Assembly: GCA_025058595.1 (NCBI GenBank)
Contig: JANXEK010000009.1
Span: forward strand, 1-50,994
Source: Candidatus Bathyarchaeota archaeon
GTDB lineage: Archaea > Thermoproteota > CALKCG01 > B24 > DRYS01
Reading direction: 5' to 3'
Length of the DNA stretch: 50,994 nucleotides
Under the pieces are notes generated by a model. The model had not been told where the DNA came from. It did no database searches and was given only the letters and a program-made list of their open reading frames with translations. Below, in pieces: positions 1 to 50,994 of this stretch (its first letter is position 1; every line of letters begins with the position of its first letter). The translations under genes were made by a program, and so were the position numbers.

Positions 1-1296
1 TATGGATGCAGCTATATCCTTAGAGAATCCGTAAGCTAGTAGATCGCACCTCAATGAATCCATAGCTAGGGTGTATGCATCGGTATAGCTCCTCCTCCTA
101 GCTACATACCATCTATCACCATCTACCCATGGACCTGATACCCTACCCCCATCAGCTACATACTTCTCCAGGAATCTATACGCTTCACGTGAATCTACAG
201 GTGGACCTCTATGAAGCTTAACGCTCGGTAGAAACCTAGATTCAAGCTCCACTACGAAGACCGTAACCCCATCCCCGCTCCAAGCAGACGATCTTATAAC
301 CTTAAACTCCCATCTTTCGAAGATATTCACGAAAGCCTTCAAGCTACGATGGATCTCACCCCAAAGGGTATCTGGGGGCACATCTGGCTCCTCAAAAACT
401 AAAGCTAGAATCGATGCACCCCTACCCTCTATAGCTCCACGTATAAGATCCATATCGAACCTTACCGATGGCGGGTTGAAGAAATCTATGCTAGGTCTAT
501 CTAGGAAAAGCCTAGATGCAGCCGTAAACTCGCTGAGCTTACTGAGAGATACCGGCGAAGCTACACTCCTATTCGGATCGATAGGATCGACTACGATGAA
601 GGGTTGATCACCGAAAACCTTACGTGCAGCTTCTATACTCTCATAGAAGCCTTCGAGATCTATGAATAGCCCCCTCCAGCCTCTAGCCGCAGACTTTACA
701 GTCTCTATGAACGACCCGAAATTTATTATAAGCAGCTCGCATAGATAGCCGCTAAACCCGCCGACCCTAACATCGGCTCCATATACGCCTACACCCTTCA
801 TAAACTTCTTCAACAAGCGGACCTGATCCCTCCCCTCCTCCGATGGAAGTTTCCTCCTAACATAATCGGTATGGTATGGAGTCCTATCGACAGCCGTAAC
901 CCAGCTGCCAGGTTTAGATCTACATGCAGGAACTATATTCACCCTAACCCCCTCAACCCAGCCCTCCACGTACGGATGCTCAGCATACCTTAGAATCCAT
1001 CTACCTCCTAGATCCTCGAAAACCTTAACACCGATCCTTATACTTAGATCGGTGAATAGCCTTCTATCTATGTAGGGGGGATACAGTATGAATACATCTA
1101 TATCGTAGTCACCCTTAAGCCATGTACCCTTCGCTACCGATCCTAGAATCTCGGCTTCAGCATCCACACCCTCAGAAGCTAGCAGCTCTCTAACCTTACC
1201 TAGGATAACGCTGGATAACGATCCGACTCTAGCTTCCTCAAACTTATCAGGCTTAACCAGCTTGAGTGCATCCGCTAGGATCTCATCGATAGACAT
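1..1296 (-). CDS. cca: tRNA CCA-adding enzyme, archaeal class I (3' end off the window)
   Basis: Adds or repairs the 3' CCA end of tRNAs without a template. The reverse strand opens with ATG at 1296, reads MSIDEILADALKLV, and shortly afterwards carries the nucleotidyltransferase signature GS-x9-DxD (GSVAKGTWLKGDYDID) followed by VFILYPP. This is the archaeal form of the motif, with two metal-binding aspartates. About 432 codons lie in the window. Archaeal enzymes run roughly 430-460 residues, so only the extreme C-terminus is missing past base 1. The start lies 4 bases after the thpR stop, so the two RNA-processing genes are probably co-transcribed. Confidence 0.9.
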   Translation of the reverse strand, partial: MSIDEILADALKLVKPDKFEEARVGSLSSVILGKVRELLASEGVDAEAEILGSVAKGTWLKGDYDIDVFILYPPYIDRRLFTDLSIRIGVKVFEDLGGRWILRYAEHPYVEGWVEGVRVNIVPACRSKPGSWVTAVDRTPYHTDYVRRKLPSEEGRDQVRLLKKFMKGVGVYGADVRVGGFSGYLCELLIINFGSFIETVKSAARGWRGLFIDLEGFYESIEAARKVFGDQPFIVVDPIDPNRSVASPVSLSKLSEFTAASRLFLDRPSIDFFNPPSVRFDMDLIRGAIEGRGASILALVFEEPDVPPDTLWGEIHRSLKAFVNIFERWEFKVIRSSAWSGDGVTVFVVELESRFLPSVKLHRGPPVDSREAYRFLEKYVADGGRVSGPWVDGDRWYVARRRSYTDAYTLAMDSLRCDLLAYGFSKDIAASI

Positions 1297-1300
1297 ATTT

Positions 1301-1870
1301 CTACCTCGATGCTTCGACTACATGTAGATCGCTGTATACTGGGCCTCTAGGTGTTAGTACGCTACGCTTCAACTTAACCCTATCCACACGATACTCTCCG
1401 AACGTATAACCCCGCCATCTATCTATAAGCTCGAAGAGCTTAGCTCTATCGTGAATAGATTTAACCCTAGAGACGGTTAGATGAGCTGTAAACCCTCTTG
1501 GATCCCTAGCAAACCCTAAACCTGAAAGCTTAGCTTCAACCTTCTCGTATATATCCTTAAGCTCCTCATACCCCCTACCAACCCCAACCCATACGACGTT
1601 AACCCTACCACCACCTGGAAAATATCCTACACCCTTCACCTCTACATCGAACGGTTTGAAAGATATACTCGATAAAGCCTTCCTGATAGATTCTATCTTA
1701 GCTAACGGGACTTCATCTAGAAACTTCAAAGTGAAATGGAGGTTTTCAGGTTCGACAAGCTTCATAGGATTCCCCGTTCTAGCTAAAGCCTCCTGGAAAG
1801 ATTTCACCTTCTCGACTATACCTCCATCCTCTAGATCTACCGCTACGAAGCATCTATAGCTTTCACTCAT
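1301..1870 (-). CDS. thpR: RNA 2',3'-cyclic phosphodiesterase (2'-5' RNA ligase family)
   Basis: A 189-residue LigT/2H phosphoesterase. Such enzymes hydrolyse 2',3'-cyclic phosphates, and archaeal members were first assayed as 2'-5' RNA ligases on tRNA halves. Two H-x-T motifs, the hallmark of the 2H superfamily, are visible: LHFTLKFL near residue 45 and AHLTVSRV near residue 130. The N-terminus YRCFVAVDLED is typical. It sits directly upstream of cca on the same strand. Coupling of thpR and cca is consistent with a tRNA end-repair operon. Length is normal for the family. Confidence 0.9.
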   Translation of the reverse strand: MSESYRCFVAVDLEDGGIVEKVKSFQEALARTGNPMKLVEPENLHFTLKFLDEVPLAKIESIRKALSSISFKPFDVEVKGVGYFPGGGRVNVVWVGVGRGYEELKDIYEKVEAKLSGLGFARDPRGFTAHLTVSRVKSIHDRAKLFELIDRWRGYTFGEYRVDRVKLKRSVLTPRGPVYSDLHVVEASR

Positions 1871-1940
1871 AGCATCCGATATAAGCTATCATAAAGCTTA
1901 AAGTTATACCTTACCTCCGATAATCCGGCGATCCACCATA

Positions 1941-3080
1941 CTATGATACTCGTTCAGGATACGAGATAACGTCGATAGTCCTCCTCTCTATATCATCCCA
2001 ATCTACATCTAACCCTAGACCGGGCTTCCTAGGAGCATGAACATACCCATCCCTATCGATCCTGATGACATCCTTCGTCCCCTGATCGAAGATCCCTACC
2101 GGGAAGGGCATCTCGAAGAACCTACAATTCTTTATAGCTAGCATTACATGTAGATGCGCCGCCTGCTGCCATGGATGACCCCAGCTATGTAGCTCACAAT
2201 TCATCCCGAAGATCTCTGCTAGATGAGCTACCTTCAACATAGATGTTATACCTCCCACGTTAACATCGACACATCTAAGGCTATCCGCAGCCCCCCTCGT
2301 TATAAGCTCCGCGTAACCGTATAGATCGTGTATATCTTCACCTGTCAAAACCTGTATATCGAGCTTCCTACAGAGATATGCTAAGCCTTCGATATCCGTA
2401 GTAGGTAGAGGATCCTCGTACCAGTAGAAGTCTAGCTTCTCTATCTCCCTACCAACCTTTAAAGCCTCATCCCTAGCGTAAGCATGGAATGGATCCAACA
2501 TCAATACGATATCATCGCCTACGGTCTCCCTGACAGCCCTACACACCTCGATATCCTTCCTCCAGTATCGCGGCGGGTGAATCTTTATAGCTTTAAACCC
2601 CTCCTCTAAACATCTCTCCGCTACCCTAACATAATCCTCCACTCTATCGTAGGATTGAGTGCTAGCGAACGCAGGTATCCTCTCCCTATAAGCTCCTATA
2701 AGCTTATAGATAGGCATACCTAAAACCTTCCCAGCTATATCCCAGAGACATTCATCCAACGCACATAGAACCGTAGGTGCAGATCTCTGGAAGAAGTATT
2801 GATCCCAGAAGGATTTCTCGATCCTCTCCCTATCGAAGGGATCCGCCCCTACCAGAGGGATGAAATCCTCTACACTCCTCAACCATCTCCTCGCTGTTCT
2901 AAACTTCATCACCAACTCCTCTGCGTATATAGATTCTTCGAGCATAGTGACGCCTTCCACACCCTTATCCGTGAATATACGGATCAAAGCTGCCGGCACA
3001 TTAATCCTAGTAGCCTCCTCTACGAACTCCTGGGGCTTCAATACACGGACTTCTACTCCTACGATCCTCACCTCGACCAC
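1941..3080 (-). CDS. Enolase-superfamily protein (mandelate racemase/muconate-lactonizing type), probable sugar-acid dehydratase
   Basis: A 379-residue enzyme with the N-terminal capping domain and C-terminal (beta/alpha)7 barrel of the mandelate racemase subgroup. Metal ligands are recognisable in order: Asp in MLDPFHAY, Glu in YWYEDPLP and Glu in LTGEDIHD. A K-x-H pair (AIKIHPP) stands at the catalytic K-x-K position. Histidines in CELHSWGH lie on the later barrel strands. The family abstracts a proton next to a carboxylate, giving dehydration, racemisation or cycloisomerisation. The substrate cannot be read from sequence; a sugar acid is my inference, helped by the rhamnulokinase and alcohol dehydrogenase nearby. 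It starts with GTG at 3080, divergent from the radical SAM gene. Confidence 0.8.
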   Translation of the reverse strand: MVEVRIVGVEVRVLKPQEFVEEATRINVPAALIRIFTDKGVEGVTMLEESIYAEELVMKFRTARRWLRSVEDFIPLVGADPFDRERIEKSFWDQYFFQRSAPTVLCALDECLWDIAGKVLGMPIYKLIGAYRERIPAFASTQSYDRVEDYVRVAERCLEEGFKAIKIHPPRYWRKDIEVCRAVRETVGDDIVLMLDPFHAYARDEALKVGREIEKLDFYWYEDPLPTTDIEGLAYLCRKLDIQVLTGEDIHDLYGYAELITRGAADSLRCVDVNVGGITSMLKVAHLAEIFGMNCELHSWGHPWQQAAHLHVMLAIKNCRFFEMPFPVGIFDQGTKDVIRIDRDGYVHAPRKPGLGLDVDWDDIERRTIDVISYPERVS

Positions 3081-3143
3081 CCCCTATGTACGGGAATTAT
3101 AGCGGTAAACCTATTAACCCTAACTTCCATAACTAACCTGTGT

Positions 3144-3908
3144 ATGGCTTCGCAGGTTAGAGGTAGGGTAGGCTGGATAGTTGAGCTTAGCGGTATAGAT
3201 TGGCCTGGGAATCTAACGTTCATGCTATTCCTAGCTGGATGTAATTTTAGATGCCCATACTGTCAGAATGGAGGTATAATCCCTTTAGATTCTGGATACG
3301 AAGTAACTGTCGGAGACGTTATGATGGAGGTTGAGAGGAGCCTCAAGCTCATAGATGCTCTAGGTGTAAGCGGCGGTGAACCTACGCTACAGCCAAGATT
3401 CGTAGAATCCCTATTCGAAGCCGCTAAGAAGTATGGGCTTCAAACTTTCATGAATACGAACGGCTCGAACCCTGAGCTTCTAGATCATCTATTCGAAAGG
3501 GAGCTTCTAGATTATGTGGCTCTAGACGTTAAAGCTCCTCTAAGATCAGATCTATACGGTAAGGTTATAGGTGAAGCTATACCAGGCTCGGTAGCCGTAG
3601 AGAACCTGAAGAGGTCCATGGATGTATGTAGAGGCTACGGACGTAGATTCGAAGCTAGGACGACTATAGTCCCAGGTTTAACCGATAACCCCGAATATGT
3701 GGAGATGATAGCATACGTGTTGAAGAATTACGATTGCGTATACGTCCTACAGCAGTTCAGCCCATATGGCGATATACTCGATTCGAGGTATAGGCTCCTC
3801 GAACCTACACCTGAAGATATACTACGAGGTTTAGCCGAAGTAGCGTCTAATACCGGTTTAAGAGAGGTGTGCATCAGGTATCGAGGTGGTATGGTTAGAG
3901 TTACATAG
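3144..3908 (+). CDS. nrdG: Radical SAM activating enzyme, NrdG-like
   Basis: A 254-residue radical SAM protein. The N-terminus (GRVGWIVELSGIDWPGNLT) and the cluster motif C-x3-C-x2-C (CNFRCPYC) match anaerobic ribonucleotide reductase activating proteins and their archaeal relatives. A glycine-rich SAM loop (VSGGEPTLQ) follows. The family generates a 5'-deoxyadenosyl radical that installs a glycyl radical on a partner. No nrdD or other glycyl-radical partner lies in this window, so the target is unproven. The frame is open much further upstream, but homology begins at ATG 3144. The upstream part overlaps the divergent enolase gene and is not coding in this frame. Confidence 0.85.
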   Translation: MASQVRGRVGWIVELSGIDWPGNLTFMLFLAGCNFRCPYCQNGGIIPLDSGYEVTVGDVMMEVERSLKLIDALGVSGGEPTLQPRFVESLFEAAKKYGLQTFMNTNGSNPELLDHLFERELLDYVALDVKAPLRSDLYGKVIGEAIPGSVAVENLKRSMDVCRGYGRRFEARTTIVPGLTDNPEYVEMIAYVLKNYDCVYVLQQFSPYGDILDSRYRLLEPTPEDILRGLAEVASNTGLREVCIRYRGGMVRVT

Positions 3909-3929
3909 GAGATCTATCGAATTCTTATC

Positions 3930-4511
3930 GTGGAAGCTATGATAGTATTAGGGTTAGCAGGTCTACCTGGATCTGGAAAGACTACTATAGCTAAGATGCT
4001 CGAATCTAGAGGGTGGAGGGTGGTGAATATGGGCGATTATATCCGTAGAGAAGCTCTTAGACGCGGGTTGAAGCCTACACGTGGGAACCTATCTATGCTA
4101 GCCCGTATGCTCCGAGAGGAGATGGGGGCTGATGCTATAGCTAGACTATGTATCGACGATATCCTCTCCTCGGATAGGTATACCGTGGTGGATGGGCTTC
4201 GAAGCCCATCCGAGCTTGATTTCCTCAAGGATAGGATCCCATCCATAATTCTCGTATTCGTCGAAGCCCCTATCGAGAAGAGGTTCACCCTCCTATCCTC
4301 TAGAGGTAGACTCGACGATCCTAAGTGTATAGACGACTTGATAGCTAGAGATCGCGATGAAGCTGGATTCGGTCTGTTAGAGCTTAGAGATAGAGCCGAC
4401 TACCTGTTGGTTAACGATGGGGGGCTGAAAGAGTTGGAGGAGAAGCTTGAAGCTATACTTAGGGATGTATACGCTAGGATCGATGTAGATCCGGTTAGAA
4501 ACCGATATTAA
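3930..4511 (+). CDS. UPF0200-family P-loop nucleotide kinase (dephospho-CoA kinase-like)
   Basis: A 193-residue P-loop kinase. The Walker A loop (GLPGSGKTT) lies near the N-terminus. It is followed by GWRVVNMGDYIRREALRRG, typical of the archaeal UPF0200 family, which resembles adenylate and dephospho-CoA kinases. VVDGLRSPSE corresponds to the acceptor-binding strand. The substrate of the family is not settled. The start could be GTG 3930 or ATG 3939; the conserved part begins at IVLGLAG, so ATG 3939 is equally good. It follows the radical SAM gene after 21 bases and precedes the alcohol dehydrogenase, so the three may form an operon. Confidence 0.8.
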   Translation: MEAMIVLGLAGLPGSGKTTIAKMLESRGWRVVNMGDYIRREALRRGLKPTRGNLSMLARMLREEMGADAIARLCIDDILSSDRYTVVDGLRSPSELDFLKDRIPSIILVFVEAPIEKRFTLLSSRGRLDDPKCIDDLIARDRDEAGFGLLELRDRADYLLVNDGGLKELEEKLEAILRDVYARIDVDPVRNRY

Positions 4512-4523
4512 CCTAAACCCTCC

Positions 4524-5696
4524 ATGTTTATATCGAGTATGTCGAGTTTCGAGTCAACGTTCCCGACTAGGATCGTATACGGCTACGGCTCGATAGATAG
4601 GGTAGGCTTGGAAGCTAGGAGGATCGGTTTAAAGGGTAGATGTATGCTTATCACCGGTAGAAGGTTTGCGAAGAGTACAGGCTATCTAGATAGGATCAAA
4701 GGTATAATGGAGTCTGAGGGGTTCGACGTATACGTATACGACAGGGTTAAACCTAACCCTACCATCGACGATGTAGAGGATGGCGTCAACCAAGCTCGTA
4801 TGGCTGCTATCGATTTCTTCCTAGCCTTCGGTGGAGGTAGCGCTATAGATACCGCTAAGATGGTGAGCGTAGCTTCATCTCTTGGGGGATCCATAAAGGA
4901 TTATCTATACCCTAGGATTGTGGATGAGCCTATAAAGCCTGTGATCGCTATACCGACGACATGCGGTACAGGGAGCGAGGTGACTAGATACGCTATAGTA
5001 ACTATCGGTTTTCGTAAGCTTATCGTAGCTGGTTGGAGCTTAGTTCCGAGGATAGCTATACTAGATCCTGAAACCCTTAGATTCCTACCGCCAGATCAGG
5101 TAGCTTATACAGGTTTAGATGCGCTCACGCATGGACTTGAAGCATATTTCAACCGGAACGCATCCATGCTATCGGATATCTATGCTATCGAAGCTATAAG
5201 GGTTGTACTAGGTAATCTGGAAGACGCGTATAAAGGGTGCATGGAGGCTAGAGGTATACTCCTATACGGTAGTATGAACGGCGGCTTCGCTATAAATATG
5301 ACCGGGACTACCATGATACACGGTGGGGGATACTATCTAACGGCTAGGTATGATCTCCCACACGGGTTAGCTAACGCGCTCATAATGCCGCCCATACTTA
5401 AGCTGAATATGGAATCCCAGCCTAATAGGACGTTGAACCTAGCTAGGATTCTAGGCTTACCCTCCTCAAGCTTCGAGGAAGCTTCAGAGAGTATACTTAA
5501 AGCTATGGTTTCGATCGAAGATCGAATCGGTATACCTTCAGGTTTGGAAGCTTTAGGTATACCGGTCGATGATATAGCTAGGCTAGCTGAGGAGGCTTTA
5601 ACGTATAAACGTAACCTCGAGAATAACCCTAGAGATCTAAGCTTGAGAGAGATGATGGATATATTCGATTCTGTGTATCGCGGTAGAGGTGTATGA
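4524..5696 (+). CDS. Iron-containing (group III) alcohol dehydrogenase
   Basis: A 390-residue NAD(P)-dependent dehydrogenase of the Fe-ADH family. The N-terminal Rossmann-like domain shows GGGSAIDTAKM. The metal site ligands are in the C-terminal half: Asp and His in DALTHGLEAY, then histidines in MIHGGGYY and LPHGLANAL. The full family length is present. FucO-type members reduce lactaldehyde formed from rhamnose or fucose. With a rhamnulokinase 25 kb away, lactaldehyde reduction is possible but only a guess. The first ATG is at 4524, with a second ATG six codons later just before the conserved part. The gap to the previous gene is 12 bases. Confidence 0.88.
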   Translation: MFISSMSSFESTFPTRIVYGYGSIDRVGLEARRIGLKGRCMLITGRRFAKSTGYLDRIKGIMESEGFDVYVYDRVKPNPTIDDVEDGVNQARMAAIDFFLAFGGGSAIDTAKMVSVASSLGGSIKDYLYPRIVDEPIKPVIAIPTTCGTGSEVTRYAIVTIGFRKLIVAGWSLVPRIAILDPETLRFLPPDQVAYTGLDALTHGLEAYFNRNASMLSDIYAIEAIRVVLGNLEDAYKGCMEARGILLYGSMNGGFAINMTGTTMIHGGGYYLTARYDLPHGLANALIMPPILKLNMESQPNRTLNLARILGLPSSSFEEASESILKAMVSIEDRIGIPSGLEALGIPVDDIARLAEEALTYKRNLENNPRDLSLREMMDIFDSVYRGRGV

Positions 5697-5756
5697 TAAA
5701 GGTAGGATACAATCTGATCCACATTATACAGCTTCTATACGTATGGCTTCAAGGCT

Positions 5757-5804
5757 AAACATTTATCTAGGCTTAGTTAGCCGTAGTAGTTTGGAGGTAC
5801 CTCT
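5757..5804 (+). promoter_or_regulatory. Promoter and ribosome binding site of gap
   Basis: An A/T-rich TATA-like element (AAACATTTATC, 5757-5767) lies about 40 bases before the gap start. A strong Shine-Dalgarno GGAGGT (5793-5798) sits 6 bases before ATG 5805. This implies a transcript with a short leader, not a leaderless one. Confidence 0.6.
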
Positions 5805-6821
5805 ATGAGTCGAGCTGTAGCTATAAACGGTTTCGGTAGGATAGGTAGGCTTGCCTTTAGAGCGGCTATCGAGAATAACCTCGATATAGAGTTCGTAGCT
5901 ATAAACGATATAGCCGATGCGAAAACGTTAGCCCACCTACTAAAATACGATAGTACGTACGGTAAGACTCCGTTCGATGTTAGGGTCGAAGGCGACTATA
6001 TAGTAGCCGGGGGTGTAAAGGTTCGAGCGTTAAAAGAGGCTGAGCCATCCAAACTTCCATGGAAAGACCTAGACGTATACCTGGTTATAGAATCTACCGG
6101 TAGGTTCACGGATAGAGTCGGAGCAGCCAAGCATCTACAAGCAGGTGCTAGCAAGGTTCTAGTCTCAGCTCCTATGAGACCTGCGGAAGCCGCGGATGTA
6201 ACTATAGTTCCAGGCGTCAACGATAACATGTACGATCCAAAGAAGCATGTACTGTTATCCCTAGCCTCCTGTACAACCAACGCTGTAGCCCCTGTAGCTA
6301 AGGTTCTTAACGAAAGCTTCGGTCTAAGGTATGGGTTGATGAACACCGTACACGCTGTTACCAACGATCAGAGGATCCTAGATATGCAGCATAGCGATCT
6401 CAGGAGGGCTAGATCTGCTAGCTGGAATATAGTGCCTACAACCACCGGTGCAGCAGAAGCCGCTACGCTTACACTACCAGAGCTTAAAGGTAGGATGACC
6501 GGTATAGCTCTAAGGGTACCGGTACCCACCGTCTCGGTAGTAGATCTGACGGCTATACTCGAAAGAGACGCCTCCGTCGACGAGGTTAACGAAGCTTTCA
6601 AGAAGGCTTCCGAGAAGCCTCCGCTTAAAGGTATACTAGGCTATAGCGAAGAGCCTCTAGTATCCTCGGATTACATTAAGTGTCCCTATTCATCTGTGGT
6701 AGATGCACCTATGACAAAAGCTATAGGGAACCTCGTCAAGGTTCTAGCCTGGTACGATAACGAGTGGGGCTACTCATGTAGGCTAGCTGAGGCTGCTAAG
6801 AGGATAGCCGATATAGGATAG
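5805..6821 (+). CDS. gap: Glyceraldehyde-3-phosphate dehydrogenase, phosphorylating, class I (bacterial/eukaryotic type)
   Basis: Oxidises glyceraldehyde 3-phosphate to 1,3-bisphosphoglycerate. The 338-residue protein has NGFGRIGR (8-15), catalytic Cys156 in ASCTTNA, His183 in HAVTND and the C-terminal WYDNEWGYS. These are class I signatures. Most archaea use the class II enzyme, which has a different active-site context, so this copy is atypical and probably came from bacteria. INDI near residues 33-36 suits NAD binding. It is followed after 17 bases by pgk, so the two consecutive glycolytic steps are co-expressed. Base and codon use look like the neighbours, arguing against very recent transfer. 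Confidence 0.95.
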   Translation: MSRAVAINGFGRIGRLAFRAAIENNLDIEFVAINDIADAKTLAHLLKYDSTYGKTPFDVRVEGDYIVAGGVKVRALKEAEPSKLPWKDLDVYLVIESTGRFTDRVGAAKHLQAGASKVLVSAPMRPAEAADVTIVPGVNDNMYDPKKHVLLSLASCTTNAVAPVAKVLNESFGLRYGLMNTVHAVTNDQRILDMQHSDLRRARSASWNIVPTTTGAAEAATLTLPELKGRMTGIALRVPVPTVSVVDLTAILERDASVDEVNEAFKKASEKPPLKGILGYSEEPLVSSDYIKCPYSSVVDAPMTKAIGNLVKVLAWYDNEWGYSCRLAEAAKRIADIG

Positions 6822-6838
6822 ATCCCGGTGCAGGATCT

Positions 6839-8086
6839 ATGGCTAGATTCCTCACGATAGACGATCTAGATTTCTCCGGTAAAACCGTTATTCTTAGACC
6901 CGACTTCAACGTCCCGATAGATCCGGGTACAGGAGAGATACTAGACGATAGCAGGATAAGGGAGCATGCAGAGACTATAAGAGAGCTCGCCGCTAAAGAT
7001 GCCAAGATAGTTATACTAGCTCATCAGGGTAGGCCTGGCGAGAGAGAGTACCTAGAATCCCTACGTAAGCATGCAGAGAGGCTATCCAAGATACTGGGGT
7101 TCAAGGTGGGCTACGTAGACGACCTCGTAGGGGATGCAGCTCTGGAAGCTATATCTAAGCTCGAACCAGGCGGAGTCCTACTGCTTAAGAATGTAAGATC
7201 CCATCCAGATGAGGGTAGAGAGGCTCCACCGGAGGAGCATGCCAGATCGGAGATAGTCTCGAAGCTATCTAGGGTTGCAGATGTATTCGTTCTAGACGGC
7301 TTCTCTGTAGCGCATAGATCTCATGCATCCGTCGTAGGCTTCGCCTATACGCTCCCATCATGCGCAGGTAGGGTTATGGAGAGGGAGCTTAAAGCTCTAG
7401 ATAGAATCCTAGAGAAGCCTGAAAAACCTTTCGTATGCATCCTAGGCGGAGCTAAATCTGAGAAGAGCACCGGCATGATAGACTACTTCCTAGGTAAAGG
7501 TCTAGCGGACCATATACTCACCGGAGGTTTGATAGGTCAGCTTCTCCTACTCGCTAGCGGGTTAGATCTAGGATCGGTCAACATCAAGGTTTTAGAGAAG
7601 AGGGGATTCCTGAAGTTTAGGGATGAAGCCGTAGGGATACTTAGAAGGTATGATGGTATGGTGAAGATGCCTATCGATGTAGCCGTAGATATGGATGGTA
7701 GAAGGGTTGAGATACCTATCGAAGATCTCCCATCGGAATACCCTATAATGGATATAGGCTGTAGAACCATCGAGATGTATAAGCAGACGATATCGAACGC
7801 TAAATCCATACTGGTTAGCGGTCCTCTAGGCGTATACGAAGACGAAAGATTCATCGAAGGTACATCCGAGATCTATAGAGCTGTAGCTTCGAGCGGAGCA
7901 TACCGTGTAGGCGGCGGAGGGGATACGGTCGCAGCTCTGGAGAGACTCGGTTTAAGGGATAGATTCTCCTACGTCAGCCTAGCTGGAGGAGCGTTTATAG
8001 AGTATATCTCTGGTGGTAGGCTTCCAGGAGTGGAAGCTTTAGAACTAGCCTATGGGAGAGTTAAACGTATCCGACGATCTAAATAG
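6839..8086 (+). CDS. pgk: Phosphoglycerate kinase
   Basis: Transfers the acyl phosphate of 1,3-bisphosphoglycerate to ADP. The protein has 415 residues, close to the archaeal norm. Visible motifs: substrate loop RPDFNVP near residue 21, HQGRPG near 61, KNVRSHPDE near 120, LGGAKSEKS near 200 and nucleotide loop GGGGDTVAALE near 360. It starts with ATG 6839, 17 bases after gap, forming a gap-pgk operon. The KNVRSHP stretch differs slightly from the more usual ENVRFH. Confidence 0.95.
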   Translation: MARFLTIDDLDFSGKTVILRPDFNVPIDPGTGEILDDSRIREHAETIRELAAKDAKIVILAHQGRPGEREYLESLRKHAERLSKILGFKVGYVDDLVGDAALEAISKLEPGGVLLLKNVRSHPDEGREAPPEEHARSEIVSKLSRVADVFVLDGFSVAHRSHASVVGFAYTLPSCAGRVMERELKALDRILEKPEKPFVCILGGAKSEKSTGMIDYFLGKGLADHILTGGLIGQLLLLASGLDLGSVNIKVLEKRGFLKFRDEAVGILRRYDGMVKMPIDVAVDMDGRRVEIPIEDLPSEYPIMDIGCRTIEMYKQTISNAKSILVSGPLGVYEDERFIEGTSEIYRAVASSGAYRVGGGGDTVAALERLGLRDRFSYVSLAGGAFIEYISGGRLPGVEALELAYGRVKRIRRSK

Positions 8087-8142
8087 AAAATCTTATATTC
8101 CTACCGCTATGATTTTTCCCTTGCGAGTCTAGGAGGTAGGTT
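8087..8142 (+). promoter_or_regulatory. Promoter and ribosome binding site of aIF1
   Basis: TCTTATATTC (8091-8100) is a TATA-like element right after the pgk stop. A strong Shine-Dalgarno GGAGGT (8132-8137) precedes ATG 8143 by 5 bases. The gene therefore probably has its own promoter besides readthrough from gap-pgk. Confidence 0.55.
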
Positions 8143-8451
8143 ATGGCGGAGATCTGCCCTATATGCGGGCTCCCTAAAGATCTATGCGTATGCAAACAGA
8201 TAAGCCAGGAACAGCAGCGTATCGTTATAAAGCTTGAGAAAGTCCGTTTCGGTAAACCTGTAACCATAGTCAACGGTATAGTAGCTAACGATAAAGAGTT
8301 GAGGAAGCTCGCTCAAGCCCTCAAATCCCTATGCGCATGCGGCGGTACCGCTAAAGATAGCAAGATACTGCTTCAAGGAGATCATAGATCTAAGGTTAGG
8401 AATTACCTAGTTAGCGTAGGCTATAAAGCTGAGAATATCGATGTAGAGTAG
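8143..8451 (+). CDS. Translation initiation factor aIF1 (SUI1 family) with N-terminal zinc motif
   Basis: A 102-residue SUI1/eIF1-fold factor that binds the small ribosomal subunit and monitors start-codon selection. The N-terminus carries a cysteine cluster, CPICGLPKDLCVC, typical of archaeal members. The SUI1 core follows, with GKPVTIVNGI and the C-terminal half CACGGTAKDSKILLQGDHR. The last strand ends in GYKAENIDVE. Length and architecture are standard. It stands between pgk and a HypE-like gene on the same strand. Confidence 0.92.
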   Translation: MAEICPICGLPKDLCVCKQISQEQQRIVIKLEKVRFGKPVTIVNGIVANDKELRKLAQALKSLCACGGTAKDSKILLQGDHRSKVRNYLVSVGYKAENIDVE

Positions 8452-8482
8452 GGGATAGTATCGTTAAACATATAGGAAGGAT

Positions 8483-9496
8483 ATGTCTCATCCAACCGGT
8501 AAGCCTACGCTATCCGAGCTTAGGAGCTACATACTAAGGTTTAAAGGCGCCTGTAGAGGCGACGTTATACTAGGCCCGGAGATAGCTGTAGATTCCGCCG
8601 TAGTGGATTGTAGCGGTGTTAAGATAGCGTTTAAAGGCGATCCGATAACAGGAGCTATCACCGAGATAGGTAGGTTAGCCGTTATAGTTCCGTCGAACGA
8701 TGTAGCCGCAGCCGGGGGCTCTCCTAGATGGCTTACGGTTATCCTACTCCTACCGACAAGCATGTCTATCGACGATGCTAAACTTATAATGGATAGCATA
8801 GATGCGGAGGCACGTAGATACGGTATAGCTATCGTCGGAGGACATACAGAGTTTACCGGTAACGTAGTATACCCTATAGTGTGCAGCTTCGTATCCGGTG
8901 TAGTCGATCGCATCCTCGATCCTAAGAATATAAAGCCTGGAGATCTTATCGTAGTTACGAAGAAACTAGCTATGGAGGCTACGGTTATAATAGCTTCAGA
9001 TCTAGCCGACGATGTAGAGAAGGTTTTCGGTCGAGATTTCAGGGTTAGATGCCTATCTATGAGAAGTGGGTTAAGCGTAATACCTGAAGCTAGAGCTGCT
9101 GCAGCCGTAGACGGAGTCGTAGCTATGCATGATCTAACAGAGGGGGGACTCCTAGCCGGTATCGTAGAGCTAGCTGAAGCATCGAACCTAGGCTTCACTA
9201 TATACGAGGATAGGATACCCGTAGCCGAGGAGACAAGGATACTCTGCGACTACTTCGGTTTAGATCCGTTGAAAGCTATAAGTTCAGGATCGCTACTGAT
9301 AGCCGTTAGATCGGATAGCCTAGATCAGCTTAGGGATAAGCTATCTAAGCTTAGAATCGAGTATTCGGAGATAGGCTTCTTCACAGATGATCCTAGGAGG
9401 AGGGAGATCGTATATAGAGATGGATCTACCGGGAGGGTTGAACCTCCAGATAGAGATGATCTATGGAGGCTACTAGACGATATTCGTAGATCCTAG
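8483..9496 (+). CDS. AIR synthase-related (PurM/HypE-like) ATP-binding protein
   Basis: A 337-residue protein of the PurM/HypE/ThiL/SelD superfamily, which forms dimers binding ATP between two alpha/beta domains. Recognisable parts are LGPEIAVDSAVVD at the N-terminus, SNDVAAAGGSPRWLTV near residue 74, GGHTEFT and MHDLTEGGLLAGIVELAEAS near 210. The C-terminus lacks the PRIC-type cysteine tail that true HypE uses for cyanation, so it should not be called HypE. Its substrate is unknown. It ends one base before the convergent pelA stop. Confidence 0.8.
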   Translation: MSHPTGKPTLSELRSYILRFKGACRGDVILGPEIAVDSAVVDCSGVKIAFKGDPITGAITEIGRLAVIVPSNDVAAAGGSPRWLTVILLLPTSMSIDDAKLIMDSIDAEARRYGIAIVGGHTEFTGNVVYPIVCSFVSGVVDRILDPKNIKPGDLIVVTKKLAMEATVIIASDLADDVEKVFGRDFRVRCLSMRSGLSVIPEARAAAAVDGVVAMHDLTEGGLLAGIVELAEASNLGFTIYEDRIPVAEETRILCDYFGLDPLKAISSGSLLIAVRSDSLDQLRDKLSKLRIEYSEIGFFTDDPRRREIVYRDGSTGRVEPPDRDDLWRLLDDIRRS

Positions 9497-9497
9497 G

Positions 9498-10589
9498 CTA
9501 ACGGTATATGGATGGATACCTGAGTAGAGCCAATATACCGCCTAAAGCTATGAGTTTATCGTGAGCCTCGGTATCGCATCCTATAAACCTTACCTCTCCC
9601 CCCATCCTTTCGACATCCTCTATCACCCTATACAACCTATCCCATCCCTCGCTATCCAGTTTATCCAGCATCCTCTCAGATACCAGTAGAAGCTTAACGA
9701 CACCGTGTGAGGATAGCTTCTCCACCTCATCGAACCCGTAAGCCGCGAGACCGCTACCCCTCCCAACCTCTCTCAGAATATCCTCTATCAGTATAGATTC
9801 CTCTACAGCTCTACACTCAGATATATACCTGGATAAGCTTCCTGAACGTAGAGCTTCAGCTAAACCTGAGACGCCGCCGCTACTAACTGTACAGATCCTT
9901 ATAAGATCAGAGTATTCAGGATACTTGGATGAAAGATACTCGGCGAAGGAGTTCTTATAGTATCCTGGACCTAAGACTACTATCAGAGGTTTAACTCCTA
10001 GCGAATTCACAACCTCTACGACGACTCCGGCTACCTCTGAATAGAACTTTTCGACTTCAACCCCTCTCCCCTCCATACCGGATTTACCAGGTATCCTAGA
10101 CTCTATCTCCGCATACACCTCGTATCCATAGCCTCTCAATACAGCTACAGATGCTTCATCCCTATCTATCGATACAAGGATCACAGGTGTGAACCTCGAT
10201 ACGCATAGCTTCTTAAACCTCTCCAACTCGTATCCATACATCTTCTCCTTCCTCACCGTTATTATGGATCCAGGTTTAACGTTAATCGTATGGTAGCTAC
10301 CCTTCACCCCCTCAAACCTTTCAGGTGCTTCGACTACGATACCTCTAACCCTAAGCCTCCTACCGTATCGATCGAAATCGACAGATTCAACCCTCAGGGT
10401 TAGATCCATAGGGAACCTTCTCCCCTCCCTAACAGCACCCATCTCGGTTCTAAGCTTAACCATCCTTACAGTCCTAGCTTCGACTAGATCCCCAGGTTTC
10501 ACCAAGACTCTAAGATTCCATAGATCCTCTATATCCTCCACCAGTACCTTCGCTACCCCCTCCCTCTCATCTAGATTCAATACCTTCAA
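9498..10589 (-). CDS. pelA: mRNA surveillance protein Pelota (Dom34)
   Basis: Ribosome-rescue factor related to aRF1. With aABCE1 it splits ribosomes stalled on broken mRNA. The 363 residues show the N-terminal Sm-like domain (DIEDLWNLRVLVKPGD), the central domain with VVVLGPGYYKNSFAEYL, and the eL30/aRF1-like C-terminal domain ending in RFIGCDTEAHDKLIALGGILALLRY. The GGQ loop of release factors is absent, as expected. The start is TTG at 10589, preceded by GGGGTG in the reverse strand. Its first 23 bases overlap the remnant of pcc1. Confidence 0.95.
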   Translation of the reverse strand: MKVLNLDEREGVAKVLVEDIEDLWNLRVLVKPGDLVEARTVRMVKLRTEMGAVREGRRFPMDLTLRVESVDFDRYGRRLRVRGIVVEAPERFEGVKGSYHTINVKPGSIITVRKEKMYGYELERFKKLCVSRFTPVILVSIDRDEASVAVLRGYGYEVYAEIESRIPGKSGMEGRGVEVEKFYSEVAGVVVEVVNSLGVKPLIVVLGPGYYKNSFAEYLSSKYPEYSDLIRICTVSSGGVSGLAEALRSGSLSRYISECRAVEESILIEDILREVGRGSGLAAYGFDEVEKLSSHGVVKLLLVSERMLDKLDSEGWDRLYRVIEDVERMGGEVRFIGCDTEAHDKLIALGGILALLRYPSIYR

Positions 10590-10848
10590 CTAAACACCCC
10601 CATAAATCGCTGTAATCTTTATACCATCTGTAGACGCTACCAGCTATCCTAAAAGCTAAACTATACTCGTCTGTAGCTACAGCTATCGCTTCCCCGTAAT
10701 CGTTTATAATTCTTATGGATATCCTCCCCCTTTCAGGATCTATGTTAGATGTAGGTTCATCTAAGGAGATATCTAAGCCTAAGTATTAAAGCTCTAGCTA
10801 CCGATACCCAGCTAGACTTCTCCGCTGGATAGACTCCGAGGATCCTTA
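10567..10848 (-). pseudogene. pcc1: KEOPS subunit Pcc1, frame-disrupted
   Basis: Pcc1 dimerises the KEOPS complex that makes t6A in tRNA. In the reverse strand a 72-codon stretch (10785 down to 10567) reads RISIRI, then AIAVATDEYSLAFRIAGSVYRW and KDYSDLW. This matches the Pcc1 C-terminal half (ATD-x4-LR-x3-NS-x2-RW). It has no ATG, GTG or TTG before the homology and is closed upstream by TAA. The expected N-terminal half (VYPAEKSSWVSVARALI) lies in the next frame, roughly 10775-10840. Joining the halves needs one frameshift, and reaching a usual start needs a second. It is either a decayed gene or a sequence with indel errors. Confidence 0.5.
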
Positions 10849-11066
10849 GAAGCTAGCACGCTACCTACAAGTATAAACACCACGGTTACACCTGCCTCCT
10901 CTCCTCTAAATTCACCTGAAAGTTTATCGAGTAGACCTGTACCGTATAGGCTCGTCATAGTAGCTACTATGTTAGCGTCGCGATCGAAAAGGTTAAGCTT
11001 ACATACATCGTTAGCCATAATAAAGCTTAATAGTACGTCCGATAACAGCGTTTTAGCTGTGACCAT
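10812..11066 (-). CDS. Hypothetical protein, 84 residues
   Basis: An open frame starting MVTAKTLLSDVLLSFIMAND and ending SLSSGEV. I recognise no family. Codon use (GCT, CTA, GGT, GAT, AGA) resembles neighbouring genes, and it would be the first gene of a minus-strand group leading into pcc1 and pelA. Against it, its ATG lies 2 bases from the divergent start at 11069, so it would contain or abut that gene's promoter. Its 3' end also overlaps the presumed Pcc1 N-terminus. If it is not coding, 10850-11068 is a promoter region with nothing else visible. Confidence 0.35.
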   Translation of the reverse strand: MVTAKTLLSDVLLSFIMANDVCKLNLFDRDANIVATMTSLYGTGLLDKLSGEFRGEEAGVTVVFILVGSVLASKDPRSLSSGEV

Positions 11067-11068
11067 AG

Positions 11069-12598
11069 ATGAGCGGCGATAGAGGCGCTGAAACCCTCAG
11101 AAGCTACGAGGAGATTAACGAGAAAATTAGACGCGGCGACGTAGTAGTCCTAACGGCAGATGATTATGCTAGGTTAGCCGATGAAAGGGGCTGGAGGGAA
11201 GCCTCCAGGGAGGTTGATGTAGTTACTACCGGTACCTTCGGAGCTATGTGTAGTAGCGGAGCATTCCTCAACTTCGGTCATACAGAGCCTCCGATGAAGA
11301 TGCATAGATGCTGGCTTAACGATGTACCAGCCTATAAAGGGTTAGCAGCCGTAGACGCCTATATAGGTGCTACGGCTATGAGCGAAACTCGACCTTTCGA
11401 GTATGGCGGCGGACATGTCATAGAGGATCTAGTAGCAGGTAGAGAGGTTGAGCTTAGAGCTGAAGCTTACGGGACGGATTGCTATCCTAGGAGATACCTG
11501 GAAACATCTATAACGATATACGATCTCAACCAAGCTATACTCGTAAACCCTAGGAACGCTTATCAACGCTACAACGCTGCTACAAACTCTACAGATAGAA
11601 TCCTATACACCTATATGGGTACGCTTCTCCCATACTACGGTAACGTTACGTTCAGCGGTTCAGGTGTTCTAAGCCCGTTATACAAGGATCTATACCTAGA
11701 GACTATCGGTATCGGTACACGTATATTTCTAGGTGGAGGTATAGGCTACATCATAGGTGAGGGGACCCAGCATAACCCGAGTATAGGCATGTCTACGCTG
11801 ATGGTTAGAGGAGATCTTAGAAAGATGAATCCAAGGTATCTTAGAGGTGCATCCTTCTATAGATACGGTACGACACTCTACGTAGGGGTAGGCATAGCTA
11901 TACCGCTGATAAACGAGAATGTCGCTAAGACGGCTGCTCTACGTGACGAGGATATATATACCGATATACTCGATTACGGAGTTCCATCGAGGAGTAGACC
12001 ATCCGTACGTAGGGTTAGCTACGCAGAGTTGAAGAGCGGGCGAATCGTTATAAACGATAGAAGCGTGAAGGTATCACCGCTATCCAGTATGAAGATGGCT
12101 ATGGAGATAGCTAGTATCCTTAAGAAGTGGATAGAGGAGGGTATCTTCTATCTATCTAGACCTATCGAACTTCTACCTAACGATACGGTTTTCAAGCCGT
12201 TAGAGGTTAGAAGGAGGGAGCCTAGGGTTTCCGAGGTTATGCGTAGAGATATACCTACCATCAAAGCTGACGAAGATCTGAGGAGCGCCGCCAAACTCCT
12301 CGTAGATCACGGCATCGATCATCTACCGGTCGTAGATGGTTATGGTAGACTCGTAGGTATAGTGACCAGTTGGGATATAGCTAGAGCTCTAGCTTACGGT
12401 AGGATGAAGCTTGAAGATATAATGACGAAACGTGTTATAACGGCTACAGACTACGAACCTATACATAGCGTCGTAGCTAAGATGGAGAGATACAACATAT
12501 CAGGTCTACCGGTTGTCGATAGCGATAACAGGGTTATAGGTCTTATAACAGCAGACGATATTTCACGTAAGTTCGCTACTAGAGGTGCAGTACCTTGA
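11069..12598 (+). CDS. Homocysteine biosynthesis protein (DUF39/COG1900) with two CBS domains
   Basis: COG1900 proteins were shown genetically in Methanosarcina to be needed to make homocysteine from aspartate semialdehyde and sulfide, together with a NIL-ferredoxin. Here the DUF39 domain spans about residues 10-375, with GTFGAMCSSGAFLNFGH and the conserved cysteine of GTDCYPRRY. A CBS pair follows (about 385-505: VSEVMRRDIPTIK and LEDIMTKRVITAT), as in many archaeal members. The next gene encodes the NIL-ferredoxin and overlaps by 4 bases, giving the complete module. No Shine-Dalgarno precedes ATG 11069; a leaderless transcript from an upstream GCTTAATA element is plausible. Confidence 0.9.
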   Translation: MSGDRGAETLRSYEEINEKIRRGDVVVLTADDYARLADERGWREASREVDVVTTGTFGAMCSSGAFLNFGHTEPPMKMHRCWLNDVPAYKGLAAVDAYIGATAMSETRPFEYGGGHVIEDLVAGREVELRAEAYGTDCYPRRYLETSITIYDLNQAILVNPRNAYQRYNAATNSTDRILYTYMGTLLPYYGNVTFSGSGVLSPLYKDLYLETIGIGTRIFLGGGIGYIIGEGTQHNPSIGMSTLMVRGDLRKMNPRYLRGASFYRYGTTLYVGVGIAIPLINENVAKTAALRDEDIYTDILDYGVPSRSRPSVRRVSYAELKSGRIVINDRSVKVSPLSSMKMAMEIASILKKWIEEGIFYLSRPIELLPNDTVFKPLEVRRREPRVSEVMRRDIPTIKADEDLRSAAKLLVDHGIDHLPVVDGYGRLVGIVTSWDIARALAYGRMKLEDIMTKRVITATDYEPIHSVVAKMERYNISGLPVVDSDNRVIGLITADDISRKFATRGAVP

Positions 12599-12990
12599 GG
12601 TTCAAGCTTACATTCCCTAAGGAACTTGCAGATAAACCTGTATTCTCCGAAGCTATACTAAGGTTCCATAAGCCTTTCAACATAATAGAAGCCGACGTCG
12701 ACGCCGAGAAGGGTATCATAGTAGCATCTGTAGATCTATCTGAGAGCGATCTGAAGGATTTCATAAGATTCTTCGAGGAGAGAGGCGTCAGGGTTGAGCT
12801 TCTAGCTAAGCTACTAGAAGTCGATCTAGAGAGGTGTATAAGCTGCGGTGCATGCGTAAGCTTATGCCCCGTAGAAGCTATAACCATCGCTAAGGATTGG
12901 AGTGTAGTATTCGATGAGGAGAGATGCGTAGCATGCGGGCTATGCGTCAACGCCTGTCCTACGCATGCGTTGAAGCTCAGTATACGCTAA
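12595..12990 (+). CDS. NIL-domain ferredoxin, partner of the homocysteine-synthesis protein
   Basis: A 131-residue protein with an N-terminal NIL domain (residues 1-75) and two 4Fe-4S motifs: CISCGACVSLCP near residue 81 and CVACGLCVNACP near 111. It presumably feeds electrons to the DUF39 partner during sulfur insertion. The start is TTG 12595, whose last bases form the upstream TGA stop. The overlap implies translational coupling. The gene order DUF39-CBS then NIL-ferredoxin is that seen in methanogens. Confidence 0.9.
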   Translation: MRFKLTFPKELADKPVFSEAILRFHKPFNIIEADVDAEKGIIVASVDLSESDLKDFIRFFEERGVRVELLAKLLEVDLERCISCGACVSLCPVEAITIAKDWSVVFDEERCVACGLCVNACPTHALKLSIR

Positions 12991-12991
12991 C

Positions 12992-13028
12992 CCTTATATA
13001 ATCGATAGGCATCGACTGCATCTATACG
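12992..13028 (+). promoter_or_regulatory. TATA-box promoter of the GH172 gene
   Basis: CCTTATATAATC (12992-13003) is a strong archaeal TATA element centred about 32 bases before ATG 13029. There is no Shine-Dalgarno, so a leaderless or nearly leaderless mRNA is expected. Confidence 0.6.
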
Positions 13029-14093
13029 ATGTTCCTAAACCTATTCACCCTACCGAACTATAAGAAATCCTATATGCGTTATGCATCGACTACACACCTT
13101 GTAGATGGAGGTAAACATATCGACTGGGTCTCCATACCCTCGGGTGAAAGGTATACCCTACTAGATGTAGATGGATCTGGATGTATAGCGTCGGTATGGT
13201 TTACCGTAAGCTCAAGGGATAGATACATTCTACGCAACACTATCCTGAATATATACTGGGATGGGGAGTCTAAGCCTAGCGTAGATGTTCCTATAGGCGA
13301 TTTCGTAGGTGTAGGCTTCGGTGAGTATAGGCATCATAGCTCTATGCTCACCGGTGAAACTAGCGGTGGATACTATAGCTTCATACCTATGCCTTTCGCT
13401 AGAAGCTGTAGGGTAGAATTCGTTAACAGAAGCTTAGAACCTATACGTAGCCTATACGCTATGGTTGGATACTACATGTTCGAAGACGATTTAAGCGGAT
13501 GCGATATCAGATTCCATGCTAAATGGCGTAGGGAGAATCCTACCGAGGACGGTAAACCATACGTTATACTAGAAGCCGAAGGCTTAGGCTTCTACATAGG
13601 GACTAGACTCGATATGAGTCCCATAAAGAAGGAGCACGGATTCACCTACCTAGAAGGTAACTTCGAGTTCACCGTAGATGGATGTAGAGAACTATCCTAT
13701 GGATCCACGGGGATTGAAGATTACTTCCTAAGCGGATGGTACTTCATACACGGCGTATACGCTGCAGCTACCCACGGATTACTGGTTAAGGATGAACGTA
13801 GATATAGGACCTCATGCTACAGGTACCATATACTCGATCCTATACCTTTCCGTAAACGTATATCCGTTAAGGTTCATCACGGTGAGTACGATGATGTACC
13901 TACAGATTATTCTAGCGTAGCATACTGGTATCAATCCGAGCCTCATAGAGAGTTCGCTAAACTATGCGTAGAAGAAGATCGTATACCTAGTGAGGAGTTC
14001 GAGGATATGATGAAAGCTTTATACGGCAAACCCTCGATCGTATACGAGCATCTTAGAAACATCGAGAGGATCGCTAAACAGATCGATGGATAG
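13029..14093 (+). CDS. DUF2961 protein, glycoside hydrolase family GH172
   Basis: A 354-residue DUF2961 protein. This family is now GH172, with bacterial members acting on difructose dianhydride and on arabinan-type furanosides. Visible signatures: GSGCIASVWFTVSSRDR near the N-terminus, PIGDFVGVGFGEY, MPFARSCRVEFVN, an acidic GNFEF strand and GSTGIEDYFLSGWYF, with a conserved Glu of the presumed active site. There is no signal peptide or membrane segment, so it should be cytoplasmic and act on imported oligosaccharides. It stands alone, not beside a transporter. The C-terminus overlaps the convergent UPF0280 gene by 20 bases. The substrate is not predictable. Confidence 0.85.
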   Translation: MFLNLFTLPNYKKSYMRYASTTHLVDGGKHIDWVSIPSGERYTLLDVDGSGCIASVWFTVSSRDRYILRNTILNIYWDGESKPSVDVPIGDFVGVGFGEYRHHSSMLTGETSGGYYSFIPMPFARSCRVEFVNRSLEPIRSLYAMVGYYMFEDDLSGCDIRFHAKWRRENPTEDGKPYVILEAEGLGFYIGTRLDMSPIKKEHGFTYLEGNFEFTVDGCRELSYGSTGIEDYFLSGWYFIHGVYAAATHGLLVKDERRYRTSCYRYHILDPIPFRKRISVKVHHGEYDDVPTDYSSVAYWYQSEPHREFAKLCVEEDRIPSEEFEDMMKALYGKPSIVYEHLRNIERIAKQIDG

Positions 14094-14826
14094 ATACTGT
14101 ATGACCGTCTGACCGTCTAGATATCCCCAATATCCTAGGATTCCATCCGACACACCCTATATATCCATCTACCACTATGAAACATCCCCGAACGCCAGGT
14201 ATCTCGTAAACCATCTTCAAAGCATATTCGATGGTATCCCTAGATCGGCTATCTACTAGGTTGCATAGCTTGGTAGCAGCCGCATCCGCTAGAGCCGAGT
14301 TTTCAGCGAAAACCGTAGCTAGATCCGCGATACCGAAGCTTACACCCCCACCATGTCTAGCTGAGCTTGAAGCTACGCCTAGCGGGGTATCGCATGGATC
14401 CACCTCGAATAGTATATACTCTACGCTATCCGATCCCACGTAGGCTTCCAAGCTTACAGGTTTAGACGAAGCTATCGATGCTTCACCGCCATTCTCAGCT
14501 ATAGCTACGCTAGCACCTGATTCGAGCATAGATTCGCATATTAGATCGGCTAGAACCCCTGCGACTGAAGCCATAGGTCCAACACCGGCTATCGAAGAAG
14601 CTGAAACCATACGTTTAACGATCTCAGGCATACCGCTATCCAGCCTTACAGGATCCAGGATATACCTGAACATAGGGTTTAGAGCTATGTATACCTCTAG
14701 CTCCACCCTCCTAAGGATGAAGGTTTTGAAGCCTTCCTCTATCGCCGTTAAGCTATCTGATCTAAGCCTAAGCATACTCTCCCTATACCTATACCTCCTC
14801 TCGTATAGTGTGTACCCGGTTTTCAA
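14074..14826 (-). CDS. UPF0280 family protein (ApbE-like fold)
   Basis: A 250-residue UPF0280 protein, a family widespread in methanogens and other archaea and distantly related to ApbE flavin transferases. The hallmark AENGGEASI lies near residue 112, and the glycine-rich GVGPMASVAGVLAD near 80. SSSARHGGGVSFG precedes an alanine-rich helix. Biochemical function is unknown. Its start overlaps the tiaS stop by 4 bases, so the two are translationally coupled. Confidence 0.85.
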   Translation of the reverse strand: MKTGYTLYERRYRYRESMLRLRSDSLTAIEEGFKTFILRRVELEVYIALNPMFRYILDPVRLDSGMPEIVKRMVSASSIAGVGPMASVAGVLADLICESMLESGASVAIAENGGEASIASSKPVSLEAYVGSDSVEYILFEVDPCDTPLGVASSSARHGGGVSFGIADLATVFAENSALADAAATKLCNLVDSRSRDTIEYALKMVYEIPGVRGCFIVVDGYIGCVGWNPRILGISRRSDGHTVSIHRSV

Positions 14827-16145
14827 GGCTTATGCCAGGGATGAAACCATACAATCCCGCCAGTCTTCTCCCTACCATACCTCTCCGGAGGTTTAGTTAA
14901 ATGTCTGTAAGCTCTAGGCGGTGGCATGTATAAGCCTGGCTTCAACCCTCTATCGATGTTAATCTCGATCTTAGAGTTATCGCTATCCCTGAAACCGCAT
15001 CTATCGCATCTAAAACCTTTACCAGAACCCATACTCTTCATCCTCCTACCGCAGCTAGGGCATACAGGGTTCATAGCTCGATAGATCTTCGTAAGCTCTA
15101 CTATCTCTATCTTCTCCACGTTAAACGTTAATCTACCGTCGAAGGGCTTAACACCGCCGTATACCCTAACCCTATCGCCCGCCATCAGCTTAGATACTAC
15201 TGACCGTAATCCTCCGGTAGGTTCGTATACCGCGCAATCCACTATCCCTGTACCATCATCGAGCTTGAATATCACATGTCCTCCAGCTATGATCGTAGGT
15301 CTACCTGATACGATACCCTCCGATACAGCTGCTACATAAGGTTTCAGTAGCGATATGGTACGTTTAACCCTTAGATGTGCATCGGTACACTGGTTACTCC
15401 TGAATATAACCCATCTCTCCACCTCCTCGTAAGATCTTATGATCGTATGAGCTCTATAGACGGCTTCAGGTGTCTCCCCCCTTATACCGTAGAGTACTGG
15501 ATCCGATCCTCTAGGCGTTATAAGTATCCTACCTGTTTCGTAATCTATATTCGCATAGGTTTCACCCTTGGTAGCTTCATCCATAGCCTTCACCGAATCT
15601 ACATCGATCATCCTAGGATTACCGATCATCCCCATGGTACGGTAAGCTATAAGCTCGTACGTATGATCCCCTTTAAGATCCTCGCCTATAGCAGCTAAAG
15701 CTCCGACTATCCCCCTCGGATCCTTAAACACCCATCTCTTAACCCCTACGCTATCGGCTAGCTTCAAAGCATAACCTACATCGACTACATCCGTCTCAGC
15801 GATGTACGCGAATCTTCTAAGCTCATCGGATACACCGCCTACATACACGGCTAAAACCGGATCGACCCCATCATCCCCGATCATAGATTCCCTTTCGACG
15901 ACCTTCAAAGCTATATCTACCAGATCATCTACCATCGATCTATCTATCTCTAGTCTAAGCGATATAGCACCATTACCCCTAGTCTTCCACGGTATATTAG
16001 GGTTAAGCCTAATTAGGTTAGGGTAATCAAGCCATGTAACCCCAAGCTTCGAATACTCCTCGACGAGGAGGGCGGCTACATATGTCGTGCATCCGCCCCT
16101 CATAGAATCGGTATCGTCTATCCCTAGATGCACCTCTAAATCCAT
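14823..16145 (-). CDS. tiaS: tRNA(Ile2) 2-agmatinylcytidine synthetase TiaS
   Basis: Attaches agmatine to C34 of the CAU anticodon of tRNA-Ile2 so that it reads AUA. This organism uses AUA heavily, so the enzyme should be important. The 440 residues show the N-terminal GIDDTDSMRGGCTTY, the central domain (NQCTDAHL), an OB-fold region (DGTGIVDCAVYEPTG) and a zinc ribbon (CPSCGRRMKSMGSG, then CDRCGFRD). The length matches characterised archaeal TiaS. It is upstream of and coupled to the UPF0280 gene. Confidence 0.95.
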   Translation of the reverse strand: MDLEVHLGIDDTDSMRGGCTTYVAALLVEEYSKLGVTWLDYPNLIRLNPNIPWKTRGNGAISLRLEIDRSMVDDLVDIALKVVERESMIGDDGVDPVLAVYVGGVSDELRRFAYIAETDVVDVGYALKLADSVGVKRWVFKDPRGIVGALAAIGEDLKGDHTYELIAYRTMGMIGNPRMIDVDSVKAMDEATKGETYANIDYETGRILITPRGSDPVLYGIRGETPEAVYRAHTIIRSYEEVERWVIFRSNQCTDAHLRVKRTISLLKPYVAAVSEGIVSGRPTIIAGGHVIFKLDDGTGIVDCAVYEPTGGLRSVVSKLMAGDRVRVYGGVKPFDGRLTFNVEKIEIVELTKIYRAMNPVCPSCGRRMKSMGSGKGFRCDRCGFRDSDNSKIEINIDRGLKPGLYMPPPRAYRHLTKPPERYGREKTGGIVWFHPWHKP

Positions 16146-16153
16146 GCTATGAT

Positions 16154-16432
16154 CTATCCCCCGTGAATTACAGGTATTAAAGTGATTTTACACCCATCTC
16201 TAAGCTTAGTCTCCAATCCATCTAAGACTCCTATATCCCTCCCATCCACTAGTACGATTATATTGCTTGCGGTATCTCCACGTAAAACTATATACTCCTC
16301 CATCCCCGGTCGCATACCTTTGACGATGGATAGTATACCTCTAACCGTAGTATCGTCTGCAACCTCGATCCTAATGTATCTAGATCCAGCTATTCTAGCT
16401 AAAGCTCCTAGAAGCTCTACTTCGATATTCAT
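16154..16432 (-). CDS. MoaD/ThiS-family ubiquitin-like protein (possible SAMP)
   Basis: A 92-residue beta-grasp protein ending in the diglycine HGG that MoaD, ThiS and archaeal SAMPs need for adenylation and thiocarboxylation or conjugation. The N-terminus MNIEVELLGALARIAGS is typical of MoaD. I place the start at ATG 16432, with GGTGAT as ribosome binding site; an in-frame GTG three codons upstream is less likely. No MoaE, MoaB or E1-like gene is adjacent, so it could serve molybdopterin synthesis, tRNA thiolation or protein modification. It ends... 8 bases before tiaS begins, suggesting co-transcription. Confidence 0.85.
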   Translation of the reverse strand: MNIEVELLGALARIAGSRYIRIEVADDTTVRGILSIVKGMRPGMEEYIVLRGDTASNIIVLVDGRDIGVLDGLETKLRDGCKITLIPVIHGG

Positions 16433-16562
16433 CGATATCACCGATCTGGTATTCAGATGAGATGCATATCTTCATCCCCTATAACGGGTCGGTGCAGGTC
16501 AGTATCAACATCCATATAATCGTATAGAAGCTGCTGATAAGTAAATTTTTCTCTATAAACCT

Positions 16563-16952
16563 TCAGCTTAGCATCATGGAAGCTATCCTATTCGCTATCT
16601 TCAGGTATGCTTCGATCTTAGATTGAAGTCTAGGTATATCTCGTTCAACCCTAGCTTCCTGGAATAGCTTCTCCATCTCGTATAGAATGCTTGGAAGACC
16701 TTTAGGTACAACCTCAGCTGATAAGATCCTGGCTACACTTGCCTCTATGAATCTAGGATCTCCTAGTAGATAGTATAATGCAGCTCTAGCTTTGACTATA
16801 CTGCTTAGCAGTAGATCCCTCTTAAGGTTTGAATCGGTAGCCCTAATAGCGTACCCATACCTGCTTTCCGCTTCGCGTATAAACCTGTAGAACCAACTCT
16901 CCCTATAGTATTCGACATAGAACCCAGTCTTCTTGATAGAATCGCTGAACAT
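16563..16952 (-). CDS. Hypothetical helical protein next to aEF1B
   Basis: A 129-residue protein of unknown family. It appears almost entirely alpha-helical, with aromatic-rich YYRESWFYRFIREAE near the N-terminus and KARAALYYLLGDP in the middle. There is no signal peptide, membrane segment or cysteine. It starts 5 bases after the aEF1B stop, so it is probably co-transcribed with that translation factor. A HEPN-like helical bundle is one possibility, but the R-x4-H motif is not visible. Confidence 0.7.
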   Translation of the reverse strand: MFSDSIKKTGFYVEYYRESWFYRFIREAESRYGYAIRATDSNLKRDLLLSSIVKARAALYYLLGDPRFIEASVARILSAEVVPKGLPSILYEMEKLFQEARVERDIPRLQSKIEAYLKIANRIASMMLS

Positions 16953-16957
16953 ACCGT

Positions 16958-17230
16958 CTATACACGTCTAGTTAGTACAACCTCTACCTCGCTTACCCCT
17001 TCAACCGACCTTATAGCTTCCTCGACCCTATCCAGCACATCACCCATAGTCTCCTCAGGTACCAGTACATCCAAGATTAAAGCTTCTATACCGAAAGCTA
17101 TAGGCTCCCTCCTATACATGTACAATCTAGCTTCGTTAGGAAGCTTAGCATCTATATTCTCTACTATTAGATTGAGATCTTCCTCCATACTGGATGGGAA
17201 TACACGTATAGTAGCCATAACCCTACCCAT
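16958..17230 (-). CDS. ef1b: Elongation factor 1-beta (aEF1B)
   Basis: Guanine nucleotide exchange factor for aEF1A. The mature protein begins MGRVMATIRVFPSSMEED and has the ferredoxin-like fold of archaeal EF1B. Residues in EARLYMYRREPIAFGIEAL correspond to the EF1A-contacting region, and VEGVSEVEVVLTRRV ends it. The start is ATG 17230, because GGAGG (17238-17242 on the reverse strand) lies 7 bases before it and homology begins there. The frame is open 17 codons further upstream. Length is 90 residues, normal for archaea. Confidence 0.92.
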   Translation of the reverse strand: MGRVMATIRVFPSSMEEDLNLIVENIDAKLPNEARLYMYRREPIAFGIEALILDVLVPEETMGDVLDRVEEAIRSVEGVSEVEVVLTRRV

Positions 17231-17307
17231 ACATATGCCTCCTACATACGCCTCTAAACCTACGATTGCACCTATCATCAACTATATAAACATACCTTGA
17301 GGGTGAT

Positions 17308-17508
17308 CTACGGACCTTCGAAGCCGCATACCGGACATACATATCGTCTCGCAAGCTTCCTACATAACTCGCAACGCCATATAGTTATCTTACCGCAATT
17401 AGGGCATGTAAAGCTGACGGCATCCTCTCCAGGCGTTATCAGTCTCTCGCAAGAGCTACAGTTAGGCGTTTTAACACCGGTTATATGCGAAGATGGAGCT
17501 CTAAGCAT
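17308..17508 (-). CDS. Small double zinc-finger protein (DUF1610, HVO_2753-like)
   Basis: A 66-residue protein with four CxxC knuckles: CSSC, CPNCG, CELC and CPVCG. These form two treble-clef-like zinc fingers. The pattern is that of small archaeal zinc-finger proteins often found beside aEF1B, as here (77 bases upstream of it on the same strand). The Haloferax relative affects swarming and biofilm formation, but the molecular role is unknown; an RNA or ribosome partner is my inference from the neighbourhood. Confidence 0.85.
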   Translation of the reverse strand: MLRAPSSHITGVKTPNCSSCERLITPGEDAVSFTCPNCGKITIWRCELCRKLARRYVCPVCGFEGP

Positions 17509-17546
17509 GACGTACTCTAAGGGGTGGATACCCTCTGATTTAAATA

Positions 17547-18935
17547 TTACCTCTCCAGGGTTTTCAACGCTTCTAGAATCTTCACACCCTTATCAGATAT
17601 CTGATAGTATCTCCTCCCATCAGATATGTACGATGATATCAAGCCTTCAGCTTCAAGCTTTTCTAGATGCTGGTATACAGCTTGAAGGCTTACAACCCCT
17701 CCGAGATCCTTCCATATATCATATCCATACCTGGGTTTAGATGATAAAAGCTCTAACACCCTTATCTTCATAGGCTTCCCACCGTATAGGATCGTAGCCT
17801 TCCTACGTCTACCAGGTACTTCGATTAGGGTTGCAGTCTTGAGTCCGCTACTAGTAACTATACATACCGTTACATCATCCCTATCGATCATCTCCTCATC
17901 GATAAGCTTCTTAACAGAGGCTACGCTAGATGCACTGGAGAATTCGGCGAATACCCCTTCACATCTAGCTAAGAGGATCATAGCTTTCATAATCTCAGAA
18001 TCTGAAACAGTTAACGCCCATCCCCCCGTATCCTTCAAAGCTTTAACAGCTAGATCCGATAATACCGGTCTAGCTACGAGTAGAGCTTTAGCTCTAGATA
18101 CCTTTCGTACATGTTCCCTGCTTTCAACCCCCCTAAACCTATCCACTATCGGATGCAGAGTATCCGTCTGTACGCATACAAGTCTAGGTTTCGTCTTAGC
18201 TAAGCCGATAGCTTCAAGCTCCCTGAAACCCTTCCATAGGGATACGAGTAGGCTTCCACCACCGACCGGTACTATAACCGTATCTGGTACGCCTAACTCC
18301 TCCCATATCTCGAAAGCTATAGTCTTCAAAGCTTCGAACGATAAAGTATTAAGCTCAGGTGTAGCTTGATACCATCCCTCCTCGTATGCAAGCTTAGAAA
18401 CATAATCTATAGATTCATCGACGTATATCCCATACTCTATGATATCTGCTCCGTAAGCTATCATCTGAGCTAGCTTCCCCTCATCGACGTACCTAGGTAT
18501 GACTATATGCGCATGTAAATGCGCCCTCCTAGCATAAGCGGCTAGCGATGCACCCATATTACCGTTAGAAGCCGCTACTAAATGCTCGAACCCTAGACGT
18601 AGCGCATCTGTAGCCATTATAGAAGCACATCTATCCCTGAAGGATCCTGTAGGATTCCTCCCCTCATCCTTGATGTAGAGATCGCTAAGCTTGAAGAGTC
18701 TACCTAGATTTTCAGCCTTGATAGCGGGTGTGAACCCCTCAGATAAGGTTACTATATTCGAGTTATACCTTATAGGGATAGCCGAAGAGTATCTCCACAT
18801 AGAATGGATATCATGATCTACCGTAAGCCTGTATCCATAATCTCCTGCTTCATACATCAGGATAGATCCGCACCTGATACACCTATCCCAAGGCTTTGCT
18901 TCTCTACTCTCTAAACCGCATAGGGGGCACCTCAA
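17547..18935 (-). CDS. Threonine-synthase-like PLP-fold protein with C-terminal PadR-like winged helix
   Basis: A 462-residue two-part protein. Residues 1-25 hold a zinc ribbon (Cys 3, 6, 19, 22). About 60-385 form a fold-type II PLP domain with SNGNMG (123-128), PVGGGS (223-228) and TSSGLKTA. About 385-462 form a PadR-like winged helix: YGYDIWKDLGG, recognition helix SLQAVYQHLEKLEAEGLI and wing DGRRYYQIS. At the Schiff-base position NPTGSFKDR of threonine synthase, this protein has Arg100 (codon AGG). Either it is a non-catalytic ligand sensor that regulates transcription, or an archaeal subfamily using another residue. Its stop-side neighbour is the zinc-finger gene; it overlaps gatE by 4 bases. 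Confidence 0.85.
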   Translation of the reverse strand: MRCPLCGLESREAKPWDRCIRCGSILMYEAGDYGYRLTVDHDIHSMWRYSSAIPIRYNSNIVTLSEGFTPAIKAENLGRLFKLSDLYIKDEGRNPTGSFRDRCASIMATDALRLGFEHLVAASNGNMGASLAAYARRAHLHAHIVIPRYVDEGKLAQMIAYGADIIEYGIYVDESIDYVSKLAYEEGWYQATPELNTLSFEALKTIAFEIWEELGVPDTVIVPVGGGSLLVSLWKGFRELEAIGLAKTKPRLVCVQTDTLHPIVDRFRGVESREHVRKVSRAKALLVARPVLSDLAVKALKDTGGWALTVSDSEIMKAMILLARCEGVFAEFSSASSVASVKKLIDEEMIDRDDVTVCIVTSSGLKTATLIEVPGRRRKATILYGGKPMKIRVLELLSSKPRYGYDIWKDLGGVVSLQAVYQHLEKLEAEGLISSYISDGRRYYQISDKGVKILEALKTLER

Positions 18936-20836
18936 CGTATACTCCTCCCAACCTCATCTTCGATCATCTTCGCTAACCTAGATGCATCAACCCTGCCTCT
19001 ATACCTTTTCATGATGGATCCAAGTATGATCTTAACAGCGTTCAATCTATGCTTAGCTATAAGCTCTCCACTCCTAGATACCTCTTCTGATACGATCTCT
19101 ACTAGCTCTTCATCCGTCAGAGGTTTTAACCCGAGCTCCTCTAAAGCTTCGGCTACACCGACACCTTTACCCGCCATATGAGCAAGTATATCCGGTATAG
19201 CCTCCTTAAACATCCTCCCTTCTGCTAGAAATCTAAACAACTCATATAACCTATCCGTAGATACCCGGTCTACAGGCACCCCCCTCCTCCTCAGCATAGT
19301 GGTTGTTTCAGTAAGGGTTGAAGCTACCACTGAAGCTGGTAGCGACGGGAAGCTTCTACAAACTTCTTCGAATAGATTCTCGTATATAGAAGCTACAAGC
19401 TCTTCAGCTAGCTTCCGGCTGAGACCATACTCTTTGACATATTTTCTAACCCTTATCGATGGAAGCTCCGGTAGGTTCGATCTCAGATGATCTATCCTCC
19501 TAGGATCGACTACAAGTATAGGTATATCAGTTTCAGGATACATACGTGCAGCTCCAGGTCTAGGACGCATATATCTAGTTACACCTGTAGGTTCAGCCCT
19601 CCTAGTCTCTTCTGGTACACCGTCGAACGCGATAAGAACCCTCTCCGCTACAGCTTTCAACCCATCTTCGACGTTATCTCTAGATCCAGCTGCTATAACT
19701 ATGGCATCTTGATCGGTTGCACCTACAGCCTCCCTAAGTGCTTCAACCTCGCTGGACGATATACCGTACGCCGGAAGCTCATCCGTATGGAATATACCGC
19801 CCAGCCTACCCCAGAAGACGGCGTAATCTGCAAGCTCGGTCCCGAACCTCAACCCTTCGTTAAGCAGCCATGATAGTAATCCTCTAAACCCGGATAGTTT
19901 CAACGCGTAAACTACGCCGCCGCTCTCTAAAGCTCTAGATACAACCTTACACCTAGTCTGTCTAAATATATCTGTTACATCGTAGAGTGTAGGGTCTACG
20001 CTACTCTTAGATAACCCCCTCCTCCTCAGCTCATCTCTGAGTTCGAGTAGCCTAACCTGCCTTCTAACCTCATTCTCGACGACCTTAGGTATGAGGCTTA
20101 GATGCTGTATACCTTTAACCTCGACTAGAGCTCCATCCCTAATCGATATGTTGACATCCTGCCTTATAGATCCAAGCTCGCTTTTCACCTTCCCAGTCGA
20201 TAGTACTATCTTACCTATAGCGAGAGCGGCTGAACCGGCCTCGCTAGGGCTATGTATATCAGGGCTCGTAGACACCTCTACTAAAGGTATACCTAGCCTA
20301 TCAAGCTTATAGTAGACCCTATCACCCCTCCTCTCCACTATACGCGCAGCATCCTCCTCAAGACATATGCTTTGAATACCGATACGCTTCCCCTCTAGAT
20401 CGATCCATCCGCCTAAAGCTAATACACATGTTCTCTGGAACCCTGTAGTGTTTGATCCGTCGATAACAACTTTCCTCATAACATGTATCTCATCTACCGG
20501 TCTAGCGTTTAGCAGAAGAGCTATAGTTAACGCTATATCTACAGCCTCCTCGTTTATACTATGAGGTGGCTCCTCATCCAGCTCGACTAGACATGTAGAT
20601 CTATCATCAGCCTCGTAGACTATAGTTAACCCTTTACGAAATTCGAAGAGAGCCGCAGGATCCACCTCACCAAGTTCGCTTTGGGTAGGTCTAAGCCTCC
20701 TCTCAAACCTAAGCTTAGCCTCTCCCTCGGATAGAGTCGCGGGACATCTACAGAACAATTTATACCTGGTAGCCAGCTGGAAGTGGAGCTCCAACCCTAC
20801 CTTCAATCCTAAAGCTTCGTATTCTAGGCTATCCAT
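18932..20836 (-). CDS. gatE: Glutamyl-tRNA(Gln) amidotransferase subunit E
   Basis: The archaeal GatDE enzyme converts Glu-tRNA-Gln to Gln-tRNA-Gln; GatE binds the tRNA and carries the kinase/amidotransferase cradle. The N-terminus MDSLEYEALGLKVGLELHFQL and DGSNTTGFQRT are diagnostic of GatB/GatE. The AspRS-like insertion specific to GatE is visible around MRPRPGAARMYPETDIPILV. The C-terminal helical and YqeY-like tail (KHRLNAVKIILGSIMKRYRG) is present. I place the start at ATG 20836; a GTG at 20851 overlapping gatD is possible. gatD lies immediately upstream. Confidence 0.95.
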   Translation of the reverse strand: MDSLEYEALGLKVGLELHFQLATRYKLFCRCPATLSEGEAKLRFERRLRPTQSELGEVDPAALFEFRKGLTIVYEADDRSTCLVELDEEPPHSINEEAVDIALTIALLLNARPVDEIHVMRKVVIDGSNTTGFQRTCVLALGGWIDLEGKRIGIQSICLEEDAARIVERRGDRVYYKLDRLGIPLVEVSTSPDIHSPSEAGSAALAIGKIVLSTGKVKSELGSIRQDVNISIRDGALVEVKGIQHLSLIPKVVENEVRRQVRLLELRDELRRRGLSKSSVDPTLYDVTDIFRQTRCKVVSRALESGGVVYALKLSGFRGLLSWLLNEGLRFGTELADYAVFWGRLGGIFHTDELPAYGISSSEVEALREAVGATDQDAIVIAAGSRDNVEDGLKAVAERVLIAFDGVPEETRRAEPTGVTRYMRPRPGAARMYPETDIPILVVDPRRIDHLRSNLPELPSIRVRKYVKEYGLSRKLAEELVASIYENLFEEVCRSFPSLPASVVASTLTETTTMLRRRGVPVDRVSTDRLYELFRFLAEGRMFKEAIPDILAHMAGKGVGVAEALEELGLKPLTDEELVEIVSEEVSRSGELIAKHRLNAVKIILGSIMKRYRGRVDASRLAKMIEDEVGRSIR

Positions 20837-20838
20837 AG

Positions 20839-22173
20839 CTAGGCGTACCACCTGAAACTCGTCCTTCTAAAGATCTCCCCAGCTATATTGGTAAGCATAA
20901 GCCTCCTAGCCTCACCCACATCGTCTACCCTAGCTAAAACCCACATAAGCTTAACCAAAGCAGTCTCCGGAAGCATATCCTCTAACGGTACTACACCTAC
21001 AGCTTGAAGCTCACGTCCGGTCCTGTATACGCTCATGTTGATTCTACCCCATAGACATTGGGAGGTCATACCTACGAATACACCTGAATCCACAGCCCTC
21101 TTAAGCGCTGGTATACACCTACTGGATACATGGCCTAAGCCTGTACCTTCGATTACAAGCCCTCTATAGCCGTCGTCTATATACCACTCTATGATCTTAG
21201 GATCGAACCCAGGATAGAACTTGATGAGTGCAACCCTTTCCTCGAATTCAGCTTCGACCCTGAATCCATCCTCCCCCCTTCTCCTATAATCTTCCGTTAA
21301 CATCTCGATTTTATAATCCCTATAGACGGCTACTTGATCGCTATTGATCGATTTGAAGGCATCCCTTCTACTCGTATGGCATTTACGCACCCTGGTCCCC
21401 CTATGGAAGGCTACCTCATCATCCGATAAACCTTTATGCATAGCTACGACTACCTCTGCGAACGGCGCATAAGCCGCAGCGGTTACCGCACCTATGAGGT
21501 TTAAGGCGGCATCTGAGCTAGGTCTATCCGGAGATCTCTGTGCTCCTACAAGTATCACCGGTACAGGTAGATTTCTTAAGGCGAAACTTAACGCAGCCGC
21601 CGTATACCCCATAGTATCTGTTCCATGCGTTACTATTATTCCATCGATACCCTTCGATACATACTCACCTATCTTATATGCTATGATGGACCAATGCTTA
21701 GGCGTCATATCTTCACTGAATATGTTGAAAACGGTTTCGACGTCTATCCTAGCTATACCTGCAAGCTCAGGTGTGAATCCGTAGAGATCATCCGCCGAGA
21801 ATATAGGCGTAACCGCTCCAGTCCTATAATCCACACGGCTAGCTATAGTGCCGCCGGTACCTAAGATAGCTACACTCGGTAACGTAGCCTTAGCTTCAGG
21901 TATAACCGGTGACTTATACCTAACCTCCCTTCTAGCCGGAAGCTTCTCTACCTGAACCTTTCCATCGGATACCCTTACCCCTATGTTATACCCGCTTCTA
22001 AGCTTAACCACTATAAAATCCTCTCCTCCATACTCGATTCTAGGAGCCAGTACACCCTCGTATACCTCTCCATCCCTAACCACCCTTACTTCATCTCCTA
22101 CCTCCACACCAGCCGATAGAAGTAGCTCTCTAACCCTGCCTTTATAACCCTGGAGGTTAGGATTTCTGTTCAA
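20839..22173 (-). CDS. gatD: Glutamyl-tRNA(Gln) amidotransferase subunit D
   Basis: Asparaginase-like subunit that releases ammonia from glutamine for GatE. The 444 residues comprise an N-terminal SH3-like domain (about 1-80) and an L-asparaginase domain with ATGTGGTIASR-type motif, here ILGTGGTIASRVDYRTGA, and the second catalytic motif IVTHGTDTMGYTAAALSF. VEGTGLGH and TSQCLWGRINM are also conserved. The gatD-gatE order matches the standard archaeal operon. Its start is divergent from the TudS-like gene across a 98-base promoter region. Confidence 0.95.
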   Translation of the reverse strand: MNRNPNLQGYKGRVRELLLSAGVEVGDEVRVVRDGEVYEGVLAPRIEYGGEDFIVVKLRSGYNIGVRVSDGKVQVEKLPARREVRYKSPVIPEAKATLPSVAILGTGGTIASRVDYRTGAVTPIFSADDLYGFTPELAGIARIDVETVFNIFSEDMTPKHWSIIAYKIGEYVSKGIDGIIVTHGTDTMGYTAAALSFALRNLPVPVILVGAQRSPDRPSSDAALNLIGAVTAAAYAPFAEVVVAMHKGLSDDEVAFHRGTRVRKCHTSRRDAFKSINSDQVAVYRDYKIEMLTEDYRRRGEDGFRVEAEFEERVALIKFYPGFDPKIIEWYIDDGYRGLVIEGTGLGHVSSRCIPALKRAVDSGVFVGMTSQCLWGRINMSVYRTGRELQAVGVVPLEDMLPETALVKLMWVLARVDDVGEARRLMLTNIAGEIFRRTSFRWYA

Positions 22174-22271
22174 TCTATATCTGACATTCTTACGTCTAAC
22201 TCCTAGATTTAACCTTAAGTTTATAGTCTAGGCTTAGCGTTTTATCGGTAGAAACCCTCCGGGGTATCCGT
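22174..22271. promoter_or_regulatory. Divergent promoter region gatD / TudS-like gene
   Basis: AAGTTTATAG (22218-22227) is a plus-strand TATA-like element 45-54 bases before ATG 22272. CCGGGG (22259-22264) could be a weak ribosome binding site. The reverse-strand elements for gatD are less clear. Confidence 0.4.
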
Positions 22272-22790
22272 ATGCCGCCAGTCGTGTTCAAACTAGCTCT
22301 AGTGTCACATTGCATATTGAATCAAGCTGTTAGATACTGGCCTCCTGGAGCTAGGCTTGAGAGACCTGTATTCCTGTTAGAGATCGTATCTAAACTCTAC
22401 AGGATGGGCTTCTCCCTACTACAGCTTCCATGCCCAGAATTCCTGTTCAAAGGAAACCCTAGACCTTCCTATACGCGTACAGAGTATGAGATGATAGATG
22501 GATTCCAAGATCATTGCAGGAAGCTAGCATCCGAACTAGCTTCTAGCATCGAACATGTAATCGATCTATCCACCGAGCCTAGAATCGAACTTACAGCGGT
22601 GGTAGGTGTCGAGCGTTCCCCTAGCTGCGCCGTATTCAAGGTTCCAGTATCTTCGCGAGATGGAAGGATCTATGTAGATGGTAGAGGCATATTCATGGAT
22701 ATGCTAGAGCAAGAACTTAGAGCTAGAGGCTTATATCCAAGATTCATATCGGTGGATTTCAAAGCTAACATCATATTAGAGGCTCCATGA
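22272..22790 (+). CDS. TudS-related (DUF523-like) putative iron-sulfur desulfidase
   Basis: A 172-residue protein related to the DUF523/TudS family; TudS uses a 4Fe-4S cluster held by three cysteines to remove sulfur from 2-thiouracil. Three cysteines stand in equivalent places: SHCILNQAVRYWPPGA, LQLPCPEFLFKGNPRP and GVERSPSCAVF. The variant start SHCILN, in place of SACLLG, marks a divergent sub-branch rather than TudS itself. The substrate is unknown; recycling of thiolated nucleobases or tRNA fragments is my inference. The C-terminus overlaps the convergent pyrK by 20 bases. Confidence 0.7.
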   Translation: MPPVVFKLALVSHCILNQAVRYWPPGARLERPVFLLEIVSKLYRMGFSLLQLPCPEFLFKGNPRPSYTRTEYEMIDGFQDHCRKLASELASSIEHVIDLSTEPRIELTAVVGVERSPSCAVFKVPVSSRDGRIYVDGRGIFMDMLEQELRARGLYPRFISVDFKANIILEAP

Positions 22791-23628
22791 TACCTGAAGC
22801 CCCCCTACGTCGTAAGCCTATCTCCTCCATCTCCATCAGTTTATCACGATCGAATACTGGTCCATCCCTGCACACCCGATAGACCCCTCTCACACAGCTA
22901 CCGCATATACCCATACCACACTTCATATAACCTTCGATACTAGCCTCCATAGGGATACCCCACTCTACACATAGTAGGAGGATCTTCCTTATCAAAGCTT
23001 CAGGTCCACATACGTATACCATGTCAAACCCTTCACGTATAATGCTGGAAGCTATATCGTAGGCTGTACCTTTAAACCCGTAGCTCCCATCCTCGGTAGC
23101 TATATGGAACTCTATCAGCTTCCCAGAGGATAACCTTTCCATCTCCTCTACGAATATCGTATGCAGCTTATCACTAAACCCAAATACGACGTATACCTCT
23201 GCATCTATATCCAGAAGCCTATACACTAGATACCTCAACGGAGCTACACCTATACCTCCTCCGACTATTAAGCTTCTCCCCTTCCTCACCGTGAACCCTC
23301 TACCTAAAGGTCCTCTAATACCGATCCTATCTCCAGGTTGAAAGGAGCATAACCTCCTCGTAGCTTCACCGATACCTCTAACGGTTACCCCTACCATTCC
23401 ACCATCCGCATAGGATATGCTCAACGGTATCTCATCCACACCAGGTATCCACACCATCAGGAATTGCCCAGGCGTAGAATCGATCGATAACCGATCCGGT
23501 ACGTAGAGTGAAACCGTATCGATACACTCATCCACCCTCCTAGCGATACTAGTAACCCTACGTCTATGCTTCTCTAAGAACTCTTCATCTATGGGATAAA
23601 CCGACAATCTCCTCCACACTCCTAACAC
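22771..23628 (-). CDS. pyrK: Dihydroorotate dehydrogenase electron-transfer subunit
   Basis: Carries electrons from PyrD to NAD via FAD and a 2Fe-2S cluster. The 285 residues show an FAD domain (PGQFLMVWIPG, PLSISYADGG), an NAD domain (VGGGIGVAPLRYL, VCGPEALI) and a C-terminal C-x4-C-x2-C-x(n)-C cluster motif (KCGMGICGSC then VCRDG). It overlaps the pyrD 3' end by 44 bases if GTG 23628 is the start. TTG 23607, just after GGAGG, is an alternative that also keeps the whole FAD domain. Confidence 0.93.
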   Translation of the reverse strand: MLGVWRRLSVYPIDEEFLEKHRRRVTSIARRVDECIDTVSLYVPDRLSIDSTPGQFLMVWIPGVDEIPLSISYADGGMVGVTVRGIGEATRRLCSFQPGDRIGIRGPLGRGFTVRKGRSLIVGGGIGVAPLRYLVYRLLDIDAEVYVVFGFSDKLHTIFVEEMERLSSGKLIEFHIATEDGSYGFKGTAYDIASSIIREGFDMVYVCGPEALIRKILLLCVEWGIPMEASIEGYMKCGMGICGSCVRGVYRVCRDGPVFDRDKLMEMEEIGLRRRGASGIMEPLI

Positions 23629-24499
23629 CTTTCCTCTCTAGATACTCGGATAACCCTCTAGCTAGCTCTCTGAACACCATAATCCCCTTCAAAGCTATCA
23701 CGGAGCCTAAAGCTACAGCCGAAGCTCCAGCTAGGATAAACTCGACGACATCTAGATAGCTCGATACACCTCCACATCCGATTATAGGTATTTCGACCTC
23801 CTCGTATATCTCGTATACGCATCTAAGAGCTATAGGCTTCAAAGCTGGACCTGAAAGCCCACCGTACACGCCTGAAAGTATAGGCTTGCATAGCTCAGCA
23901 TCTATAGCTATAGCTTTAACCGTATTAACCGCGGTTAACCCATCTGCTCCTGCTTCAGCAGCCGCTCTAGCTACATCTACTATGAGATGGGTGTTAGGGC
24001 TTAGCTTAACGAATAGAGGTTTACCTACCTCCTTCTTAACCTTAGATACCGCTTCGGCTACAAGCTCAGGTTTAACCCCTATCTCAGATATACCCGATAC
24101 ATGTGGACAGGATACGTTAAGCTCTAAAGCAGATACGCTTGGATGACTAGCTATAATCCTCGCGGTTTCAGCTATCTCCTCTATGCTATATCCATAGAAA
24201 CTCGCTATAAGCGGTGAACCGAAGCTACCAGCTTCATCCAACTCCTTTAAGAAAAAATCAACCCCAGGATTGGGGAGACCCATAGAATTTATAAATCCAT
24301 AGGGAAGTACAGCTATAGTAGGATTTGGATACCCATCTCTAGGCTTCAAGCCTATAGATTTCGTCGTAACAGCTCCAACATCCTCGATCCTACTGATCTC
24401 CACTAGTAATCTGCCGGATAACCCCAGTATACCTGAAGCTAGTATCAAAGGTGTTCTAAGGTTTAAACCCGCCAGTTCGACCCCTAGATCTACGCCCAT
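23585..24499 (-). CDS. pyrD: Dihydroorotate dehydrogenase, class 1B catalytic subunit
   Basis: Oxidises dihydroorotate to orotate in UMP synthesis, with FMN. The 304 residues include KSIGLKPRDGYPNPTI, the product-binding INSMGLPNPG, and LNVSCPHVSG with the catalytic-loop cysteine of class 1 B enzymes. The phosphate-binding GCGGVSSYLDVVEF and GASAVALGS also appear. Pairing with pyrK is diagnostic of class 1B. The start is ATG 24499, divergent from rps30e. Confidence 0.95.
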   Translation of the reverse strand: MGVDLGVELAGLNLRTPLILASGILGLSGRLLVEISRIEDVGAVTTKSIGLKPRDGYPNPTIAVLPYGFINSMGLPNPGVDFFLKELDEAGSFGSPLIASFYGYSIEEIAETARIIASHPSVSALELNVSCPHVSGISEIGVKPELVAEAVSKVKKEVGKPLFVKLSPNTHLIVDVARAAAEAGADGLTAVNTVKAIAIDAELCKPILSGVYGGLSGPALKPIALRCVYEIYEEVEIPIIGCGGVSSYLDVVEFILAGASAVALGSVIALKGIMVFRELARGLSEYLERKGVRSVEEIVGLSHR

Positions 24500-24578
24500 T
24501 TACGGTCGAAATATATATGGTATTCAGAGTAAATACTTATTAGGCTTCACATCTTAACCTTGTAATTTGGTGGCGTAT
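24500..24578. promoter_or_regulatory. Divergent promoter region pyrD / rps30e
   Basis: TAAATACTTAT (24530-24540) can act as a TATA element for either direction, about 35-45 bases from both starts. A second A/T run, AAATATATATGG (24509-24520), is closer to pyrD. GGTGG (24569-24573) is the ribosome binding site of rps30e. Confidence 0.45.
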
Positions 24579-24758
24579 ATGCCTACACATGGAAGTTTAA
24601 CTAAAGCTGGCAAGGTTAGGAGTCAGACACCTAAACTTCCAGCTAGAGAGAAGCATAGCCCTATACCTAGGGTTAGAAATACTAGAAACTACATGAAGAG
24701 GATTATATTGGAGAGGACTCCAGGTCAAAATATCAATAATCTACCTAGATCTAGGTAG
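24579..24758 (+). CDS. rps30e: Small ribosomal subunit protein eS30
   Basis: A 59-residue basic ribosomal protein. The N-terminus [19 protein letters not shown] and [19 protein letters not shown] are highly characteristic of archaeal/eukaryotic S30e. The start is ATG 24579, since GGTGG lies 5 bases upstream and homology begins at MPTHGS; an in-frame TTG four codons earlier should be disregarded. S30e is found mainly in TACK-type archaea. It is transcribed alone. Confidence 0.95.
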
Positions 24759-24791
24759 AGAAGGCTATATTGCATACACTCCGCTCACAGG

Positions 24792-24846
24792 CTTACCTCT
24801 GAAAAGCCGAGTAAAATCTGTTCTCCGAATCTAAATTTGAGGTAAG
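24792..24846 (+). repeat. 8-bp inverted repeat in the rps30e-argG gap
   Basis: CTTACCTC (24792-24799) is answered by GAGGTAAG (24839-24846) across 39 bases. It lies in a 180-base noncoding gap (24759-24938). The arms could form a stem in a transcript reading out of rps30e. I see no C/D or H/ACA box motif and no T-run typical of a terminator nearby. Confidence 0.35.
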
Positions 24847-24938
24847 TCGAAACCTGCTACCAGATTACTAATGGAAGGGGAAAAATAGAGAGTAGATCGA
24901 TCCGTCTATACGGTACATCCTCCCTCAGATCTTCAGCT

Positions 24939-26117
24939 TTACCGGTCTAGTTTTCCTAGTAGTTGGTATAGTAGCGATCCTATCCTAGCATACCCGATTG
25001 AATCTCTCTGATCGAACCCTGTTCTCTTCAAGCTTCTAAGCTCAGGTGCGAATAGTGATGACGGCGATTCTCTACCGACTACGTAGAAGTTGCCTTTATA
25101 CAGTTTTACGTAGATCGTCCCGTTAACATGCTTCTGCGTAGAATCTATGAATGCATCTAGATCCTTCCTAAGCGGGTGGAACCACATAGCGTGGTACACC
25201 ATATCGGCCCATAGCATATCGACGATACTCTTGAATCTCAGCTGATCCTTCGTTATGGTAAGCTGCTCTAGATCCCTATGAGTTTTAAGTAGTATAGTCG
25301 CAGCCGGAGCCTCATATAACTCTCTAGATTTCAATCCTATCATACCGTCTTCGAGTATATCTATCAAGCCTACTCCATGTATCCCGCCTACGCGGTTGAG
25401 ATACAGTATGACCTCGACTGGATCCTTAACATCGTCAACCCTTACAGGTATACCTTCCCTAAACTCTATGGATACCTCTTGAGGTTTATCAGGTGCTTGC
25501 TCCGGTGGTGTAACCCATATGTAATCCTCTGGATACTGAGAGTATAGATCCTCTACCTGTCCGCTTCCTATCGAATGTGACCACAGGTTTATATCTCCTC
25601 CAAGTTTACCCTTCCTAGGCTTAGGTGTGATACCGTATTTGGCTAGCATCTTTTCTTCCTCAGTTCTCACTAGGTTAAGCTCCCTCACAGGTGCGATAAC
25701 CTCTAGATGCGGTGCTAGATACTTAACCGTGAATTCTATCCTAAACTGATCGTTACCTTTACCTGTGCATCCATGAGCTACGGCTTCAGCTCCCTCTTTT
25801 AAAGCTACTTCGACGCATTTAGAAGCTATGAACGCTCTACTCATAGATGTACCTATAGGATAGCCCTCGTAGCTTCCGTTAGCCTTTATACATCTATGAA
25901 CGAATTCCTCGACGAACTCCCTCTTCCCATCTATGAAAACTACATCCAACCCAAGCTTCTCGGCTCTCTCGAACGCAGTCTCTATCTCCTCCTCACCTTG
26001 ACCTACATCTACGAGTACCGGTATGACTTCATCGAATTTATAGTGTTCTCTTAGAAGTATCGTTACTAGAGTGGAGTCGAGACCGCCGGAATAGGCTGAT
26101 ACGACCTTCCTACTCAC
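24939..26117 (-). CDS. argG: Argininosuccinate synthase
   Basis: Joins citrulline and aspartate with ATP in arginine synthesis. The 392 residues begin MSRKVVSAYSGGLDSTL, with the PP-loop ATP motif SGGLDS. GCTGKGNDQFRIEF holds the citrulline/aspartate site, and YGITPKPRKGKLGGDINLW is typical. The start is GTG 26117. argH is not adjacent. A reverse-strand TATA-like GCTTTTATACAG (26151-26162) lies about 35-45 bases upstream. Confidence 0.95.
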   Translation of the reverse strand: MSRKVVSAYSGGLDSTLVTILLREHYKFDEVIPVLVDVGQGEEEIETAFERAEKLGLDVVFIDGKREFVEEFVHRCIKANGSYEGYPIGTSMSRAFIASKCVEVALKEGAEAVAHGCTGKGNDQFRIEFTVKYLAPHLEVIAPVRELNLVRTEEEKMLAKYGITPKPRKGKLGGDINLWSHSIGSGQVEDLYSQYPEDYIWVTPPEQAPDKPQEVSIEFREGIPVRVDDVKDPVEVILYLNRVGGIHGVGLIDILEDGMIGLKSRELYEAPAATILLKTHRDLEQLTITKDQLRFKSIVDMLWADMVYHAMWFHPLRKDLDAFIDSTQKHVNGTIYVKLYKGNFYVVGRESPSSLFAPELRSLKRTGFDQRDSIGYARIGSLLYQLLGKLDR

Positions 26118-26241
26118 CTAATCGACACCCTCAACTAAAGAAGAATAGCCTGTATAAAAGCATTACTTCCGATAGCCTGGAAATAGGTTAGCTGTTAATC
26201 ATCGACATCTAGGTATAAGCTTTTTATAGGGTAATATACGT

Positions 26242-27330
26242 TTGTCTGTTTCGGGTGTTCCGAGTTTGAGGGAGATCGGTGTAGGTGTCGTAGGTCTAGG
26301 TAATATAGGTGTCACCCACGTTAGAGCTTTTATGAACGTTAAAGGCGCTAAACTCGTAGCAGTAGTGGATACTCTACGCGAGAGAGCCGACTCCATAGCT
26401 AAGATGTATGGTGTGAAGAGTTACTATACGCTAGAAGATCTACTACGCGACTCGGAGATAGAGCTCGTATCGATAGCTACCCCCTCCTATCTTCATGCTC
26501 CCCAAGCCATATACGCTATGGAGTATGGTAAGCATGTGATAGTCGAGAAACCTATGGATATAACCCTTAGAGGAGCTAAGACCATGATAGAGAGAGCTAG
26601 AAAGAACGGCGTTAAGCTTGGCGTTGTATTCCAGCAGAGGTTTGCAGATGATGTACAGTATCTTAAGAAGCTTATAGATGAAGGAGCGTTAGGTAAGCTA
26701 TTCTTCCTATCGGCTGAGATGATGTGGTGGAGAAGCGAGAAGGACTACTACTTCAAGGATGAGCTTGCGAGATCCTGGCGTGGGTTATGGCTTACAGAGG
26801 GTGGTGGTGCTATAACGAATCAAGGTATACACTATGTAGATTTACTGATATGGCTTGGAGGAGGTAGGGTCGAGGAGGTTATAGGTTTGATAGATAGGTT
26901 AACCCATCCAAATATAGAGGTTGAGGATATAGCTCTAGGTATGTTTCGGTATATGGGCGGGCATCTTGGAAACATAGTAGCTACGGTCTCAGTGCAACCT
27001 CAGGATGCTCAGTATACCAAGATCAAGGTGTTCGGGGATGAAGGATACGCTGAGATACATGATAGAAACCTCGCCGTACTGAAGACTGTCAAGGGTGTAG
27101 AAGCAGGGGTTAAGAAGGTGGAGGAGGGGGCGAAGGAAACCCTAAGACAGCCTCCGACTCTACATCAGAAGATGTTCCAGAGCTTCGTAGATGCTCTACT
27201 CGAAGATAGAGACTTTCCGATACCAGGTGAGGAGGGTATCAAGAGTCTAGAAGTTATAAAAGCGATCTATCTATCATCTAAGTTAGGTCAGAGGATGAAG
27301 CTACCTCTAGATATAGATATGGTGATATAG
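26242..27330 (+). CDS. Gfo/Idh/MocA family NAD(P)-dependent oxidoreductase
   Basis: A 362-residue oxidoreductase of unknown substrate, probably a sugar or cyclitol. The Rossmann domain shows GVVGLGNIGVTHVRAF near residue 14, and VIVEKPMDITLRGAK carries the conserved E-K-P of the active site. GGGAITNQGIHYVDLLIWLGG (in part) includes the second catalytic motif with H-x-x-D. TTG 26242 is the first possible start. TTTTTATA (26221-26228) lies only about 20 bases before it, which would place transcription start near 26250, so TTG 26266 (REIGVGVVG) may be the real start. Confidence 0.85.
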   Translation: MSVSGVPSLREIGVGVVGLGNIGVTHVRAFMNVKGAKLVAVVDTLRERADSIAKMYGVKSYYTLEDLLRDSEIELVSIATPSYLHAPQAIYAMEYGKHVIVEKPMDITLRGAKTMIERARKNGVKLGVVFQQRFADDVQYLKKLIDEGALGKLFFLSAEMMWWRSEKDYYFKDELARSWRGLWLTEGGGAITNQGIHYVDLLIWLGGGRVEEVIGLIDRLTHPNIEVEDIALGMFRYMGGHLGNIVATVSVQPQDAQYTKIKVFGDEGYAEIHDRNLAVLKTVKGVEAGVKKVEEGAKETLRQPPTLHQKMFQSFVDALLEDRDFPIPGEEGIKSLEVIKAIYLSSKLGQRMKLPLDIDMVI

Positions 27331-27375
27331 AATAACCCCCCTACATCTCTCCTATATTACATTTCGAAACGAGTA

Positions 27376-27414
27376 AGGCTTATATATACTGGTAGCGATC
27401 TAAAGATCGGAGCT
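27376..27414 (+). promoter_or_regulatory. TATA-box promoter of the SCP2 gene
   Basis: TTATATATA (27380-27388) is centred about 31 bases before ATG 27415. CGAAACGAG upstream could serve as the BRE. No ribosome binding site is visible, so translation is probably from a leaderless or very short-leader mRNA. Confidence 0.65.
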
Positions 27415-27753
27415 ATGTCCGTATATGATGAAGCTAAAGGTCTTTTCGAAAGAAAAAAAGATGCTATAAGGAGGGATATAGAAGGTTTCGATAGGATTTT
27501 CCAGTTTGTGTTCACGGATAAACCTGGAGAGAGTTACTACGTAGAATTTTCTAAGGGTGATGTAAGGGTCGTTAGAGGTTTTCACGATAACCCCCATGTA
27601 AGGTTCTCTATGAAGATGGATACTTACAGAAGGATAACATCCGGTGAGCTTGACGGAGAGCAAGCGTATATGCTCGGATTGATCTCTATAGATGGCTCGA
27701 TCTACGATGCTGCGAGATTCGGCTATATACTTCAGAAGCTGTTGAGAAGATGA
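27415..27753 (+). CDS. SCP2 sterol-binding domain protein
   Basis: A 112-residue single-domain SCP2 protein. The fold binds lipids or acyl-CoAs in a hydrophobic tunnel. The core GESYYVEFSKGDVRVV, NPHVRFSMKMDTYRRITSGEL and a C-terminal amphipathic helix (RFGYILQKLLRR) are typical. Prokaryotic members are often accessory to lipid metabolism, but the ligand is unknown. It appears monocistronic, with a strong TATA box. Confidence 0.85.
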   Translation: MSVYDEAKGLFERKKDAIRRDIEGFDRIFQFVFTDKPGESYYVEFSKGDVRVVRGFHDNPHVRFSMKMDTYRRITSGELDGEQAYMLGLISIDGSIYDAARFGYILQKLLRR

Positions 27754-27848
27754 TCACCATACAATCACGTATTAAGGTAGATGCTGTAGATCCCTAGTTT
27801 CGCATAATATTTATCCTCCTGTTATGTTCTTTACCATTCAGGCTAGAT

Positions 27849-28454
27849 ATGAGTAGGGTTCGCGAAGAGAAACCGTCTAGGATGTCCGCTATAGCTATAG
27901 CTAAGCTTATATGCGTTATAACTTCCTTCATAGTGTCCAGCGCTATAATCCAGTACATCATCGTAGATCTACTCCCAAGGTTGAATGTAGATATCTCAGC
28001 TTATAAGATCTACATAGATATCTCGCTATCCCTCCTATTCGGCTACCTTATAGTCCATAGCTTTTCTAGCGTCGTATACTGGTCTCTTAGAACTAGGTAT
28101 ACTCATCCTGTAGCAGCATCTGTAAGAAGCATCATCCGTATACTAGGTGTAGGCGTCATGGTATCGGTGATATCTGGCGCTCTAACGAATCCTACAGCCG
28201 GTGTAGCTCTAGGAGGATTTATAGGTATGGTCGTAGGTTTTGCGTCACAGAATATCTTAAGCCAGGTTTTAGCAGGTTTGTTCGTACTAATCTCTCGACC
28301 CATAGCTATAGGAGAACTGGTCGAGCTAGGCGGAGCTAAAGGCGTAGTGGAGGATATATCTACGCTATTCACATGGATAAGAACAGATGATGGAAGGCTT
28401 ATATTAATCCCGAATAACGCTGTCATCGGGCAGAGGATTATAAAGTATCCGTAA
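27849..28454 (+). CDS. MscS-family mechanosensitive channel, short form
   Basis: A 201-residue membrane protein with three predicted transmembrane helices. The pore helix and beta domain are recognisable: GVALGGFIGMVVGFASQNIL, then GLFVLISRPIAIGELVEL and GRLILIPNNAVIGQRII. It stops right after the beta domain, so the cytoplasmic alpha/beta vestibule of E. coli MscS (about 80-100 residues) is missing. Such short forms occur in archaea, and I see no frameshifted continuation downstream. Confidence 0.85.
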   Translation: MSRVREEKPSRMSAIAIAKLICVITSFIVSSAIIQYIIVDLLPRLNVDISAYKIYIDISLSLLFGYLIVHSFSSVVYWSLRTRYTHPVAASVRSIIRILGVGVMVSVISGALTNPTAGVALGGFIGMVVGFASQNILSQVLAGLFVLISRPIAIGELVELGGAKGVVEDISTLFTWIRTDDGRLILIPNNAVIGQRIIKYP

Positions 28455-28487
28455 GAGTCTTAGCATACAGTGAGAGCTATCGGTAGT

Positions 28488-29543
28488 TTACCTCCTTATA
28501 TGAACCCTATTTTCTCCTCTAACTTTTTCTACTCTTAGGAGCCCGCTTCTCTCAAGCCTTCTAACCATACGCCATACTGTTGTTTTAGGTAGGTTGAGAA
28601 GTTCTCTAAGGTCTGATTCATATGCTGCACCACCCTTCTCCCATAGAATCTTTAATAGGTTCCTCTCATCTTCGTTAAGCCAAGGATTCTTCTCGAATAA
28701 ATCCTCTAAGCTTCTATAGGCTTTTATCCTTCTCGAAAGTATTAGAGCTGAAACCCCTATACCTAAACCTAACAGTATATACCAGTAGCTTAAGACTACG
28801 ATGTATATGGTATCTAGTATGCTCGTAGATGGTTTAGTAGCTCTCCTCGCAGCCTCCAAAGCTTCTAAAGCTTTAGCTTTAGCTTCAGAATACATCCTCC
28901 TAGAGAGAAGGTTTATAGCCTCGGATAGCAACCTCCTAGCTTCATCTAAACCTTCTATCCTACCTTCATTCTCAGCCTCCTCTATACTCTTCAACGCTCT
29001 AGCTATAGCTTCCAACGCCCTTGAGGCAGGGTCGTAGAGAGCCGATATATATTCTACATACTGTAGTCCAAGAGGCATAACGATAGATATCCTCCCATCA
29101 GGTAGCGTAGATACACGTATAGGTATGGAGGATAGGCTTACTATCGTAGAATTCAGCGGCAGGGTTACGGTGAAGTTTACAGGAGCATCAACCCTGAACC
29201 CCCATAGGATGCCATCCTTATACGTTAACTCAACCGTTTCATACTCCACCGTTAAACCTGTAACACCTAGAGTTTCTATGGTAAGGTTAGAATCTCTGAG
29301 AGTATAGGGTAGTAGCTCACCGCTACCAGAGACTACGATTAAATTATCTGCAGAGCTTGATGGAAGCTTAACCGTGATAACCGGATAAACTTCATCTACG
29401 GTTAACCTCATCCTAACCGATACAACCCCATCACCGTATACTATGAAATCTAGATTCTCTACCCTATACTCGCAGCTTAACGTTATCGTAAACATAGCTA
29501 GAACAATTATAGATATAGCTGTGAAGCCTAGCCTCCTCCGCAT
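28488..29543 (-). CDS. Membrane-anchored protein with C-terminal winged-helix DNA-binding domain
   Basis: A 351-residue protein. Residues 1-25 form a signal peptide or anchor (FTAISIIVLAMFTITLSC). About 26-165 are beta-rich and presumably outside the cell. About 170-240 form a charged, alanine-rich helical coiled coil (AIARALKSIEEAENEGRIEG). A transmembrane segment (about 248-270, YWYILLGLGIGVSALIL) follows. Residues 285-351 are a winged helix with NEDERNLLKILWEKGG and PKTTVWRMVRRLERSGL. It looks like a one-component transmembrane regulator. The ligand and regulon are unknown. It converges with the MscS gene. Confidence 0.75.
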   Translation of the reverse strand: MRRRLGFTAISIIVLAMFTITLSCEYRVENLDFIVYGDGVVSVRMRLTVDEVYPVITVKLPSSSADNLIVVSGSGELLPYTLRDSNLTIETLGVTGLTVEYETVELTYKDGILWGFRVDAPVNFTVTLPLNSTIVSLSSIPIRVSTLPDGRISIVMPLGLQYVEYISALYDPASRALEAIARALKSIEEAENEGRIEGLDEARRLLSEAINLLSRRMYSEAKAKALEALEAARRATKPSTSILDTIYIVVLSYWYILLGLGIGVSALILSRRIKAYRSLEDLFEKNPWLNEDERNLLKILWEKGGAAYESDLRELLNLPKTTVWRMVRRLERSGLLRVEKVRGENRVHIRR

Positions 29544-29624
29544 ACCAACTCCGCCCGTTACGCTATCCCAACCTTAAGCATTATAACTGCATTCACTACC
29601 TATAAAAAGTATACCGTTAAATCG

Positions 29625-31115
29625 TTACGTGTATCTACTTTTCGAGATTATCTCTAGAAACATTTGATAGGAATCTTCATGTTTATTCGTCGTATTTGGT
29701 GTATACTCTCTTACTTGAAATGAATTCTTAACAATCCTTCGTAGATTTATAAGCGAATCTACATAACCTAAACCTGCTGCCTGCAGTAGTATATTCCCTA
29801 TGGAGGTAGCCTCCTCAGGACCTGCGTATACCGGTAACCCTGTATAATCAGCTGCTAACTGATTAAGCAGCCAATTCCTAGAACCCCCACCGAATATGTT
29901 TATACGCTTCAGCTTCCTCCCTATTAGATGCGAAGCTTGATCGAAAACCAGCCTATATTTAAGCGCTAGGCTTTCTAGTATAACCCTTACCAGTCCACCT
30001 ATATCGGAAGGCTTCTCCTGTCCTGTTTCATCTAGGAATCTATAGATTTCTTCGATCATACTCTCAGGTGCTAGAAACCTAGGATTATCCGGGTCTATGA
30101 AAGCTTTGAACGGCTCGGCTCTATAAGCCATACTTATAAGCTCCTCATATCCATACGTATATCCTCTGTCGGCTAGATTCCTCCTAACCTCCTCTAGAAT
30201 CCACATACCCTGTATATTCCTAAGGAATGTTATAGTATCAAACGCCCCACCCTCGTTCGTAAAATTGTAGTTTAGGGCATCATCGTTTATAAGCGGCTCA
30301 TCCAGCTCAACCCCTACGAGGGACCATGTACCTGAGCTTACGTATCCGGTTTCCCCATCTACAAATGGAGCTGCAGCTATAGCTGATGCCGTATCGTGTG
30401 TAGCGGGAGCTATTACATCCACCTTACCCACACCGATATCCTCGGAAACGGTATCCAGTAGGGGGCCAAGCTTAGTCGTCGGCTCTATTATACTCGGGAG
30501 GATATGTACCGGTATACCTAGATCTTCAAGTATATCTATACACCACTCCTTCCTGCGAGGATCTAGAAACTGTGTAGTCGATGCTTCGGTATACTCTGCA
30601 GCTTTAACTCCTGTTAACCAGTAGTTGAAGAGATCTGGTATCATGAGTAGTGTTGACGCTATCTCGAGCTGCGGGGATCTATTCTTAACCATAGCGTAGA
30701 GCTGGTAGAGAGTGTTTATCCTTATAAACTGTATACCGGTCCGCTCATAGATCCTCCTACGAGGTATCTTCTCGAAAACTTCCTTCATAACATCTTCAGT
30801 CCTAGGATCCCTATATGTATGCGGATTCCCGATAAGCTCACCTCTGCTATCTAGGAGGGCGAAATCTACACCCCAAGTATCTATACCTACCGATACTAAC
30901 TCGCTGCGATAATTCTTGGAAGCTATCTTCAAACATTCCCTAACCCTCTGCCATAGATAAAGTACATCCCAGTATAAGCTACCTTGAAGTTTAACCATAT
31001 AGTTTGGGAAACGATTAACCTCCTCTACGGTAAGGCTATCATCCCTCAGTATACCTACGACGGCTTTACCCCCGCTAGCACCTAAATCTATAGCCAAGAA
31101 TATCGGTCCGCTCAT
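29625..31115 (-). CDS. rhaB: Rhamnulokinase-type FGGY sugar kinase
   Basis: Phosphorylates L-rhamnulose in rhamnose catabolism. The 496-residue FGGY kinase has the phosphate-binding DLGASGGKAV, the rhamnulokinase-specific SVGIDTWGVDFALLD and GIQFIRINTLYQLYA, ATHDTASAIAAAPF with the catalytic aspartate, YVSSGTWSLVG, and adenosine motif FGGGSRNWLLNQLAA. No rhamnose isomerase or aldolase is adjacent. Fuculokinase activity cannot be excluded. The ribosome binding site GGAGGT abuts ATG 31115 with almost no spacer, which is unusual. Confidence 0.88.
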   Translation of the reverse strand: MSGPIFLAIDLGASGGKAVVGILRDDSLTVEEVNRFPNYMVKLQGSLYWDVLYLWQRVRECLKIASKNYRSELVSVGIDTWGVDFALLDSRGELIGNPHTYRDPRTEDVMKEVFEKIPRRRIYERTGIQFIRINTLYQLYAMVKNRSPQLEIASTLLMIPDLFNYWLTGVKAAEYTEASTTQFLDPRRKEWCIDILEDLGIPVHILPSIIEPTTKLGPLLDTVSEDIGVGKVDVIAPATHDTASAIAAAPFVDGETGYVSSGTWSLVGVELDEPLINDDALNYNFTNEGGAFDTITFLRNIQGMWILEEVRRNLADRGYTYGYEELISMAYRAEPFKAFIDPDNPRFLAPESMIEEIYRFLDETGQEKPSDIGGLVRVILESLALKYRLVFDQASHLIGRKLKRINIFGGGSRNWLLNQLAADYTGLPVYAGPEEATSIGNILLQAAGLGYVDSLINLRRIVKNSFQVREYTPNTTNKHEDSYQMFLEIISKSRYT

Positions 31116-31273
31116 ACCTCCATAGAATATTATCGTAAAGAGGTATAAAGGTTGAACCTAAAGGCTCTAGGGATATAGGATCGTAGCAGTGTTATTCGCT
31201 TTATACGTCGCGATAGCGAAGAGTCTTAGATGGATCGTACTGTTAGGATCCCGGTGAAGATGAAGCTTTAGGC

Positions 31274-31477
31274 ATGTTTAGATGGTCGGCTAAGAGGTTT
31301 AAGTATGGAGATCTAGGGTTCACACCTAGGATAGCCGTTCAGAGAGCTTATCCATCAGCTAGCTTCGAGAAGCTCCTAGAGATATTCTCTGAGAAGCTTC
31401 AGATACCCTTCGAACTATCTGAATTACTAATCTTCTCTTCGCTTCCATATCTCTCTCCAACGATTTTTGATAGGTGA
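31274..31477 (+). CDS. Short hypothetical ORF, possibly part of a degraded gene
   Basis: A 67-codon frame, beginning MFRWSAKRFKYGDLGFTP and containing AVQRAYPSASFEKLLEIFSE. Codon use resembles real genes here, but no family is recognisable and no ribosome binding site is seen. It precedes another broken frame on the same strand, so both may be debris of one longer gene. The stretch 31116-31273 holds nothing I can identify. Confidence 0.3.
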   Translation: MFRWSAKRFKYGDLGFTPRIAVQRAYPSASFEKLLEIFSEKLQIPFELSELLIFSSLPYLSPTIFDR

Positions 31478-31517
31478 ATCATACAGATCCTATATAGGAC
31501 CTATATTGTGTAGCATC

Positions 31518-31851
31518 GTGGAGGCGGGGAGAACTCTAACGGTTAACGATCGGAAACTACATCTAAGGTTAGATTTCTATGAGGATTCGATAGAGGAGGT
31601 TTTAGAAGCTATGAGGGGGGAGCTTATATATCGATAATCGAAAAGAGGAGGAAAAGGTAGCTAGAGATAGTAGAAGATATTGGAGGATAACGATACCGAT
31701 GGGGGAGCCTACAGTATACTACGTAGATAGCCTGGAGTTAGCGTTGAAGACAGGTATACGAGAGATAGAAACCGATGAGGCTGCAGCCCCCTGGATAGTA
31801 ATCGTGATAAGTTTAACCCGTAATCTAATCCGCACCTCAAGAACTAACTGA
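31518..31851 (+). pseudogene. Frame-broken gene remnant of unknown family
   Basis: From GTG 31518 a 39-codon frame reads RTLTVNDRKLHLRLDFYEDS and stops at 31635-31637. Another frame takes over near 31625 and reads EEEKVARDSRRYWRITIPMG, then EPTVYYVDSLELALKTGIRE, ending at 31851. Both halves have native-looking codon use and protein character, so one indel appears to separate them. I cannot name the family. 31852-31902 is unremarkable. Confidence 0.4.
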
Positions 31852-31902
31852 TAGATTAAGAAGGACCTAGGTATAGTAGGGGTTTAGATGGAGCTTATAC
31901 TT

Positions 31903-32814
31903 CTACCCCTTCGTCTCATTTAGTATATCTAGGAGTCTTCTATGCATCTCCATGATGCGATTCATAGCTCTCTCCATGATGCGATTCCTAATCATACCCC
32001 TTACTTCGTTTAGGAGATTCTCAACTTCATCCAACTTAAGCCTTACCCTCTCCCTTATATGCTGTGGGACCATTCTAAGCCTATCATAGATCTTTGATCT
32101 AGCCTCCTCGAACTTCTCTAGATACCTCTCCATCCTCTTAACCATAATATGCTCCGCACATACAATCCTCCTAAGCATAGCTAAAGCGGCTGAAGCTTTA
32201 GCCCTAGCATCGCCTAGAAGCTTCGCTGCACCGCTTATATTCCCGACTCTTAGCAAGTTTTTGATCTCAGCTATAGTAGCTTTCACCTCTTCTAAGAGAT
32301 CCTCTACTACGGATACATCCATCCCTTCAGCTTTAACCGCCTGTACGCTACTATTCACCCTCTCTACGAATTCCTCCAATCTATCCACCGCTACGGTTAA
32401 CCCCATCCATCCTATACTAACGTTAGCCCTATCCTCTGCTATCGTTCTAGTAGCGTTACGTATGCACTCCCTAAAGGCATTCATAGCTTGGAAGGCATAG
32501 TTTAAAGCTTCGACATATTTTCCGTTTCTATACTCCAAATTTGCATTATCCATCAGCTGTAGGCCTAAACGGTATTTTTCTTGTAGCCGTGAGACGTCGA
32601 AACCTAGGTTTTGCGATAACTGAAGCGATATGCTTGCTCTGATCCTAGCTTTCTCAACTAAATCCATTATCTGTTCTAACCTTTCATCACCTTTCCCCTG
32701 GAATCTATAGTTCGCTCCCCCTTGGTATGCGTATACGGTTAGAGGGATGTATGCTAGTATCGATAGCACCAGTACGCATGGTATGATCCGGGTTACCTTC
32801 TTCACGTAGCTCAC
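31903..32814 (-). CDS. Secreted or membrane-tethered helical protein of unknown function
   Basis: A 303-residue protein with an N-terminal signal peptide (IIPCVLVLSILAYIPLTVYA, about residues 10-30). The rest is long amphipathic helices rich in Ala, Leu, Glu and Arg, predicted to form coiled coils. Examples are VEDLLEEVKATIAEIKNLL and RMEMHRRLL-like repeats near the C-terminus. The methionine-rich tail ends in NETKG. There is no C-terminal anchor. Such exported helical proteins are common in archaea and mostly uncharacterised. It lies between gene debris and HMG-CoA reductase. Confidence 0.75.
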   Translation of the reverse strand: MSYVKKVTRIIPCVLVLSILAYIPLTVYAYQGGANYRFQGKGDERLEQIMDLVEKARIRASISLQLSQNLGFDVSRLQEKYRLGLQLMDNANLEYRNGKYVEALNYAFQAMNAFRECIRNATRTIAEDRANVSIGWMGLTVAVDRLEEFVERVNSSVQAVKAEGMDVSVVEDLLEEVKATIAEIKNLLRVGNISGAAKLLGDARAKASAALAMLRRIVCAEHIMVKRMERYLEKFEEARSKIYDRLRMVPQHIRERVRLKLDEVENLLNEVRGMIRNRIMERAMNRIMEMHRRLLDILNETKG

Positions 32815-32882
32815 CTCGAGATGTAGATAGCTATAGTAGGAGGATATAGAGGATTCTATGGGATTTCATCGGGTAAGTCGTT

Positions 32883-34169
32883 TCAAACAGTTTCTCCGCC
32901 TATACCTGTCAGCTCTGCGAGTATCTCTCTAGCTCTATCTATCCTTATCACACCTTCTTCAACCATCCTCTTAGCCACCTCATCTATAAGGTTTCCTGTA
33001 GCTCCAGCCGCTATAGCTATATTTCTAGCGTGTAGCTTCATATGACCTTTCTGTATACCTTCGGTAGCTAGAGCACGCAGCGCCGCTAGATTCTGAGCTA
33101 AACCTACCGATGCCATAACCTCTGCAAGCTCTCTAGCAGTCTTCACGCCTAGTATCTTCAGAGCTATCCTAGCTGCAGGATGGCTACGTGTAGCTCCGCC
33201 GACTATACCTACGGCTAGCGGTAGCTCTATAGTCCCTACAAGATCACCGTCAGGTGTTTTATCCCATGTAGTTAGAGGCTTATACCTTCCATCCATAGCC
33301 GCGTAGGCATGTGCGCCAGCCTCTATGGCTCTATGATCGTTACCTGTCGCTAGAGCTACGGCTATTATTCCGTTCATTATACCTTTATTATGCGTCGCAC
33401 ACCTATATGGATCAGCTAAGGCGAAAGCGTATGCATCTAGTATACCTTCGACGGCGTCCTCCCCTCCCACGATATCCCTATCGAATATAGCCCATGCCCT
33501 AGCAAGTCTGTAAGAAGCTAGGTTCGAAACTATCCTAAGTCTAACCCTACCACCGGTTATACGCTCTATGAGCGGCGCTACAGCTTCAGCCATAGTGTTC
33601 ACGGCGTTCATACCTGCAGCATCCCTACAATCCACTAATAGTTCAGCGATAACCATAGGTCCCCTGAAGGTTTCTAGAACCTTTACCTTCAGATCCTTAG
33701 CCCCCCCTCCAAGCTTAACCAGTACTGGATCCTTACTGTTAGCTAGATCCAGTATCTCATCTTTACGTCCTAGAAGTTCAAGTTTCGCTCTATAGGGATT
33801 CAGAGGATTCACAACTTGTATCTGTCCTATCATTATGGGTTCTGTGCTAGATGCGTGGAATCCACCTTTAACCCTCGCCATCCTAGCTCCGTTACTAGCT
33901 GCAGCTACTACGCTAGGCTCCTCTATGACCATAGGTACTAGATAATCTCTACCGTTTATAAGGAAGTTTGTAGCTACGGCGAACGGCATAGACATCAACC
34001 CTACGACGTTCTCTATCATCCTGTCAGCTATATCGTAGCTTAACCTACCTGTCCTTAGGAGTTCAACCTCCTCATCGGTTAGATCTGCGTACTCCTTAAC
34101 CATTCTCAGCCTCTCCTCTACGGAAAACTTATAGAAATCTGGTATCCTAGATGATTTTGCGGATGACAA
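32883..34169 (-). CDS. HMG-CoA reductase, class II
   Basis: Interconverts HMG-CoA and mevalonate, the committed step to archaeal isoprenoid lipids. The 428 residues show class II signatures: IENVVGLMSMPFAVATNF, VIEEPSVVAAASNGARMA, DAAGMNAVNTMAEA, the catalytic lysine in ATHNKGIMNG, and the catalytic His in EGIQKGHMKLHARNI. Class II enzymes are mainly bacterial but also occur in Archaeoglobus and Thermoplasmatales; most TACK archaea carry class I. It could be the sole biosynthetic enzyme or a second, degradative one. The start is at 34169. Confidence 0.92.
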   Translation of the reverse strand: MSSAKSSRIPDFYKFSVEERLRMVKEYADLTDEEVELLRTGRLSYDIADRMIENVVGLMSMPFAVATNFLINGRDYLVPMVIEEPSVVAAASNGARMARVKGGFHASSTEPIMIGQIQVVNPLNPYRAKLELLGRKDEILDLANSKDPVLVKLGGGAKDLKVKVLETFRGPMVIAELLVDCRDAAGMNAVNTMAEAVAPLIERITGGRVRLRIVSNLASYRLARAWAIFDRDIVGGEDAVEGILDAYAFALADPYRCATHNKGIMNGIIAVALATGNDHRAIEAGAHAYAAMDGRYKPLTTWDKTPDGDLVGTIELPLAVGIVGGATRSHPAARIALKILGVKTARELAEVMASVGLAQNLAALRALATEGIQKGHMKLHARNIAIAAGATGNLIDEVAKRMVEEGVIRIDRAREILAELTGIGGETV

Positions 34170-34262
34170 ACGGATCCCCAGCTACCTTCTCTATCCACCT
34201 TTACGGATAAACTTTTAGTTAAACCAGAGCTAAGAAATAAGTTGGAGAGTGTAGCGACAGGG

Positions 34263-35114
34263 ATGGAAGTATCTGAAACCTACGTTATAGCTGCTTCAAC
34301 ACATAATATCAAGAGGCCTATATTAGATTGGCTCCGTCTCCTTATACACTTCGGCTTCAGCTATCTTGATGTAGAGTGCGTTAGAAGCCCAGATGAAGCG
34401 GATAGCATAGCAGATAGTAGGATAAGCTTAGAGGAAGCTAAGATAATAGAGAATGCTGTTGAGAAGGGGGTGGTTAACGTCGTAAGCATCGAAGCTGGAA
34501 GTCTATTCGTCGATACTCCTCGATTAGCTCGTAGATACGAGGAGGTCGTTAAAAAGATGCTTAAACTTGCAAAAAGATTGAAAGCTGGAATAGTAAGCTT
34601 CACACCAGCTTCTATGAGTGGAGGAACCTCATGGGAGGGGCTTGTAGAAAGCTGTAAGTCCATATGTAGTGAAGCGGAGTCCTACGGATTGATCGTAGCT
34701 TTCGAGAATGGCGAAGTAGGTTCTAGGAAGATCATACAAAGCGTTGAAGATATGCGTAGACTTCTAGATGAAGTCGATCGGGATAATCTAGGTCTATGCA
34801 TAGATATATCCGCCGCAGCGACATACGACTTCGATGTAGCGAAGATCATAAAGAGTATAGTGGATGCTGTTAAGATCGTTCATATCAACGATATAACCGC
34901 TGATTTAGCTTTCAAGAATTTACCGGTAGGGGTAGGCGATCTAGACTATGAATCCATAGCTTCAATCTTATCAGGTATTAAAACTCCGATGATACTCGAA
35001 CTTTACTCCGGATATGGACCTGTAGAGTTGTATCTATGTAAGCGTAAGCTTGAACAGTTATTATCGAAAGCTGTGAGGACGAGATGGGATACACGGTTAA
35101 AAGGTAGCGGATAA
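34263..35114 (+). CDS. Sugar-phosphate isomerase/epimerase-like TIM barrel (AP endonuclease family 2)
   Basis: A protein of about 283 residues in the xylose isomerase-like TIM barrel family. Metal-binding acidic and histidine residues appear along the strands: VSIEAGSLF, VAFENGEVG, GLCIDISAA, KIVHINDIT and MILELYSGYG. Substrate unknown. I place the start at ATG 34263 (MEVSETYVIAAS); a TTG seven codons upstream at 34242 extends the frame. Its 3' end overlaps nuoH by 18 bases, convergently. An isomerase role in the nearby sugar pathways is a guess. Confidence 0.75.
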   Translation: MEVSETYVIAASTHNIKRPILDWLRLLIHFGFSYLDVECVRSPDEADSIADSRISLEEAKIIENAVEKGVVNVVSIEAGSLFVDTPRLARRYEEVVKKMLKLAKRLKAGIVSFTPASMSGGTSWEGLVESCKSICSEAESYGLIVAFENGEVGSRKIIQSVEDMRRLLDEVDRDNLGLCIDISAAATYDFDVAKIIKSIVDAVKIVHINDITADLAFKNLPVGVGDLDYESIASILSGIKTPMILELYSGYGPVELYLCKRKLEQLLSKAVRTRWDTRLKGSG

Positions 35115-36044
35115 TAGGGTTTGGATGAGAGCTAGAGGCGTTAGTATCATCCATGCTCCTCTAGCAACCTGGTCTATACGAAATCTAGCTAGCAGTGCTC
35201 TCACGTTAGACATTAATGCTAGGATCATAATCGATTTCAGTATCAGCCATACGATAGGGGGTAGTATAGGTCCGGCTCCACCTCCAAGGTACACGCATGC
35301 GAGGAGCATACTAGCGATCAGTAGCTCCACATCCATACTCAATCTTATCAAAGCTAGCTTCCTACCGCTGAACTCTGTCATCCATCCCGCTACAAGCTCT
35401 GTCTCGGCATGAGGAATATCGAACGGTATCCTTTCGAGCTCCCCTATAAAGCATAGGAAAGCTACTATGAAACCTATAGGTTGCAATAGTATGAACGGCA
35501 GGTTCCTACTCTGCCAGAGGATTAATCCTCCTATCGATAAAGTCCCGACATCTATGGATGGTGCGAGTAAGGATATCACTAGGGGTATCTCGAAGCTGAA
35601 TAGCTGTATAGCTGTGCGTATACCGCCGATAGAGCCGAATCTATTGGTTGAAGCCCAAGCTGCTAATACTATACATACACCGTATAACGTTAATAGTAGT
35701 AGTATGAATACTAGATCTCCCTCAAACGATACGAAGCCTCTATCTAGCTTCAGCATGGGTATGTACATGGAGGCTGCGAGTGGTAGTGTTAAGAGTACTA
35801 TAGGCGTTAATCTGAGGATCCATTTATCCGCTACCTCAGGTTCTATATCCTCTTTTGATAGAAGTTTCACTATATCTGCTAGAGGTTGAAGGATACCTGA
35901 TGGTCCTGTGTAGAGTGGGCCATACCTATGTTGCAATCTAGCGTAGATCTTCCTATCCAGCCATTCATAGATTAGCGAAAGCATAGTTACGAACAATACT
36001 CCTGGGAATATGGTCATCTCCAATATGGTTGATATCAGATCCAC
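35097..36044 (-). CDS. nuoH: NADH-quinone oxidoreductase (complex I) subunit H
   Basis: Membrane subunit that joins the quinone site to the ion-pumping arm. The 315 residues contain about eight transmembrane helices. RKIYARLQHRYGPLYTGPSG and LQPLADIVKLLSKEDIEP are diagnostic, and RIPFDIPHAETELVAGWMTE is the conserved quinone-cavity loop. It follows nuoA by 4 bases. The gene order A-H without B, C, D and I between them is unusual. Confidence 0.93.
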   Translation of the reverse strand: MDLISTILEMTIFPGVLFVTMLSLIYEWLDRKIYARLQHRYGPLYTGPSGILQPLADIVKLLSKEDIEPEVADKWILRLTPIVLLTLPLAASMYIPMLKLDRGFVSFEGDLVFILLLLTLYGVCIVLAAWASTNRFGSIGGIRTAIQLFSFEIPLVISLLAPSIDVGTLSIGGLILWQSRNLPFILLQPIGFIVAFLCFIGELERIPFDIPHAETELVAGWMTEFSGRKLALIRLSMDVELLIASMLLACVYLGGGAGPILPPIVWLILKSIMILALMSNVRALLARFRIDQVARGAWMILTPLALIQTLLSATF

Positions 36045-36048
36045 GATG

Positions 36049-36375
36049 TTAACCCCCTACATCCTCTACTCTGATAGCTATGAAGAGTAGAGCTGCTATA
36101 GTCGGTGCGATAAATAAAGCTATGTAGATCGGGTTAGCTGTGAAAGCTAGCGAGAGTATTACTCCTAGAATATCGAAGATCATGAAGTATACCAGGTAGA
36201 CGTAAAACCTCGTTATGTCTAGGTTAGATTTCACACCTGGTAGATCCTCCCCGCACGCGTAGGGTTTAACTTTACCCGGGTTAGCCGATCCTTTAGCCGA
36301 TATCCTCCCTCCGATCCAATAGATTGCTAACGCGAAAAGTAGGGGTATTGCTATACTGAGTATCATATCTATCAT
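36049..36375 (-). CDS. nuoA: NADH-quinone oxidoreductase subunit A
   Basis: A 108-residue subunit with three transmembrane helices. KVKPYACGEDLPG is the conserved TMH1-2 loop (PYECGE-type) with its cysteine, and NLDITRFYVYLVYFMIFDIL forms the second helix. It is the first gene of the minus-strand A-H pair and divergent from the nuoJ-to-L group. Confidence 0.9.
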   Translation of the reverse strand: MIDMILSIAIPLLFALAIYWIGGRISAKGSANPGKVKPYACGEDLPGVKSNLDITRFYVYLVYFMIFDILGVILSLAFTANPIYIALFIAPTIAALLFIAIRVEDVGG

Positions 36376-36596
36376 AGTCTCATCCCCTATCTACGCCTAT
36401 AGGTTTGATATATCTAAGCTTTAGCTTATTATACTGCTATACAAAAATTTTCATCGATACATATAATCTAAACCCATTCTTCAGTTAGGTTTAAAAGATC
36501 TACTAAGTATACGTAGCTATACAGACTTTAAGCTTTAATAAAATACCGTTATCCTACAGTTTCGTGTAGGATACTTAGCTATGGAGGATTAATACA
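36376..36596. promoter_or_regulatory. Divergent promoter region nuoAH / nuoJKNML
   Basis: A 221-base A/T-rich gap without a gene. For the plus operon, AGCTTTAATAAAAT (36531-36544) is a TATA-like box and GGAGGA (36583-36588) is the ribosome binding site 8 bases before ATG 36597. For nuoAH, the A/T run GATATATC (36399-36406) is a possible TATA element about 25-30 bases upstream. The palindrome at 36550-36573 lies between TATA box and ribosome binding site of the plus operon. Confidence 0.6.
36550..36573. promoter_or_regulatory. Perfect 9-bp inverted repeat, probable operator of nuoJKNML
   Basis: TATCCTACA (36550-36558), six-base spacer GTTTCG, then TGTAGGATA (36565-36573). It begins 6 bases downstream of the TATA-like box and spans the expected transcription start (about 25 bases below the box). 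A dimeric repressor bound here would block the start site. It could instead be an RNA hairpin just inside the leader. Confidence 0.5.
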
Positions 36597-36839
36597 ATGC
36601 TACTCGAATCAGTATTAGCAGCGTTATCGGTTATCCTAGCTATACTTGCGTTAGAATTTGAAGATCTCCTTAAAAGTATAATATCGTTCGGCGCTATGTG
36701 TCTATCTATAGCGGCCGTATACTGGATCCTTAACGCTCCCTACGTAGCGGTTTTCCAAGCTCTAATATACGGTGGAGCTATACTTGCGCTATTCCTAGCA
36801 GCGGTTATAGCTATAGGTAAAGGTGAGGGAGATGACTAG
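36597..36839 (+). CDS. nuoJ: Complex I subunit J, N-terminal half
   Basis: An 80-residue membrane protein with three predicted helices. LKSIISFGAMCLSIAAVYWI and PYVAVFQALIYGGAILALFL match the first half of NuoJ, including the pi-bulge helix region. The C-terminal half is encoded separately next door. A similar split into JN and JC occurs in the methanogen Fpo complex. Strong ribosome binding site, first gene of the plus operon. Confidence 0.8.
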   Translation: MLLESVLAALSVILAILALEFEDLLKSIISFGAMCLSIAAVYWILNAPYVAVFQALIYGGAILALFLAAVIAIGKGEGDD

Positions 36840-37089
36840 CGTAGCTAATCGTATCCCAGCATATATTATACTCATACTCACGATTCTTACACTCTCATAC
36901 ATCGTCCTCATGTATAAGCCTACGGCTGTGAAGCGTTTCCCATCCCCCTATGCTCCTGTAGGAGATGTTATCGTAGGACCTGAATCAGCATCCTTCCTAT
37001 GGAGTTATAGATGGCTCGATATACTGGTTTTAAGCCTACTACTACTAGTATCTGCAGCTTCATGTATAGCTCTCCTTAGGAGGAGTTAG
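36832..37089 (+). CDS. Complex I subunit J, C-terminal half
   Basis: An 85-residue protein with two transmembrane segments, AYIILILTILTLSYIVLMY and LDILVLSLLLLVSAASCIALL, separated by a loop with VGDVIVGPESASFLWSY. The last helix matches the C-terminal helix of NuoJ (L-L-V-x2-x-G/S-x2-x-L). I place the start at ATG 36832, overlapping the previous gene by 8 bases; GTG 36823 is possible. It fits FpoJ-C of methanogens. Confidence 0.65.
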   Translation: MTSVANRIPAYIILILTILTLSYIVLMYKPTAVKRFPSPYAPVGDVIVGPESASFLWSYRWLDILVLSLLLLVSAASCIALLRRS

Positions 37090-37091
37090 CT

Positions 37092-37400
37092 ATGCTAGAA
37101 CCTATAATACTATGTAGCGTAGCTTTGATCGCTGTCGCGCTATACGGATTCTACTCTAAAAAGCATATGATCAAGATGATAATCTCGATAGAGATACTTA
37201 TTAACGCGGCGAATATACTGATCGTAACATTCGGAGCATATAGGGTTCCAGGATACGTCGAGCTTCTACCTCAAAGCTTAGCTATACTCTCCATATCGTC
37301 TGCTGGAGGTGTGACAGCCGTAGCATTAGCTCTCATACTAGCCGTATACAGAGTATATGGAACGGTAGATGTCAGGAAGCTACGTAGGTTGAGGGGGTGA
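37092..37400 (+). CDS. nuoK: NADH-quinone oxidoreductase subunit K
   Basis: A 102-residue subunit with three transmembrane helices. HMIKMIISIEILINAANILI carries the conserved glutamate of helix 2, part of the ion-conducting glutamate chain. SSAGGVTAVALALILAVYR is helix 3. It starts 2 bases after the J C-terminal gene and is followed 6 bases later by the presumed nuoN start. Confidence 0.9.
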   Translation: MLEPIILCSVALIAVALYGFYSKKHMIKMIISIEILINAANILIVTFGAYRVPGYVELLPQSLAILSISSAGGVTAVALALILAVYRVYGTVDVRKLRRLRG

Positions 37401-37406
37401 GTATAG

Positions 37407-38894
37407 CTGATAGAGCTGATCATATGGACACTCGCGTTCGGCTGTTGCACTATACCCATAGTCGGCTGGGTATCAGATAGGCTACGTGTAAAGTATCTTA
37501 GAGAGTGGTATTCATCATTAATCTTAGCCTTACCCTTCATCCCCTTCATCTTTCTTCTAAGATTAATTCATCGTATAGGTGTGCTAGTCTATCCAGCCTC
37601 ATCCCTACTCCATTCAAGCTTCATAGTCGATATGGTATCGGTCTTCTTTATATTGCCGATATTACTAGTCGGGTTAGCTTCCTCGATATACTCCACATCC
37701 TACATGAGCCGTGATACAGGTCTCAACAGCTACTATACCCTCCTCTCAGCTATGATACTAGGTATGATAGGAGTGGTATCGGCTGGAGATTTCTTCACGT
37801 TCTTCCTATTTTGGGAGATCATGAGCATTTCCTCGTATGCTCTGGTAGCTTTCCGTAAGGATAGATGGGAGCCGGTAGAAGCAGGGTTCAAATACTTAGT
37901 TATGAGTAGTGCCGGATCGGCTCTCATGCTATCAGGTATAGCTATAATATATGGTATAGCAGGGACTTTGAACTTTGCAGGTATAGCTCTCGCTACGAGG
38001 ACTCCTACACTAGTATCGGATCCATGGCTAATTCTAGCTATATCCTTCCTTATAGTGGGATTCGGTATTAAAGCAGCTATAGCTCCTATGCATACATGGC
38101 TTCCAGATGCTCACCCAGCAGCTCCAAGCCCCATAAGCTCCCTATTATCAGGGGTTATGATAAAGACCGGCGTCTACGGCCTACTCAGATTCTACATACT
38201 CTTCCAGCCACTCTACGCATACTGGGGTATGACCCTCTCTATACTAGCATTCTTCACGATGTTCATAGGGAATCTTACAGCTATGCTTCAGACGGATGTT
38301 AAGAGGCTTCTAGCGTATAGTAGTATAGCGCAGATAGGGTATGTGACGTTCGCTCTATCGATAGGGACCGTTCAGTCTATTTCTGCAGGGCTCCTCCACG
38401 TATTCAATCATGCTATGATGAAAGGTCTTCTCTTCATGGCTGCAGGCGCCCTCTATCATGCAACCGGCTCACGAGATATATCTATACTCGAAGGTATAGG
38501 TAGGAGGATGAAGCTAACCGGAGTACTATTCTCGATAGGTCTCCTAGCTATAGCAGGTATACCTGGGCTTAACGGCTTCATAAGCGAACTTCTAATAATA
38601 TTCGCATCGATTCGATGCGAGCTATACCTGCAAACCGCTATACTAATAACGAATTTCTTGATCTCTGTAGCATACTATCTGAGACTCTTACAACGTATAA
38701 TGCTTAGAGAGCCTAGAAGCGATCTCCCTGAAGTCGAGGAGGCTCCGGCATCTATGATAGCTGGGATGGTTATACTTGCTACGCTATGCGTAGCTATAGG
38801 TGTATACCCAGGTTTACTTATATCTATGGCTGAGCTTGCAGGTAGGGCTGCATTAGATATAGGCTCCTACGTCGCACCTATCCTTGGAGGTTGA
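37407..38894 (+). CDS. nuoN: Complex I antiporter-like subunit N (NuoN/MrpD-like), probable CTG start
   Basis: A proton- or sodium-translocating antiporter-like subunit of about 495 residues. Core motifs are FFTFFLFWEIMSISSYALVA with the key glutamate, FLIVGFGIKAAIAPMHTWLP with the key lysine, and LLHVFNHAMMKGLLFMAAG. The first usual start is GTG 37581, which would remove the first two helices (LIELIIWTLAFGCCTIPIVG and SSLILALPFIPFIFLLRL). The frame is open and protein-like back to CTG 37407, which follows GAGGGGGTGA with good spacing, right after nuoK. I take CTG as the start; a sequence error is the alternative. Confidence 0.8.
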   Translation: MIELIIWTLAFGCCTIPIVGWVSDRLRVKYLREWYSSLILALPFIPFIFLLRLIHRIGVLVYPASSLLHSSFIVDMVSVFFILPILLVGLASSIYSTSYMSRDTGLNSYYTLLSAMILGMIGVVSAGDFFTFFLFWEIMSISSYALVAFRKDRWEPVEAGFKYLVMSSAGSALMLSGIAIIYGIAGTLNFAGIALATRTPTLVSDPWLILAISFLIVGFGIKAAIAPMHTWLPDAHPAAPSPISSLLSGVMIKTGVYGLLRFYILFQPLYAYWGMTLSILAFFTMFIGNLTAMLQTDVKRLLAYSSIAQIGYVTFALSIGTVQSISAGLLHVFNHAMMKGLLFMAAGALYHATGSRDISILEGIGRRMKLTGVLFSIGLLAIAGIPGLNGFISELLIIFASIRCELYLQTAILITNFLISVAYYLRLLQRIMLREPRSDLPEVEEAPASMIAGMVILATLCVAIGVYPGLLISMAELAGRAALDIGSYVAPILGG

Positions 38895-38900
38895 GATTTG

Positions 38901-39032
38901 ATGTCTATCGAAGCATGGCTTTATCGGTTCGTATCCTTCTGCAAGCCATCCTATCTGATAGCTTTTGGTATTCGTAGTGAATATACCTGTAACCTTTACT
39001 ATCATACCGATAATATTCGTGGGGTGTCGTAG
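38901..39032 (+). CDS. Candidate 43-residue ORF between two antiporter genes
   Basis: ATG 38901 is preceded by GGAGGT (38886-38891) at good distance. The frame ends with TAG directly before ATG 39033, filling the gap exactly. The peptide starts MSIEAWLYRFVSFCKPSYLI and contains LYYHTDNIRGV. It has weakly hydrophobic stretches but no clear transmembrane helix, and no recognised family. It may be a small accessory subunit or merely an untranslated spacer with chance start and stop. Confidence 0.4.
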   Translation: MSIEAWLYRFVSFCKPSYLIAFGIRSEYTCNLYYHTDNIRGVS

Positions 39033-40532
39033 ATGAGTCTTCCTATCTTGATACAGTCAGTCCTTATACCGATACTCTCAGCTCCGCTGGTCTATATGCT
39101 AGGTAGGAAGCTATCCTATAATGTAGGTTGGCTAGCGTTCGCTATCTTATCATACTCTACAGCCCTGATACTTGCCGTCTCGGGTGCAGGTTACATAGAA
39201 TCGTATCCATGGATTCCCGGTATGGGTTGGTCTATCGGCTTCAAATTAGATGGGTTAAGCATCCCCTTCGCTTCTAACGTAGCGATCCTATCGACTGTTA
39301 TAGCTATATACTCGATGCCCTATATGAAACACAGGGTAGGAGATGAACCTGAGGATTATGGAAGCTACTATGCGTTATACCTGCTGTACGTAGCGGGTAT
39401 GCTCGGCACCGTTCTAGCTACGGATCTAATCGAATTCTATATATTCTATGAGCTCATGTTGATACCGAGCTACATATTGATAGCTAGATGGGGTTACGGT
39501 GAGAGGGAGAGGATAGCCTTCATGTACTTTCTATGGACGCATGTAGGAGCTTTGATACTATTAGCATCCATAACGCTAGTCTACTGGATTACTGGTACTA
39601 CATCGATTGAAGGTGTGAAGGCTATGCTACGAAGCGTTGGTATCCCGTTTACTTTGGAGGTAGGTGTAGCTGTAGCTATGATTATAGGATTCCTAGTTAA
39701 GATAGCAGTTCTAGGTTTACATATATGGCTTCCACATGCCCATGCCGAAGCCCCTACACCTATAAGCGCGCTTCTTTCACCCGCTATGATAGGTATAGGT
39801 TGGTATGGTGTTATTAGGATGGCTTTAGGATTCTTCCCCCGCTTCTTCCAAGTATATAGTTTACCGTTAGCTGTATGGGCTTTCCTAACCATAATCTACG
39901 GAGGTCTAATGGCTTTAAGTCAAGATGATATGAAGAGACTTCTAGCCTACTCCAGTATAAGCCAGATGGGCTACATGTTCTTTGGGGTAGCAAATCTTTC
40001 GATTGTAAGCATCCTAGGATCTATATTGATCTATTTAAGCCATGGTTTATGTAAAGCAGTTCTCTTCATGGTTTCAGGTATACTCATCCATGAAGCCGGG
40101 ACTAGGAGGATAAGTGAATTGGGTGGTTTAGCTTCAAGGATGCCTATAACGACGATCGTAGCGATAATAGGTTTCCTAGGTTTAGCAGGAGTTCCCCCAC
40201 TACTAGGATTCTGGGGTGAACTATACATATTTTTAGGCTCTATCTATACCGTTCTGAAGCCTATCGGAGGTCTAGATACGATTAGGTTTATCGTATCGAT
40301 CTTAACTGTTACATCTGCTGTAACCTTAACAGCTGGATATGGGCTCTGGACTGTAAAGAGGGTTTTCTTCGAAGAAATCAGTAAAGCTGCGGAGGAATCC
40401 CATGAACCTCCATCGTTAATGTTAGCTCCACTACTGGTTCTAGCCGTATTAGCTATAATCCTAGGGATCTATCCTACGATCTTGATGAATATAGTATCGC
40501 CGGTGATAGAGGGATTAATCTTAGCTAGTTAG
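39033..40532 (+). CDS. nuoM: Complex I antiporter-like subunit M
   Basis: A 499-residue membrane protein with about 14 helices. IEFYIFYELMLIPSYILIARWG holds the conserved glutamate of helix 5 (given in part here). GFLVKIAVLGLHIWLPHAH holds the key lysine and histidines, and MKRLLAYSSISQMGYMFFG and LIYLSHGLCKAVLFMVSG follow. The E-L-M-L-I-P signature fits NuoM best. The ribosome binding site GGGGTG lies 6 bases upstream. Confidence 0.88.
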   Translation: MSLPILIQSVLIPILSAPLVYMLGRKLSYNVGWLAFAILSYSTALILAVSGAGYIESYPWIPGMGWSIGFKLDGLSIPFASNVAILSTVIAIYSMPYMKHRVGDEPEDYGSYYALYLLYVAGMLGTVLATDLIEFYIFYELMLIPSYILIARWGYGERERIAFMYFLWTHVGALILLASITLVYWITGTTSIEGVKAMLRSVGIPFTLEVGVAVAMIIGFLVKIAVLGLHIWLPHAHAEAPTPISALLSPAMIGIGWYGVIRMALGFFPRFFQVYSLPLAVWAFLTIIYGGLMALSQDDMKRLLAYSSISQMGYMFFGVANLSIVSILGSILIYLSHGLCKAVLFMVSGILIHEAGTRRISELGGLASRMPITTIVAIIGFLGLAGVPPLLGFWGELYIFLGSIYTVLKPIGGLDTIRFIVSILTVTSAVTLTAGYGLWTVKRVFFEEISKAAEESHEPPSLMLAPLLVLAVLAIILGIYPTILMNIVSPVIEGLILAS

Positions 40533-40547
40533 TGAATGGGGTGATCG

Positions 40548-42368
40548 ATGATGATGCCGTTCCTCGCATATGCGATGTCGATCCTCATCCTAACATCTAT
40601 CATATCCTACCTAGCCGGGCGGGTACTGAAGAATCGTACAGGCTTCCTAACGGCTTCCGGGTTAGCTCTAGCTACGCTCTTCCTCATAACGATCATACCG
40701 GAGGTATCTAGAGGTGAAGTATATGAGGAGTATATGTGGACGCATATACTACCATCAAAGTTTGGACTTAGAGCTGACGGGTTAAGTCTTACGCTTGCAA
40801 TCATGGTGGGGCTTCTATCCGTCTTCGCATCGATTTACTCGGTCGAATACATGAGAAATCGAGATGAACACGGCCTATTCTTCGGGCTTCTATCCCTCAT
40901 GGCTTTCACTATGACGGGAGCCGTTCTAGCCGTGGATTTAGCTATACTATTCTTCTTCTGGGAGTTCACGGTAGTGATACCGGTCTTCATCATAGCTAAA
41001 TGGGGATACGGAGCCCGTTGGTCTACAGCTATAAGGTTCTTCCTATTTTCGAGGCTAGGGGGAGGGCTACTCCTAGCAGGGTTGATCTTGATTTACGTAT
41101 CGTTTGGTTCGCTCGATATGCGTATTCTGCCCTATCTTATCCGTGAATATCATCTGAAACCGGAAATACTTACGCTTATAGCTGCTCTCATGATTCTAGG
41201 ATTTTCTGTTAAGATGGCTATCTGGCCATTCCACGGCTGGATACCTTCAGCTTATGTAAACGCTCCGATACCTGTAGCGATGATTCTAAGCAGTGTTATG
41301 AGTAAGCTTGGAGTTTACGGTATAGTCAGGGTTATCCAGATCTTCCATGAAGCTGTAGGATGGGATCTTCAAAATATCGTCGCAGTTCTAGCTCTCCTAA
41401 CAGCTCTATATGGCGGAGCTATGGCTTCGATAAGGGATGATCTAAGAGAGATACTAGCATACTCGAGCATGAGTCACATGGGCTACATACTGCTAGGATT
41501 CTCGATCCTAGCAATCCATGGTCACGGATTCACCGGAGCTCTACTCCATATGTTAAACCACGCTTTAAGTAAAGGCATACTGTTTCTATGCGTAGGCTTG
41601 ATGCTTCGACTTTTTGGGACGGTAGATATAAGAAAGCTTAGAGGCTGTTGTAAAAGATCCCCGCTCCTCTTCGCTCTAGCTGTAATAGGAGCTCTAGGGC
41701 TTATAGGTTTACCGCCTACTCTAGGTTTCTGGAGTAAGGATATGCTTCTAGGCTTCTCTCTGAAGCTAGGATACCCGATCGCCTCTTTAATGATCGTAGC
41801 GGCCTTTCTTTCGATAGTATACAACTTTAGATGGATACTATACGTTTCGACTGGGATCCAGAGTGGGGGATCTACAAAGCTACCATACACTATGGCTACA
41901 CCTGTAATCCTATTAGCAGCTTTAACTCTAACATCGTTAACATACGTAGATTATCTAACCTACTTGATGAATCTAGAGCATATAGTCGTAGAACCTATAC
42001 CTCTACTAATAACGGTCATCAGTCTAGCTATAGGCTTCTCTACAGTTTACGTAACGATATCCAGAGGATGGATTATACCTAACTCGATTCTAGGTATCCA
42101 GATTACATTACTTAAAATTGCATCGTTGGAGTGGCTATATACGGAAGTTTTCACTAAAGGTATCCTTAATCTGGCATACTACGCCTATAGATGGATCGAG
42201 GGAGCTATAGATAGATCCAACTATATAGTCGCCGGATGTGTATCCCAGCTATCGCGTTTAACGAGGAAACTTCAGACAGGGGTATTATCGTATAATATGC
42301 TAACCGTTACTCTAACATTACTCGCTCTATTATTAGTAATCATAATACTCCAGCTTGGAGCATTATGA
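40548..42368 (+). CDS. nuoL: Complex I antiporter-like subunit L/M type, 606 residues
   Basis: The third antiporter-like subunit. LAILFFFWEFTVVIPVFIIA carries the key glutamate, ILGFSVKMAIWPFHGWIPSA the key lysine, and REILAYSSMSHMGYILLGF and LLHMLNHALSKGILFLCVGL follow. The extra C-terminal 120 residues, ending in a hydrophobic helix (LTVTLTLLALLLVIIILQL), resemble the lateral helix and anchor of NuoL, which supports L. Its 3' end overlaps the convergent atpC by 29 bases. Confidence 0.8.
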   Translation: MMMPFLAYAMSILILTSIISYLAGRVLKNRTGFLTASGLALATLFLITIIPEVSRGEVYEEYMWTHILPSKFGLRADGLSLTLAIMVGLLSVFASIYSVEYMRNRDEHGLFFGLLSLMAFTMTGAVLAVDLAILFFFWEFTVVIPVFIIAKWGYGARWSTAIRFFLFSRLGGGLLLAGLILIYVSFGSLDMRILPYLIREYHLKPEILTLIAALMILGFSVKMAIWPFHGWIPSAYVNAPIPVAMILSSVMSKLGVYGIVRVIQIFHEAVGWDLQNIVAVLALLTALYGGAMASIRDDLREILAYSSMSHMGYILLGFSILAIHGHGFTGALLHMLNHALSKGILFLCVGLMLRLFGTVDIRKLRGCCKRSPLLFALAVIGALGLIGLPPTLGFWSKDMLLGFSLKLGYPIASLMIVAAFLSIVYNFRWILYVSTGIQSGGSTKLPYTMATPVILLAALTLTSLTYVDYLTYLMNLEHIVVEPIPLLITVISLAIGFSTVYVTISRGWIIPNSILGIQITLLKIASLEWLYTEVFTKGILNLAYYAYRWIEGAIDRSNYIVAGCVSQLSRLTRKLQTGVLSYNMLTVTLTLLALLLVIIILQLGAL

Positions 42369-43395
42369 GAGCTTCACGTATATTAGTAATATCTAGCCCT
42401 TCAGCTTTACCATTTATTATGGTTATTAGATCGCATACCTCGTAAAACTTTAGGTTTAGGAAACCGATTATAATACCTGCATGAAGCCAGCTTCCCCAGA
42501 AAACCATAGCTGACTCTCTAGCTAGATAGCGTTTAAGTCCTACCTCGATCCTAAATAAATCTTCCTCACCCTTTATCTTAGGTAAATCTAGGATTACTCT
42601 ATAAGGTGTTTCAGCTAGATATCCTATAGCTTCGAGGAGTGAACGCGCATAGATAGCTTTAGTAAGTGTGCTCTCCCCTACCCTATAGTACACAGGTATT
42701 AGAAGCCCTTTAACATCTATCGGATCCATCCCCATATTCTTAGCTCTTAGAGCCGCGACTATGTTCATCATATCAGTTTCGATCCCTATAAGGTGCTTCG
42801 ATACTTCTTCATCATAGCCTGTTAACCCTTTCAAGGAATTCCATACCTTGATCATAGCATACCTGTCTATGGCGGATTCTAACGGTATAGTAGATCCAGT
42901 CTCCATGAAAATCTTCATATACGATAGTATAGCTTCCCTCAACCCTCTATCCTCTATAAAATCTACTATGCGCGGTACATTTCCTACGGATAGGATACGC
43001 TTACAAGTATCCACATCGTATCTACCTACTGGTATTATCATCCTAAGAGCCGTTGCTGTATCGATCTTTCGAGCTAAAAACCTGATCATAGTCTTTAAAC
43101 AGCTTAGCTCATATCTCTCATAGATCGCTTCTAGAGTAGGCTTAACGGTCGATGGAGCGGCGGCTAAAACTTTACGGAATACATCGTAGTAATGCATCAG
43201 TAATCTTCTCTCTATATCCGGTATATCGAGTACTTCGGATAGAATCGATGAATACACTGTATCCCTCAAAGGTGTTAGGATCCTAGAGAAGTCTCTAACC
43301 CTCATCATCATCTCGTAATGGTCCGGTTTTAACATGAAAGATTTCAACGCACCTATTACTCCTATAGATTGCGCGTAGTCGGAACCTATCTTCAT
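42340..43395 (-). CDS. atpC: A-type ATP synthase subunit C
   Basis: Central-stalk funnel subunit (V-type d/C) linking rotor shaft to the K ring. The 351 residues are mostly helical, with KTMIRFLARKIDTATALRMI and the repeated bundle ending NIREALIMLQAGVL. YAQSIGVIGALKS at the N-terminus is acceptable for the family, which is poorly conserved. Context in an atp group makes the assignment firm. It is the last gene of the minus-strand I-TM-C group. Confidence 0.85.
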   Translation of the reverse strand: MKIGSDYAQSIGVIGALKSFMLKPDHYEMMMRVRDFSRILTPLRDTVYSSILSEVLDIPDIERRLLMHYYDVFRKVLAAAPSTVKPTLEAIYERYELSCLKTMIRFLARKIDTATALRMIIPVGRYDVDTCKRILSVGNVPRIVDFIEDRGLREAILSYMKIFMETGSTIPLESAIDRYAMIKVWNSLKGLTGYDEEVSKHLIGIETDMMNIVAALRAKNMGMDPIDVKGLLIPVYYRVGESTLTKAIYARSLLEAIGYLAETPYRVILDLPKIKGEEDLFRIEVGLKRYLARESAMVFWGSWLHAGIIIGFLNLKFYEVCDLITIINGKAEGLDITNIREALIMLQAGVL

Positions 43396-43410
43396 GTATT
43401 ATGCCCTCCG

Positions 43411-43665
43411 CTAGATATCGAGGCTTACTGATTCGAGTATAGCTCTACGAGTATTCTTAGCTTTACCTATGGCTATACGTTTAATTATCACATATATAAT
43501 TAGAGAGCCTATAGTAAGCCCTATTATCCCCCCTATGGAGGATAGTATTATACGTGGAAGCCTATCGAATAAACCCCCTACAAACCAGCCGATGATGAAC
43601 CCTGTGAGAACTAGCAGAGGGAGTAGTATAGCTATAGCGATATGATAAAATTTACCTATATGCAT
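43411..43665 (-). CDS. Two-helix membrane protein within the ATP synthase operon
   Basis: An 84-residue protein with two long hydrophobic helices, AIAILLPLLVLTGFIIGWFV and SIGGIIGLTIGSLIIYVII, joined by a basic loop (FDRLPR). It sits between atpI and atpC and has a strong ribosome binding site (GAGGAGGAGAG). It is not a c subunit, since no mid-membrane carboxylate is present. The shape resembles bacterial AtpI/AtpZ-type assembly factors with glycine-rich helices, but homology is not certain. Confidence 0.7.
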   Translation of the reverse strand: MHIGKFYHIAIAILLPLLVLTGFIIGWFVGGLFDRLPRIILSSIGGIIGLTIGSLIIYVIIKRIAIGKAKNTRRAILESVSLDI

Positions 43666-43677
43666 CTCTCCTCCTCC

Positions 43678-45267
43678 TCAAAACTCTATCGCAAACGGTT
43701 TGAACTCTATACCATTCCCTCGATAGAATTTACTGAACCACTCCACCCAATGTAGCCTTAACGTATGAATGAATGCTAGAAGTTGCTCGAAGCCTAGAAT
43801 TACGAATATAGTCCCGAATGTAAATGCTATAAACATCAACGGATTTGCCGGGAGGAAAAGTCTACTGAACACCCCATGAATCATGTTAAGAGCTAGAATC
43901 CTTACGTAGGAAAGCGTATGAGAGAGAGACGATATAAACTGCTCCAGCGATTCAGCTATACCATCTATACCATGAAAAAGTGTTCTAATAGCAACCATCA
44001 CAGCAAATGGTAGGATGAGGAATGGCCCCGATATGTTGAGATTGAAGACTATTCTGAATACGTTCCAACCGTAGGTTAACACTAGGTATACACCACTCCA
44101 GTACAACCACATCCACATAATCGGCCCTATGATCGCCTCCTTAAACATTCTATTCAACAACTTGTTAGCTAGATCCAGAATCAATCCGAAACTTATTTGA
44201 ACAACTCCGATTAGGATCGCATACTTGAATAGGAGCATAGGCTCCTTTAGAGGTGAGAACCAGAGAGGCTTATGAAGACCAGTAACCATTTCAAACCATT
44301 CGTGGCTTCCGAATAATTCTCCGTAGAGAAAGCCGAAGCCTATAGTCGTGGGAGAGCATATGATCATTAAAGAGCCTGCATTAAGGATGTAGCTTATGAA
44401 TCCTTTAGGTTCATATTTCATTCTTCGACTGAGCAGATGTAGGAGGGAGCCGAAGAGAAGTAATAGTATACCGTGGCCTACATCGCCGAACATCATACCA
44501 AATATCAGAGGAAAGGATACTATGAAGAATACGGTAGGATCTATCTCCCTACTGCTTGGCAATCCATAAGTTTTTACCAACTTTTCGAAGACTTTTAAGA
44601 AGCCTGGATTCTTTACAATTGTAGGTGCTTCTCTACTCCCGGAGACTACTTCGACATACCCTTCACACTTCTCTACACAGGTGGAGAGGTCCTTAACCCT
44701 CTCTTCTGGTATCCATCCCTCTATTATATACACATTCATCATCTTAGCCATAAACCTCTTGGCCTCCTCTATAGCTTTAAGGTTTCTCAGCATAGATAGG
44801 TAAGAGGAGAGTTCTTTCCCCTTCTCCATAGCTATCCTAGAAATTTTATCTTCGAGTACTCTAATTTCGTCCCCACCGACTCCTCTACGTCTCAATTCAG
44901 CTATCTCACTTTGAAGTTTTATAACTTCATCCTCTACATGTCCAACTTCTTTTTCAACTTCATCTAGAATATGCTCCAAGCTCTCAGCTACTGGTAGATC
45001 AACCCTCTCTTTAACCTCTACCTTTAGAGCTGACAGGAGGGAGTTTAACCTTGTGAGTATAGATGATATCCTGAATAAGGTTTCTCCAGACTCTACATAT
45101 TGAGCATCTTTGATAGATCCACGAGCATCTGTAAATTGGAAGCATCTAAGCTTTCCAAGCTCATAGAGAAAGCTGTTCAACCTATCTTCATGGATGTATA
45201 TCCTTATTGGAACCATCCTAGCTGATAGGATCGTATCCGCATCACCTTTTGATAGATTCCTTTTCAC
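43678..45267 (-). CDS. atpI: A-type ATP synthase subunit I (a)
   Basis: Stator subunit forming the ion half-channels. The N-terminal cytoplasmic arm (about 1-230) is a coiled coil interacting with E/H stalks; it is followed by about seven helices, with FPLIFGMMFGDVGHGILLLL and the C-terminal SLSHTLSYVRILALNMIHGV carrying the essential arginine. At 529 residues it is shorter than most archaeal homologues (about 620-700), mainly in the arm. ATG 45216 (MVPIRIYIHEDRL), where homology begins, is a possible start, avoiding the 26-base overlap with atpE. Confidence 0.92.
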   Translation of the reverse strand: MKRNLSKGDADTILSARMVPIRIYIHEDRLNSFLYELGKLRCFQFTDARGSIKDAQYVESGETLFRISSILTRLNSLLSALKVEVKERVDLPVAESLEHILDEVEKEVGHVEDEVIKLQSEIAELRRRGVGGDEIRVLEDKISRIAMEKGKELSSYLSMLRNLKAIEEAKRFMAKMMNVYIIEGWIPEERVKDLSTCVEKCEGYVEVVSGSREAPTIVKNPGFLKVFEKLVKTYGLPSSREIDPTVFFIVSFPLIFGMMFGDVGHGILLLLFGSLLHLLSRRMKYEPKGFISYILNAGSLMIICSPTTIGFGFLYGELFGSHEWFEMVTGLHKPLWFSPLKEPMLLFKYAILIGVVQISFGLILDLANKLLNRMFKEAIIGPIMWMWLYWSGVYLVLTYGWNVFRIVFNLNISGPFLILPFAVMVAIRTLFHGIDGIAESLEQFISSLSHTLSYVRILALNMIHGVFSRLFLPANPLMFIAFTFGTIFVILGFEQLLAFIHTLRLHWVEWFSKFYRGNGIEFKPFAIEF

Positions 45268-45904
45268 CTGGGAATAGGATTAGGGCTACACCCTTTATAA
45301 TATCTTTCTTCATCCTCTTCATCCTACCTTCGAACGTATTATCGTATACTACCTTCCCATCGACGCTAGTAACGATCACTCCTCCCGAGAAATTGCTATG
45401 CTCCAATACAAGTTCAAACCTAGTTTTAACACCAGTCTCCCTCTCCAGCGTCGCAGCTATATTATCTAGATCTACCTGGCAGGGTCTAGGTAGGATAACC
45501 TTCAGATGTCCTCCACCGATAGCTATAGCAGCCTCGATTATAAGATTCTCCAAGATATCCCTATATTCTACCGATGACGCTACCTCGTTTAAACGAGCTT
45601 TTGCCTTATCGAATACCATTTCGATCAACTTATTCTTCTCTTCAAGGATTCTCAACCTGTAGGCTAGCCTAGCTTGTGCCTCCGCTATACGTTTTATCGT
45701 TAAAGCTTTCTCTCTAGCTTCTTTGATTATCCTATCAGCTTCACTCTTAGCCTCTATACTAGCCTTCTCCCTAGCTTCACCGATAATACGTCTAGCTTCA
45801 GCTTCAGCTTCAGCTATGATTCTCTTAGCTTCCTCCTCGCCTCGTAACCTTATTCTCTCTAGAAACTTCTCCCTCGGTAGTGCTTTTACCTGTATATTCG
45901 CCAA
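45242..45904 (-). CDS. atpE: A-type ATP synthase subunit E
   Basis: Peripheral-stalk subunit. The N-terminal half is a long coiled coil (AKRIIAEAEAEARRIIGEA), and the C-terminal globular domain includes VEYRDILENLIIEAAIAIGG and ETGVKTRFELVLEHSNFSGG with the conserved glycine pair. At 220 residues it matches the family. It pairs with subunit H, encoded 7 bases upstream. Confidence 0.9.
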   Translation of the reverse strand: MANIQVKALPREKFLERIRLRGEEEAKRIIAEAEAEARRIIGEAREKASIEAKSEADRIIKEAREKALTIKRIAEAQARLAYRLRILEEKNKLIEMVFDKAKARLNEVASSVEYRDILENLIIEAAIAIGGGHLKVILPRPCQVDLDNIAATLERETGVKTRFELVLEHSNFSGGVIVTSVDGKVVYDNTFEGRMKRMKKDIIKGVALILFPGEKESIKR

Positions 45905-45910
45905 GTATAC

Positions 45911-46243
45911 TCACCTTAATCCTAGTACCTGTTTCACTACAAAATCTACAGCATCATGTATTCTGAGAGCTGCCTCCATTCTTAACCTAGTAGCGTCTTC
46001 CTCCGCTTTACGCTTTATATCCTTCATCATCACCTCAGCATTTCTTTCGGCTTCAGCTACAATCCTTCTAGCTTCTTCCTCAGCTTCTCTGATAATCCTT
46101 AATCTCGCATCCTCTGCTTCTTTTTCGGCTTTCAGAAAAGCTTCATCGATCATAAACTTAGCCTTCTTCTTCGCCTCCTCGACGACCGTTTTAACTTCCT
46201 CTTCAATCCTCCTTATAGCTTCTAATAAATCCGCCATATTCAT
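45911..46243 (-). CDS. atpH: A-type ATP synthase subunit H (peripheral stalk)
   Basis: A 110-residue, nearly continuous right-handed coiled coil with alanine/glutamate repeats (AEKEAEDARLRIIREAEEEA). It pairs with the N-terminal helix of subunit E to form the stator stalks. It starts the H-E-I-TM-C group, divergent from atpK. Confidence 0.85.
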   Translation of the reverse strand: MNMADLLEAIRRIEEEVKTVVEEAKKKAKFMIDEAFLKAEKEAEDARLRIIREAEEEARRIVAEAERNAEVMMKDIKRKAEEDATRLRMEAALRIHDAVDFVVKQVLGLR

Positions 46244-46345
46244 TCATCCAGTTTAGATATTATGCTCTTAAAAATTTATCCCTATGCTATTAACCTAAAC
46301 TTTAAATATAGGGCTTTTTAAACCTAAAACCAAGGTTGATTCATT
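46244..46345. promoter_or_regulatory. Divergent promoter region atpHEIC / atpK
   Basis: Two opposed A/T-rich elements are visible. AACTTTAAATATAGGG (46298-46313) is a TATA-like box about 40 bases before atpK. Reverse-strand GGGATAAATTTTTAAGAG (46266-46283) lies about 30 bases before atpH. Transcription of the ring subunit is thus separable from that of the stalks. Confidence 0.5.
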
Positions 46346-46678
46346 ATGAAAAAGGCTATATTCCTAGCTTTGCTGGCTTCCTTAATGGTATCCACTTTAG
46401 GGGTGGGATTGATGTCTGCATCTACAGTTACGGCTAAGGAAACGGAAGATCCTACAAACCTGGAAACGAAGAGTGTAGGCTTTATTGCTATGTCTGTATC
46501 TGTTGGGTTGGCTTGTTTGGGTGCAGGATATGCTTTAGCTAGAACATGCACGGCAGCGGTAGGTGCCGTAGCTGAGAAGCCTGAAATCTTTAGTCAAACA
46601 TTTATATATGTTGTCTTCTGCGAAGCTATAGCGATTTATGGGTTAGCGGTAGCCTTCATAATAGCAGCTATGCTTTAG
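46346..46678 (+). CDS. atpK: A-type ATP synthase proteolipid subunit K (c)
   Basis: The rotor-ring subunit. The 110-residue precursor has a signal-like N-terminus (AIFLALLASLMVSTLGVGLM, cut after an Ala-rich site near residue 30), then a two-helix hairpin. The second helix carries the ion-binding glutamate in VVFCEAIAIYGLAVAFII. The loop GAVAEKPEIFSQ faces the stalk. There is one hairpin only, as in crenarchaeal-type rings. It stands alone on the plus strand, convergent with atpD by 4 bases. Confidence 0.92.
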   Translation: MKKAIFLALLASLMVSTLGVGLMSASTVTAKETEDPTNLETKSVGFIAMSVSVGLACLGAGYALARTCTAAVGAVAEKPEIFSQTFIYVVFCEAIAIYGLAVAFIIAAML

Positions 46679-46682
46679 TAGT

Positions 46683-47342
46683 TTAATACGCTTTCCTCTT
46701 CTTTTGAAGAATCCTTATCCTTATAGTATCTTCTCTAGCTCTCTCCTCCAATATAGATTCTATGTAGCGCATGGTTCTATCTATATCGGGTATAAACCTA
46801 TATTGTATCATGTTTATTTTCTTCCTTGTGATCTGCATAGCTCGAGCTACGGTATTTATGGTAGCTTCAGCTTCAGCAAGCTTAACTAGCATCTTTAACG
46901 TCTTCCTCATCCTAGAGATAGCTTCATCTAATTTAGCGGAGGTATCCAATATATTATAGGTTGTCTGGATGGTATTTTTCTCTATAAGATTTAAGTATGG
47001 TATTGAGACATTGATAAGGCGAACTCCTGCTAACCTCTTCTCGCCAACTTCTACATCGAATACATCCTCCACATCTTCTAGGATTAGTTGTTCGAACCTT
47101 CTGGTACCGATGATCATCTTAGCCTCAGAGCATGATTCGTATGCATCATGTAGGGTTTCGTATAGATCGTTTCTAAGCTTTTCGATATCCTTAATTAGTT
47201 GGAGGAACATCTTCACCAGGGTATCTAAATCTCTACTCAATAGATCGATTATAGCTAGAGCTAAGGTTTTCCTCTTCTGAAGTTTAAGTAAACCTTCTCT
47301 AGTTATGGGTACTGCTGTAAGCTCGGTTGCAGACAATTTCAA
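46683..47342 (-). CDS. atpD: A-type ATP synthase subunit D
   Basis: Central rotor shaft. A 219-residue coiled coil with [20 protein letters not shown] at the N-terminus and [19 protein letters not shown]-like C-terminal helix, both conserved in V/A-type D subunits. It overlaps atpB by 4 bases (ATGA) and is the last gene of the A-B-D group. Confidence 0.92.
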
Positions 47343-48751
47343 CCCATCCTACGTCTATATCTTGGATGGTACTCTCTTATCAAAGATGGATCTATCCTCG
47401 CAAGCTCGACTTCAGGGAACGGTTCTAGAAGCTCCCAGCCTATATCGAGTGTCTCTTCTATATCTCTATCTTCGTATGGATCCTGATTTATGAATCTCCT
47501 CTCAAACTCATCTGCGAATCTATAGTACAATTTATCTCTCTCCGTTAAACCAGCTTCACCTGATATCATAGCAGCCTCCCTGATAGCTACGCCTTCAGCG
47601 TAGCAGTAGTAAAGCTGATCGGAGAGCTGTTTATGATCCCTCCTAGTCTTACCTGGGCCTATACCGGCATCCATAAGCCTTGAAAGCGATGGAAGCGGGT
47701 TTATAGGCGGATATATACCCCTCCTATACAGATCTCTATCCATTATAAGCTGCCCCTCTGTTATATAGCCTGTCAGATCCGGTATAGGATGGGTTATATC
47801 ATCCTCAGGCATCGTTAGGACGGGTATCTGTGTCACGGAGCCTTTCCCCCCTCTAATCCTCCCAGCTCTCTCGTATATCGAAGCTAGATCCGTATACATG
47901 TAACCAGGGTATCCTCGTCTCCCAGGTATTTCCTCTCTAGCAGCTGAGATCTCCCTAAGAGCCTCACAGTAGTTAGTCATATCGCTAAGTATGACTAGAG
48001 TATGCATATCCTGTTCGAAGGCGAAATATTCTGCAGCCGTGAGAGCTAACCTCGGTGTTAAGAGCCTCTCGATAGCAGGATCTTCAGCTAGGTTTACAAA
48101 CATAACGGTTCTATCCATGACGCCCATCTTTTCGAAATCCTCTTTAAACCATCTAGCTTCATCTGCCGTTATACCCATAGCTCCGAATACGACTATGGAA
48201 GCCTCCTCCTCCCCTCTAACCTTAGCCTGCCGTACTATCTGTGAAACTAGTAGCATATGTGGAAGACCGGAGCCTGAGAATATCGGAAGCTTCTGACCTC
48301 TGACGAGAGGATTCATTCCATCTATAACCGATACTCCGGTTTGGATAAACTCTGATGGGTGAGCTCTAGAGTATGGGTTTATAGGTGCGCCATGGATATC
48401 CCACTCATCTACATAGATCGGATCCGGGTAGCCGTCTATAACTCTACCCCTCCCATCGAAAACCCTACCTAACAGATCCATGGAAACCCCGAGTTTAACC
48501 GGTTCACCGGTGAATCTAACCCTAGTCTTCTCAACCTCCAAATCAGATGTTCCTTCGAAAACCTGTATGACCGCTATATTCTCAGCTACTTCGATAACCT
48601 GTCCAAGCCTCTCTTCACCGGTATGGGATACAACTTCTACGAGTTCACCGAAACTTACACCTTTAGCTTCTACGAATAGGAGCGGCCCCCTAACCTCTTT
48701 AACAGTCGAGAAGCTTAAACCGCTATAAACTGGTTTGTAACGTTCCCTCAA
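47339..48751 (-). CDS. atpB: A-type ATP synthase subunit B
   Basis: Non-catalytic nucleotide-binding subunit. 470 residues; the usual degenerate P-loop region reads [20 protein letters not shown], followed by [36 protein letters not shown] and [20 protein letters not shown]. The sequence is standard. It overlaps both neighbours by 4 bases, so A-B-D are translationally coupled. Confidence 0.96.
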
Positions 48752-50514
48752 CCCTTCTCCCTCCCTATAACCTTTTCTAGCAGCCTATCTACTTCATACT
48801 CCACCCTTTCGATAGACTTCTTGAATTCATCGTAAGGTATGATCTTCATCCTAGCTATCTCCTCGATAATCGGCATCTTTAGAAGCTCAGCTAGGGAGAC
48901 ACCCTTCTCGACCGCGATGCTCATCTTTTCACGTAACTTGAGTATAAGTCTAAGCATATGGTAAGTTTTATCTAGGGGGCAATACGAGTCTATCGGGTGG
49001 AATGCACTCTGCCTCAGGAAGTATTCTCTAACCATCCTAGCTATTTCAAGCGTTAATTTCTGGGTTTCCGTTAAAACTTCTGGACCGAGTAAAGCTATAA
49101 GTTCTCTAAGCTCCTCCTCCTCTCTGAGGATACTCATAGCTTCTTCACGAACTTTAACCCAATCTGGAGCTACCTGCCTCTCATACCAGCTTCTCATAGA
49201 ATCTAGGTACATGGAATAGCTTCTAAGCCAGTTTATAGCGGGAAAATGTCTTCTATGAGCTAAACTGAAATCTAAAGCCCAGAAAACCTTTATAAGCCTG
49301 AGGCTGGTTTGCGTTACAGGCTCAGAAAAGTCTCCTCCAGGAGGCGATACGGCTCCGACTACTGTTACAGATCCTTCTTCACCGTTTAAAGTGACAACCC
49401 TACCAGCTCTAGAGTAGAATTCAGCTAGCCTTGTAGCTAGGTATGCTGGATATCCTTCCTCTCCAGGCATCTCCTCCAACCTACCACATACCTCCCTCAA
49501 AGCTTCAGCCCATCTAGAAGTTGAATCCGCCATCAACAATACATCATAACCCATATCCCTGTAATACTCAGCTATAGTGATCCCTGTATATACGCTAGCC
49601 TCCCTAGCTGCTATAGGCATATTAGATGTATTAACTATTAGAACGGTTCTATTCATAAGCGGATAATCTGTCCCAGGAATCTTAAGCTTCGATATCTCAT
49701 CTATAAGCCCAGCCATCTCATTCCCCCTTTCACCGCAGCCAACGAAGATCGCTATATCTGCATCGGCGAATTTAGCTAGGGTATGTTGAAGGACTGTCTT
49801 CCCAGTTCCGAACCCTCCTGGAATAGCGACAGTCCCACCTCTAGCAACTGGGAAGAATGTATCGATAACCCTCTGTCCAGTTTTTAAAGGTATATCTGGT
49901 GGTATCTTATACTTATAGGGTCTAGGCTTCCTCACAGGCCAACTATGAATAAGCTTTAAACGGATTTTCTCCCCATCCCGCCTTAACTCTGCTATAACAT
50001 CCTCGACGCTATACTCCCCTTCGGGGGCTATGTATTCTAAAACTCCTCCGACATCTGGTGGTACGAGGACCTTATGCTTAACGACGGGAGTTTCATCTAC
50101 ATAACCTAGCACGCTTCCACCCGAGACTTTTGACCAAGGTTTAACTGCTCGTTGGAAGAACCATTTCCTACCCCTATCCAGAGCGTTAGGGGTTAACCCC
50201 CTCCTTATGAAGAATCCAGCCATATCCTGTAGGATATGGAGCGGTCTCTGTATCCCATCGAACATACAACCCGCTAACCCTGGTCCAAGCTCTACAGAGA
50301 GTGGTCTTCCAGTCCCTTCTACGGGTTCACCAGGTTTTAAACCTGCTGTTTCCTCATAGACTTGTATGAACGCATTATCTCCGCTCAACCCTATAACCTC
50401 ACCTATGATGCCTTCTTCACCGACCCTAACGAGTTCATACATACGTAGTCCGGTAGCATTCTTCGCTGTTACGAACGGTCCGGCTACCCTAGATATAGTA
50501 CCCTTCACCAGCAT
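48748..50514 (-). CDS. atpA: A-type ATP synthase catalytic subunit A
   Basis: Catalytic subunit with P-loop [13 protein letters not shown]. 588 residues; the family-specific non-homologous region is present (about 110-190), as are [19 protein letters not shown] with the catalytic glutamate, and [20 protein letters not shown]. No intein is inserted. The first gene of the A-B-D group, starting ATG 50514, with a reverse-strand TATATATCC (50551-50559) about 40 bases upstream. Confidence 0.96.
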
Positions 50515-50930
50515 ACCGCTATCCTCTATCAGAGTATGGCGAAGAAGTGTGGATATATAGTTTTATCCCTTAAAATCCAGACTACTAAACTCTTTCCAGA
50601 AGCATAATCTTCTAGTAGATTGAGGGATATGGGCATCCAGGTGTAAAGACTTCTAGCTATCCATGAATAACGGCTTTTCATTATTCAAATCTAGATGGTT
50701 TGCCCTCCATCACAGATAGGAGTCTGGGGAGTACTCTCCAATACCTAACGGATTTACATTATCAACCTTAGATGGGGATCGAAGATGTATGAAAGTCTAC
50801 AGTTTAACCTGGTACCATTTGTAGCGTCGATCTAAAATTCTTCCATGCTATGATGGGATAGCGTAGATCCCGCTAGATTGTATGGGATAGAAAAGCTTAT
50901 GATAGACACGAATATCCCATTACAACTGGG
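50515..50930. promoter_or_regulatory. Divergent intergenic region atpA / atpF
   Basis: A 416-base stretch with no convincing gene. The atpA TATA element is CTATATATCC in reverse (50551-50560). For atpF, AAAAGCTTAT (50891-50900) lies 31-40 bases before TTG 50931. Around 50583-50617, CTACTA and TAGTAG flank AGAAG-CATAAT-CTTCT, a possible stem-loop. Nothing else is recognised. Confidence 0.45.
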
Positions 50931-50994
50931 TTGGGTGGTATAGCTGTTATAGCCGATAGGGATACTGCAACTCTTTTCAAGCTTACGGGGGTTA
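50931..50994 (+). CDS. atpF: A-type ATP synthase subunit F (N-terminal part, runs off the window)
   Basis: The last 64 bases read, from TTG 50931, LGGIAVIADRDTATLFKLTG followed by V. This matches the start of the A/V-type F subunit (IAVIGD-x-DTVTGFRLAG). F binds the central shaft and regulates rotation. It is divergent from atpA, unlike the usual C-F-A-B-D order. Only 21 codons are visible. Confidence 0.75.
   Translation, partial: MGGIAVIADRDTATLFKLTGV

Follow-up and report, generated by a model that had tools for sequence, protein, structure and literature searches.

The window, that is, the whole stretch of 50,994 nucleotides that was analysed, comes from a genome assembly of a Candidatus Bathyarchaeota archaeon. 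It carries an ORF of 462 amino acids with a TTG start, whose product we predict to be a PLP- or vitamin B6-responsive regulator. The gene, called the fusion gene here, and its features are as follows.

20839 to 22173, minus strand: gatD, at the head of the gatD–gatE–fusion run (context).
18932 to 20851, minus strand: gatE, upstream of the fusion gene in the same operon and overlapping it by 4 bp (context, outside the mechanism).
17547 to 18935, minus strand: fusion gene, encoding a zinc ribbon, a threonine-synthase-like PLP fold without the Schiff-base lysine and a PadR-type winged helix.
18870 to 18929, minus strand: zinc-ribbon-like CxxC...CxxC at the N-terminus (C3, C6, C19, C22).
17853 to 18752, minus strand: fold-type II PLP domain (residues 62–361; PF00291, PALP, 237.8 bits).
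18636 to 18638, minus strand: codon AGG of Arg100, at the Schiff-base lysine position in the motif NPTGSFRDR.
17571 to 17759, minus strand: PadR-type winged helix (residues 393–455; PF03551, 37.4 bits, cut-off 27).

The order gatD–gatE–fusion is repeated in two relatives (L070 and L071). In the window's class the fusion gene lies behind gatD–gatE, and the transporter gene described below (the S gene) is located elsewhere. We discarded the neighbours in the window (gatD, gatE, a zinc ribbon, aEF-1beta and TiaS) as a functional clue, these being housekeeping genes with no link to B6. A 129-aa ORF at 16563–16952 had no match in Pfam or NCBIfam; its position beside aEF-1beta is kept in L070.

The AlphaFold2 model of the protein, a confident one (pLDDT 89.8, pTM 0.78), has a loose linker at residues 368–386, followed by a winged helix with helices at 389–399, 404–410 and 417–429 and a wing at 433–446. 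Linker and helix together make up about 95 residues (368–462), and the DNA-binding domain proper spans about 388–462; an earlier note, made from the sequence alone, had rightly seen a PadR-type winged helix at the C-terminus but had put it at about 78 residues. In an alignment of 50 sequences, K390, G404, Y421, Q422, H423 and L427 of this region were invariant. The four cysteines of the zinc ribbon, an element common to the archaeal threonine synthases analysed here, were invariant in alignment A1. The best Foldseek matches of the model were all threonine synthases (6nmx, 2zsj, 6cgq; E about 1e-28), and identity to the closest solved threonine synthase chains was 31–36%. Both Pfam and Foldseek assign the PLP domain to fold type II, and the protein is indeed distinct from the GntR/MocR fusions, as the earlier note had it. 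From these features we propose that residues 62–361 serve as a PLP-sensing domain and the winged helix as a DNA-binding domain. The closest relative with a name (L070, a MAG labelled Bathyarchaeota) is 76% identical.

An NCBIfam model of the same architecture exists, NF004170 (PRK05638), under the name threonine synthase. The window protein matched it over residues 1–457 with 409.1 bits, below the curated cut-off of 421, and a relative in the same genus scored 423.8 bits. This nearly full-length match, like the solved structures found by Foldseek, would suit a variant threonine synthase that functions with Arg at this position or with a lysine moved elsewhere. However, the top-scoring NF004170 members that we sampled (L023 and L024, about 700 bits) themselves carry Arg at the lysine position, and the name therefore looks wrong. 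Moreover, among the five PALP genes of the window genome is the second, lysine-bearing thrC that the earlier note had suggested looking for (C63, NPTASFKDR). It adjoins ORFs resembling homoserine kinase and homoserine dehydrogenase, which argues against the fusion being the threonine synthase of this genome.

The pocket was compared with a set of 18 threonine synthases (ThrC). The active-site residues are Asn87, Lys116, Arg160, Gly187, position 189 and Thr317 in what we take to be Thermus threonine synthase numbering. The contacts to PLP were kept among 81 fusions: Asn87 in 73, Thr317 in 76 and Gly187 in 79, with Gly at position 189 in all 81. In the window protein, the other PLP-domain motifs pointed out in the earlier note are kept too. 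Lys116, at the substrate-phosphate site, was kept in 80/81. Arg160, which also contacts the substrate phosphate, was replaced by T, S, V, A, F or Y (Ser in the window protein), and Arg was not among the seven commonest residues at this position in the 81 fusions; the ThrC set itself has Arg there in only 10/18. The substrate site of the fusions may be altered. The Schiff-base lysine, present in 18/18 ThrC proteins, was found in 31/165 fusions. The alignment contained no conserved lysine in the PLP domain that was specific to the fusions, every conserved one being conserved in ThrC too; the two lysines conserved in fusions only, K390 and K409, both lie in the winged helix. This speaks against the earlier suggestion of a relocated lysine. 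Since the PLP contacts are kept and a substitute lysine is missing, the fold probably still holds PLP, though not through the usual bond.

Fusions are widespread. We collected 165 distinct proteins from Thermoproteota, Asgard archaea and archaea labelled Thermococci. The residue at the lysine position was R in 99, K in 31, L in 15, I in 11, M, S and V in two each, and F, T and N in one each, so that 134/165 were devoid of the lysine. A fusion was found in 7/7 genomes of the window's class, representing three families, and Arg occupied position 100 in all seven. Arg100, noticed first in the window protein, is thus a genuine feature; because it is kept in relatives, AGG as a sequencing error for a lysine codon, which the earlier note had considered, can be rejected. 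The Leu, Ile, Val, Phe, Thr or Asn found here in other relatives are hard to reconcile with a variant enzyme, an explanation that we regard as highly improbable. With a cut-off of E ≤ 1e-100 for NF004170, fusions were present in 55/398 sampled Thermoproteota genomes, and in many Asgard genomes as well. This cut-off undercounts them, given that 5/20 control loci chosen as fusion-free turned out to contain a diverged fusion. These five (L245, L248, L253, L254 and L256) lie near an S gene, score 334–418 bits and have I, L or M at the lysine position.

In a phylogenetic tree the fusions formed one group, with one long-branch ThrC falling inside it, and the lysine-bearing forms made up two clades nested among lysine-less fusions. 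The earlier idea that R100 plus a winged helix define a clade therefore holds in part: R100 does not, while loss of the lysine plus a winged helix nearly does, the two Lys clades being the exception. One early loss followed by two regains would be the simplest history, and several losses could also explain the pattern. Alternatively, the Lys members (Lokiarchaeia, some Bathyarchaeia) might be trigger enzymes that both catalyse and regulate, and the Lys-less ones only regulate. The 31 lysine-bearing fusions are consistent with this, as is the fact that a Lys fusion was the only thrC-like protein found in 6/7 Lokiarchaeota genomes (G400–G406). However, these forms are nested among Lys-less ones, and a Leu-type fusion was likewise the sole thrC-like protein in another genome (G398); being the sole such protein therefore does not show catalysis. 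We consider trigger enzymes rather unlikely; for the window protein, the proposal is compatible with a role as regulator. Genomes G400–G406 may reflect either threonine auxotrophy or a dual enzyme–regulator.

The genes around the fusions pointed to vitamin B6. Clustering of the neighbours of 64 fusion genes revealed one membrane protein that recurred in 38 of the loci, an ECF-transporter S component (PF07155, 93–131 bits). In a wider count of 145 distinct fusion loci with enough flank, this S gene lay within 1.5 kb of the fusion in 107 and pdxS, beside pdxT, in nine; no locus had both. The genes pdxS and pdxT encode PLP synthase. The S gene and the fusion gene were arranged co-directionally, divergently or convergently, and EcfA-like and EcfT-like genes came next in some loci (L113, L125–L127, L205, L216). 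In two Heimdallarchaeota loci (L108, L119) the fusion gene is divergent from pdxS–pdxT (PdxS 427 and 433 bits, PdxT about 203), and pdxS–pdxT adjoins the fusion in seven more Asgard loci (L189–L193, L196, L198). This linkage to B6 genes rather than threonine genes is a further point against a variant enzyme. In three Thermococcus-labelled contigs (L105, L106, L110), from genomes without pdxS, the fusion lies between a proteasome-subunit/exonuclease-like pair and a ribose-5-phosphate-isomerase-like gene.

There is one setting in which threonine genes do appear. In seven loci of a single bathyarchaeal family (L036, L037, L042, L045, L073, L075, L077) a normal thrC adjoins the fusion on the opposite strand, an arrangement that may be left over from the duplication or may point to regulation. 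Such adjacency would suit a threonine synthase variant, and it would equally suit a regulator that senses threonine or O-phosphohomoserine and controls threonine genes, as might the origin of the sensor fold from threonine synthase. Against the latter, Arg160 is replaced (with the reservation that just 10/18 of the ThrC proteins compared have this Arg), and in neither L073 nor L075 did we see a copy of the operator described below ahead of the fusion. In addition, across the wider set of loci the fusions are linked to the S gene and pdxST, and pdxS is missing from most of the genomes that have a fusion. We rejected a threonine operon regulator on the grounds that the adjacency is confined to one family and that no operator copy was seen upstream there. 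Sensing of threonine or O-phosphohomoserine thus appears improbable. Of the two ligands in the earlier note, an amino acid has weak backing from these loci, and PLP, as sensed by a transcription regulator, is backed by the neighbouring genes, by the joint occurrence with B6 genes across genomes and by an operator conserved in front of those genes.

The distribution of the S gene tells what it may transport. Among 398 Thermoproteota genomes, 188 had the S gene and 187 pdxS, 166 and 165 having one alone, 22 both and 45 neither. This exclusion had a Fisher value of 7e-44, calculated ignoring shared ancestry; because the genomes are related, such values overstate independence. Within one genus (g76), four genomes had pdxS alone and four the S gene alone. 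Of the 55 fusion genomes, 53 had the S gene and 5 pdxS. In the window's class, pdxS was not found in any of the seven genomes, the window genome included; most genomes are MAGs, in which a missing pdxS may be an assembly gap, yet it was absent from all seven. The S gene also occurred in 135 genomes without an over-cut-off fusion, and the transporter therefore does not need the fusion.

These patterns had to be weighed against import of another micronutrient (the thiamine precursor HMP, riboflavin or folate) by the S component, with the fusion as its sensor. PF07155 bears the name riboflavin S component, and the S gene gave weak NCBIfam matches to S components for folate and riboflavin. In many bathyarchaeal loci the gene after the S gene encodes an AIR-synthase/HypE/ThiL-like ATP-binding protein (PF00586/PF02769), and 18/64 fusion loci have it in the vicinity (cluster c2; for example L072, L076, L078–L082 and L088). 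A ThiL/HypE-like gene at this place would fit another micronutrient; the protein is possibly a B6 vitamer kinase or another salvage enzyme. HmpT, an ECF S component binding pyridoxamine, provides a precedent for B6 uptake, and whether its substrate is HMP or B6 was long open (PMC4860826). We used thiC as a control for general auxotrophy. The exclusion of S gene and pdxS held in genomes with thiC (4e-18) and without it (3e-13), and the link between S gene and thiC vanished among genomes lacking pdxS (odds ratio 0.99); on this control we rejected a thiamine link of the S gene. Furthermore, pdxS–pdxT takes the place of the S gene in nine Asgard loci with the same operator type. A sensor of another micronutrient is thus very improbable, and the S gene of the PF07155 group most likely encodes a B6 importer.

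Inverted repeats were found in the promoters of these genes. Upstream of pdxS in Heimdallarchaeota we found TACAAGTT-N2-AACTTGTA; the S gene of Lokiarchaeota is preceded by TATAAGTT-N2-AACTTATA, frequently as tandem copies. The consensus TAYAAGTT-N2-AACTTRTA had its locus-best site in the target promoter in 47/53 Asgard loci, compared with 3.2 expected by area. The target promoters, 20 kb in all, contained 30 sites that matched it at ≥ 15/16 positions; the other 461 kb contained none. This consensus was partly drawn from the loci on which it was scored, and for that reason a Heimdall-only pattern was rerun on the Loki loci: the repeat from the Heimdall pdxST promoters had its best site in the S-gene promoter in 23/26 of them (1.3 expected).

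The operator differs between clades. Its Bathyarchaeia form is GTATAGTT-N2-AACTATAC; the repeats read TTAAAGTT in Desulfurococcaceae, TTAAAGAG/TTAAAGTT in the window genome and TAYAAGTT or CCTATATATAGG in Asgard archaea. The core AGTT-N2-AACT was present in 57/111 S-gene and 6/11 pdxS promoters versus 26/4788 background windows (0.5%). The repeats overlap TATA-like sequence close to the start, and an AT-rich sequence of this kind could partly be ordinary promoter; however, the core was seen in 0/20 S-gene promoters from genomes without an over-cut-off fusion. Beside the diverged fusions among these controls, 4/5 promoters contained CCTATATATAGG-like palindromes.

The window genome (G000) has a single S gene of the fusion-linked group, outside the window at C64:30307–31053 (252 bits; L229 1808–2554). 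Directly before it are two tandem 20-nt operator-like copies (C64 operator, CTAGGATATTAAAGAGTAAACTAGAATATTAAAGAGTAAACTTTAATATC); the second carries a perfect 9-bp inverted repeat, ATATTAAAG-N6-CTTTAATAT. A pattern made from this site and its Desulfurococcaceae counterparts, searched on both strands with up to two mismatches, matched four times in the 5 kb around the S gene, with 0.03 matches expected. Its left half-site does not follow the strict core, which makes this single case weaker than the Asgard set. Two other genomes of the class (G003, G004) carry TTCAAGTT-AA-AACTTAAA in front of the S gene. The region preceding the window fusion gene itself yielded no convincing operator, as expected inside the gatDE operon.

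Taken together, we conclude that the fusion is very probably a one-component regulator of vitamin B6 supply, probably a repressor, made from threonine synthase. It would have arisen when a duplicated threonine synthase acquired a winged helix at its C-terminus and lost the lysine needed for catalysis. PLP, or the phosphate of another B6 vitamer, is most likely held non-covalently by the PLP fold, which would pass the cofactor level on to the winged helix. This helix, in turn, is predicted to bind the inverted repeat with core AGTT-N2-AACT over the promoter of the S gene or pdxS–pdxT. Because the repeats overlap TATA-like sequence near the start, we infer repression; PLP would then most likely be a co-repressor, uptake or synthesis being shut off when PLP is plentiful. 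The target in the window genome, which lacks pdxS, would be the S gene on C64. More generally, comparison of the genomes makes it likely that archaeal PLP sensors derived from threonine synthase are widespread, having lost the lysine and probably regained it in two clades. In Asgard archaea, Bathyarchaeia and Desulfurococcaceae they would use a single operator type to control both the uptake and the synthesis of B6, and in the window's order they would do so at related sites.

If true, this would provide an archaeal vitamin B6 regulator and, in the product of its partner gene, an archaeal ECF-type B6 importer; B6 transporters have been described as mostly unidentified (PMC9997740). The hosts of the family include the closest archaeal relatives of eukaryotes. 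The name threonine synthase is probably wrong for NF004170 proteins, and predictions of threonine and vitamin auxotrophy that rely on it would be distorted. The residues at the lysine position (K, R, L, I, V, M, S, F, T and N) also offer a natural series in which to study the role of a PLP fold freed from Schiff-base chemistry. A literature search, which left most subscription journals outside, retrieved no description of a threonine-synthase–winged-helix regulator.

Compared with known families, the fusion shares with ThrC (TIGR00260; PDB 1uim, 1v7c, 2zsj, 6nmx) the PLP fold, the PLP contacts and the archaeal N-terminal zinc ribbon, and differs from it in the replaced Schiff-base Lys, perhaps in the substrate-phosphate Arg, and in the added winged helix and the linkage to B6 genes. 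NF004170 has the architecture of the window protein, winged helix included, under a name that differs from our reading. With PadR regulators (PF03551) the fusion shares a winged helix scoring over the Pfam cut-off; its ligand domain is a PLP fold, whereas they have a short C-terminal dimer helix. HmpT, a bacterial ECF S component taking pyridoxamine, serves as a functional precedent for the putative B6 importer encoded by the archaeal PF07155 S gene. A parallel in design is MocR/PdxR, in which a GntR winged helix is joined to an aminotransferase domain; control of pdxST and of transport genes has been reported for this family, which is reportedly not present in Archaea (PMC5320631). As in PdxR, a winged helix is fused to a PLP-enzyme fold, pdxST is adjacent and the operators are made of repeats. 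This placement is seen at family level: fusions lie beside pdxST or the gene of a probable B6 transporter and have an operator of one type in common with them. For the window genome the linkage is in trans only, via the S gene and its operator-like repeat. Unlike MocR, with its fold type I domain and N-terminal GntR helix, the fusion has a fold type II domain, mostly without the lysine, and a C-terminal PadR-type helix. In bacteria, apo-PdxR activates pdxST and PLP acts as an anti-activator (PMC5320631), whereas we propose a repressor with PLP as co-repressor. The best explanation is therefore an archaeal regulator that would work like MocR/PdxR but is unrelated to it.
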